This document shows, piece by piece, positions 1-35,752 of a DNA stretch of 35,752 bases. Positions within the stretch are counted from its first letter, which is position 1. Every line of letters starts with the position of its first letter. The position numbers were made by a program, and so were the translations under genes. Source of the stretch: Syntrophorhabdaceae bacterium (GTDB lineage: Bacteria; Desulfobacterota; Syntrophorhabdia; Syntrophorhabdales; Syntrophorhabdaceae). A model generated the notes under the pieces. It was not told the DNA's origin, ran no database searches, and was given only the letters and a program-made list of their open reading frames with translations. The stretch spans positions 1 through 35,752 of the forward strand of contig JAGOOA010000024.1 of assembly GCA_017992765.1 (NCBI GenBank). Reading direction: 5' to 3'.

Positions 1-52
1 CTGCGCATGCTCCACATCCTGTGCAGGCATCTTGATCGACTTTCGCAGGCAT
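1..52 (-). CDS. 4Fe-4S ferredoxin, N-terminal fragment
   Basis: Only the first 17 codons lie in the window; the gene continues past the left edge. The translation begins MPAKVDQDACTGCGACA, so C10, C13 and C16 form the CxxCxxC cluster-binding motif of bacterial [4Fe-4S] ferredoxins, small cytoplasmic electron carriers. The start is supported by AAAGGAGG about 6 bases upstream of the ATG. A TTGACA box lies further upstream. The rest of the protein, including the second cysteine group, is not visible, so a larger iron-sulfur protein beginning with this motif cannot be excluded. Confidence 0.75.
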   Translation of the reverse strand, partial: MPAKVDQDACTGCGACA

Positions 53-79
53 GTTTTTACCTCCTTTTCTTTTTAGAAA

Positions 80-108
80 TTCCTAAACAAATCTCAAAGG
101 AATGTCAA
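80..108 (-). promoter_or_regulatory. Candidate promoter of the ferredoxin gene
   Basis: On the minus strand TTGACA (103-108) is followed after 17 bp by TAGGAA (80-85). The -35 box is consensus and the -10 is weak. The predicted leader carries the AAAGGAGG site of the ferredoxin gene. Confidence 0.4.
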
Positions 109-202
109 TAAAAAAATAAATAATCGACCGGCCCTTAGCGACCGGCCTTTAGTCCATAGTGCGCCTGCACGCCTGAAACTGACGGCTAACTGCCGATTTC
201 CA

Positions 203-231
203 TTGACATACCTGCCTACATTGCATAATAT
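203..231 (+). promoter_or_regulatory. Sigma70-type promoter ending 6 bp before the ATG at 238
   Basis: TTGACA (203-208), a 17-bp spacer and TAATAT (226-231). Only 6 bp separate the -10 from the ATG, so transcription would start at or next to the start codon. No Shine-Dalgarno sequence is present. This predicts a leaderless mRNA. Confidence 0.6.
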
Positions 232-237
232 TTGCCA

Positions 238-930
238 ATGCTTGAATTCTTAAGAGACCTCTTCCTGGACCTCTATGATAATTTTTCAGAGGTCTTTCTC
301 AATGTGCTCGTCATGGTTATTGTGATGGTCGGGGGGCTGATCATCAGCTGGTTCATTAAAAAGCTATTGGGCAGGCTTTTGATGCTTTTTCGGTTCGATA
401 AGTGGGCACAGGATGTTGGCGTTGCCAACTTTCTTCAAAAAGGCGGTGTAAAGACATCGCCTTCGATCGTCCTCAGCAAGATCGTCTACTGGATATTCAT
501 CATCCTTTTCCTGTCTTTTGGCCTCAACTTTATCGGCATTTCACAATTTTCCGAATATGCCTCCAGGATCTCCACGACGTTGCCGTATATCATCGTTTCC
601 CTTGTCATCGTTATTATAGGAATTATCTTAAGCAATTTCATAAGCAGGGTCATATTTATGACCTGTGAGAATGCAAACATAAAATATGGCGATATTATCG
701 CAAAGGGAGTGAGGATCTTCCTCATCATTATAACCTTTGGAATAGTCTTCGAGTATATCGGCATAGGGAATATGATTATCACCATCAGCTTTCTTATCAT
801 CTTCGGGGGCATCATCATGACCCTCTCCCTCGCACTTGGCATAGGGTTAAGCAATGTTATAGGAGACTCTATTCGGGACCGGCTGAAAGCGAGGGAAGAA
901 AGGAAGAAAGAAGGCAACGGAAACCCGTAG
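238..930 (+). CDS. Membrane protein with conserved TM-helix repeats, mechanosensitive-channel-like
   Basis: About 230 residues with at least four hydrophobic segments, near residues 20-40, 80-100, 115-140 and 160-205. Glycine-rich helices such as VIVMVGGLIISWFIK and LALGIGLSNVIGDSIRD resemble the 'conserved TM helix' repeats found in MscS-related proteins. The soluble MscS beta domain is absent, so this is a membrane-only relative of unknown conductance. The C-terminus is highly charged. ATG at 238 is preferred; an in-frame TTG at 232 would overlap the promoter region. The gene stands alone and converges on the hydrolase gene across a palindromic repeat. Family assignment is by eye. Confidence 0.7.
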   Translation: MLEFLRDLFLDLYDNFSEVFLNVLVMVIVMVGGLIISWFIKKLLGRLLMLFRFDKWAQDVGVANFLQKGGVKTSPSIVLSKIVYWIFIILFLSFGLNFIGISQFSEYASRISTTLPYIIVSLVIVIIGIILSNFISRVIFMTCENANIKYGDIIAKGVRIFLIIITFGIVFEYIGIGNMIITISFLIIFGGIIMTLSLALGIGLSNVIGDSIRDRLKAREERKKEGNGNP

Positions 931-953
931 CACATCCAAAATCCGAATAAATA

Positions 954-1013
954 CCGTAAGGCGTCAGTCGTGAGGGGTTTAGCCCCTTACGCCTTACGAC
1001 TCACGCTTCACGG
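954..1013. repeat. Imperfect palindrome of the CGTAAGGCGT word family
   Basis: CGTAAGGCGT, then GGGG-tttag-CCCC, then CGCCTTACGACTCACG form a stem-loop between two convergent genes. The same words recur near 4576, 17600 and 35519. It may serve as a bidirectional terminator, but lacks a U-tract. Confidence 0.7.
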
Positions 1014-1023
1014 AGTGTGTACG

Positions 1024-1737
1024 TTATACGCTGAGCAGGTGTCTCCGAAACCAGTTCAGGGTAAGATTGATCGCCTTTTCCCGGTGCGCAGGGCTTGAAA
1101 ATATATGGTCGGCGCCCTTGATGATCTCTATGCTTTTGGGCTTCCTGATGTTTTTGTATATTGTTTTTCCTTCGTGGCAGGGCACAACCTCATCCATTTC
1201 CCCGTGGACCACGAGGGCAGAGGAGACCATTTTTGCCTCCGACAATATGTCGTATCGCGCAAAATCGTCATAGATAGTTTCCTTAAAGGCGATCTCGGAT
1301 ATGCGGCCGTCGCCCTGCTTTTCGAGCATGTAGGGCGTTGCCCACAGAGATACGCATTGTACCCTCTTGTCCCGCGCTGCCTTTATCAATGCCGTGGTGG
1401 CGCCGAAGCTGCTCCCCACAATGCCTATCTTTTCGCCGTTGACCTGCGGGTGCTCCAATACATATTCAGTGACCGCATCCAAATTTCCTATCCTGATCGA
1501 AAGGGTCGTATCTTCAATAGCGCCCCCGCTTGCACCGCAACCGTGGTAATCAAAGCGGCAGGTAGCGATGCCGGCGCCGGCAAACCTTTCTGAGAGCGCG
1601 ATATACTTGGAGCTTTCCTTGGAGCTAATCAGGCCGTGGGAAAGGATGACGCAGGGGTATTTCCCTGGGCCGTTGGGAATGATCATAAGGCCGGCTATCG
1701 TGTTAGATGCCGATTTGATCTGAAAATCCTGGATCAT
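1024..1737 (-). CDS. Alpha/beta hydrolase (serine esterase type)
   Basis: A 237-residue protein with the alpha/beta-hydrolase layout. H34-G35 (LSHGLISS) forms the oxyanion region; GSSFG places the nucleophile at S110; D182 (HGEMDEVVP) and H211 (GADHIF) complete the triad. Related proteins hydrolyse ester or peptide bonds of small substrates; the substrate cannot be predicted. There is no signal peptide, so it should be cytoplasmic. Its ATG overlaps the stop of the nuclease-like gene upstream (ATGA, 4 bp), so the two are co-translated. Confidence 0.8.
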   Translation of the reverse strand: MIQDFQIKSASNTIAGLMIIPNGPGKYPCVILSHGLISSKESSKYIALSERFAGAGIATCRFDYHGCGASGGAIEDTTLSIRIGNLDAVTEYVLEHPQVNGEKIGIVGSSFGATTALIKAARDKRVQCVSLWATPYMLEKQGDGRISEIAFKETIYDDFARYDILSEAKMVSSALVVHGEMDEVVPCHEGKTIYKNIRKPKSIEIIKGADHIFSSPAHREKAINLTLNWFRRHLLSV

Positions 1738-2216
1738 AATGCCGCCCCTCCCCCCAGATCATCAAGTATCCTTTCAAGCGCTATGAGGTTCAAGACGTCT
1801 TCCTTGTTGTATTCAAGGAGGAGGTTAAGGGCGTTGACATTGCCCTTGTTCTTGTATCGTTCCCACAGCCACACCGCCTTATACCCGTTCATGCCCTCAG
1901 TTTTTCTTGTTATGCCGAACATCTTTTCAAGGTCTTTTAACCCTCCCTTGATGCCAAGCTTCTTTTTTTCCTTGAAAAGATCCCGTGAAACGCGGTTTTC
2001 CTTGAGGTCGACATTGAGATGCTTTTTGATATGCGGGAGATCAAAGCCGTCCCCGTTGAATGTTACGATCGTCTTTACATGGGCAAGCTCCTGCTCAACG
2101 CTGTAAATATCTATGTTCTTTCCATACCACTGCATAAAACCGTTGTTCTCAATGGAGAGCCCGATCACGCAGATGTTGCCGGCCCTGTCCGTTTCTATAT
2201 CAAGATATGCCTTCAA
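1734..2216 (-). CDS. RNase H-like 3'-5' exonuclease domain protein (YprB type)
   Basis: A 160-residue protein resembling the RNase_H_2/YprB group of DEDD-type exonucleases. Acidic motifs appear in order: YLDIET (D6, E8), FNGDGFDLP near residue 55, and YNKEDVLNL near the C-terminus. These would bind two metal ions for nucleic-acid hydrolysis. It consists of the nuclease domain only, shorter than YprB proteins with extra TPR regions. It is first of a two-gene unit with the hydrolase and starts about 50 bases after lptG ends. Substrate unknown. Confidence 0.72.
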   Translation of the reverse strand: MKAYLDIETDRAGNICVIGLSIENNGFMQWYGKNIDIYSVEQELAHVKTIVTFNGDGFDLPHIKKHLNVDLKENRVSRDLFKEKKKLGIKGGLKDLEKMFGITRKTEGMNGYKAVWLWERYKNKGNVNALNLLLEYNKEDVLNLIALERILDDLGGGAAL

Positions 2217-2266
2217 TGAAACTCCTTTCTACGCATGCGATGAACCCATTTCACCTTTCACTGTAA

Positions 2267-3346
2267 TTATGTCCTCAACGTAACAATACCTATAACACCT
2301 GCCGCGGTAAATAACAAATTGGAGAACCAGGCAGCGAAGAGCGGCGGAAAGATCTCGGAATATCCCAGGGAAAGCGCTATGGAATGGAAGAACCAGTATA
2401 GTATGCCGAGGGAGATGCCGGAAAAGATGCCTTTCGAGATATGCTTTGTCTTGACATACCTCAACCCTACGGAAAAGGCAGCGAACACCATGATGATATT
2501 GATAAAAGGGAACGCTACCTTATTGTAAAGATCGACGAGGTACCGCCGGATGTCGTGGCCGTCCCGTTTCAGCCTGTTAATGTACCGCGAAAGCTCTTTG
2601 TAGCCCATCTCCTCGGGATTTTTATCGACAACTTTAAAGACAGACGGAGGTTCCTTTATAATATCATTTAGGTGGGCATAGTTTTTTTTGTGTACCGTCC
2701 CCTTGGCGTCGAAAGTCCTTTCGATAACGTTTGAAAAATACCAGGAACCGTCTTTCCAGACCCCTTCTTTTGCATCGTATCGTTTCTGTATCGAATAATC
2801 CTCCGTGAGCTCAAGAACCGTCAATCCTTTGATAACGTCCTTTTTTGTATCGAAGAAATCAATATTGCTGATGATGTTCTCGCGCTTGAACCATATCCGG
2901 TCGTTCTTGAAAAAGACGTGGGATTCTTCCCCCCTGATCTTGACCCGGTAAATGTAATCAGCGGCATTGGAAGTAAAGGGGATGATAATTTCCGAAAGGC
3001 CGAAAGAGATCACGATAAGGATCAGGGAAAACGAGAAGAGCGGCTTCATCAGGGAGAGGGTGCTGATGCCGGAGGTCCTGACGATAACGATCTCGTTGCT
3101 CCTGATCATCAAAATGAGCAAGGTAAGCATGGAGATAAGGAACGCGAGGGGGAGTATCAGGTTCAGGTACAGGGGGGCCCGGAGTAAAAGGTAGGCCACA
3201 CTTAAGAAAAAGTTGCCGAAGGAGGACGTAAAGGTGTCCATACGCTCAAAAAACTCTATGGTAATAAAGATCACCAGCCCGGCCAGTTCGGTGATCAGGA
3301 GGTATTTTATAACATTCGTGATAAGATATCTATTTAGTCTTTTCAA
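2267..3346 (-). CDS. lptG: LPS export permease LptG
   Basis: A 359-residue YjgP/YjgQ-family permease. Hydrophobic helices lie near residues 12-32, 48-80 and 100-120, a long beta-rich periplasmic (jellyroll) region spans about 130-265, and a helix cluster closes the protein at about 270-355. With LptF and the ATPase LptB it extracts LPS from the inner membrane. It overlaps the end of the lptF-like gene by 17 bp, the usual F-then-G order. F versus G was chosen from gene order and the MKRLNRYLI start. Other Lpt genes are not in the window. Confidence 0.88.
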   Translation of the reverse strand: MKRLNRYLITNVIKYLLITELAGLVIFITIEFFERMDTFTSSFGNFFLSVAYLLLRAPLYLNLILPLAFLISMLTLLILMIRSNEIVIVRTSGISTLSLMKPLFSFSLILIVISFGLSEIIIPFTSNAADYIYRVKIRGEESHVFFKNDRIWFKRENIISNIDFFDTKKDVIKGLTVLELTEDYSIQKRYDAKEGVWKDGSWYFSNVIERTFDAKGTVHKKNYAHLNDIIKEPPSVFKVVDKNPEEMGYKELSRYINRLKRDGHDIRRYLVDLYNKVAFPFINIIMVFAAFSVGLRYVKTKHISKGIFSGISLGILYWFFHSIALSLGYSEIFPPLFAAWFSNLLFTAAGVIGIVTLRT

Positions 3347-4523
3347 GGCAAAACATCCATATCTGTCTTAATTTTTGCTGAACCGTTGAGTGCTCCTCCT
3401 CGTTCAGGTTCCGGAGCAGGTACAGCCCCATGGCCGCGATGACGATGTTCGGCGTGAAGGAGGTGATGAACGGCGGCAGGTTGATGAACTGCCCGACGTT
3501 GTCCGTTATTGCTATGAGGACATAATAAAAGATGAAGAGCAGGAGGCTGTAGAGTATGCCTGAGAATTTTCCTTCCACCCTCCTTTTCACCCCGAGGGGT
3601 ATTGTGAGAAAAATAAATGCAAGGGACGAAAAGGGGATCGATATCTTTTTATAGATATCCAGAAAAATGTCGTACCTCTCGCTTGCATTAGCGGTGAGGA
3701 GTGATTTCTGTAATTCGCCCCGGTCCATTTCGTATGACCTTTTCCGCAGTTCCGAGCTGTGAGGGAGCATCGTGGAGAGGTTCATAGAAAACGTGTAGTT
3801 TTGAAAAGTCACGCTCCTGTAAACGTCTTTTGACTTTTCCCAGCGGTGCAGGTTGCCATTCTCCAGGACAAAGTAGAGGTCAAGAGTTACGGGATCAACG
3901 TTTATATAGCCCGTGCTGGCAGCAATGGTCTGCTTTACCTCTTTATCGCGGTCATCAGAGACCATGACCCCCGAGAGGATCCTTTTCTGGACATCCACTT
4001 TATCAACATAGATGACAACCCCGGGTATGGTATCGTTGAACACGCCTTCCTTGTCCTCTATGGATATGCCTTTTTTGATAATATTAATAAGCGTGTTCCT
4101 GAAAAGTTCGCTGCTTTTCGGCAAGAGGACGTTTGAGTTGAGCAATCCGCAAAATGTTATGATGACGGCAATAGCGCTGATAGGGACGAAAAAACATTTC
4201 AGGTCGATGCCGCTCGCTTTTAATACAAGGACCTCATTTTCCGTTGACAGCCTTCCAAGGACAACTATGACAGAGAGGAGAAAGGCCATCGGCAGCGTGA
4301 AGGTGAGGTATGTGGGAGAGGAGTACACGATCAGCAAGACGATGTCTTTAACGTCCACCCCCTTGTTGATGACGAGGTCGGTCATCTTTCCGAGCCTGCT
4401 TAATACAAGGATGAAGGTGAGAATGCCGAGGGAGAGGAGCATGATGTAAGACAGCTCCTTGAGGACATATATATAAAATTTCTTGTGTAATTTCGTTAGT
4501 ATGTGCACTGCGTAGTCTAACAT
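3330..4523 (-). CDS. lptF: LPS export permease LptF
   Basis: A 397-residue YjgP/YjgQ-family permease with the same plan as LptG: TM helices near 28-48, 66-90 and 110-130, a periplasmic domain to about residue 290, and terminal helices at about 295-375. Conserved family features include SRLGKMTDLVINKG and the FLSVIVVLGRLS segment. It is the first gene of the lptF-lptG unit and overlaps lptG, implying translational coupling. A GGAG lies 9 bases before the ATG. The N-terminus is about ten residues longer than typical, so an internal start is possible. Confidence 0.87.
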   Translation of the reverse strand: MLDYAVHILTKLHKKFYIYVLKELSYIMLLSLGILTFILVLSRLGKMTDLVINKGVDVKDIVLLIVYSSPTYLTFTLPMAFLLSVIVVLGRLSTENEVLVLKASGIDLKCFFVPISAIAVIITFCGLLNSNVLLPKSSELFRNTLINIIKKGISIEDKEGVFNDTIPGVVIYVDKVDVQKRILSGVMVSDDRDKEVKQTIAASTGYINVDPVTLDLYFVLENGNLHRWEKSKDVYRSVTFQNYTFSMNLSTMLPHSSELRKRSYEMDRGELQKSLLTANASERYDIFLDIYKKISIPFSSLAFIFLTIPLGVKRRVEGKFSGILYSLLLFIFYYVLIAITDNVGQFINLPPFITSFTPNIVIAAMGLYLLRNLNEEEHSTVQQKLRQIWMFCLEKTK

Positions 4524-4575
4524 TCAACGGCGCTCCATGTCAACGTTGTACATGAAGCGAGCTGATAGCAAAATA

Positions 4576-4752
4576 CCCGTAAGGCGTCAGGCGAAAGGCT
4601 GTTCAACGTTCGAGGTTCTACGTTCAACGTTTTTTAAACTCATACCTTTCGCTGTTCTGTTCGGCCAATTCAATCTCTCTGTTTTGTATTAACATTGAAC
4701 GTTGAACGGGTGTTATATTTTCCCATACGACTTAAGATTCACGCCTTAAGGG
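4576..4752. repeat. Composite palindrome (GTTCAACGTT and CGTAAGGCGT words)
   Basis: The 271-bp gap between lptF and the rubrerythrin-like gene holds no gene. GTTCAACGTTCGAGG repeats (4601-4629) face the inverted arm CATTGAACGTTGAACGGG (4693-4710). Outside these lie CCGTAAGGCGTCAGGCG (4577-4593) and an inverted-type arm ending ACGCCTTAAGGG. The centre is ordinary AT-rich sequence. Confidence 0.7.
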
Positions 4753-4794
4753 TTTATTGCTCCCGGCTCTATGCTCTTCGCTCCCTGCTGCCTT

Positions 4795-5319
4795 TTACGC
4801 TCCGTCCATGCTGTGGTGCTCGGCCTTGATGAACCACGACGTCGGGTCTGTGAGATATTCTTCGGCATCCTTGAGGGACAGGTAGTGCTCGTGTTCGATC
4901 ATGGCAAGGAGGTCGAAGAACTCCTTCTCGCGAGGATTTGAGGAGGCATCCCTCAGCTCGGAATAGAGCTTGACGCCCTTTTCTTCAAAGTCGACAGCGG
5001 TCTTGATCGCCGCGATATCATCGGCATCGCCCTTTGCCGTTTTTTCAACCTTCTTGATCACGTTGACAAGGATGTCCTTGACGACGGTGTTGTTCACCTT
5101 CAGGGGGATGGACTCCGGCCACTTGTCCTTTGCCGCCCATTTGCCGTGCAGCTCTTTAAGGCGGTTGTAATGTTCCAGCTCGTCCTCGGCGATCCTTTCG
5201 AACATTGCCTTTCCCACGGGGTTTTTTGTCCTCCCGGCATTCTTGAGATAGAATTCCCTCTCCCGCGTTTCGTTGTTAAGCGCCACTTCCAATGCGTTAA
5301 GGCGTTCCTTATCGTCCAT
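4795..5319 (-). CDS. Rubrerythrin-like ferritin-fold protein without rubredoxin domain
   Basis: A 174-residue four-helix diiron protein. Likely ligands are E17 (ALNNETREREFYL), E47/H50 (AEDELEHY), a glutamate in DFEEKGVKLY (112-113), and E142/H145 (MIEHEHYLSL). This is the ExxH pattern of rubrerythrins, which reduce peroxide in anaerobes. The usual C-terminal rubredoxin domain (CxxC pairs) is missing, so electrons would have to come from a separate donor. AAGGAGG lies 5 bases before the ATG. The DUF2284 gene lies 75 bp upstream on the same strand. Confidence 0.83.
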   Translation of the reverse strand: MDDKERLNALEVALNNETREREFYLKNAGRTKNPVGKAMFERIAEDELEHYNRLKELHGKWAAKDKWPESIPLKVNNTVVKDILVNVIKKVEKTAKGDADDIAAIKTAVDFEEKGVKLYSELRDASSNPREKEFFDLLAMIEHEHYLSLKDAEEYLTDPTSWFIKAEHHSMDGA

Positions 5320-5394
5320 GACGTCCTCCTTTTATTGATGGGGCTTGCATCGCCCACTCTGATTGCTGTCAGCTGCCAGCTAAACTCCAGCACT

Positions 5395-5916
5395 CTATTC
5401 TATCAATACGATCCCGTAGATGTTCCGCTCTTCGCTGTGCGACCGGACCACGCGAATGGGGAGATCGTGCGCCCTTGCCGTTCGGAAGACATCTATCCCG
5501 CAGGCCTCCATCGCAGGCCTTGCCCTTTCCGGGTTCTTGCAGGTCCCGCTTGTATCGCAGGTCTTGCAGAGGGTACAGGGACCGCTTCCCAGCCCGAGCG
5601 CCTTATAGTAGCCGTCGAGAAAGATGGCGGTCTCCAGGTCTACGATAATGTCGTTAAATCCCCCGACGAACTTGTAACCCTTTCCCCAGCGCCTGTGGCA
5701 GAGCAGGGCGTGCTTGTAAGAATCGAGGACTGCCCGTGTTTCATCGTGGTCCGGCGTATGGGGAGGACAACAGAGCCGTTTGCCGTATCCCGAGCAGCCG
5801 AAACGACACTTCATCCGGACCCAGGGGGCGGTAAAGATCTTTGCGGTATCGATGATCAGGGCGTCATCAACGCCCTTCTCCAGCGCCATGGCAATGTAAG
5901 GGTCATATTTTTTCAT
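5395..5916 (-). CDS. DUF2284 family cysteine-rich metal-binding protein
   Basis: A 173-residue protein rich in cysteine. CRFGC (C37, C41) and LCCPPH (C49, C50) are followed by C73, then CTLCKTC (C114, C117, C120), C126 and C139. This matches the predicted metal-binding DUF2284 family, common in anaerobes; function unknown, with an iron-sulfur cluster plausible. There is no signal peptide. No Shine-Dalgarno precedes the ATG, but a promoter ends 9 bp upstream. It is divergent from the pilus-type ATPase gene and may be co-transcribed with the rubrerythrin-like gene downstream. Confidence 0.8.
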   Translation of the reverse strand: MKKYDPYIAMALEKGVDDALIIDTAKIFTAPWVRMKCRFGCSGYGKRLCCPPHTPDHDETRAVLDSYKHALLCHRRWGKGYKFVGGFNDIIVDLETAIFLDGYYKALGLGSGPCTLCKTCDTSGTCKNPERARPAMEACGIDVFRTARAHDLPIRVVRSHSEERNIYGIVLIE

Positions 5917-5925
5917 AATGATATA

Positions 5926-5954
5926 AATATAGGCTGTAACTCATGATTAATCAA
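5926..5954 (-). promoter_or_regulatory. Candidate promoter of the DUF2284 gene
   Basis: On the minus strand TTGATT is followed by a 17-bp spacer and TATATT, which ends 9 bp before the ATG at 5916. The mRNA would have a leader of at most a few bases, and no Shine-Dalgarno is visible. Confidence 0.45.
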
Positions 5955-5979
5955 GAGCATAAATCCAGGCAGTACAGGC

Positions 5980-6153
5980 CGTATATCGTATTTCGTATAT
6001 AGTATATCGAGGTTCTGAAGGAAACGTGCGGCGAAACAACCGTAATTCGTAATTCGTGAGACGTAAGTGGAAAAGCACAAGGCGCAAGAGCCTTCCGCCC
6101 CTTTCACGTTTTGTGTGGTTCCTCCAATTACGAATTACGATTCACGAATTACG
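5980..6153. repeat. Composite repeat: TCGTATATAG words plus element E2
   Basis: In the divergent gap between the DUF2284 gene and the pilus ATPase gene. A run of CGTATATCGTATTTCG type (5980-6010) precedes an inverted repeat whose left arm is CGTAATTCGTAATTCGTGAG (6041-6060) and right arm is 6130-6153. The stretch 6070-6153 (E2) recurs with roughly 80% identity at 13309-13393. Confidence 0.75.
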
Positions 6154-6174
6154 AGGGCCTTTATCATTTCCTTA

Positions 6175-6203
6175 TTGCAGTGTCTTCGTATTTTCCATAC
6201 AAT
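6175..6203 (+). promoter_or_regulatory. Sigma70-type promoter ending 6 bp before the ATG at 6210
   Basis: TTGCAG (6175-6180), 17-bp spacer, TACAAT (6198-6203). Six bases separate the -10 from the ATG and no Shine-Dalgarno is visible, the same geometry as at 203-237 and 586-620 bp past 11,000. It predicts a leaderless transcript. Confidence 0.55.
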
Positions 6204-6209
6204 AGTGAC

Positions 6210-7937
6210 ATGACAAAAAAGACGAAACGGGACTCATCGGGGGCAAAACTGGGGGAGATCCTCCTGAAGGAAAGATTTATCAGGCAGGAACAGCTTGATA
6301 GGGCGATCGAGATCCAGGAAGCCGGCGGGGGGCACCTCGGCGAGATCCTCGTCAACCGCGGTATCGTTCGCGAGGAAGATGTTGCCTTTGCGCTGTCCCA
6401 GCAGCTCAATATGCCCTTTGCTTCCTCGAAGACCGGTACCCTGAGGCCGGAAGAGGGCCAGGGCCTTGAAACGCTCGTCTCCAAGCAGGTTGCCCTGAGG
6501 AACACGATCCTGCCTATCTCGCGGGATAAAAATACCCTTACCTGCGCCATGTTCGATCCCCAGGATTTTATGCTCATTGATGAGCTCCGCAAGATCACGC
6601 GCTGTGAGATCAGCCCTGTCGTCGCCACGCGTTCCGATATACTGAGGGCGATAGAAGAATTTTATGGAGCCATCGACCTTGCAAAGGGGGGCGGACCAAA
6701 GCTCTATGGCATAGACAGATTGAGGCAGGCAGCTTCCGAAACGGATGATGACTCCTTAAGCCTTGACAGCATCATAGCCCGCGCAAAGGCAGCGCCCGTT
6801 GTTAAGCTCGTTGACCTCATGCTCTGGCAGGCGATCGACCAGCGGGCGTCGGACATCCACATCGAGCCCTTTGAAGGCAGGATCTCGCTGCGGTACAGGA
6901 TCGACGGCAAGCTCTATGATATCCCTCCACCGCCGCGCCACCTCTACCTGCCGATCGTTTCCAGGATCAAGATCCTGTCAAAGCTCGACATCTCCGAGAA
7001 GCGCCTGCCGCAGGACGGCACTTACATGGTCAAGCTCGAAGACAGGACGATCGACCTCCGGATCTCCATCATCCCCACCATCTATGGGGAGAAGGTCGTC
7101 ATGAGGATCCTCGACAGGAGCGGCGTCGTCTTCGACCTCGACAAGATGGGCTTTGAGCCGAACGACCTTGCGGCCCTGCAGAGGGCGATCGGCAGCCCAT
7201 ACGGCCTTGTCTTCATTACGGGCCCCACGGGGAGCGGAAAGTCCACAACCCTTTACGCCATTCTCCAGGCGATCAAGTCATCGACAAAGAACATCGTTAC
7301 CGTTGAAGACCCCGTGGAGTACCGGCTGGACGGCATCAACCAGGTACAGGTAAAGCCCGACATCGGCCTCACCTTCGCCGCGGCGCTGAGAAGCTTTTTG
7401 AGGCAGGATCCGGACATCATGCTCGTCGGCGAGGTGAGGGACCTTGAGACGGCAGAGATATGTGTCCGTTCAGCGCTGACGGGACACCTCGTCCTCTCAA
7501 CGCTCCATACGAACGATGCCCCGTCTGCGGTGACGAGGCTCATCGATATCGGCGTTGAGCCCTATCTCCTGGCGCCTACAATTCTCATCGTCATAGGGCA
7601 GCGGCTGGTCCGCAAGCTCTGCCCGGAATGCAAGGAGGCATACACGCCCACCGTGAAAGAGCTCGGGGGCGCGAAGCTGGGGGCCGAAGTGATATACAGG
7701 ACGAAAGGCTGCCAGGCCTGCGGCAATACGGGCTATAAAGGAAGGACGCTCATTGCCGAGGTGATGCCGATCTCAGAAGACATCAAGGCCATGATCTCCC
7801 AGGGCGTGTCTTACCAGGAGATACGGAACATTGCAAAGAGATTGGGGATGTCGACGCTCTATGAGTCAGGCCTGAGGAAGGTGGAACAAGGCATCACAAG
7901 TCTGGAAGAGGTCTTCAGCGCCACGCTGGGAATATAG
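6210..7937 (+). CDS. Type II secretion / type IV pilus assembly ATPase (GspE/PilB family)
   Basis: A 575-residue hexameric secretion ATPase. Residues about 12-150 are an MshEN-type N-terminal domain. Walker A is GPTGSGKST (338-346), the Asp box TVEDPVEYR follows near 364, Walker B is IMLVGEVRD (403-411), and the His box is about 425-434. Zinc cysteines are C471, C474, C501 and C504. Such enzymes power pilus or pseudopilus assembly at the inner membrane. No partner genes are nearby, so the system served is unknown. ATG 6210 was chosen because the in-frame upstream extension is translated repeat DNA and the promoter sits just before it. Confidence 0.92.
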   Translation: MTKKTKRDSSGAKLGEILLKERFIRQEQLDRAIEIQEAGGGHLGEILVNRGIVREEDVAFALSQQLNMPFASSKTGTLRPEEGQGLETLVSKQVALRNTILPISRDKNTLTCAMFDPQDFMLIDELRKITRCEISPVVATRSDILRAIEEFYGAIDLAKGGGPKLYGIDRLRQAASETDDDSLSLDSIIARAKAAPVVKLVDLMLWQAIDQRASDIHIEPFEGRISLRYRIDGKLYDIPPPPRHLYLPIVSRIKILSKLDISEKRLPQDGTYMVKLEDRTIDLRISIIPTIYGEKVVMRILDRSGVVFDLDKMGFEPNDLAALQRAIGSPYGLVFITGPTGSGKSTTLYAILQAIKSSTKNIVTVEDPVEYRLDGINQVQVKPDIGLTFAAALRSFLRQDPDIMLVGEVRDLETAEICVRSALTGHLVLSTLHTNDAPSAVTRLIDIGVEPYLLAPTILIVIGQRLVRKLCPECKEAYTPTVKELGGAKLGAEVIYRTKGCQACGNTGYKGRTLIAEVMPISEDIKAMISQGVSYQEIRNIAKRLGMSTLYESGLRKVEQGITSLEEVFSATLGI

Positions 7938-7950
7938 GATAGCGGAACCG

Positions 7951-8113
7951 ATACTGGATTCTGGATGCTCGATGCTGGATGCGCAATCAGCTATCAGCAG
8001 TCAGCTATCAGCTAACAGCATGTCGTATATAGTATATCGTATATAGCAACTTCCAGTGCATTCCTAACGCCTCTTGGTTTCCCGGGTATCTCGATATAGG
8101 ATATACGACATGC
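7951..8113. repeat. Intergenic repeat cluster with element E1, copy 1
   Basis: Between convergent genes. A run of GGATGCTCGATGCTGGATGC words and AGCTATCAGC words (to about 8017) is followed by E1: a 13-bp perfect terminal inverted repeat, GCATGTCGTATAT (8018-8030) and ATATACGACATGC (8101-8113), around a core with CTAACGCCTC and GGGTATCTCGATATA. The core recurs at 11436-11530 in the same orientation. Confidence 0.75.
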
Positions 8114-8133
8114 TATATACTAAGGTTTTAAGG

Positions 8134-11100
8134 TCACGTGATCTCTTTGTGGTACATCTGCAGCGATTTTACCTCTGCGCTTGCCCGTTGCCTGATATAT
8201 GCCTTGATGCCTTCTGCTGCCGCCCTTGCAGCAGGCGCCGTCGTTATATAAGGCACCTTGTGCTTGATCGCTGCCTTCCGGATATATGAGTCATCGTACA
8301 TGCTGTTCTTGCCTATAGGCGTGTTGATGATAAGCTGTATCTCTTTATTGTGTATGGCGTCGACGATATTCGGCCTTCCTTCGTGGACCTTTTTTATGAA
8401 CGTCGATTCCACGCCGTTCTCCTGAAAGAATTTATGCGTTCCTTCCGTTGCCAGGATATTAAACCCCGCCTCTTTCAGGTATTGTGCAACGCTGAGGATC
8501 TCCGCCCTTTCCCTTTGCGTTACGGTAATGAGCACCGTCCCCTGATCGGGCAATTTTTGGCCCGCCGCCTCCTGCGATTTGAAGAAGGCAAGGCCAAAGG
8601 AATCAGCCATGCCGAGGACCTCTCCTGTGGACTTCATCTCCGGCCCGAGGGTCGGGTCTACCTCGGGAAACATATTGAAGGGGAATACCGATTCCTTGAC
8701 GCCTACGTGAGGATAGCTCTTATGTTTGAGGTCCATGTCTTTAAGCTTCCTGCCCAGCATGACCTGCGTGGCGACCCGGGCCATCTGCACGCCGGTGACC
8801 TTTGATACAAGGGGCACGGTCCTGCTCGCGCGGGGGTTTGCTTCAAGGATGTAGACTATATCGTTCGCGATCGCATACTGGATGTTCATGAGGCCTACAA
8901 CGTTGAGCTCGATGGCTATCTGCTTCGTGTATTCGTTGATCGTCGCAATATGTTTCGCCGATAGCGTTTTTGGAGGGATCGCGCATGCGCTGTCGCCGGA
9001 GTGGACTCCCGCGAGCTCAATATGCTCCATAATGGACGGGACAAAGGCGTCTTCCCCGTCAGCGATGGCATCCGCTTCGACCTCGATGGCGTTCTCAAGG
9101 AATTTGTCTATCAGTATGGGGCGCCCCGGCCAGATCTCCACTGCGGCGTTGATATAAGACGTGAGCATATCGTCGTCATAGACAACCTCCATGCCGCGGC
9201 CGCCCAGGACATAGGATGGCCTTACCATGAGGGGATAACCGATCCCGTGGGCCACGTCGAGGGCCTCCTGGAGGGCCGTTGCCGTTCCGCTCTCAGGCTG
9301 GGGGATGCCGAGCTTGTGCATGACGTTCTTAAAGCGCTTCCTGTCCTCGGCAAGGTCGATGCTTTCAGGCGATGTCCCGAGGATCTTTACCCCTGCATCT
9401 TCAAGTTCTTTTGCGATATTCAGCGGCGTCTGCCCGCCGAACTGTACGATAGCGCCAATGGGTTTCTCCTTATTGTAAATGCTGAGGACATCCTCGACGG
9501 TGAGGGGCTCGAAATAGAGCTTGTCGGAGGTGTCATAATCGGTCGATACCGTTTCAGGGTTGCAGTTGACCATGATCGATTCGTACCCTTCGTCCCTGAG
9601 AGTAAAGGCTGCGTGGACGCAGGTATAATCGAACTCGATGCCCTGGCCGATCCTGTTGGGGCCTCCGCCGAGGATCATCACCTTGGGCCGGTCGCTGACG
9701 CTCACCTCGTCGGGGGCATTGTAGGTGGAATAGTAGTACGCCGCATCGGCGCCGCTCACGGGCACCTTGCACCAGGCCTCTTTCTTGCCCAGCGCGATCC
9801 TCCTGTCCCTTATCTTTTCTTCGTTGGTGCCAAGGATCTGTGCGATGTACTTGTCCGCGAAGCCGTCCTCTTTCGCCTTTATAAGCAGCGCATCGGGCAG
9901 CTCCCTGCCTTTATGGTTCAGCATCTCTTCCTCGAGCTCAACGAGCTCCTTCATCTGCTGGATGAACCACCGTTTGATCTTTGTCCTTTCAAAGAGCTTG
10001 TCCACCGCAGCGCCCTTTCGCAGCGCCTCGTACATGATGAACTGCCTTTCCGACGATGGTTCATTGAGGAGCCTCATCAGCTCGTCGAGGGGCAGGTCGT
10101 TGAAGTTGCTTGCGAAGCCCAGCCCGTACCGCTTGATCTCCAGGGAGCGTATGGACTTCTGAAAGGCCTCTTTATAGTTTTTCCCGATGCTCATGACCTC
10201 GCCTACGGCCTTCATCTGCGTTCCCAGCCTGTCCTCCGCCTCTCTGAACTTTTCAAAGGCCCACCGTGCGAACTTGATGACAATGTAATCTCCCGAAGGG
10301 GTGTATTTGTCGAGGGTCCCGCCCCGGTAGTATGGGATATCGCTGAGCTTATAGCCGCCCGCCAGTTTTGCCGATATGAAGGCTATAGGGAACCCGGTGG
10401 CCTTTGACGCGAGGGCTGACGACCGCGATGTCCTCGGGTTTATCTCGATAACGACTACCCTGCCGTCTTCAGGGTTGTGGGCGAATTGGATATTTGTCCC
10501 GCCGATCACCTGGATCGCCTCAACGATGCGGTAGGAATATTCCTGCAGCTTCTTCTGCAACTCTTCGGAGATGGTAAGCATGGGCGCAGAGCAGAAGGAA
10601 TCACCGGTATGGACGCCCATAGGGTCGATGTTCTCAATGAAGCAGACGGTGATCATGTTATTGTCGGCGTCCCTTACGACCTCAAGCTCGAGCTCTTCCC
10701 ATCCAAGGACGGCCTCTTCTATGAGGATCTGCCCGATAAGGCTTGCGGAGATCCCCCTGCTGGCTATCACCTTCAGTTCTTCTTTATTGTATGTGATCCC
10801 GCCGCCTGTCCCGCCGAGGGTATAGGCAGGCCTCACGACAACAGGATAGCCGAGCCTGTCGGCGATCTCCAGCGCCTCCTCCACCGAATAGGCAAGGGCG
10901 CTCTCGGGCATTGGGATGCCGAGTTTCGACATGGTCTTCTTAAATTCGCTTCTGTCCTCTCCGCGCTCTATCGCATCGGCCTGCACCCCGATGATCTGTA
11001 CGCCGTATTTCTTCAGGATGCCTTTTTTCGAGAGGTCGGCGGCCAGGTTGAGTCCTGTCTGCCCGCCGAGGTTCGGGAGCAGCCCCTGCGGCCTCTCTTT

Positions 11101-11340
11101 TGCTATGATCTTCTCAAGGACGCCCACGGTGAGGGGCTCGACGTAGGTGACATCTGCCATACCCGGATCTGTCATGATCGTGGCCGGATTGGAATTGACA
11201 AGAACGATCGTGTAGCCGGCGGCCCTGAGAGCCTTGCACGCCTGCGTGCCGGAGTAGTCGAATTCACATGCCTGGCCTATGATGATCGGCCCCGAGCCGA
11301 TAATGAGGACTTTATCTATTCCCTCGATCTTTTTAAACAT
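8134..11340 (-). CDS. carB: Carbamoyl-phosphate synthase large subunit
   Basis: A 1068-residue protein, close to the usual length. It makes carbamoyl phosphate from bicarbonate, ATP and glutamine-derived ammonia for pyrimidine and arginine synthesis. The two homologous ATP-grasp halves are clear: GSGPIIIGQACEFDYSG near the N-terminus, and GGGPNRIGQGIEFDYT opening the second half. An MGS-like allosteric domain closes the protein. ATG 11340 is chosen over an in-frame ATG 14 codons upstream because GGAAGGTG lies 8 bases before it and the upstream one sits in the predicted -10 region. The small subunit carA is not in the window. E1 repeats lie on both sides. Confidence 0.97.
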   Translation of the reverse strand: MFKKIEGIDKVLIIGSGPIIIGQACEFDYSGTQACKALRAAGYTIVLVNSNPATIMTDPGMADVTYVEPLTVGVLEKIIAKERPQGLLPNLGGQTGLNLAADLSKKGILKKYGVQIIGVQADAIERGEDRSEFKKTMSKLGIPMPESALAYSVEEALEIADRLGYPVVVRPAYTLGGTGGGITYNKEELKVIASRGISASLIGQILIEEAVLGWEELELEVVRDADNNMITVCFIENIDPMGVHTGDSFCSAPMLTISEELQKKLQEYSYRIVEAIQVIGGTNIQFAHNPEDGRVVVIEINPRTSRSSALASKATGFPIAFISAKLAGGYKLSDIPYYRGGTLDKYTPSGDYIVIKFARWAFEKFREAEDRLGTQMKAVGEVMSIGKNYKEAFQKSIRSLEIKRYGLGFASNFNDLPLDELMRLLNEPSSERQFIMYEALRKGAAVDKLFERTKIKRWFIQQMKELVELEEEMLNHKGRELPDALLIKAKEDGFADKYIAQILGTNEEKIRDRRIALGKKEAWCKVPVSGADAAYYYSTYNAPDEVSVSDRPKVMILGGGPNRIGQGIEFDYTCVHAAFTLRDEGYESIMVNCNPETVSTDYDTSDKLYFEPLTVEDVLSIYNKEKPIGAIVQFGGQTPLNIAKELEDAGVKILGTSPESIDLAEDRKRFKNVMHKLGIPQPESGTATALQEALDVAHGIGYPLMVRPSYVLGGRGMEVVYDDDMLTSYINAAVEIWPGRPILIDKFLENAIEVEADAIADGEDAFVPSIMEHIELAGVHSGDSACAIPPKTLSAKHIATINEYTKQIAIELNVVGLMNIQYAIANDIVYILEANPRASRTVPLVSKVTGVQMARVATQVMLGRKLKDMDLKHKSYPHVGVKESVFPFNMFPEVDPTLGPEMKSTGEVLGMADSFGLAFFKSQEAAGQKLPDQGTVLITVTQRERAEILSVAQYLKEAGFNILATEGTHKFFQENGVESTFIKKVHEGRPNIVDAIHNKEIQLIINTPIGKNSMYDDSYIRKAAIKHKVPYITTAPAARAAAEGIKAYIRQRASAEVKSLQMYHKEIT

Positions 11341-11372
11341 TTTCCACACCTTCCGAAGAGATTTGCTTAGGC

Positions 11373-11401
11373 ATCCTATCAAAATGCGATGCCGGGGTCA
11401 A
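11373..11401 (-). promoter_or_regulatory. carB promoter
   Basis: On the minus strand TTGACC (11396-11401), 17-bp spacer, TAGGAT (11373-11378). The predicted start near 11366 gives a leader of about 25 bases that contains the carB ribosome-binding site. Confidence 0.6.
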
Positions 11402-11435
11402 GTGCTTTATGAGCGGCCGGCTGTTAACTGACAGT

Positions 11436-11530
11436 ATGTCGTATATAGTATATCGTATATAGTAACTTCCAGTTCATCATCACTTATCTCCTAACGCCTC
11501 ATGGTTTTTTGGGTATTTCGATATACGATG
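11436..11530. repeat. Element E1, copy 2
   Basis: Shares GTCGTATATAGTATATCG, AACTTCCAGT, CCTAACGCCTC, TGGTTT and GGGTAT(C/T)TCGATATA with 8018-8113, in the same orientation, with about 12 extra bases in the middle. It separates carB from hipBA. Confidence 0.75.
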
Positions 11531-11556
11531 ATCAAGAAAATATTGGTACGGCAGAA

Positions 11557-11606
11557 ATATGCATTGTTTATAATGCATTTAATTCTTGACTAACGATAAT
11601 GCATTA
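11557..11606. promoter_or_regulatory. Candidate HipB operator array (three ATGCAT palindromes)
   Basis: ATGCAT-centred palindromes occur at 11558-11565 (TATGCATT), 11572-11579 (AATGCATT) and 11597-11606 (TAATGCATTA, a perfect 10-mer). The third lies inside the hipB promoter spacer. HipB-type antitoxins repress their own promoter through palindromes, so these are the natural candidates. Confidence 0.5.
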
Positions 11607-11614
11607 TATATAAT
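11586..11614 (+). promoter_or_regulatory. hipBA promoter, leaderless geometry
   Basis: TTGACT (11586-11591), 17-bp spacer, consensus TATAAT (11609-11614). The hipB ATG begins 6 bp later at 11621. No Shine-Dalgarno precedes it, so the antitoxin mRNA should be leaderless. Confidence 0.7.
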
Positions 11615-11620
11615 ACATAA

Positions 11621-11866
11621 ATGCTTTTCTCCATAGGTAAAGAGATCCGAAAAGCCCGGAAAGCCCGCCGACTTTCCCAGGCAAAGCTGGCTAAGGCCCT
11701 CGGCATGAGCCGTACCACCGTAGGGCAGATCGAGAATGGCACCGTCCAGGATATTGGAACGAGGAAGCTTATCAGGGTTCTTGAATTCTTGGGGTTAGAA
11801 TTACGCGTCCGGCCGTCGGGCGCTTTTCCAACACTGGAAGAGCTTCGTGAAGAGGAGGGCGGCTAA
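11621..11866 (+). CDS. hipB: HipB-like XRE-family antitoxin
   Basis: An 81-residue DNA-binding protein. The helix-turn-helix (LSQAKLAKALGMSRTTVGQ) covers about residues 18-36, followed by the IENG segment typical of XRE regulators. The C-terminal tail is acidic (EELREEEGG). By analogy with HipB it should bind the HipA-like kinase and repress the operon. Its stop overlaps the hipA start by one base (TAATG), the usual antitoxin-then-toxin order. The ATGCAT palindromes upstream are its likely binding sites. Identity rests on the HTH plus the adjacent HipA gene. Confidence 0.85.
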   Translation: MLFSIGKEIRKARKARRLSQAKLAKALGMSRTTVGQIENGTVQDIGTRKLIRVLEFLGLELRVRPSGAFPTLEELREEEGG

Positions 11867-13059
11867 TGGCCGGTATCCCTTCGCTTGCCGTATGGGCCGG
11901 CGGAAAAAGGTCGGGAATTCTCGCGAAGGAATCGCGAAAGGAATACGTGTTCACCTATACACCTGAAGCAGGCAGCACGGCCCGGGTATCCCTGACCATG
12001 CCCGTCCGTCTGGCAAGCTGGGTAAGTAGCGACCTGCACCCTGTATTCCAGATGAACCTTCCCGAAGGTGCGCTCCTCGATGCGATCCGTCGGGCCATCG
12101 CCAAGGTGGTGGGAGAGGATGACCTCTCCATACTACAGGTGACCGGGGGCAACCAGGTGGGGAGAAACCGGTTTGCGCTTCCTGATGATGCGGCGCCGGG
12201 GATTGCCGCAACACCGGAATCTCTGGATGAATTGCTCGCCTATCCGGACGCGAGGGGGCTTTTCCATGAACTCGTTGCGAAATACGCCCTTCGGTCGGGA
12301 ATATCGGGGGTCCAGCCAAAAGTCCTCCTCGAGGCGTCGGAAAGAGGGTCGTTGGCCTCGTCAGGGTATATTGTCAAGTCCTGGGGTTCCGATTACCCAT
12401 GCCTGGCTGCCAACGAGTACTTCTGTATGACGGCGGTGAAACGTGCGGGGCAGCCGACACCGGAGTATTTCCTCTCGGACAACGGAGGCCTCTTCATTAT
12501 GCGGCGGTTCGACGTCACGCCGGAGGGTACTCCGATCGGTTTTGAAGACATGTGCAGCCTGCAGGCGTACGGTACGGCACAGAAGTATTCCGGGAGCTAT
12601 GAAAGGGTAGCGAAGAGCATTGGCGACTATGTCTCCGGCGACCGCCTCATGGCGGCGAGAGAACAGTTCTTTGCCGCGCTGGTACTGTCGGTCATGCTTC
12701 GAAACGGCGACGCCCATCTGAAGAATTTTGGCGTGCTCTATGCCGAGCCTGGAGGCGCTGTCGGGCTTGCCCCCGTCTATGACGTGGTAACAACAACGGC
12801 TTACATCAGCAAGGACGTGCCTGCCCTTACCCTGGCGGGCACGAAGAAGTGGTGGCCCCGGAAGGTGCTGGAGCGTTTCGCCGTCTCGCACCTCTTTCTG
12901 CCCGTAAAGAAGGTTTCGGGCATATTCGGCAGTGCCGCTGAAGCGGTGATGGCGACGAGAGAGTCGATCCCGGCCTACATATCGGAACACCCGGATTTTC
13001 GTGAGATCGGTGAGCGAATGATGGCGCAATGGGAAGAAGGGGTCAGGGGGTTGAAATAG
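11866..13059 (+). CDS. hipA: HipA-like serine/threonine kinase toxin
   Basis: A 397-residue HipA-family kinase. An N-terminal couple_hipA region (about 5-105) precedes the kinase lobes. The glycine-rich loop is SGISGVQPK (144-152), equivalent to the E. coli HipA loop whose serine is autophosphorylated. K171 is a candidate ATP-binding lysine. NGDAHLKN (280-287) is the catalytic loop with D282 and N287, and YDVVTT (D306) is the metal-binding motif. Family members phosphorylate aminoacyl-tRNA synthetases and cause growth arrest; the target here is unknown. All key motifs are intact, so it is probably active. It ends 60 bp from tRNA-Ser on the opposite strand. Confidence 0.9.
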   Translation: MAGIPSLAVWAGGKRSGILAKESRKEYVFTYTPEAGSTARVSLTMPVRLASWVSSDLHPVFQMNLPEGALLDAIRRAIAKVVGEDDLSILQVTGGNQVGRNRFALPDDAAPGIAATPESLDELLAYPDARGLFHELVAKYALRSGISGVQPKVLLEASERGSLASSGYIVKSWGSDYPCLAANEYFCMTAVKRAGQPTPEYFLSDNGGLFIMRRFDVTPEGTPIGFEDMCSLQAYGTAQKYSGSYERVAKSIGDYVSGDRLMAAREQFFAALVLSVMLRNGDAHLKNFGVLYAEPGGAVGLAPVYDVVTTTAYISKDVPALTLAGTKKWWPRKVLERFAVSHLFLPVKKVSGIFGSAAEAVMATRESIPAYISEHPDFREIGERMMAQWEEGVRGLK

Positions 13060-13119
13060 CCCCCAAAAAAGGTCGGGCAGGCCAACAGAAGAACAAGGCC
13101 ATTCAATACGAAAAAACAA

Positions 13120-13214
13120 TGGCGGAGAGGCAGGGATTTGAACCCTGGGTACGCGTTTTAGCACGTACACTCGCTTAGCAGGCGAGCACCTTCGGCCTAC
13201 TCGGTCACCTCTCC
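13120..13214 (-). tRNA. tRNA-Ser (GCU anticodon)
   Basis: A 95-base tRNA. The acceptor stem GGAGAGG pairs with CCTCTCC, followed by discriminator G and an encoded CCA. The anticodon arm is CTCGC-CTGCTAA-GCGAG, giving GCU (reads AGC/AGU). The long variable arm is typical of serine tRNAs. The T-arm GGGTTCAAATCCC is intact. Confidence 0.96.
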
Positions 13215-13223
13215 GTGTGGGAA

Positions 13224-13252
13224 AGTATACTTTTTTGCGCACCAAAAAGCAA
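13224..13252 (-). promoter_or_regulatory. tRNA-Ser promoter
   Basis: On the minus strand TTGCTT (13247-13252), 17-bp spacer, TATACT (13224-13229), ending 9 bp before the mature tRNA 5' end. Confidence 0.55.
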
Positions 13253-13272
13253 TACGAGAGAACCGGCAAAAC

Positions 13273-13393
13273 CCGTTCAACGTTCAATGTTCTATGTTCA
13301 ACGTTCAGGAAAAGCACGAGGTGCGAGAGCCTCCCGACTTTCATGTTTTTTTGTATGGTTCCTCCAATTACGAATTACGATTCACGAATTACG
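13273..13393. repeat. GTTCAACGTT words plus element E2, copy 2
   Basis: GTTCAACGTTCAATG runs (13273-13307) abut E2 (13309-13393), which matches 6070-6153 from GAAAAGCAC through GGTTCCTCCAATTACGAATT to CACGAATTACG. The left CGTAATTCG arm of the first copy is replaced here by the GTTCAACG words, so arms and core appear to be exchangeable modules. Confidence 0.75.
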
Positions 13394-13411
13394 GCCGTTT
13401 TCTCGCCGCCT

Positions 13412-13440
13412 TTTACTTTTCATTATTGGTTATTTATAAT
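13412..13440 (+). promoter_or_regulatory. Candidate epmA promoter
   Basis: TTTACT (13412-13417), 17-bp spacer, TATAAT (13435-13440). The leader to the ATG at 13492 is about 45 bases and consists largely of AGCTGATAGC-type repeat words (13450-13478). Confidence 0.5.
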
Positions 13441-13491
13441 TAAGGTTATTGCTGATTGCTGATAGCTGAAAGCTGAGGGTGAGAAGAGCAG

Positions 13492-14460
13492 ATGAACAAC
13501 ATTGAAAAGATACGGGACATTCTGAAAGTGCGTCATGAGCTTTTAAAGGCCATGCGGGAATATTTTTACGGCCTCGGGTATATTGAGGTGGAGACGGCAA
13601 ACCTGGTGAGGACGGCGCCGCCTGACCCTCAGATCGACCCGCTTGCCGTGTTTGTCGGGAAGAGCGGCCCCTGGCATCTCCACACATCGCCGGAGATGGG
13701 CATGAAGAGGCTCCTCGCGGCTGGCAGCGGGAAGATATTCCAGATCTGCAAGGTATACAGGGTCGAAGAGCTCGACGAGATACACAGCATAGAGTTCACC
13801 ATGCTGGAGTGGTATCGCAAGGGGAGCTATCGCGACATGATGCCTGAGGTGGAGGCGCTGGTATCGTTCGTTGCCGGCAGGCTTTTGCATGACCGGCAGG
13901 CACGCTTCGCAAGACCTTTTATGACCTATGACCTCGAGACGCTCTTCATTGAAAAGGCCGGCATCGATCCTTTTGCCCTCGACAGGGACGGCCTCTTCCA
14001 GGCGCTGCAGAAGAAGGGCTTCGCGGGCGTCGATGGCCGCGATGACTGGAACAGCCTGTTCTTTAAGCTCTTTATCCAGGAAGTGGAACCGGCGATTGAC
14101 CGCGGCGTGCCGTATTTTATCGTCGACTGGCCCCGATCCATCTCAACAATGGCAAAAAGGAAGAAGGGCGAACCCATGAAGGTAGAGCGCTTTGAGCTCT
14201 ATATCAACGGCCTCGAGATCGCGAACGGGTACACAGAATTGCTTGACAGGGAGGAACAGAGGGCGAGATTTCTCGCGGACAACCAGGAAAGGGTGAGGCT
14301 CGGCAAGGACCCCTTTCCCATCGACGAGGAGTTTGTCCGTTCCCTTGACGGCCTGGATGGCATGTACACCGGCGTCTCCGTCGGCGTTGACAGGCTCCTG
14401 ATGGCGCTTCTCGGGAAGACGGGCATCGACGATGTCATGGTGAACAGGTTCAGGGCTTGA
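13492..14460 (+). CDS. epmA: EF-P lysine ligase EpmA (GenX/PoxA, class II LysRS-like)
   Basis: A 322-residue protein with the catalytic domain of class II lysyl-tRNA synthetase but no anticodon-binding domain, the EpmA length. Class II features include the motif 2 region (FQICKVYRVEELDEIHSIEFTM in two parts, residues about 82-103), and the motif 3 region GVSVGVDRLLMALLG near the C-terminus. ELYINGLEIANGYTEL is typical of GenX. EpmA attaches beta-lysine to elongation factor P. Its partners epmB and efp are not in the window. Its 3' end overlaps the convergent elyC-like gene by 11 bp. Confidence 0.92.
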   Translation: MNNIEKIRDILKVRHELLKAMREYFYGLGYIEVETANLVRTAPPDPQIDPLAVFVGKSGPWHLHTSPEMGMKRLLAAGSGKIFQICKVYRVEELDEIHSIEFTMLEWYRKGSYRDMMPEVEALVSFVAGRLLHDRQARFARPFMTYDLETLFIEKAGIDPFALDRDGLFQALQKKGFAGVDGRDDWNSLFFKLFIQEVEPAIDRGVPYFIVDWPRSISTMAKRKKGEPMKVERFELYINGLEIANGYTELLDREEQRARFLADNQERVRLGKDPFPIDEEFVRSLDGLDGMYTGVSVGVDRLLMALLGKTGIDDVMVNRFRA

Positions 14461-15199
14461 TCCGGTAAAAGGCTATCCCCATGTACTCCTTCACCGCAAG
14501 AGACAAATCCGCAAGAGCCGCGGCGCCCGGGAGAAAGCTCAGTGCATCATAGCCGGTCCTCGACGTCAGATATCCGGCAGGGCAGGGGATGATCTCGGGA
14601 AAATGCCTGCCAAAGAGCAGACGGGACCTCTTCATGTGGTATGCGCTTGTTACGAGGACGATCCTGCTGATCTTGCGCGCATCGGCGATCTCTTTGACAA
14701 ACAGCGCATTCTCATAGGTGTCGATGCTCTTCGATTCGGTGATGATGTCCTTTTCGCCGACGCCGAGGGAAAGCAGGGTTCGCTTCGCGATCTCCGCCTC
14801 GGCCGTCCTGCCGAATATCCTTCCCCCCGAGAGTATGACCGGTTTTTTGGAGATCCTGTAGAGCTTATAGGCCGCAAGGACGCGTGCGAGGGCGTCGCCG
14901 CTTAAGGTCCCCTTTCCGTCCACATCGGGCGCGTTGTCGTAGATCCCTCCGCCGAGGACGACGTAGGCGTCCCCCCTCTTTATCTCTTCGATGGAAGGGA
15001 TGGGAAAGCTGTCCTCGAGGGGGATAAGCAGGAGGTCTTTCGTCGGCCCTATGCTCAGCATGTAAATGAAGAGGGCAAAAACGAGGGCGAGGATCCTGAG
15101 CCGCCTCTTCAGGAAGATGCATGCGAACAAAAGGAGTATGATGAATATTCCGGGGGGAAGAAGACAATGGGTGATGACCTTCTTGAAGATGAATGCCAT
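14450..15199 (-). CDS. DUF218/ElyC-SanA-YdcF family envelope protein
   Basis: A 249-residue protein with two N-terminal TM helices (about 12-29 and 33-50) and a DUF218 domain. Conserved family segments are DAYVVLGGGI (about 77-86), PVILSGG, SIDTYENALF and IVLVTSAYHMKRS. ElyC of E. coli affects envelope integrity at low temperature; this member has the same two-helix plan. It starts one base after the patatin stop, so translation is probably coupled. Its biochemical activity is not known from sequence. Confidence 0.85.
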   Translation of the reverse strand: MAFIFKKVITHCLLPPGIFIILLLFACIFLKRRLRILALVFALFIYMLSIGPTKDLLLIPLEDSFPIPSIEEIKRGDAYVVLGGGIYDNAPDVDGKGTLSGDALARVLAAYKLYRISKKPVILSGGRIFGRTAEAEIAKRTLLSLGVGEKDIITESKSIDTYENALFVKEIADARKISRIVLVTSAYHMKRSRLLFGRHFPEIIPCPAGYLTSRTGYDALSFLPGAAALADLSLAVKEYMGIAFYRIKP

Positions 15200-15200
15200 G

Positions 15201-16115
15201 TTATGTCGGGCCCTGCTGTGCGATCAGCGCCTTTATCCTGGGGATCGCCTTTCTCGCCGCCTTCATCCCCTCTTCGATCAGCATCTTTTTCTTGGTAAAA
15301 TCAAAGAGCGGGACGTCTTTTATGTCAGGCTCAATAACCACATCAGCGTACCGGAGCTTTGATTTGCTGTTCTCGTACATCATGATATTCAGAGATTGCC
15401 CGATGATATCAAATACGCTGTCGATGTCGTTATCCTTAATGTTTTTCTGGAGGTTGACGGCGATGACGACGTTGGCGCCTTTTTGCCGCGCGACGTCGCA
15501 GGCGATGTTGTTGGTTACCCCGCCGTCAACGAGGGTTCTGTTCCCGAAAACGACGGGCACGAATATGCCGGGAATTGCCGAGGACGCCCTTATGGCCTTC
15601 GCCAGGGAGCCTTTTTCGAGCGTCACCGTCTCGCCTGTATTCAGGTCTGTTGCAATGGGATAAAAAGGTATCTTCGTGTCCTCTATCCTTTTGACCTTTG
15701 CCGTCTGTTCAACGAATGCCTCGAGCTTTGCGCCCTGGACAGGGCCGACCTTTGAATAGACGATGGAGATGTCGAGGATGTCGTTCCTGTCTATTTTGTA
15801 GGCTGACCATTCGAGCTGGAAGCTGTCGGGGTTCGAGGCGTAGATGCCTCCGATCAGGCTGCCTGCGCTGGTGCCGATGATTATATGTATCGGTATCTTT
15901 TCCTGTTCGAGGATCCTGATGACGCCAACGTGGGCAAACCCTTTTGCGGAACCGCCGCCGAGAACAAGGGCAACCTTCGGCTCCGCCTTTTTTACAGGAG
16001 CGGCCGGCGGCGTTGTCTGACATGCGCAAAGAAGAACAAGGCAAATGAAGATCGTGATGAAAGGTTTTTTAATAACCGCCCCGCTGTCCAACGTAGGGAT
16101 TATATGCCTTTTCAT
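15201..16115 (-). CDS. Patatin-like phospholipase, predicted lipoprotein (RssA-like)
   Basis: About 304 residues from ATG 16115. The oxyanion motif GGGSAKG (53-59), nucleophile motif GTSAG (S83) and dyad Asp in VDGG (D197) are all present. A hydrophobic stretch (FITIFICLVLL, about 19-29) ends in LCAC, a plausible lipobox with acylated C32, though cysteine at -2 is unusual. It would be a lipid-anchored acyl hydrolase in the envelope. The start is uncertain: no Shine-Dalgarno precedes 16115, which lies inside the upstream MBL gene (47-bp overlap); TTG 16091 and an upstream ATG 16187 are alternatives. Confidence 0.83.
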   Translation of the reverse strand: MKRHIIPTLDSGAVIKKPFITIFICLVLLCACQTTPPAAPVKKAEPKVALVLGGGSAKGFAHVGVIRILEQEKIPIHIIIGTSAGSLIGGIYASNPDSFQLEWSAYKIDRNDILDISIVYSKVGPVQGAKLEAFVEQTAKVKRIEDTKIPFYPIATDLNTGETVTLEKGSLAKAIRASSAIPGIFVPVVFGNRTLVDGGVTNNIACDVARQKGANVVIAVNLQKNIKDNDIDSVFDIIGQSLNIMMYENSKSKLRYADVVIEPDIKDVPLFDFTKKKMLIEEGMKAARKAIPRIKALIAQQGPT

Positions 16116-16713
16116 GCCCGATGGTGCTGCGAGGTGCATCGCCGTAATTATGTCCGGGAGCAACGATCGTATCGTCGGGAAGGGCAAAGAGCTTGTTTCT
16201 CACGGAAGACAGGAGGACCTCCCAGGAGCCGCCGTCGAGATCTGTCCTGCCCACGCCGCCTACGAACAGCGTGTCGCCGGTGAATACCATGCCCTTGTGG
16301 TAGAGCGATATGCTTCCAGGCGAGTGCCCCGGCGTGTGGATCACCTGGAGGGACGTTTCCCCGATGTTGATATAGTCCCCGTCCTTTACCGTTATGTCCG
16401 CCGCCGGCGACGGTTCCCCGCCGAACATGCTGACAGAATACGGCGACTGGTGGGAAAGGCTGTAGGCCTCTTTCTCGTGGATGATGATCTCCGCGCCGGT
16501 AAGGTCTTTCATTCTTTTGTTGCCCATGATATGGTCCACATGGCAATGGGTATTGACGATGTATTTGATGGTGTACCCTCTGTCCGCGGCCTCCTTGAGG
16601 ATCTTTTCGCACTCAGCCGCCGGGTCGATAACGAGGGCATCCTTTGTTACTTTGCATGCCACGATATATGCGAAGACCGCAAAACTGCCAACCTGCATCT
16701 GTTTTACAAACAT
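16069..16713 (-). CDS. Metallo-beta-lactamase-fold hydrolase, glyoxalase II-like
   Basis: A 214-residue MBL-fold protein. Metal ligands are in THCHVDH (about 55-61), HTPGHSPGS, FTGDTLF and APGHNYG. The C-terminal NPYVGQRG resembles the NP(F/Y) ending of YcbL/GloB-type thioester hydrolases. The substrate is unknown; a glutathione-type thioester is only one option. GGGAGG lies 6 bases before the ATG. It is the first gene of the unit with the patatin and elyC-like genes. Confidence 0.87.
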   Translation of the reverse strand: MFVKQMQVGSFAVFAYIVACKVTKDALVIDPAAECEKILKEAADRGYTIKYIVNTHCHVDHIMGNKRMKDLTGAEIIIHEKEAYSLSHQSPYSVSMFGGEPSPAADITVKDGDYINIGETSLQVIHTPGHSPGSISLYHKGMVFTGDTLFVGGVGRTDLDGGSWEVLLSSVRNKLFALPDDTIVAPGHNYGDAPRSTIGHEKAYNPYVGQRGGY

Positions 16714-16815
16714 AGTAGCCTCCCAGCGTGATAATCATAATACTTTTTAGTGCTGTTTTTCAAATTTTTTGATAATATCTTACGCTGTGTGGAGCGAATC
16801 CTATCAGGAGGAAGA

Positions 16816-17517
16816 ATGAAGCCCGTATACATTGAAGCGAGAGACCTTCCCGATGCGTGGTTCCAGTGCATCTACCGGATCTTCGAGGACGGCGGGGTCC
16901 ATGAATATGTCATCGACAGGGGCTCCTTCGAGGGTCAAAAGAGAAGGGAGTTCGACCTGGTCATGGTCAATATCAAGTATCCGGGCACGCAGCCGCTCAT
17001 CCCGGACATACCCTCTGAGCTTGGCATCCCCGCCCCTACGTCGATGTCGTATGTTGAAGAGTATCTCCAGTATCTGATGACGGACAAGAAGGCCGAGAAC
17101 GAGCTTTATACATACGGAGAAAGGCTTACAAACCCCAAGGTCTGCATTGACGGAAAGGAATGCGCAATAGGGATCAACCCGGTGATGGAGGTGATCAGGA
17201 TCTATAAAGAAGGCAAGTACGGGACAAACCAGGCCATTATGGAGGTGGGCATGCCGCAGGACATCGTTCTCGAGGACCCGCCGTGCCTGCGCCTTATCGA
17301 TACGCGGCTTATGAACAACAGGCTGCACTTCGTGCTCTACTTCAGGAGCTGGGACCTCTGGGCCGGATTCCCATCGAACCTCGCCGCCATTCAGCTTCTC
17401 AAGGAATACATGTGCCATGAGATAGGCGTTGAGGACGGCACCATCACCGCCGTCAGCAAAGGCCTCCACCTCTACGAATACACCTTCGGGCTGGCATTAC
17501 AGAGGCTGAGGAGATAA
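16816..17517 (+). CDS. Thymidylate synthase, methanogen-like short type
   Basis: A 233-residue ThyA-fold protein. EDPPCLRL places the catalytic cysteine at C157; FRSWDLWAGFPSNLA carries the Arg-Ser-x-Asp phosphate site (R177, S178, D180) and N188. LHLYEY near the C-terminus matches the ThyA HxY region. The N-terminus (IEARDLPDAWFQ) and overall length differ from bacterial ThyA (about 264 residues) and resemble the archaeal/methanogen-type family. It should methylate dUMP, but related enzymes hydroxymethylate dCMP, so the exact substrate is inferred. AGGAGGA 3 bases before ATG 16816 decides this start over an upstream in-frame one. Confidence 0.83.
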   Translation: MKPVYIEARDLPDAWFQCIYRIFEDGGVHEYVIDRGSFEGQKRREFDLVMVNIKYPGTQPLIPDIPSELGIPAPTSMSYVEEYLQYLMTDKKAENELYTYGERLTNPKVCIDGKECAIGINPVMEVIRIYKEGKYGTNQAIMEVGMPQDIVLEDPPCLRLIDTRLMNNRLHFVLYFRSWDLWAGFPSNLAAIQLLKEYMCHEIGVEDGTITAVSKGLHLYEYTFGLALQRLRR

Positions 17518-17523
17518 GAGCCG

Positions 17524-17685
17524 ATGGCTCATAGCTGATAGAAAAGTATATCGTATATAGTATGTCGTATACTGTGAACTGCAAAAAAAACGATGAACAT
17601 CCGTAAAGCGTAAGGGGTTTAATCGCCGAACGCATTACGCCGAGCGTTCTTTTAAGAATACGATATACGAACTACGATATACGAT
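17524..17685. repeat. Nested composite palindrome
   Basis: Between convergent genes. A GGCTCATAGCTGATAG word (17526-17541) is followed by outer TCGTATATAGTATGTCG arms (17546-17571) facing an inverted arm CGATATACGAACTACG (17659-17685). Inside lies a CGTAAAGCGTAAGGGG / CGCATTACGCC pair. One word family is nested inside another. Confidence 0.72.
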
Positions 17686-17706
17686 CTTCATGAGCTGTCT
17701 TTCGCG

Positions 17707-18588
17707 TTACGGTTGTTTCCCGTAGAGAAGCATCTTTTCATATCTTTCCCGGATGGTCTTCTGGACCGTTGCAATGTCACCGCCCTCATTGTACACCCGG
17801 GTATCATATCTGTTCGTCTCCGGATCGAGTATCGTGATGAAGAGGTTATCTCCCCGCGAAGGTATCATCTCGATGAAGACCCTCCTCTGGTAGAGGAACG
17901 AGATGCCATAGAATGTAGATTCTATGACCGCGTCCTTGCAGTTATATGCGGTGAAGCTCAAAAGCTCGTTTATGGCATCCCGGAAGGCCTCTGATGATAT
18001 CCGTTCCAGGTGATTTTTTACATAGGGCTCTTTCAGGCACCTCTTGATGTCGATCTCGATCGATGCGGGACCTGGTTCCCCGGCAAGCCTGCTGAAATGA
18101 TTGGCATAGTCAACGATCTCATGGTACGTGTAGGTATCTTTTTCCCATAACCCCTGAAAGACCTTGCCCGCTTCTTCCCATGAAAGTTCCTTCGCCGTAT
18201 CTATGAACAGATTTCTCCGAAGCACGCGGTCGTAGAAGTTCTCGATGCCGAGCCGCTCCATCCTGCTATCCACATAGAGGCTCCATATCTGGTTGTAGCG
18301 CTCCCGCACGTCAGGCTCTTTTTCTTCGTCGGGTGTTATCTTCGGATCATACTGAAAAGCCGGGTTCAGGACGTCCTGGATGTACAGAAAAAGCCGGTAG
18401 ACCCTTCCATATAAAAAGGCATCGTCATCCCAGATAATGATCTTCACATCGAGATGCCCTTTTTTTCGTTTTATGAGGGCCTTTTCCTGCCAGGGAGAAT
18501 CTGTTTTTTCAATGAAGAGGTTCTTTACGGAGGAATTCAGACCGAGCTGTGCGATGATGTCCTCAGCGACGGTCCTTATATCTTCCAC
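17707..18588 (-). CDS. Uncharacterised 293-residue cytoplasmic protein
   Basis: Not recognised. The protein is rich in charged and aromatic residues and has no signal peptide, TM segment or cysteine cluster. It looks alpha-helical through about residue 225, then beta-rich (VFIEMIPSRGDNLFITILD). The segment IIWDDDAFLYGRVYRLFLY is the most distinctive. It starts 4 bp after the upstream anchored protein ends, so the two form an operon and probably act together. Codon use looks like its neighbours. Confidence 0.75.
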   Translation of the reverse strand: MEDIRTVAEDIIAQLGLNSSVKNLFIEKTDSPWQEKALIKRKKGHLDVKIIIWDDDAFLYGRVYRLFLYIQDVLNPAFQYDPKITPDEEKEPDVRERYNQIWSLYVDSRMERLGIENFYDRVLRRNLFIDTAKELSWEEAGKVFQGLWEKDTYTYHEIVDYANHFSRLAGEPGPASIEIDIKRCLKEPYVKNHLERISSEAFRDAINELLSFTAYNCKDAVIESTFYGISFLYQRRVFIEMIPSRGDNLFITILDPETNRYDTRVYNEGGDIATVQKTIRERYEKMLLYGKQP

Positions 18589-18592
18589 CTTC

Positions 18593-19231
18593 TTAGAATT
18601 CCCCTTCCAGGCCGTAGAGCTCGAGAAGGAGGGTCTTTGCCTTCATCCATTGAGAATCTTTTTTTGCAGAGAAAGGGGCGACCTTTATGTATTCCGACAA
18701 ATATTTTCTTCCTCTTTCAGCGTCGCCTCTTTTTGCGTAGATGTAGCCGAGGTTGAAGGCGGATGCTTCATAGATGTTCTTGTATCTCTTTTCCACATCT
18801 TCGAGCCTTTGTAATTTCAATAGAATATACTCTTTCTCGTTTTGCGGCGTCGCCGCGTCGTTGATCGCCTTTTCGTAATAGGTGCGAACAGTTTTTACAG
18901 AGGAGAGGACGTCCTTTGCAAAATCGTTTACTTTGAGCGAGGGGCCGAGGGTGCTTGTAAAGTCGTTCTTTTTGAGCTGCTCGTCAATACGTTTTAATGC
19001 AGCGCGCACGTTCGAGTCGTTGATCGAAGATTCTTTAACGGCAGCCGCAGGTCTCGGAGTTCTTTTTTCTGCGGCAGAGATGCTGCCGGGGGGGAGTGCG
19101 GCCGCCATGAAGAGCAAAGACAATATCAGGACAGAGACAAGCTTCCCGCCACCAACAGCGGGTTGCACCGCAGCCCTTTGGCCGTTGCGCGCTTTCTTTG
19201 AGGTGATTCTTGTGCGTTCCAATTGTGCCAT
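18593..19231 (-). CDS. Membrane-anchored or secreted protein with a TPR-like C-terminus
   Basis: A 212-residue protein. A basic N-terminus is followed by a hydrophobic segment (LVSVLILSLLFMAAAL, about 31-46) with a possible cleavage site at ISAAEK, then a proline/alanine linker and a helical domain. SAFNLGYIYAKRGDAERG near residue 155 looks like a single TPR unit. GGAGG 8 bases before ATG 19231 sets the start; a longer reading frame would run into tRNA-Met. It lies upstream of the uncharacterised 293-residue gene. Function unknown; a scaffold role at the envelope is a guess. Confidence 0.72.
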   Translation of the reverse strand: MAQLERTRITSKKARNGQRAAVQPAVGGGKLVSVLILSLLFMAAALPPGSISAAEKRTPRPAAAVKESSINDSNVRAALKRIDEQLKKNDFTSTLGPSLKVNDFAKDVLSSVKTVRTYYEKAINDAATPQNEKEYILLKLQRLEDVEKRYKNIYEASAFNLGYIYAKRGDAERGRKYLSEYIKVAPFSAKKDSQWMKAKTLLLELYGLEGEF

Positions 19232-19277
19232 CAGATATACCTCCGGAATGGTATGTGCGTGAAGGTTATAAGTAAAA

Positions 19278-19351
19278 TGGCGGTGCAGGGAATTGAACCC
19301 CGGACACTGCGGATATGAGCCGCATGCTCTAACCATCTGAGCTACACCGCC
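19278..19351 (-). tRNA. tRNA-Met (CAU), elongator type
   Basis: A 74-base tRNA. Acceptor GGCGGTG pairs with CACCGCC, with discriminator A and no encoded CCA. The anticodon arm TGCGG-CTCATAT-CCGCA gives CAU. The GGCTCATA context favours elongator Met; a lysidine-modified tRNA-Ile2 also has CAU and is the alternative. The T-arm has one G-U pair. Confidence 0.93.
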
Positions 19352-19359
19352 GCGCTGTT

Positions 19360-19388
19360 TTTATATGATATAATGCGGCCGTTGTCAA
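19360..19388 (-). promoter_or_regulatory. tRNA-Met promoter
   Basis: On the minus strand consensus TTGACA (19383-19388), 17-bp spacer, TATAAA (19360-19365), ending 8 bp before the tRNA 5' end. Confidence 0.68.
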
Positions 19389-19477
19389 TAGAAAATAGCC
19401 AAAGATAATAGAGGGTTCTGTCATTTTTATTCTGCGGGGAGACAATTTGTGGTATAAGGATTGGACCGGTCACCGAT

Positions 19478-20200
19478 ATGAAGCTGACGATACTCGGCAC
19501 AGGAACTTCGACGCCATCTCTCAAACGCGGTTCCGCCTCGTATCTGTTGACGACAAGGAAGCGGAAGATATTGGTGGATATAGGCCCTGCTGTGGTGCGG
19601 CGGCTCCTGGAATGCGGTTATTCGGTAACGGATATCGACGTTATCGCCATTACCCATTTTCACGTGGACCACACGGCAGATCTGTCAACTTTCTTGTTTG
19701 CATGCAATTACGGCGAAGAGGCGAGGACAAAGCCGCTTAAGATAATAGGCGGTCCGGGGGTGCGCAGGTTTTACAGCGGGCTCAGGAAGATCTATCGCTG
19801 GATCGCGCCAAAATCCTACGAGCTTTCGATCGTCACGATGAAAAGAGGAGCGCTGCGGCTCGACGGCATAGCGATCGAGGCGTTCCCCGTGAACCATAAC
19901 AGGGAGAGCATCGGAATAAGGGTGCAGGAGAGGAAGGCCGTGGCGTTTACCGGTGATACCGCGTACTCGAAGAACCTCGCAAAGCTTGCCGCCGGGGCAG
20001 ACCTTCTCGTTGCGGAATGCTCTTTCCCGTTCCGGACAATGAAGGGGCATATGAACCTCGATGCGATCGGGAAACTCACCATGGAGGCAAAACCGAAACG
20101 GGTTATCCTCACCCACCTCGACCCCGAATGGGATGATTTCAAAGGCGTCCTCCATGCGCCCTATCTGCTGGGCGAGGATGGGATGGCAGTTGATCTGTAA
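19478..20200 (+). CDS. MBL-fold hydrolase of the RNase Z-like group
   Basis: A 240-residue MBL protein beginning KLTILGTGTSTPS, the N-terminus seen in RNase Z and related proteins. THFHVDHTADL (about 59-69) supplies the first metal ligands; later ligands are in NHNRES, AFTGDTAYS and LTHLDPEWD. It is shorter than full RNase Z and lacks an obvious exosite insertion, so tRNA 3' processing is possible but unproven. A lone tRNA gene without encoded CCA lies immediately upstream, divergently. No good Shine-Dalgarno precedes the ATG; a TATAAG box lies at 19453-19458. Confidence 0.82.
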   Translation: MKLTILGTGTSTPSLKRGSASYLLTTRKRKILVDIGPAVVRRLLECGYSVTDIDVIAITHFHVDHTADLSTFLFACNYGEEARTKPLKIIGGPGVRRFYSGLRKIYRWIAPKSYELSIVTMKRGALRLDGIAIEAFPVNHNRESIGIRVQERKAVAFTGDTAYSKNLAKLAAGADLLVAECSFPFRTMKGHMNLDAIGKLTMEAKPKRVILTHLDPEWDDFKGVLHAPYLLGEDGMAVDL

Positions 20201-20258
20201 AATAAGGCAATAGGATCAACGGCAAAGGCTTGACTCCCCGGCGAATCTTAACTTTAAC

Positions 20259-20287
20259 TTGACAGCCAGTCGAAATAGCAAGAAAAT
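20259..20287 (+). promoter_or_regulatory. Candidate promoter of the small anchored protein gene
   Basis: TTGACA (20259-20264), 17-bp spacer, GAAAAT (20282-20287). Leader about 35 bases with GGAGGG just before the ATG at 20326. Confidence 0.42.
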
Positions 20288-20325
20288 TAATACAACAGGT
20301 GAAAGAATACCGGGATGGAGGGCAT

Positions 20326-20787
20326 ATGATTAAAAATACGCTTATGAAGAATAAAAGGGGCGGGGTTGCAATATGGATTATACTGGTGCTCGCCGTTGGC
20401 GCTTTATATGCAGGATATTACTATCTTCAGGGAACTCCGCGATTCGCGCTGATTCAGTTCAAAAGGGCCATCGTGTTCAAAGATGCGGACCTTGCGGAGA
20501 AATATTTAGATATGGACGGCTTTATAAATAGATTCCTTGGAGGGCTGTCCGACGACGCCGAGAAACAAACCGTCAAGAAGCGCATCATCTATGAGATCAA
20601 CTGGCCCAGTGCAAAAAGCACCTTTGCCAGCGTTAAAGACTGGAAGGTCTTCACCGTTCCGATAAATATCGACGTTGATAATGGATCTGCCACGGCAGAA
20701 CCGGGTGAGGGCACGGATGTGAGATTGGAAAAACAAGGCGAGAGGGAATGGATAATAACGTCAATCAATTTTAATAAGGTTCAATAG
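20326..20787 (+). CDS. Small membrane-anchored protein, DUF2939-like
   Basis: About 153 residues: a lysine-rich N-terminus, one TM helix (VAIWIILVLAVGALYAGYYYL in two halves, about 11-31), and a soluble domain facing the periplasm. PRFALIQFKRAIVFKDADLAE resembles the opening of DUF2939 proteins, where GTPRYAL-type segments precede an amphipathic helix; this match is by eye. Function unknown. ATG 20326 follows GGAGGG with a short 3-4 base gap; GTG 20299 would add nine residues and cannot be excluded. Confidence 0.7.
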   Translation: MIKNTLMKNKRGGVAIWIILVLAVGALYAGYYYLQGTPRFALIQFKRAIVFKDADLAEKYLDMDGFINRFLGGLSDDAEKQTVKKRIIYEINWPSAKSTFASVKDWKVFTVPINIDVDNGSATAEPGEGTDVRLEKQGEREWIITSINFNKVQ

Positions 20788-20821
20788 GGTCGAACAGGCG
20801 CCAGGCACAGAATCACAACTG

Positions 20822-21778
20822 ATGAAAACACTTATAATAGGAACGGGAAATGTAGGCATAATGCACGGCTGGGCCTTTTCAGAGGCGGGCATCGACGTGA
20901 CCCACAAGGTGCGGAGAGGAAAGAAAGACGTATATAGAGACGGGATAACGTTGGACATCCTTGATATGCGCAAAGGGTACCCCAAAACGAGGCAGGTCCT
21001 GTATGCGCCGAAGATCACCGATGAGGTGAACCCTTCCGACGGGTATGACCTTGTCATGGTGCCGACAAAGCACTATCAGGCCGCGGAGGCTGTCAGAGAG
21101 GTAAAGGGCTCCGTGCCGGAGGCGAGGTTCCTCATGTTCTGCGCGAACTGGGAAGGGCCGGGCGAGATCGATGCGCTCCTGCCCCGTTCCCGCTATGTCT
21201 GGGGATATGCGGCGGTGAACGGCGGGTCCCTGGACGACGTATTATATGCGAACATCCGCGACGACTACAGGATCGGCATGATGGAAGGCTGCGACCGCAC
21301 TTTCCTCGATGCCGTTATGGGTATTTTCAGCAAGGCCGGGTTCAGGGCCGACTTCAAGGATAACATGATCGAGTGGCTCTGGGTGCACCACGGGACGAAT
21401 GGAGCGCTGATCGGCAGCGCCCTTTGCGCAGGAGGCCTGGCGGAGTTTGCGGAGAACCTGGAGAACGGCAGCATGGTAGGGCTATTCGTAAATTCCAGCA
21501 GGGAAGCCCTCAAGGTCCTGGAGGCAAGAGGCGTCGATGTTCGAAGATACCCGGATACCAATGTTTTCCTCAACCTGACGCCCGAACAAGCAGCAAAGGT
21601 CTACATCGATATGTTCCGATCTCCCGCAGGCCGGAGGGCCATTGCGGCGGGCCACCACAGGGGGAATATCGCCGAGATGAAGCGATACTACACCGACGTC
21701 CTGGAGAAGGGCATCGAGCTGGGCATCGATATGCCATATATGCTCTCCATGCGTGAAAGGATCGAGAGAATTACCTGA
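20822..21778 (+). CDS. Ketopantoate reductase-like (PanE/ApbA family) oxidoreductase
   Basis: A 318-residue protein. The N-terminus LIIGTGNVGIMHGWAFSEAG is a Rossmann NAD(P) site with the ApbA pattern, and VMVPTKHYQ near residue 80 matches the V(K/P)TK segment of this family. A helical C-terminal domain follows. It could reduce ketopantoate for coenzyme A synthesis, but many paralogues act on other 2-keto acids and no pan genes are near, so no symbol is given. No convincing Shine-Dalgarno is seen. Confidence 0.82.
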   Translation: MKTLIIGTGNVGIMHGWAFSEAGIDVTHKVRRGKKDVYRDGITLDILDMRKGYPKTRQVLYAPKITDEVNPSDGYDLVMVPTKHYQAAEAVREVKGSVPEARFLMFCANWEGPGEIDALLPRSRYVWGYAAVNGGSLDDVLYANIRDDYRIGMMEGCDRTFLDAVMGIFSKAGFRADFKDNMIEWLWVHHGTNGALIGSALCAGGLAEFAENLENGSMVGLFVNSSREALKVLEARGVDVRRYPDTNVFLNLTPEQAAKVYIDMFRSPAGRRAIAAGHHRGNIAEMKRYYTDVLEKGIELGIDMPYMLSMRERIERIT

Positions 21779-21798
21779 TATGCCCCTTTTCATGATAC

Positions 21799-21827
21799 TG
21801 GAAAAAAAGTCCCATATCGTATAGAAT
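21799..21827 (+). promoter_or_regulatory. Candidate promoter of the Kdo-kinase-like gene
   Basis: TGGAAA (21799-21804), 17-bp spacer, TAGAAT (21822-21827). The -10 ends 8 bp before the ATG at 21836, so the leader would be one or two bases at most. No clear Shine-Dalgarno. Confidence 0.38.
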
Positions 21828-21835
21828 CAGAGAAT

Positions 21836-22633
21836 ATGACCTTCCCTGAAAGGACCAGTTACGGCAGGTTTACTGTCTATTCCTACGGCCCGCCCGTAGA
21901 GCCGTCCCTGCTTCTCGGCGAGATGTTAAAAGGCAGGACGATCCCGGATAAGGGCAGGGGCGGGATCAGCGTTATCTCCCTCAACGGCATAACAATGGCC
22001 TGCAGGCAATATATACACGGCGGGCTGTTCCGGGCGATCACACAGGACAGGTTCTTCTCTGAGAGGCGGGCGCTCAATGAGGCGGATATCCTTCGTTACC
22101 TTTCAGAGAATAATTTCCCCGTTGTCCGTCCCTGCTTTGTTGTGGCCGAGAAAAAAGGCTTTACGAAGAGACTCTTCCTTATCACCGAATTTATCCCCGG
22201 CGCATCGGACCTGCTCGATATCTGGAGAACGGCCTCAAGAATGAGAAGGTTCAGGATAATAAAGCGCCTCGCCGGCCTCGTCAGGAGGCTTGAGCTGCTG
22301 GGGGTCTTTCACCCGGATCTCCACATAAACAATATCCTCGTCACGGGCAAGGGGGAACTCGTCCTTCTCGATTTCGACAGGGCATTTAAGAAGGCAACCG
22401 GCATAAATGATATGGAGAGGATCTTCTGGAGGCTTGACCGGTACATGGAAAAGTATGCGGGAAAAGGGATGATCGCGCCCGACATGAAGGAGAAGACGTT
22501 TTTCCTGCGTGCCTATCAAAGGCTGGCCGGATATGATATACTTTCTTCCATGGAAGAGCAGCAAAGAACGAAAAGCGTCCGGAACAGGATAGGCTGGAGT
22601 ATAGAATCGTTTTTTTATGGAGGTAAACGATGA
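21836..22633 (+). CDS. Lipopolysaccharide core kinase, KdkA/WaaP family
   Basis: A 265-residue kinase-fold protein. HPDLHINN (159-166) is the catalytic loop with D161, and LLDFDRA (D179, D181) the metal-binding motif, both diagnostic of the LPS-kinase family that phosphorylates Kdo or core heptose. The N-lobe carries the expected small-residue pattern and E117 (LITEFIPG). It is cytoplasmic with a basic C-terminus, suited to acting at the inner membrane. The stop overlaps the ATG of the following lipoprotein gene (ATGA), so the pair is coupled. Kdo versus heptose substrate is not decided by sequence. Confidence 0.83.
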   Translation: MTFPERTSYGRFTVYSYGPPVEPSLLLGEMLKGRTIPDKGRGGISVISLNGITMACRQYIHGGLFRAITQDRFFSERRALNEADILRYLSENNFPVVRPCFVVAEKKGFTKRLFLITEFIPGASDLLDIWRTASRMRRFRIIKRLAGLVRRLELLGVFHPDLHINNILVTGKGELVLLDFDRAFKKATGINDMERIFWRLDRYMEKYAGKGMIAPDMKEKTFFLRAYQRLAGYDILSSMEEQQRTKSVRNRIGWSIESFFYGGKR

Positions 22634-23229
22634 AGAAGCTGTGTGCTGTTGCTGCAATTTTTATTTTCATGACCGTTGCTTCCTGCGCAACGATTGAGGA
22701 ACATAAAGGCGCAACGTCAGGCGGTGTCATAGGAGCGGGGCTTGGCGCATTGATCGGCTCCGCCGTCGCTCCGGGCGGACACGGGTTTGAAGGGGCGCTC
22801 ATCGGCGGCATTGCCGGCGCTATCCTGGGGGGCGCGGCCGGGCACTATGGCTTTGACAAAAAGAAGACGCAGGTGGAGACGAACAATACCCACGCGTACA
22901 ACGACGCCAATGTTACCGTGAGGATCGAGACGGTTAGCGTGCACCCCAAGAAGGTCAAGGCAGGTGATAAGATCGACCTCAATATGACGTACGCCGTGCT
23001 GACCACATCGGAAGGAATAGCCCGCGTAAGGGAGATACGGGAGATCTGGATCGGCGATCACCAGCTCGGCAACCCCGAGACGACCGTCGAACACAAAGGC
23101 GGGACATACCAGTCGAACATCCCCGTATACCTGCCCAAAGATGTGAAGAAAGGCACCTACAAGGTCCTCTACAGCGTGCAGACGGCTTACTCGAAGGACA
23201 CAAGAGAGGCGAGCTTTACCGTAGACTAA
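22630..23229 (+). CDS. Glycine-zipper lipoprotein
   Basis: A 199-residue predicted lipoprotein. The signal peptide ends with VASC, giving lipidated C19. A glycine zipper follows (about 31-76), with GxxxG repeats in GAGLGALIGSAV and GGIAGAILGGAAG that should insert in or span a membrane. The C-terminal 110 residues look like a beta-sandwich (HPKKVKAGDKIDLNMTY). GGAGGT precedes the ATG within the end of the kinase gene. Related proteins sit in the outer membrane; function unknown. It ends before a large inverted repeat. Confidence 0.8.
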   Translation: MKKLCAVAAIFIFMTVASCATIEEHKGATSGGVIGAGLGALIGSAVAPGGHGFEGALIGGIAGAILGGAAGHYGFDKKKTQVETNNTHAYNDANVTVRIETVSVHPKKVKAGDKIDLNMTYAVLTTSEGIARVREIREIWIGDHQLGNPETTVEHKGGTYQSNIPVYLPKDVKKGTYKVLYSVQTAYSKDTREASFTVD

Positions 23230-23234
23230 AAGAC

Positions 23235-23454
23235 GGCTCATAGCTGATAGCTCATAGCAATTGAAAGGAGAATAACCAAACACCAATAACCAAGCTCCAA
23301 TTAATCACCAATACCCAATAACCAAGCAAAGAATTTCCACATGGTTTCCCGTTTGGGTATTTAGTTATTGAATATTGGGTATTAATTGGTGATTGATGTT
23401 TGGTTATTGGTGACTCAGATTCTGCTATGAGCTATCAGCTATCAGCTATGAGCC
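23235..23454. repeat. Large (220-bp) nested inverted repeat between convergent genes
   Basis: Outer arms GGCTCATAGCTGATAGCTCA (from 23235) and their inverse (23423-23454). Inner arms consist of CCAATAACCAA words (about 23271-23326) facing TTGGTTATTGG words (about 23355-23412). The right arm runs into the lpxL coding end and supplies its last codons and stop (GGCGGCTCATAG). Confidence 0.82.
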
Positions 23455-24339
23455 GCCCTTTTTCTTCCTCCCCCATCTCCTGTGGACCCAGAACCACTCA
23501 TCGGGATTTTTCAGGATGATGGATTCAAGGAAGGCGTTCATCTTGCGGGTGTTCTCATAGACAAGCTCATTGATGTCGCCTTTTCTCCTGAAATCAAGCG
23601 GCGCGCCGCAGACGATGGTATACCTCATAAAGCCCTTTCGCTGGGTGTAGACCGGAAGGACCGGCGTGCCGGTCTTCATGCCTATGGTGGCTACCCCCCG
23701 GGTCGTCGGCACCTTTTCTCCGAAGAACTCCACAAAGACCCCGCGGGAGCGCTTCTCCCGCTGGTCCCCGAGAATAGCGATTATCTTGTTCTCTTTGAGG
23801 TTTTTCATGACCTCCCGGCTGGTATTTGCATTGAGGATAATTGTGAGGCCTGTTGACTCCCTCAGGCTGTTGAGAAATTTATTGAGCATTGCGTGTTTTT
23901 TGAGGGGGCGGGCGAGCGCGATAACATCCCGCTCCAGCGCGTGGGAAGCCACCCCCATGATCTCCCAGTTCCCGTAATGGAAGGTGAGGGCGAGAATGCC
24001 TTTGTTAACCTTCAGGGCTTCATCGAAATAATGCCTGTTTTCAATGGTAAACCGTGTGGCATATTCTTCTTTGGGGAGATAGGGCATGAGTATGATCTCG
24101 ACAAAGTTTGTGCCCAGCTTCTCAAAGCAGCTCTTTGCTGTCGCGGCGGCCTTTGCGTCGTCATAGCCGCGGAACACCCTTTTGATATTGGCAATGGCGA
24201 CCCTCCTCCTGCCTTTCAGGAAGAAGAATCCCAGTCTTCCAAAAAAGATGCCCGTATTCCGCTGGAGGTTTTCGGGGAGAATGCGGAGCGTCTGCTGAAG
24301 GATCTTGAGGATTGTGATGAGGATCAGGTCTATCAACAC
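23446..24339 (-). CDS. Lipid A late acyltransferase (LpxL/HtrB family)
   Basis: A 297-residue inner-membrane acyltransferase. One N-terminal hydrophobic helix (about 1-20) is followed by the catalytic HYGNWE motif (H121, E126), the HX4(D/E) signature. LGDQREKRSRGVFVEFFG is the second conserved block. It should add a secondary acyl chain to Kdo-lipid A. Start is GTG 24339 (TTG 24336 is adjacent); both lie just after the Trm112-like gene, so translation is probably coupled. Chain specificity cannot be read, so no symbol is given. The final residues GGS and stop derive from a repeat arm. Confidence 0.9.
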   Translation of the reverse strand: MLIDLILITILKILQQTLRILPENLQRNTGIFFGRLGFFFLKGRRRVAIANIKRVFRGYDDAKAAATAKSCFEKLGTNFVEIILMPYLPKEEYATRFTIENRHYFDEALKVNKGILALTFHYGNWEIMGVASHALERDVIALARPLKKHAMLNKFLNSLRESTGLTIILNANTSREVMKNLKENKIIAILGDQREKRSRGVFVEFFGEKVPTTRGVATIGMKTGTPVLPVYTQRKGFMRYTIVCGAPLDFRRKGDINELVYENTRKMNAFLESIILKNPDEWFWVHRRWGRKKKGGS

Positions 24340-24345
24340 AACCGT

Positions 24346-24522
24346 TTACGTCGGCTTGAGCGGTATTGCTTCATCGATGAGCATAATGGGTATGTCGTCT
24401 TTGATGGGATAGAGAAGCTTGCAGGCATTGCATATAAGCCCATCTTTTGATTCGTTCAGTTCTATGTCGCCCTTGCACTTAGGGCAGCAGAGGATTTGGA
24501 GCAGTTCCTCGCTTACGGGCAT
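24346..24522 (-). CDS. Trm112-like (UPF0434) zinc-ribbon protein, 58 residues
   Basis: A short gene between rpsA and lpxL. The protein begins [21 protein letters not shown]13/C16 and C31/C34 (CNAC) form a zinc ribbon, and [13 protein letters not shown] is the conserved end of the Trm112/YcaR family. Eukaryotic Trm112 activates methyltransferases; bacterial single-domain versions are uncharacterised and often sit by lipid A genes such as lpxK, which fits lpxL here. GGGAGGG lies 3-4 bases before the ATG. It is 12 bp after rpsA and 6 bp before lpxL. Confidence 0.9.
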
Positions 24523-24534
24523 GTTCCCTCCCTG

Positions 24535-26253
24535 TTAAGAGATATTCTCCGGATTATTAAGTTTCATGGCCGGCTCAAGGATATCGCCAAGCGTCGAGAA
24601 TGCGCCTTCTCCTGAAGAAGAGGGTTCTGCGCTGTTTTTATCATCCTGTTTTTTAAGGAGCTGCTTGGTGCTTAACCCGATCCTTTTTTCTCTTTCGTTG
24701 ATATTCAGAATAACCGCTTTTATTTTATCGTCGATGGCAAAGACGTCCGTCAGCTGCTTCCCCTGTATGTCATCCATCTCGGAGAGGTGGATAAGGCCTT
24801 CGATGCCCTCTTCGATCTCTATGAAAGCGCCGAAATCGGTGATGCTTGTAACGTATCCCTCAACAATGTCCCCTACGTGGTACCTTTCCCCCAGTCCTTT
24901 CCACGGATCTTCCTTCAGCCTTTTCAGGCTGAGGGAGAACTTCTTTTGTTCCTTGTCTATGTTGAGCACGAGGGCATCTACAAACATCCCTTTTTTGAAT
25001 GATTCGGGTATGGTCTTTTTACGCCGTGACCAGGAGATCTCTGAGACGTGGACGAGGCCGTCGATCCCGCTCCCGATGCCGAGGAACATGCCGAAATCGG
25101 TAAAGTTCTTTACCTTGCCTTTTACTATCGAGCCGGGTACGTATTTCGCGGTAAGCTCCTCCCATGGATCGGGGGCAAGCTGTTTCATCCCGAGGGATAT
25201 CCTTTTTTTCTCCGGATCAACGTGAAGGACGACGAGCTCGAGCCAATCGCCTTTGCTTACCAGCTTGCCTGGGTTTTTTATCTTCTTGTCCCAGCTCATT
25301 TCGCTGATGTGAAGCAAGCCTTCTACGCCCTGTTCAAGCTCAACGAAGACGCCGTAATCGACAACGCCGACAACCTTTCCCTTTAACTTGTTTCCTTCCG
25401 AATACCTTTCCTCGATGTTCAACCAGGGGTCCGGCTTGAGCTGCTTCATGCCAAGGGCGATGCGCCCTTTTTCGGTGTCTATGCTCAATATCTTTACCTT
25501 TACCTCGTCGCCGATACGAAGATATTCTTTCGGGTGTGCGATCTTTCCCCAGGTAATATCGTTTACATGGAGAAAACCGTCCACCCCGCCTATATCCACG
25601 AAAGCGCCATAGTCAGTTATGTTTCTGATAAAACCGTAAAGGACCTGGCCATCTTTTGCATTCTTCCAGAATTCCTGTCTTTTCTTGTCGCGCTCTTCTT
25701 CCAGGAGCAGCCTTCTCGAAATTATAACGTTCCCTTTTCTTTTGTTGACCTTGATCACTTTGAATTTCAGATGTCTGCCCACAAAAGAAGAGGGGTTTTT
25801 GACGGGCTTAATATCGACCTGCGATATGGGCAAAAATGCGTTTATCCCGATGTTGACAGAAAAACCGCCTTTAAGCTCAGAGGCGATGGTGCCTTCGACG
25901 GGAGTGCCTTCTTCAAGGGACTTGTCGATCCTTTCCCATGTCCTGATCTCATCGACGCGGTGTTTTGAGAGCTGCAGAAGCCCCAACTCCCTGTCTCTTC
26001 CTACGATCATTACCTCTACCGTATCTCCCACGTTCACGCCGGGCTCGCCAGGCTTCCCCGTAAATTCTCCCATAGGGAGTGCCCCTTCTGATTTGAGACC
26101 GACGTCGACGATCACCTTATCCCCATTTATATTGATCACCTTACCCTGTAAGATATTTCCGTCCTGCAGGCTCTTCATCGATGTTTCATAGAGCGCCCTC
26201 ATCTCCTCTTGTGTTTTTTCTTTTTGAGCTGCTGTATCGCCGCTATCAACCAT
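24535..26253 (-). CDS. rpsA: 30S ribosomal protein S1
   Basis: A 572-residue protein with six S1 RNA-binding repeats, beginning near residues 31, 113, 198, 285, 372 and 459. The later repeats carry clear motifs: DYGAFVDIGGVDGFLHVND, DYGVFVELEQGVEGLLHIS and DFGAFIEIEEGIEGLIHLS. S1 recruits structured mRNAs to the 30S subunit. A full six-domain S1 usually handles leadered messages, which is relevant to the leaderless promoters in this window. It lies 9 bp after ispH with GGGGGAAGG before the ATG. Confidence 0.97.
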   Translation of the reverse strand: MVDSGDTAAQKEKTQEEMRALYETSMKSLQDGNILQGKVININGDKVIVDVGLKSEGALPMGEFTGKPGEPGVNVGDTVEVMIVGRDRELGLLQLSKHRVDEIRTWERIDKSLEEGTPVEGTIASELKGGFSVNIGINAFLPISQVDIKPVKNPSSFVGRHLKFKVIKVNKRKGNVIISRRLLLEEERDKKRQEFWKNAKDGQVLYGFIRNITDYGAFVDIGGVDGFLHVNDITWGKIAHPKEYLRIGDEVKVKILSIDTEKGRIALGMKQLKPDPWLNIEERYSEGNKLKGKVVGVVDYGVFVELEQGVEGLLHISEMSWDKKIKNPGKLVSKGDWLELVVLHVDPEKKRISLGMKQLAPDPWEELTAKYVPGSIVKGKVKNFTDFGMFLGIGSGIDGLVHVSEISWSRRKKTIPESFKKGMFVDALVLNIDKEQKKFSLSLKRLKEDPWKGLGERYHVGDIVEGYVTSITDFGAFIEIEEGIEGLIHLSEMDDIQGKQLTDVFAIDDKIKAVILNINEREKRIGLSTKQLLKKQDDKNSAEPSSSGEGAFSTLGDILEPAMKLNNPENIS

Positions 26254-26262
26254 GCCTTCCCC

Positions 26263-27084
26263 CTAAAGATTTTTTACTCGCCTCTCCACTGAATCTATGA
26301 TAAGGTCAGGGGTTGAAGCCCCTGCCGTTATTCCTGCTTTATGTACGCCATGGAACCATTCCGGCTTGACGTCGTCCGCGGTCTCGATCTGGTATACACG
26401 AGGTTGCACGGCCTGGACGACCTTATAGAGCTTAGACGTATTGGCGCTGTTCTTCCCCCCGACAACAAGCATCATATCGACCTTCCCTGCCAGGGCGACC
26501 GCCTCTTTCTGCCTGATCTCGGTGCTTTCGCAGATCGTGTTGTAAATGCGCAGTTCCTGTACATTTCCAGCCAGCTCCTTTACAATATTGACAAATGTAC
26601 CCTTATCGAGCGTGGTCTGGCTAACCACCCCAACCTTTTTTGCTTCAATTACCGCTGGTTCCAGTAATACAATACCATCGTTGTCCAAATAACTCAAGAC
26701 ACTTTTCACTTCCGGATGGTTTTTATCCCCTATGATTACAACCTTATAGCCGTTTTTCTTAAGGTACTGGGCGTGTTTTCTGACCCTCTTGACAAAAGGG
26801 CACGTGGTATCGACCGACCGGAGGCCTTTTTGTTTGATAAGTTCTTCCTCATCCTTTTTGATCCCATGCGTTCTGAATACAACGACCCCATCGTTTATCC
26901 CGAGAACGTCTTCAACGGGCGTGACCCCTTTTTCCTTCAGGATGTTGACCATTTGAGGATTGTGGATGATGGGCCCCAAGGTGTACACCTTTTGCCGGCT
27001 TCCTTCGGCCTCTTTCAGGACCATATTGATAGCCCTTTTTACGCCAAAACAGAAACCGATATTTTTTGCCCTCAGGACTTTCAT
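26263..27084 (-). CDS. ispH: 4-hydroxy-3-methylbut-2-enyl diphosphate reductase
   Basis: A 273-residue LytB/IspH protein catalysing the last step of the MEP isoprenoid pathway with a [4Fe-4S] cluster. Cluster cysteines are C12 (GFCFGV), C95 (TTCPFV) and C185 (NTICEST); the substrate-binding histidines (H41, H73 region FRTHGI) and the conserved GGKNSANT segment are present. In some lineages IspH and S1 are fused; here they are separate adjacent genes. Its ATG overlaps the cmk stop by 4 bp, with GGAGGGG before it. Confidence 0.96.
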   Translation of the reverse strand: MKVLRAKNIGFCFGVKRAINMVLKEAEGSRQKVYTLGPIIHNPQMVNILKEKGVTPVEDVLGINDGVVVFRTHGIKKDEEELIKQKGLRSVDTTCPFVKRVRKHAQYLKKNGYKVVIIGDKNHPEVKSVLSYLDNDGIVLLEPAVIEAKKVGVVSQTTLDKGTFVNIVKELAGNVQELRIYNTICESTEIRQKEAVALAGKVDMMLVVGGKNSANTSKLYKVVQAVQPRVYQIETADDVKPEWFHGVHKAGITAGASTPDLIIDSVERRVKNL

Positions 27085-27755
27085 CGCCCCTCCTTTTCCA
27101 TTACATGTTTCAAAAGGATCGTGAGGACCCCCTGGATGTCAACCCCGGTTGTATCTACGAGCGCGGCGCCTTCCGGTACGATGAGGGGCGCGATGTTCCT
27201 CTCGGTATCGTTCTTATCCCTTTGAAGCATATCATTCTTTACTTCCGTCAACCCCGTTTCCATGCCCTTGGATTTGAACTCGAGGTGCCTTCTTTGCGCC
27301 CGCTCCCCCGGGTCGGCGTCGAGATAGAATTTTATATCTGCGTCGGGGAAGACGACGCTTCCCGTGTCCCTCCCTTCGAGCACGACGCCGCCGTCCCTCC
27401 CTATCTCACGCTGTATCTTCGTAAGATATTGCCTCACAGTGCTAAGCTGCGAAAGGCGCGAGGCCCGCGATGAGATGTCCGGCGTCCTGATCTCGCCGGA
27501 GATATCGGCGCCGGCAAGGAAGACCTTTGTGTCCCCGGTAAAATCAAACCGGATGTCGAGATGTTCCAGAAATTCCCCTATCTCCGCCTCCGCGCCCCTG
27601 TTCCCGAAGGCGTAGGCGATCCCCCTGTACATCGCGCCGGTATCGATGTAGACATAGCCAAGGGCCTTTGACAGCAGCTTGGCTATCGTGCTTTTGCCCG
27701 CACCACTCGGGCCGTCGATGGTGATAATCAGTCTTTTTCTCGTGTTCTTTTTCAT
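27081..27755 (-). CDS. cmk: Cytidylate kinase
   Basis: A 224-residue NMP kinase that phosphorylates CMP and dCMP. The P-loop is GPSGAGKST (15-23), followed by YIDTGAMYRG, LEGRDTGSVVFPDA (the conserved GRD region) and the RD(K/N)(N/D)T motif LQRDKNDTER. ATG 27755 is preferred: the in-frame upstream extension is translated repeat DNA, and GAGG lies about 10 bases before this ATG. It heads the cmk-ispH-rpsA-Trm112-lpxL run. Confidence 0.95.
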   Translation of the reverse strand: MKKNTRKRLIITIDGPSGAGKSTIAKLLSKALGYVYIDTGAMYRGIAYAFGNRGAEAEIGEFLEHLDIRFDFTGDTKVFLAGADISGEIRTPDISSRASRLSQLSTVRQYLTKIQREIGRDGGVVLEGRDTGSVVFPDADIKFYLDADPGERAQRRHLEFKSKGMETGLTEVKNDMLQRDKNDTERNIAPLIVPEGAALVDTTGVDIQGVLTILLKHVMEKEGR

Positions 27756-27773
27756 TTTTCCCGTGTCCTCAGA

Positions 27774-27900
27774 AAGGCGGCTCATAGCTAATGGAAAATA
27801 GTATATAGTATATCGTATATCGAGGTACCAATACCGAGCGGGACACATGGGGTGATGAATTTGAATATACCATGTACGATATACTATATACGATATACTG
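27774..27900. repeat. Composite palindrome upstream of cmk
   Basis: GGCGGCTCATAGCTAATGG, then AGTATATAGTATATCG (27799-27820) facing CGATATACTATATACG (27878-27900). This occupies the 169-bp gap between hisC and cmk. No promoter for cmk can be separated from the AT-rich repeat arms. Confidence 0.72.
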
Positions 27901-27924
27901 TCAGCCGACGGCTGTCTGCTGAAG

Positions 27925-28989
27925 TTATACGATCCTCCGCAGGGCCTCGACGAAACGCCTGTTCTCGTTCATTCTTCCGACAGAGACCCTGATAAAATCC
28001 GGCAGCCCGTAAGCGCCCATCCACCGGACGATAACCTTTTCGTCAAAAAGCCTTTTTGTTATTCCTTCAGCCTCTTTGCCAAGTTTGACGAGAAGGAAAT
28101 TTGCTTCCGATGGAATGAATTCGACGGAGAGCTCGTTGAGCCCTTTGTTCAAATAGAGCTTGCCGTTTTTGTTGTTCCTGAGGATCTTTTTGAGGTAGGC
28201 GTTGTCGGAGAGGGCCGCCTGCGCCGCGATGAGGGCCATCATATTGACGCTGAAAGGTTGTTTGGTCCTCTCCAGAAAGGCGACCAGGGATTTTTCGCCG
28301 ATGCCGTATCCTACCCGCAGTCCCGCAAGGCCGTAAGCCTTGGAAAAGGTTCGCAGCACGAGGAGGGGCCTTTCAGCGATATCCTTGATGGTATGAGGAA
28401 ATTGCGCGCTTTCAACGAACTCTGCGTATGCCTCGTCGACGACTATGAGCACTTCAGGGGGCACTGCCTTCAGGAAATTTTCAAAGTCTTCCCGCACGAA
28501 GATCGTCCCCGTCGGGTTGAGGGGGTTGTTGAGAAAAACAACACGCGTGGCCTCGTCGATCTGCCTGCTGATGAGGCCGAGGTCTACATGCATATCGACG
28601 AGGGGGACCCTGCAAACCTCATAGCCGTATATCTGTGCGGCAATGGCGTAGAAAGCAAAGGACGGATCGGATATGATGATCCTGTTCTTTTTCTCATGCT
28701 TCATGGCCTTGAGGGTCATCTCGATGAGCTCGTTGGAGCCGTTCCCGATGAGGACCTGCTCCGGCGCAGTACCGAACTTTTTTGCGATGGCGGCCTTCAG
28801 TTCGGCCTCGCCGCCGGGATATCTGTTGGTGTAAAAGAGGGCATCGAGGATCCGGGAGAATACTTTCGGCGAAGGCGGGAAGGGGTTTTCGTTGGAAGAG
28901 AGCCTTACCCAACCCTCGTCAAAGCCGTACATCATCGCTTTTGGATAATAGGGTATCTTTTTGACGTCGTCGTGTATCGTTAATTTCAT
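27925..28989 (-). CDS. hisC: Histidinol-phosphate aminotransferase
   Basis: A 354-residue fold-type I PLP aminotransferase. K217 in FSKAYGLAG is the Schiff-base lysine. NNPLNPTG (about 154-161), VVDEAYAEF (D185, Y188) and the final GLPDFIRVSVG segment with the carboxylate-binding Arg match HisC. It converts imidazole-acetol phosphate to histidinol phosphate. Its ATG overlaps the PHP gene stop by 4 bp. Related enzymes act on aromatic amino acids; HisC is the best reading. Confidence 0.92.
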   Translation of the reverse strand: MKLTIHDDVKKIPYYPKAMMYGFDEGWVRLSSNENPFPPSPKVFSRILDALFYTNRYPGGEAELKAAIAKKFGTAPEQVLIGNGSNELIEMTLKAMKHEKKNRIIISDPSFAFYAIAAQIYGYEVCRVPLVDMHVDLGLISRQIDEATRVVFLNNPLNPTGTIFVREDFENFLKAVPPEVLIVVDEAYAEFVESAQFPHTIKDIAERPLLVLRTFSKAYGLAGLRVGYGIGEKSLVAFLERTKQPFSVNMMALIAAQAALSDNAYLKKILRNNKNGKLYLNKGLNELSVEFIPSEANFLLVKLGKEAEGITKRLFDEKVIVRWMGAYGLPDFIRVSVGRMNENRRFVEALRRIV

Positions 28990-29645
28990 GATCTCTTTTT
29001 TGTGATCCTTCTTACGAATTCCATGGCGTCCTTCTGCATCGTATCGAAGTCCCGGAGCGAAAGGCCTGCCCCGAGCACAACCTTTTTCGCATCCTCCCCG
29101 GAGATAAGGTCCGATGGGCTGTGAGAATCTGTGTTCAGCAGCAGCCTTGCGCCGATCTTTTTCGCCAGGCGCGCCACATGGCCATTCGTCAGCGAGTGCC
29201 CCTTCCTTGATGTTATCTCCAGGAAAGTGCCGCCCTTTTTTGCCATTGCAACATCTTCCTCGGTGATGAGGCCGGGATGCGCGAGTATATCCGCCCTGGC
29301 CTCGATGGCCGCCCTGTTCGTCCCTTGCTCTACGGGCTCGACGATCGTTTCCCCATGGACGACAACATAGGAGACGCCGAGGCTCCGCGCGAAGGCGATC
29401 AGTTCCCCGATGAGGCTCGCGGGGCAGTGGGTTATCTCGACGCCGGGGACAACGATGATGCCCCTGTAATGTTTCAGCTCTTTCTTTAATCTCGCGATGC
29501 CGGCAACGACCATCTCGATATTCGTGGAATCCGCGTGGTCGGAGATGCCGATCGCCTTGTATCCCTTTGTCTTTGCCCTCCTTACCAGCTCTGATGGCAG
29601 GAGTTCGCCGTCGCTGAAGAGGGTATGCGTGTGCAGGTCTATCAT
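28986..29645 (-). CDS. PHP-domain phosphoesterase (histidinol-phosphatase-like)
   Basis: A 219-residue PHP protein with metal ligands in HTHTLFSDG (H5, H7), SDHAD (D36, H37), E69 (VPGVEIT), H96, H122 (AHPG) and TDSHSP. The family contains HisK-type histidinol phosphatases, and position directly before hisC supports such a role, but many PHP proteins do other hydrolysis, so no symbol is given. ATG 29645 is chosen because the longer frame runs into the preceding gene; only 2 bp separate it from that gene's stop. Confidence 0.85.
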   Translation of the reverse strand: MIDLHTHTLFSDGELLPSELVRRAKTKGYKAIGISDHADSTNIEMVVAGIARLKKELKHYRGIIVVPGVEITHCPASLIGELIAFARSLGVSYVVVHGETIVEPVEQGTNRAAIEARADILAHPGLITEEDVAMAKKGGTFLEITSRKGHSLTNGHVARLAKKIGARLLLNTDSHSPSDLISGEDAKKVVLGAGLSLRDFDTMQKDAMEFVRRITKKRS

Positions 29646-29647
29646 GG

Positions 29648-30145
29648 CTACATCTTGTATTTGCCGAAGTCGTCCTGGGAGAGGTTTTCCAGTATCTCTT
29701 CCCATTCGGTCGTATCCGTAACGACCTTGTCGCCCTTTTGCGAAAGGTCTACCTTTGCCGATCTCTGTATAACGCTCTCTTCGACAAAGATGGATGCGCC
29801 TGTCCTGAGGGCGATCGCAAGGGCGTCGCTTGGCCGTGCATCAATGGTAAGCCTCTTGTCGTTCACATCCATGTGTATCAGGGCATAGTAGGTATTGTCC
29901 TTGAGATCGTTCACCTCTATCTTGATCACCTTGATGCCGAGCTGGTCAAGGATATTTTTAAGGAGGTCGTGTGTCATGGGCCTCGGGGTCTGAATGTTCT
30001 CCAGGGCCGTCGCGATGCTCGAGGCCTCGAGGAGGCCGATCCAGATAGGAAGGACATCCTTTTCCTCCAGGTCTTTCAAGAGTACGATCGGGGTATTAGT
30101 AAAAGGGTCAACGGTAATGCCCGCAATCTTCATCTCCTTCAACAT
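29648..30145 (-). CDS. Bifunctional nuclease family protein (DUF151)
   Basis: A 165-residue protein of the BFN/DUF151 family. The signature TIDARPSDALAIALR (about 99-113) and IWIGLLEASSIATAL near residue 35 are clear. Plant and some bacterial members have nuclease activity; the bacterial physiological role is unsettled. It overlaps the miaB end by 7 bp and may be co-translated. A short acidic C-terminal tail (TTEWEEILENLSQDDF) follows the domain. Confidence 0.9.
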   Translation of the reverse strand: MLKEMKIAGITVDPFTNTPIVLLKDLEEKDVLPIWIGLLEASSIATALENIQTPRPMTHDLLKNILDQLGIKVIKIEVNDLKDNTYYALIHMDVNDKRLTIDARPSDALAIALRTGASIFVEESVIQRSAKVDLSQKGDKVVTDTTEWEEILENLSQDDFGKYKM

Positions 30146-31464
30146 GCCTGCACCTCCTTTAATTTTGCCCCTTCACCTTTCAGAGAATTGGCATAACCCT
30201 TTACTATTGCAACCTCGACGAGCCTGTTCATCATGGCAAGCGGCCCTCGAAAATTGACGATCTTATTTGTCCTCGTTCTCCCTGTCAGCTCCTCATCTGA
30301 ATTTTTGCTTACACCTTCCGTCAGCACCTCGACGGTTCGGCCCTCCGTTGCCTTGTTCCTGGAGAGCGTGATCTCCCTCTGGAGCTTTTGGAGGCGGTGG
30401 AGCCTCTCAAAGGCTTTCGCAGGCGGCACCTTGCCCGGCATGGTTGAGGCAGCGGTAAGCTTCCTCGGGGAAAAGGCAAAGGAGAATATGCCGTCGAATT
30501 GAATGCGCTCTATGAGGTCCATGGTCTTTCCGAAGTCTTCCTCGTCTTCGCCGGGAAAGCCGACGATGCAGTCCGCCGTGACGGCAATGCCGCTGCACCT
30601 GTCCCTCAGCGCCTCCACTTTTGCGACGTATTCGGCCGCGCCGTAGCCCCGGTTCATGAGCTTGAGGATCCTGTCGGAACCGGACTGGAAGGGGAGGTGG
30701 ATATGCTCGCAGAGCTTTTCCAATCTTCCGAAGCAGCCGATCAGTTCCGGCGAGAGATCCCGCGGGTGCGACGTGACGAACCTGATCCTTTCTATGCCTT
30801 CGATAGCGTTGATCTTCTCCAGCAGTTCCGGAAAGGAGATATCGTCCCTTGCGTTGTTGTATGAGTTGACGTTCTGCCCGAGCAGCGTAACCTCTTTTAT
30901 CCCCCTGCCTCCGAGGGCGGCAACCTCCTGGAGAATATCGAGGCTGTCCCTGCTCGACTCTCTCCCCCTCACGTAGGGGACGACGCAGTAAGTGCAGAAG
31001 TTGTTGCACCCTTTCATGATCGTTACGTAGGCTTTGACGCTGTCCTGGCCGTATCCCGGCCTTATGAGCAGGGATTCATTGCACCCGTTCTCGGAGAAAT
31101 CAAGGAGGGGTTCATCGCGCATCGCCTGATCGACGGCCTTTTTGATCTTATGGATGTTCGAGGGGCCGAGAGAGAAATCGATAAAGGGCAACCGCTGCAG
31201 TATGTCCTCTTTCTCCATCTGGGCTATACAGCCGGTGACCCCGATGATCGTGCCTTTTTTCTCTTTAGCGTCTCTCAGCCTGCCCATGAGGCTGTAGAAC
31301 TTTTGTTCAGCCTTTTCCCGTATGCAGCAGGTGTTGACAATGACGATGTCGGCCTTCCTTGCATCCTCAACACGCTGCATGCCCTCGCCGGCAAGGAGCG
31401 ATGCCATCTTGTCCATGTCGTGCTCGTTCATCTGGCATCCGAAATTTTCAATACAGAATTTCAT
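30139..31464 (-). CDS. miaB: tRNA-2-methylthio-N6-dimethylallyladenosine synthase
   Basis: A 441-residue radical SAM methylthiotransferase. The N-terminal cluster cysteines are in ENFGCQMNEHD, VNTCCIRE and VTGCIAQ; the radical SAM motif is GCNNFCTYCVVPYVRGRE (CxxxCxxC). A C-terminal TRAM domain starts near GRTVEVLTEG. It modifies i6A37 in tRNAs reading U-starting codons. ATG 31464 follows GGAAGG; an in-frame upstream ATG adds only hydrophobic residues of doubtful reality. MiaB rather than RimO or MtaB is indicated by CQMN and VVPY(V)RG. Confidence 0.95.
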   Translation of the reverse strand: MKFCIENFGCQMNEHDMDKMASLLAGEGMQRVEDARKADIVIVNTCCIREKAEQKFYSLMGRLRDAKEKKGTIIGVTGCIAQMEKEDILQRLPFIDFSLGPSNIHKIKKAVDQAMRDEPLLDFSENGCNESLLIRPGYGQDSVKAYVTIMKGCNNFCTYCVVPYVRGRESSRDSLDILQEVAALGGRGIKEVTLLGQNVNSYNNARDDISFPELLEKINAIEGIERIRFVTSHPRDLSPELIGCFGRLEKLCEHIHLPFQSGSDRILKLMNRGYGAAEYVAKVEALRDRCSGIAVTADCIVGFPGEDEEDFGKTMDLIERIQFDGIFSFAFSPRKLTAASTMPGKVPPAKAFERLHRLQKLQREITLSRNKATEGRTVEVLTEGVSKNSDEELTGRTRTNKIVNFRGPLAMMNRLVEVAIVKGYANSLKGEGAKLKEVQAC

Positions 31465-31505
31465 CCTACCTTCCATCGTCATCAGTACAACAATAATCAT
31501 CAACA

Positions 31506-31543
31506 AGCTGAAAGCTGACTGCTGATGGCTGAGAGCCGCCTTT
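31506..31543. repeat. AGCTGAAAGC-type word repeat after surE
   Basis: GCTGAAAGCTGACTGCTGATG followed by GCTGAGAGCCGCC abuts the surE stop, in the same position relative to the gene end as the repeat at lpxL. Confidence 0.6.
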
Positions 31544-32292
31544 CATACACTGTTCCCGAAATGCACTTTATATTTTCTCATTGACCTCATACCGGTCATG
31601 TCCAGGTCCAGGGGGGTTATGGAGACGTAGCCTTTCTCGACGGCGTAAAAATCGGTTCCCCTGATGTGTTCGTAATTTTCACCGTTGCCGCCGATCCAGT
31701 AATATTTTCCGCCTCTCGGATCAAGCCTCTCGACAACTGCATCATTATATATCCTTTTGCCGAGCCTTGTCACCATAAAACCTTTTACCCGCCTTGTCGG
31801 CAGGTTGGGAATGTTGATATTAAGGAAGGTGTTGTCCGGCGTCCCGATGCCGGAGATGTTCTTAATTATTTTCTCAACGATCTTTGCCGCGTCGTTGAAA
31901 CGGAAATCATCCCTTGCGCAGAGGGACACCGCCAGAGAGGGTATCCGCATAAAGGCGCCTTCCTTTGCGGCTGCCACGGTCCCGGAGTAGTTTACGTCCT
32001 GGCCCATATTGGGACCCTTGTTGATCCCGGAGATGATGAGGTGCGGTGGTTGCCTCAGGATCACCTTGACGCCGAGGTATACGCAATCGGCAGGGGTGCC
32101 GTTCGTTGAATAGATCCCGCCTGCGACCTCTTTTATCCTCAGCGGCTTGTGGAGGGTGATCGCATGGGCGACGCAGGTCCTTTCCCTCTCGGGAGATATG
32201 ATGCATATGTCGTGTTTTTTGAGGAGATGATCCCTGAGGGTCAGGATACCCTCTGAATTCACGCCGTCATCATTTGTGAGGAGGATTAGCAA
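31543..32292 (-). CDS. surE: 5'/3'-nucleotidase SurE
   Basis: A 249-residue SurE phosphatase. The N-terminal LLILLTNDDGVNSEG carries the metal-binding Asp pair, and SGINKGPNMGQDVNYSGTVA in the middle is the family signature. It dephosphorylates nucleoside monophosphates. No ATG is available: TTG 32292 gives the usual SurE start (M-L-I-L-L-T-N-D-D). A longer ATG frame would run through tRNA-Pro. The tRNA lies 23 bp upstream on the same strand, so surE is probably transcribed with it. Confidence 0.93.
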   Translation of the reverse strand: MLILLTNDDGVNSEGILTLRDHLLKKHDICIISPERERTCVAHAITLHKPLRIKEVAGGIYSTNGTPADCVYLGVKVILRQPPHLIISGINKGPNMGQDVNYSGTVAAAKEGAFMRIPSLAVSLCARDDFRFNDAAKIVEKIIKNISGIGTPDNTFLNINIPNLPTRRVKGFMVTRLGKRIYNDAVVERLDPRGGKYYWIGGNGENYEHIRGTDFYAVEKGYVSITPLDLDMTGMRSMRKYKVHFGNSV

Positions 32293-32315
32293 ACGGACAC
32301 CAGCCAAAATAAGAA

Positions 32316-32391
32316 TCGGGGCGACGGGATTTGAACCTGCGGCCTCCTGCACCCCAAGCAGGTGCGCTAAACCATGCTGCGCTACGCCCCG
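32316..32391 (-). tRNA. tRNA-Pro (GGG)
   Basis: A 76-base tRNA. Acceptor CGGGGCG pairs with CGCCCCG, discriminator A, no encoded CCA. The anticodon arm CCTGC-TTGGGGT-GCAGG gives GGG. The T-arm is GCAGG-TTCAAAT-CCCGT, with an A-C mismatch in the stem where most tRNA-Pro have A-U. Confidence 0.94.
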
Positions 32392-32401
32392 ATAGTATAA
32401 A

Positions 32402-32430
32402 ACTATATAAGATTGCAGGGCAAAAGTCCA
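32402..32430 (-). promoter_or_regulatory. Candidate tRNA-Pro / surE promoter
   Basis: On the minus strand TGGACT (32425-32430), 17-bp spacer, TATAGT (32402-32407), about 10 bp before the tRNA 5' end. Confidence 0.45.
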
Positions 32431-32454
32431 TCATTATCTCAACAGTGGCCAAGG

Positions 32455-32535
32455 GTGCGGGAGAGGGCCAGGGCACGGGTAGTACTTGCAGTATCATTAT
32501 TCCCGCTCCCCTTGCGGGAGAGGGTCAGGGAGAGG
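32455..32535. repeat. GC-rich GCGGGAGAGGG repeat
   Basis: GTGCGGGAGAGGGCCAGGG (32455-32473) and a second unit (32502-32535) with the CCCGC-TCCCCTT-GCGGG hairpin followed by AGAGGGTCAGGGAGAGG. This type of dispersed GC-rich repeat occurs in many bacterial genomes. The rest of the 277-bp gap (32392-32668) shows no gene. Confidence 0.6.
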
Positions 32536-32668
32536 GGGGGTGAATTATGCGACCAAGTTCCTTGAAATGCATCTGGCCGGCACCCGGCATCGAGCATCGG
32601 TTTTTCTGTGAGCCATAAACCATGAATGGCACTTCTCGCCAAACGCCGAACGGTAGGCGCCGAACACG

Positions 32669-33892
32669 TTATCCCCGGTGGAGGAGCTTTTTGACGATGT
32701 CTTCGATCTCCGCCGCAAACCTTCCGTGGGGATGTTTCGCGACGACGGGCACCAGGTCGATAACGCTCTCCTCTATCTCTTTGTGTACTGCAATATTCCC
32801 TAAGAATGCCACCTCTTTTGAAAGCCATTTTTTCGTAACATCCTGAACCTTCATCACAACGCGATGGGCGTCGGCATTGTTCGGGACCTTGTTCACGATA
32901 AGGCAGGGGCGGAAATCCGCAATGGCCTTTGTGACCACAGAGAGGTCAAGCGGCCGGTGCTGCCTGATATTTTCCATGAGATCCCCGATTGTTCTTGCCT
33001 TGGCGCCATCGGGAGACGTTGTCGCCTCGCGGATAAACCTCTCGAGGTCAACATCCTTTTGGTCCCTGAAATTTGACTCAGGGCCGAAGAGCCTGTTCAA
33101 TTTCCTGTAGAGGGCTGCCTTGATGAAATGATAGGCGCTTATGTATGACGCTGAATCGCGGGTCGTTACCACGATACCGTGATCGGCCTGAAGAAAAAAG
33201 TCTATGATGTTGTAAGATGTGTCCCCGCCGAGATCGAGCACGACGTAATCCGCGTCAATATTCCCTATGCTCTTTATCAAGCGCAGTTTTTTTGCAAATT
33301 CGATATTTGCGGCTCCCAGCTCGGAGCTGTCGCCGCCGATGAGCAGGGGGCCGTAATCGCTTTCAACCATGGTCTCTTCCAGGGTGTTCACGCGCCTCCC
33401 GAGGAAGTCGTTTATTGTATGTTTTAAGAGCTTTCTCTTTCCGAGATAGAGGTGGATATTCGCCCCGCCGAGATCGAGGTCGACGACAACCGTTTTAAAT
33501 CCTCTCGACGCAAGAAACACCCCGAGGTTGGCCGCGAAGACGCTCTTCCCCACCCCGCCCTTCGCGCCCCCTACGGCGATGATCACCCTCTTCCTGGTGA
33601 TCGTTCCCGCCGCGGGCTCCATCTTCTCAAGCAGAAAGGATGTGATAATCTCATAGGCGCTGTGTATCCTCATAAAATGGTCGGATGCCGTTCCTTTTGA
33701 CGCCTGGGGATGCATGTCGGGATGATATGCCTTTGCCTTCTTCCTGTACGCCTTCTTTACCGTCTCGATATCTATATTCCTGAAGAAATCCTTATCCTTC
33801 AGCAGTTCGGCAGGGAACAGGTACGAACAGGCATTTTTTATTCTCCTTGATTGTTCGTCCTCCCGTCCGGCTGCGGCCGCCTGCTTAGCCAT
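32669..33892 (-). CDS. J-domain fused to MinD/FlhG-type ParA ATPase
   Basis: A 407-residue fusion. Residues about 39-86 look like a J-domain: helix II (VKKAYRKKAKAY), the HPD motif at 57-59 and helix III (HFMRIHSAYEII). Residues about 101-405 form a ParA/MinD ATPase: deviant Walker A KGGVGKS (111-117), VVVDLDLGGANIHLYLG (D138, D140), and YVVLDLGGDTS as Walker B. DLGGANIH is typical of FlhG/MinD2-type members. A J-domain would recruit Hsp70 (DnaK), so the pair suggests a chaperone-linked positioning ATPase; that is inference. No Shine-Dalgarno precedes the ATG. No flagellar or partition genes are adjacent. Confidence 0.85.
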   Translation of the reverse strand: MAKQAAAAGREDEQSRRIKNACSYLFPAELLKDKDFFRNIDIETVKKAYRKKAKAYHPDMHPQASKGTASDHFMRIHSAYEIITSFLLEKMEPAAGTITRKRVIIAVGGAKGGVGKSVFAANLGVFLASRGFKTVVVDLDLGGANIHLYLGKRKLLKHTINDFLGRRVNTLEETMVESDYGPLLIGGDSSELGAANIEFAKKLRLIKSIGNIDADYVVLDLGGDTSYNIIDFFLQADHGIVVTTRDSASYISAYHFIKAALYRKLNRLFGPESNFRDQKDVDLERFIREATTSPDGAKARTIGDLMENIRQHRPLDLSVVTKAIADFRPCLIVNKVPNNADAHRVVMKVQDVTKKWLSKEVAFLGNIAVHKEIEESVIDLVPVVAKHPHGRFAAEIEDIVKKLLHRG

Positions 33893-34051
33893 ATAAATTT
33901 AGATGCAATAAATATACCAATTTATTATGATTGAAGAATGACCGTAAAATGATGTTAAATACATATAGAGATAGATGAAATACAATAATACCTGATGGAA
34001 TTCAGCGATGTGACCCATAACAAATAAGACTTCATAAAAAAGGAGGTTTAT

Positions 34052-35473
34052 ATGGCAGGCGTAAAGATCAAAGATATTCTGGAGACGGTTGATAACAGCC
34101 TGGAGGTGAAAGAAGGGGCGGTCCGGGTAAGCGATCCGGCAAAATTTCGCGAGAAGGTTCAAAAGCTCGCCGAGATGTCGGCGCTTGAATCGGGGGAGAG
34201 GCAGAAGCTCGCACGATATCTCACGCGCGCGGCGGCCCTGGATCTGGGGATCGTTCCCGCCTCGATCCACGATCTGTACATGGCCCGCGGCCGAGGCGAG
34301 GTGCCGCCGGTCTTCACGGTTCCGGCGATAAACCTGCGCGCCCTTTCTTTTGACGCTGCCCGCGTGATCTTTCGCCTGGCAAAAGGCATTGATGCCTCGG
34401 CATTCATCTTTGAGATAGCGCGCTCCGAGATCGGATACACGAACCAGCACCCCACGGAATACGCCACTTCTATCCTTGCCGCTGCCATAGCGGAGGATTA
34501 CAAGGGGCCGGTATTTATCCAGGGGGACCATTTTCAGATCTCCGCAAAGCGGTACGGGGCCAACCCCGATGCCGAGGTGCAGGCGGTGAAAGACCTGATA
34601 AAGGAATCGATCGCCGCGGGTTTTTTTAACATTGATGTAGATACCTCTACGATGGTAGACCTGAGCAAACCCACGGTGCCGGAGCAGCAGGAGCTCAATA
34701 CCGGGCTTTCCGCCGAATTGACCGCCTATATCCGCAAAACGGAGCCCAAGGGGGTAACCGTTTCAGTGGGCGGTGAGATCGGCGAGGTCGGCGGCCGTAA
34801 CTCGACGGAGGAAGAGCTGCGCGCCTATATTGAAGGCTTCAGGAAGGCGCTGGACGAGCGGGGCGCCGGAATGACGGGTTTGAGCAAGATCAGCATCCAG
34901 ACTGGAACGTCGCATGGCGGCGTTGTGCTTCCGGACGGGTCTATTGCGAAGGTCAAGGTCGATTTCGACACATTGCACCGCTTAAGCCAGGTTGCCCGAA
35001 AGGATTATGGCATGGGAGGAGCTGTGCAGCACGGCGCTTCCACCTTGCCCGAAGACGCCTTCGGCAAGTTTGTGGAGATTGAGACGTGCGAGATCCACCT
35101 GGCAACGAATTTTATGAATATGTTCTTCGACCGCATCCCCGATAGCCTGCGTGAGGAAATGTATTCCTACCTGCGGGAAAAACATTCCTCGGATAAGAAA
35201 AGCGACATGACCGATGAGCAGTTCTACTATAAAGTGCGGAAAAATGCGGTGGGTCCTTTCAAGACGCAGTCATGGAACGTGCCGTCTTCCGTCAAGGAAG
35301 CGATCAAGAAGGACTGGGAGTCCCAGTTCAGGAAGCTCTTCGATCTGTTGGGCATGAAGGGCACCCGTCAGTACGTTGAGAAATTTATAAAGCCGGTTGT
35401 TATCCAGCCGAACCTTAAGGATTACCTCGGCGAGGCGGCCGGCGTCGAGAATGTGAGCGATCTCGCGGACTAA
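34052..35473 (+). CDS. Class II aldolase, long fructose-bisphosphate aldolase-like type
   Basis: A 473-residue TIM-barrel protein with class II FBA motifs: FIQGDHFQ (metal histidine), FNIDVDTSTMVDL, VGGEIGEVGG, SIQTGTSHGGVVLPDG and GAVQHGAST. It is about 120 residues longer than typical class II FBA, with extra N-terminal (1-80) and C-terminal (about 375-473) segments. It should interconvert fructose-1,6-bisphosphate and triose phosphates; the neighbouring fbp end supports this. AAGGAGG lies 6 bases before the ATG. A tagatose- or other sugar-phosphate substrate is possible. Confidence 0.85.
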   Translation: MAGVKIKDILETVDNSLEVKEGAVRVSDPAKFREKVQKLAEMSALESGERQKLARYLTRAAALDLGIVPASIHDLYMARGRGEVPPVFTVPAINLRALSFDAARVIFRLAKGIDASAFIFEIARSEIGYTNQHPTEYATSILAAAIAEDYKGPVFIQGDHFQISAKRYGANPDAEVQAVKDLIKESIAAGFFNIDVDTSTMVDLSKPTVPEQQELNTGLSAELTAYIRKTEPKGVTVSVGGEIGEVGGRNSTEEELRAYIEGFRKALDERGAGMTGLSKISIQTGTSHGGVVLPDGSIAKVKVDFDTLHRLSQVARKDYGMGGAVQHGASTLPEDAFGKFVEIETCEIHLATNFMNMFFDRIPDSLREEMYSYLREKHSSDKKSDMTDEQFYYKVRKNAVGPFKTQSWNVPSSVKEAIKKDWESQFRKLFDLLGMKGTRQYVEKFIKPVVIQPNLKDYLGEAAGVENVSDLAD

Positions 35474-35481
35474 AATACGGC

Positions 35482-35509
35482 GGAGGGGGCGATGAAGCAA
35501 GCCCCCTCC
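35482..35509 (+). terminator. Stem-loop after the aldolase gene
   Basis: A perfect 9-bp GC stem, GGAGGGGGC (35482-35490) and GCCCCCTCC (35501-35509), with a 10-base loop, 8 bp after the stop. TATAAA rather than a T-run follows, so it may be a weak terminator or a 3'-end stabiliser. Confidence 0.6.
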
Positions 35510-35518
35510 TATAAACCC

Positions 35519-35583
35519 GTGAGGCGTGAATCGTAAGTCGTAAGGGGTTAAACGCCTCACGCCTGACGCCTTACGACTTACGG
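35519..35583. repeat. CGTAAGTCGTAAGG palindrome between convergent genes
   Basis: CGTAAGTCGTAAGG (35532-35545) faces its perfect inverse CCTTACGACTTACG (35569-35582), and GTGAGGCGT (35519-35527) pairs with ACGCCTCAC (35552-35560). Same word family as 954-1013. Confidence 0.75.
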
Positions 35584-35591
35584 GTGTGCTA

Positions 35592-35752
35592 TTATTGGCC
35601 CCGCAGCACTGCTGCTATCTCGTCCACCAACGGTTTGGATCCCACGTATAGCGCCGTCCTCTGGTGGTGTTTTTCGGGCTCGATATCGAGTATCGGAATG
35701 CCCTTTTCGTTCACGGCATCCCCGCCGGCCTCGCGGCACATGAATGCCACGA
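35592..35752 (-). CDS. fbp: Fructose-1,6-bisphosphatase class I, C-terminal fragment
   Basis: The last 53 codons of a gene entering from the right edge. The translation contains MCREAGGDAVNEKGIPILDI then EPEKHHQRTALYVGS, matching the C-terminal EQAGG...ILDI.P...HQR...VG block of class I Fbp. It hydrolyses fructose-1,6-bisphosphate in gluconeogenesis. It converges on the long aldolase gene, which catalyses the preceding step. Most of the protein lies outside the window. Confidence 0.88.
   Translation of the reverse strand, partial: VAFMCREAGGDAVNEKGIPILDIEPEKHHQRTALYVGSKPLVDEIAAVLRGQ

Follow-up and report, generated by a model that had tools for sequence, protein, structure and literature searches.

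A J-domain fused to an FlhG/FleN-type ATPase in Desulfobacterota and its possible role in directing DnaK

The nearest published link to a fusion of a J-domain with an FlhG-type ATPase is SflA of Vibrio, which carries a cytoplasmic DnaJ domain and acts as a repressor of flagellation in cells lacking FlhF and FlhG. Once SflA is lost from such strains, lateral flagella return, and the mechanism that connects it to this pair is given as unknown in the available part of the source (PMC7226244). Its likeness to the protein described here lies in the DnaJ domain and in the genetic link to FlhF/FlhG; it differs in spanning the membrane once and in having a periplasmic TPR/Sel1-like domain, and the accessible portion of the same paper describes no ATPase domain for it and calls it Vibrio-specific (PMC7226244). 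With respect to the ATPase, the N-terminal DQAxxLR motif of FlhG stimulates FlhF, according to the excerpt available (PMC12826062). The ParA/MinD positioning ATPases McdA and ParC share the superfamily and the ATP-switch logic of the present protein, but their partners are separate proteins; many ATPases of this kind are orphans with no known partner, and the term DnaJ does not occur in the accessible text (PMC10241942). DnaJ and MinD are both mentioned in the available part of a further paper that has no bearing on a J–FlhG fusion (PMC7159879). TopJ of Mycoplasma, met here as an NCBIfam match, is a J-domain protein tied by name to a polar structure, and its similarity to the present protein is limited to the J-domain. 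We know of no P-loop ATPase domain in TopJ.

The gene considered here lies in a window of 35,752 nucleotides (the whole stretch of DNA that was analysed) from a Syntrophorhabdaceae bacterium, and its features are collected in Table 1. The fusion of a J-domain to an FlhG-type ATPase is real. Specifically, DnaJ (PF00226) is matched at residues 39-84 with E 1.1e-10 and 41.8 bits against a cut-off of 27.8, and the ParA, CbiA and AAA_31 families are matched over residues 103-377 with E 4.5e-14 to 4.5e-11; because of these Pfam scores, a chance match is excluded for either half. Conservation of the J region likewise speaks against a chance J match, and a start-codon or frameshift artefact merging two genes is rejected because the identical layout recurs in many genomes. 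A sequence-only reading of this DNA had proposed a J-domain and a MinD/FlhG-like ATPase in one open reading frame at 32669-33892, with HPD at residues 57-59 and the ATPase intact. Both domains are matched by Pfam at those coordinates on the minus strand, HPD stands where it was placed, and the Walker motif KGGVGKS (111-117) is complete in the 407-residue frame. The gene is single copy in its own genome, where the other matches are weak ParA-type proteins and one DnaJ-like protein.

Table 1. Coordinates of the J-domain–ATPase gene and its parts in the window
Feature	Coordinates	Strand	Basis
Complete gene of the fusion between J-domain and FlhG/FleN-like ATPase, 407 aa	32669..33892	-	ORF list, Pfam, profile match
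J-domain region, residues 16-90 (Pfam core 39-84)	33623..33847	-	Pfam, models, conservation
HPD motif, residues 57-59	33716..33724	-	present in 26/28 distinct J-bearing relatives
FlhG/FleN-like P-loop ATPase, residues 103-407	32672..33586	-	Pfam, profile match, structure alignment
Deviant Walker A motif KGGVGKS, residues 111-117	33542..33562	-	sequence
~64-residue insert, residues 264-327	32912..33103	-	profile-match gap in FlhG-type proteins

Judged by sequence and predicted structure, the ATPase is closest to FlhG/FleN rather than to MinD or ParA. A profile of 19 J-bearing proteins ranked FlhG (4rz2, E 1.8e-34) and FleN (5j1j, E 2e-27) first among solved structures, with the best MinD match at E 8.8e-18 and others worse, and these values hold up the initial label of MinD/FlhG-like while sharpening it to FlhG/FleN. 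Similarly, the full model (mean pLDDT 70) aligned to FleN over 244 residues with Z 29.1 and rmsd 2.1, as against Z 25 for MinD and about 23.5 for Soj. The NCBIfam cut-offs for MinD (TIGR01968, 50.2 bits vs 212.9) and for the ParA partition ATPase (NF041546, 26 bits vs 180) were both missed. In addition to ATPase sequence and fold, the protein shares with FlhG/FleN an intact deviant Walker A; unlike them, it carries a J-domain instead of the DQAxxLR enhancer helix and an insert of about 64 residues, it occupies a separate tree clade, and its gene does not lie in a flagellar cluster. The insert (264-327) is common to the J-bearing proteins and most of their J-less relatives and is absent from the FlhG-type proteins used for comparison within the phylum, in which the profile match stops around residue 257 and restarts around 329. 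DQAxxLR was found in none of the 28 J-bearing proteins, a test that separates poorly because only 2 of the 18 FlhG-type comparison proteins carry the motif. With regard to the C-terminal membrane-targeting tail of FlhG/FleN, for which the ends of the alignments were the sole guide, residue 407 at the end of the model pairs with FleN 254, and this is also where most FlhG-type sequences from the host family stop. A separate observation concerns one member on a very long branch (L086:8230-9459, minus strand, genome G086), in which HPD is kept and Walker A reads KGGVGAS; by sequence, this member has kept its J-domain motif but seems to have a defective ATPase.

In terms of the J-domain, the assignment leans on sequence because the structure matches of this part are weak. 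PF00226 is matched at E <= 0.01 by 17 of the 19 members of set A2. Of the 28 distinct J-bearing relatives, a set that includes close relatives and leaves out L014 (its contig ends inside the gene, HPD present), 26 retain HPD; a lack of conservation among homologues had been named in the sequence-only reading as a ground for refutation. By position, H57 and P58 are each kept in 27/28, D59 in 26/28 and R50 in 25/28, which in these sequences places all four among the most conserved J positions, and A21, F26, F36 and A48 are kept in all 28. The two distinct proteins that have lost HPD are represented by L026/L071 and L050/L080. The J-only model (mean pLDDT 76) has helices at 4-23, 42-56 and 68-91, and across the models helix II (42-56) is followed by the HPD loop and by a helix III that runs from 66 or 68 to about 90. 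Of the J-fold that the sequence-only reading expected, the models show these three elements, with modest structural support (Foldseek E >= 0.38), whereas helix I departs from the usual pattern, the Pfam DnaJ match beginning at profile position 11 of 63. Foldseek returned DnaJ-family chains as its leading matches to the J part, none of them significant (best E 0.38). VIA-align, for which Z < 8 can reflect a common arrangement by the tool's own note, gave Tim16 as the best match to the J model (Z 7.3, rmsd 2.8, 65 residues) and Z 5.2 against the J-domain of the DnaK complex 5nro. Tim16 is a J-like protein without HPD. For residues 1-98, the nearest other matches in the genomes of the host family stood at E 1.8e-7 or worse, in proteins of DnaJ-like lengths. 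Across three within-genus pairs, made up of the gene itself and its two nearest relatives, dN/dS was 0.18, 0.15 and 0.17 for the J region (residues 16-90) and 0.06-0.09 for residues 103-263, with higher values in the linker where computable. On these ratios, both the J and the ATPase halves are evidently under purifying selection and kept.

A search for the same architecture, as the sequence-only reading had suggested, found it in many Desulfobacterota genomes. Among 395 genomes of a phylum sample, 97 had a match at E <= 1e-30, of which 18 read as J-clade carriers (counting G311, whose L087 is a fragment starting inside the ATPase) and 79 as holding J-less relatives only; 14 of 60 genomes drawn as relatives carry a J-bearing gene. 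The named matches are Deltaproteobacteria MAGs, including Syntrophorhabdus, with a J-less copy in Desulfatitalea alkaliphila. In trees of the ATPase, the J-bearing rows group in one clade with support of 99/98 (60 rows) and 97/95 (54 rows, after six long or odd rows were dropped), the FlhG-type rows group in another (100/99 and 100/100, respectively), and the other J-less relatives, a sister group, fall outside the J clade. Both trees left out L087, L104, L005, L008-L010, L012, L014, L002-L004, L016-L070 and L108-L136, many of which are the same genes as rows used and the rest further relatives. Two J-less rows, L015 and L072, fall within the J clade, and upstream of them no hidden J remains were detected in L015 and only matches of E 0.15 or worse in L072. 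Because the J-bearing proteins form one clade holding two J-less members, a single gain followed by two losses is the most economical history. Taken together, these comparisons place the protein in a Desulfobacterota family in which the fusion has been inherited across many related species.

The gene is flanked by a SurE-like gene with tRNA-Pro (32315-32392) and by a divergent gene (34052-35473) that is aldolase-like by eye. That no flagellar, partition or dnaK gene adjoins it was already part of the sequence-only reading, and none was recognised among the window ORFs and neighbours. Nor was a ParB-type partner recognised by eye among the listed neighbours, and no neighbour gene common to most J-bearing genera emerged as a conserved operon partner. 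Several features of the window may be recorded for their own sake. The SurE-like ORF as listed (31543-32352) has its start within tRNA-Pro, and the true start must therefore lie downstream of the listed one; a purine-rich stretch that holds an imperfect inverted repeat, of the dispersed-repeat type, lies between the J-ATPase gene and tRNA-Pro at 32505-32545; a HipA-like ORF recognised by eye at 11866-13059 is possibly half of a toxin-antitoxin pair; and a PilB/GspE-type ATPase, also assigned by eye, lies at 6111-7937, with no pilus genes recognised beside it.

A c-di-GMP theme in the neighbourhoods rests on few loci. In L084 and L085, a small gene, an HDOD gene and a GGDEF gene stand in a row (Pfam was run on L084 only), and of this row the cut locus L083 retains the small gene and a portion of HDOD. 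Near the J-bearing gene of L081 lie one gene with an HD domain and one that is Prim-Pol-like, and in L074 a PilZ gene and a J-less relative lie divergent from the J-bearing gene. Among 20 J-less loci (L074, L088-L103 and L105-L107, which are drawn from the better matches and are not a random sample), there are nine in which the ATPase gene adjoins a same-strand gene that is PilZ-type or PilZ-like (clusters C58, C35 and C17). Pfam on six of these nine genes gave three above the cut-off, two below it and one silent; cluster C17 is weak as PilZ, with E 0.0074 in L097 and 0.00033 in L101, both under the Pfam cut-off, and no match in L091. L103, which by eye looked like a PilZ fusion, had no Pfam PilZ match and was set aside. 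Gene family C6 (L081, L091, L097, L101, L102) has members close to one ATPase gene with J and to four without it, and has Prim-Pol-like Pfam matches in the two members scanned. The window's own genome contains GGDEF proteins, and its DnaK gene is at G000 C70.

In four J-less loci, a J-like gene lies directly downstream of the ATPase gene (L089:6645-7304, L090:5046-5651, L094:7366-8052 and L095:7651-8253). HPD is absent from all four, and the three scanned with Pfam match DnaJ together with a RodZ-type HTH_25. Such pairs are an apparent two-gene counterpart of the fusion, and because of them J-type domains and this ATPase family can be said to meet twice, once fused with HPD and once adjacent without it. 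A few genes further on, two of these loci also encode a small J-domain protein of 102-110 aa with HPD (L090:7803-8111 and L095:9416-9748).

With respect to flagella, FliM was found in 17 of the 18 J-clade carriers of the phylum sample (16/17 without G311), in 41 of the 79 genomes with only J-less relatives and in 239 of all 395. The Fisher p of 0.0012 for this co-occurrence assumes independent genomes and makes no correction for their shared ancestry. Among hand-picked genomes, FliM was present in 28/29 carriers vs 6/11 non-carriers. The exception among the 18 is the window's own genome, in which FliM and FlhA were not found; since it is 95% complete in 71 contigs, the missing flagellar cluster could be an assembly gap. 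Nonetheless, this genome weakens a flagellar role as the sole function. J-bearing genes lie outside flagellar clusters, and carriers such as G004, G012, G021, G030 and G034 have a separate FlhG-type gene near FliM; the J protein is therefore a paralogue and not the flagellar FlhG of those carriers. Many, though not demonstrably all, of the 18 FlhG-type rows lie in a flagellar setting, with FliM within about 8 kb on the same contig.

We give roughly even chances to the view that the protein is a dedicated J-protein built on an FlhG/FleN-type switch, which would bring DnaK to whatever the ATPase binds. The grounds are the J-domain with its HPD, the intact deviant-Walker ATPase, the single clade, purifying selection and the presence of DnaK in the genome. 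ATP binding would dimerise the ATPase, as in FlhG and MinD, and the ATP-bound dimer would dock on a partner protein or cell site; the docked dimer would then present two J-domains, through which the partner or a client could be handed to DnaK, and ATP hydrolysis or DnaK action would bring about release. We infer the recruitment of DnaK, the positioning and the target, and the steps are drawn from the biology of FlhG, MinD and J-proteins. The likeliest target would be a machine or regulator of a flagellar or c-di-GMP-linked surface programme rather than the general pool of unfolded proteins, because of the FliM co-occurrence, the few loci described above and the Vibrio SflA precedent; these hints are indirect. 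The sequence-only reading had suggested that chaperone action might be linked to the positioning of a complex or aggregate; such a link is plausible, and nothing among the results points to aggregates. Against the dedicated J-protein stand the want of a neighbour conserved across most J-bearing genera, the loss of HPD in 2/28, the two J-less clade members, L086 with HPD but KGGVGAS, the window's own genome without FliM and FlhA, the absence of DQAxxLR from 28/28 and the weak structure matches of the J part.

Some of these points would fit a J-like fold that has no stimulating effect on DnaK and is used solely for binding other proteins or for dimerisation. The same HPD losses, the atypical helix I, the HPD-less Tim16 as best VIA-align match (Z 7.3) and the four J-less ATPase genes followed by a separate HPD-less J-like gene all lean this way, but few positions of the J region are as well conserved as H57, P58, D59 and R50. 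Such surface residues are not required for the J fold. We regard a bare interaction module as rather unlikely. A different emphasis would cast the protein as a second FlhG with an accessory part in regulating how many flagella form or where they are placed, its J-domain performing in cis the task of SflA in trans. FlhG/FleN as the closest solved family, FliM in 17/18 carriers of the phylum sample and the SflA precedent are consistent with this role; yet the window's own genome lacks FliM and FlhA while keeping the gene under selection, no flagellar cluster holds the gene, the five carriers named above have a further FlhG-type gene close to FliM, and DQAxxLR is absent. We consider such a regulator unlikely, and it would narrow the target of the dedicated J-protein, so that both can hold together.

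The ATPase might also be the client itself, with the J-domain bringing DnaK to dismantle the ATPase dimer or complex and so reset the switch. The arrangement of J and ATPase in cis and the purifying selection on both halves would suit this cycle, which seems quite improbable given that L086 keeps HPD with a broken Walker A and that two clade members have no J at all. Returning to the dedicated J-protein, its boldest form would be ATP-switched DnaK targeting, in which an FlhG-family ATPase puts the J-domain, and with it Hsp70, at a selected site or complex in the cell, tied to flagellar or c-di-GMP surface programmes, as a cis-fused counterpart of SflA plus FlhF/FlhG; we put this forward tentatively, as possible though on balance doubtful.

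In the literature searched, from which most subscription papers were missing, no description of a J–FlhG fusion was found. The halves are each of known kinds, and it is the combination, its conservation and its single origin that appear undescribed there; automatic domain databases may list the architecture. To our knowledge, the route by which Hsp70 reaches particular bacterial complexes is known for few J-proteins. A natural one-chain J–FlhG protein makes the link between J-proteins and FlhG directly testable, as a single gene offers two separable point mutations, in HPD and in Walker A, and two readouts, DnaK stimulation and localisation.
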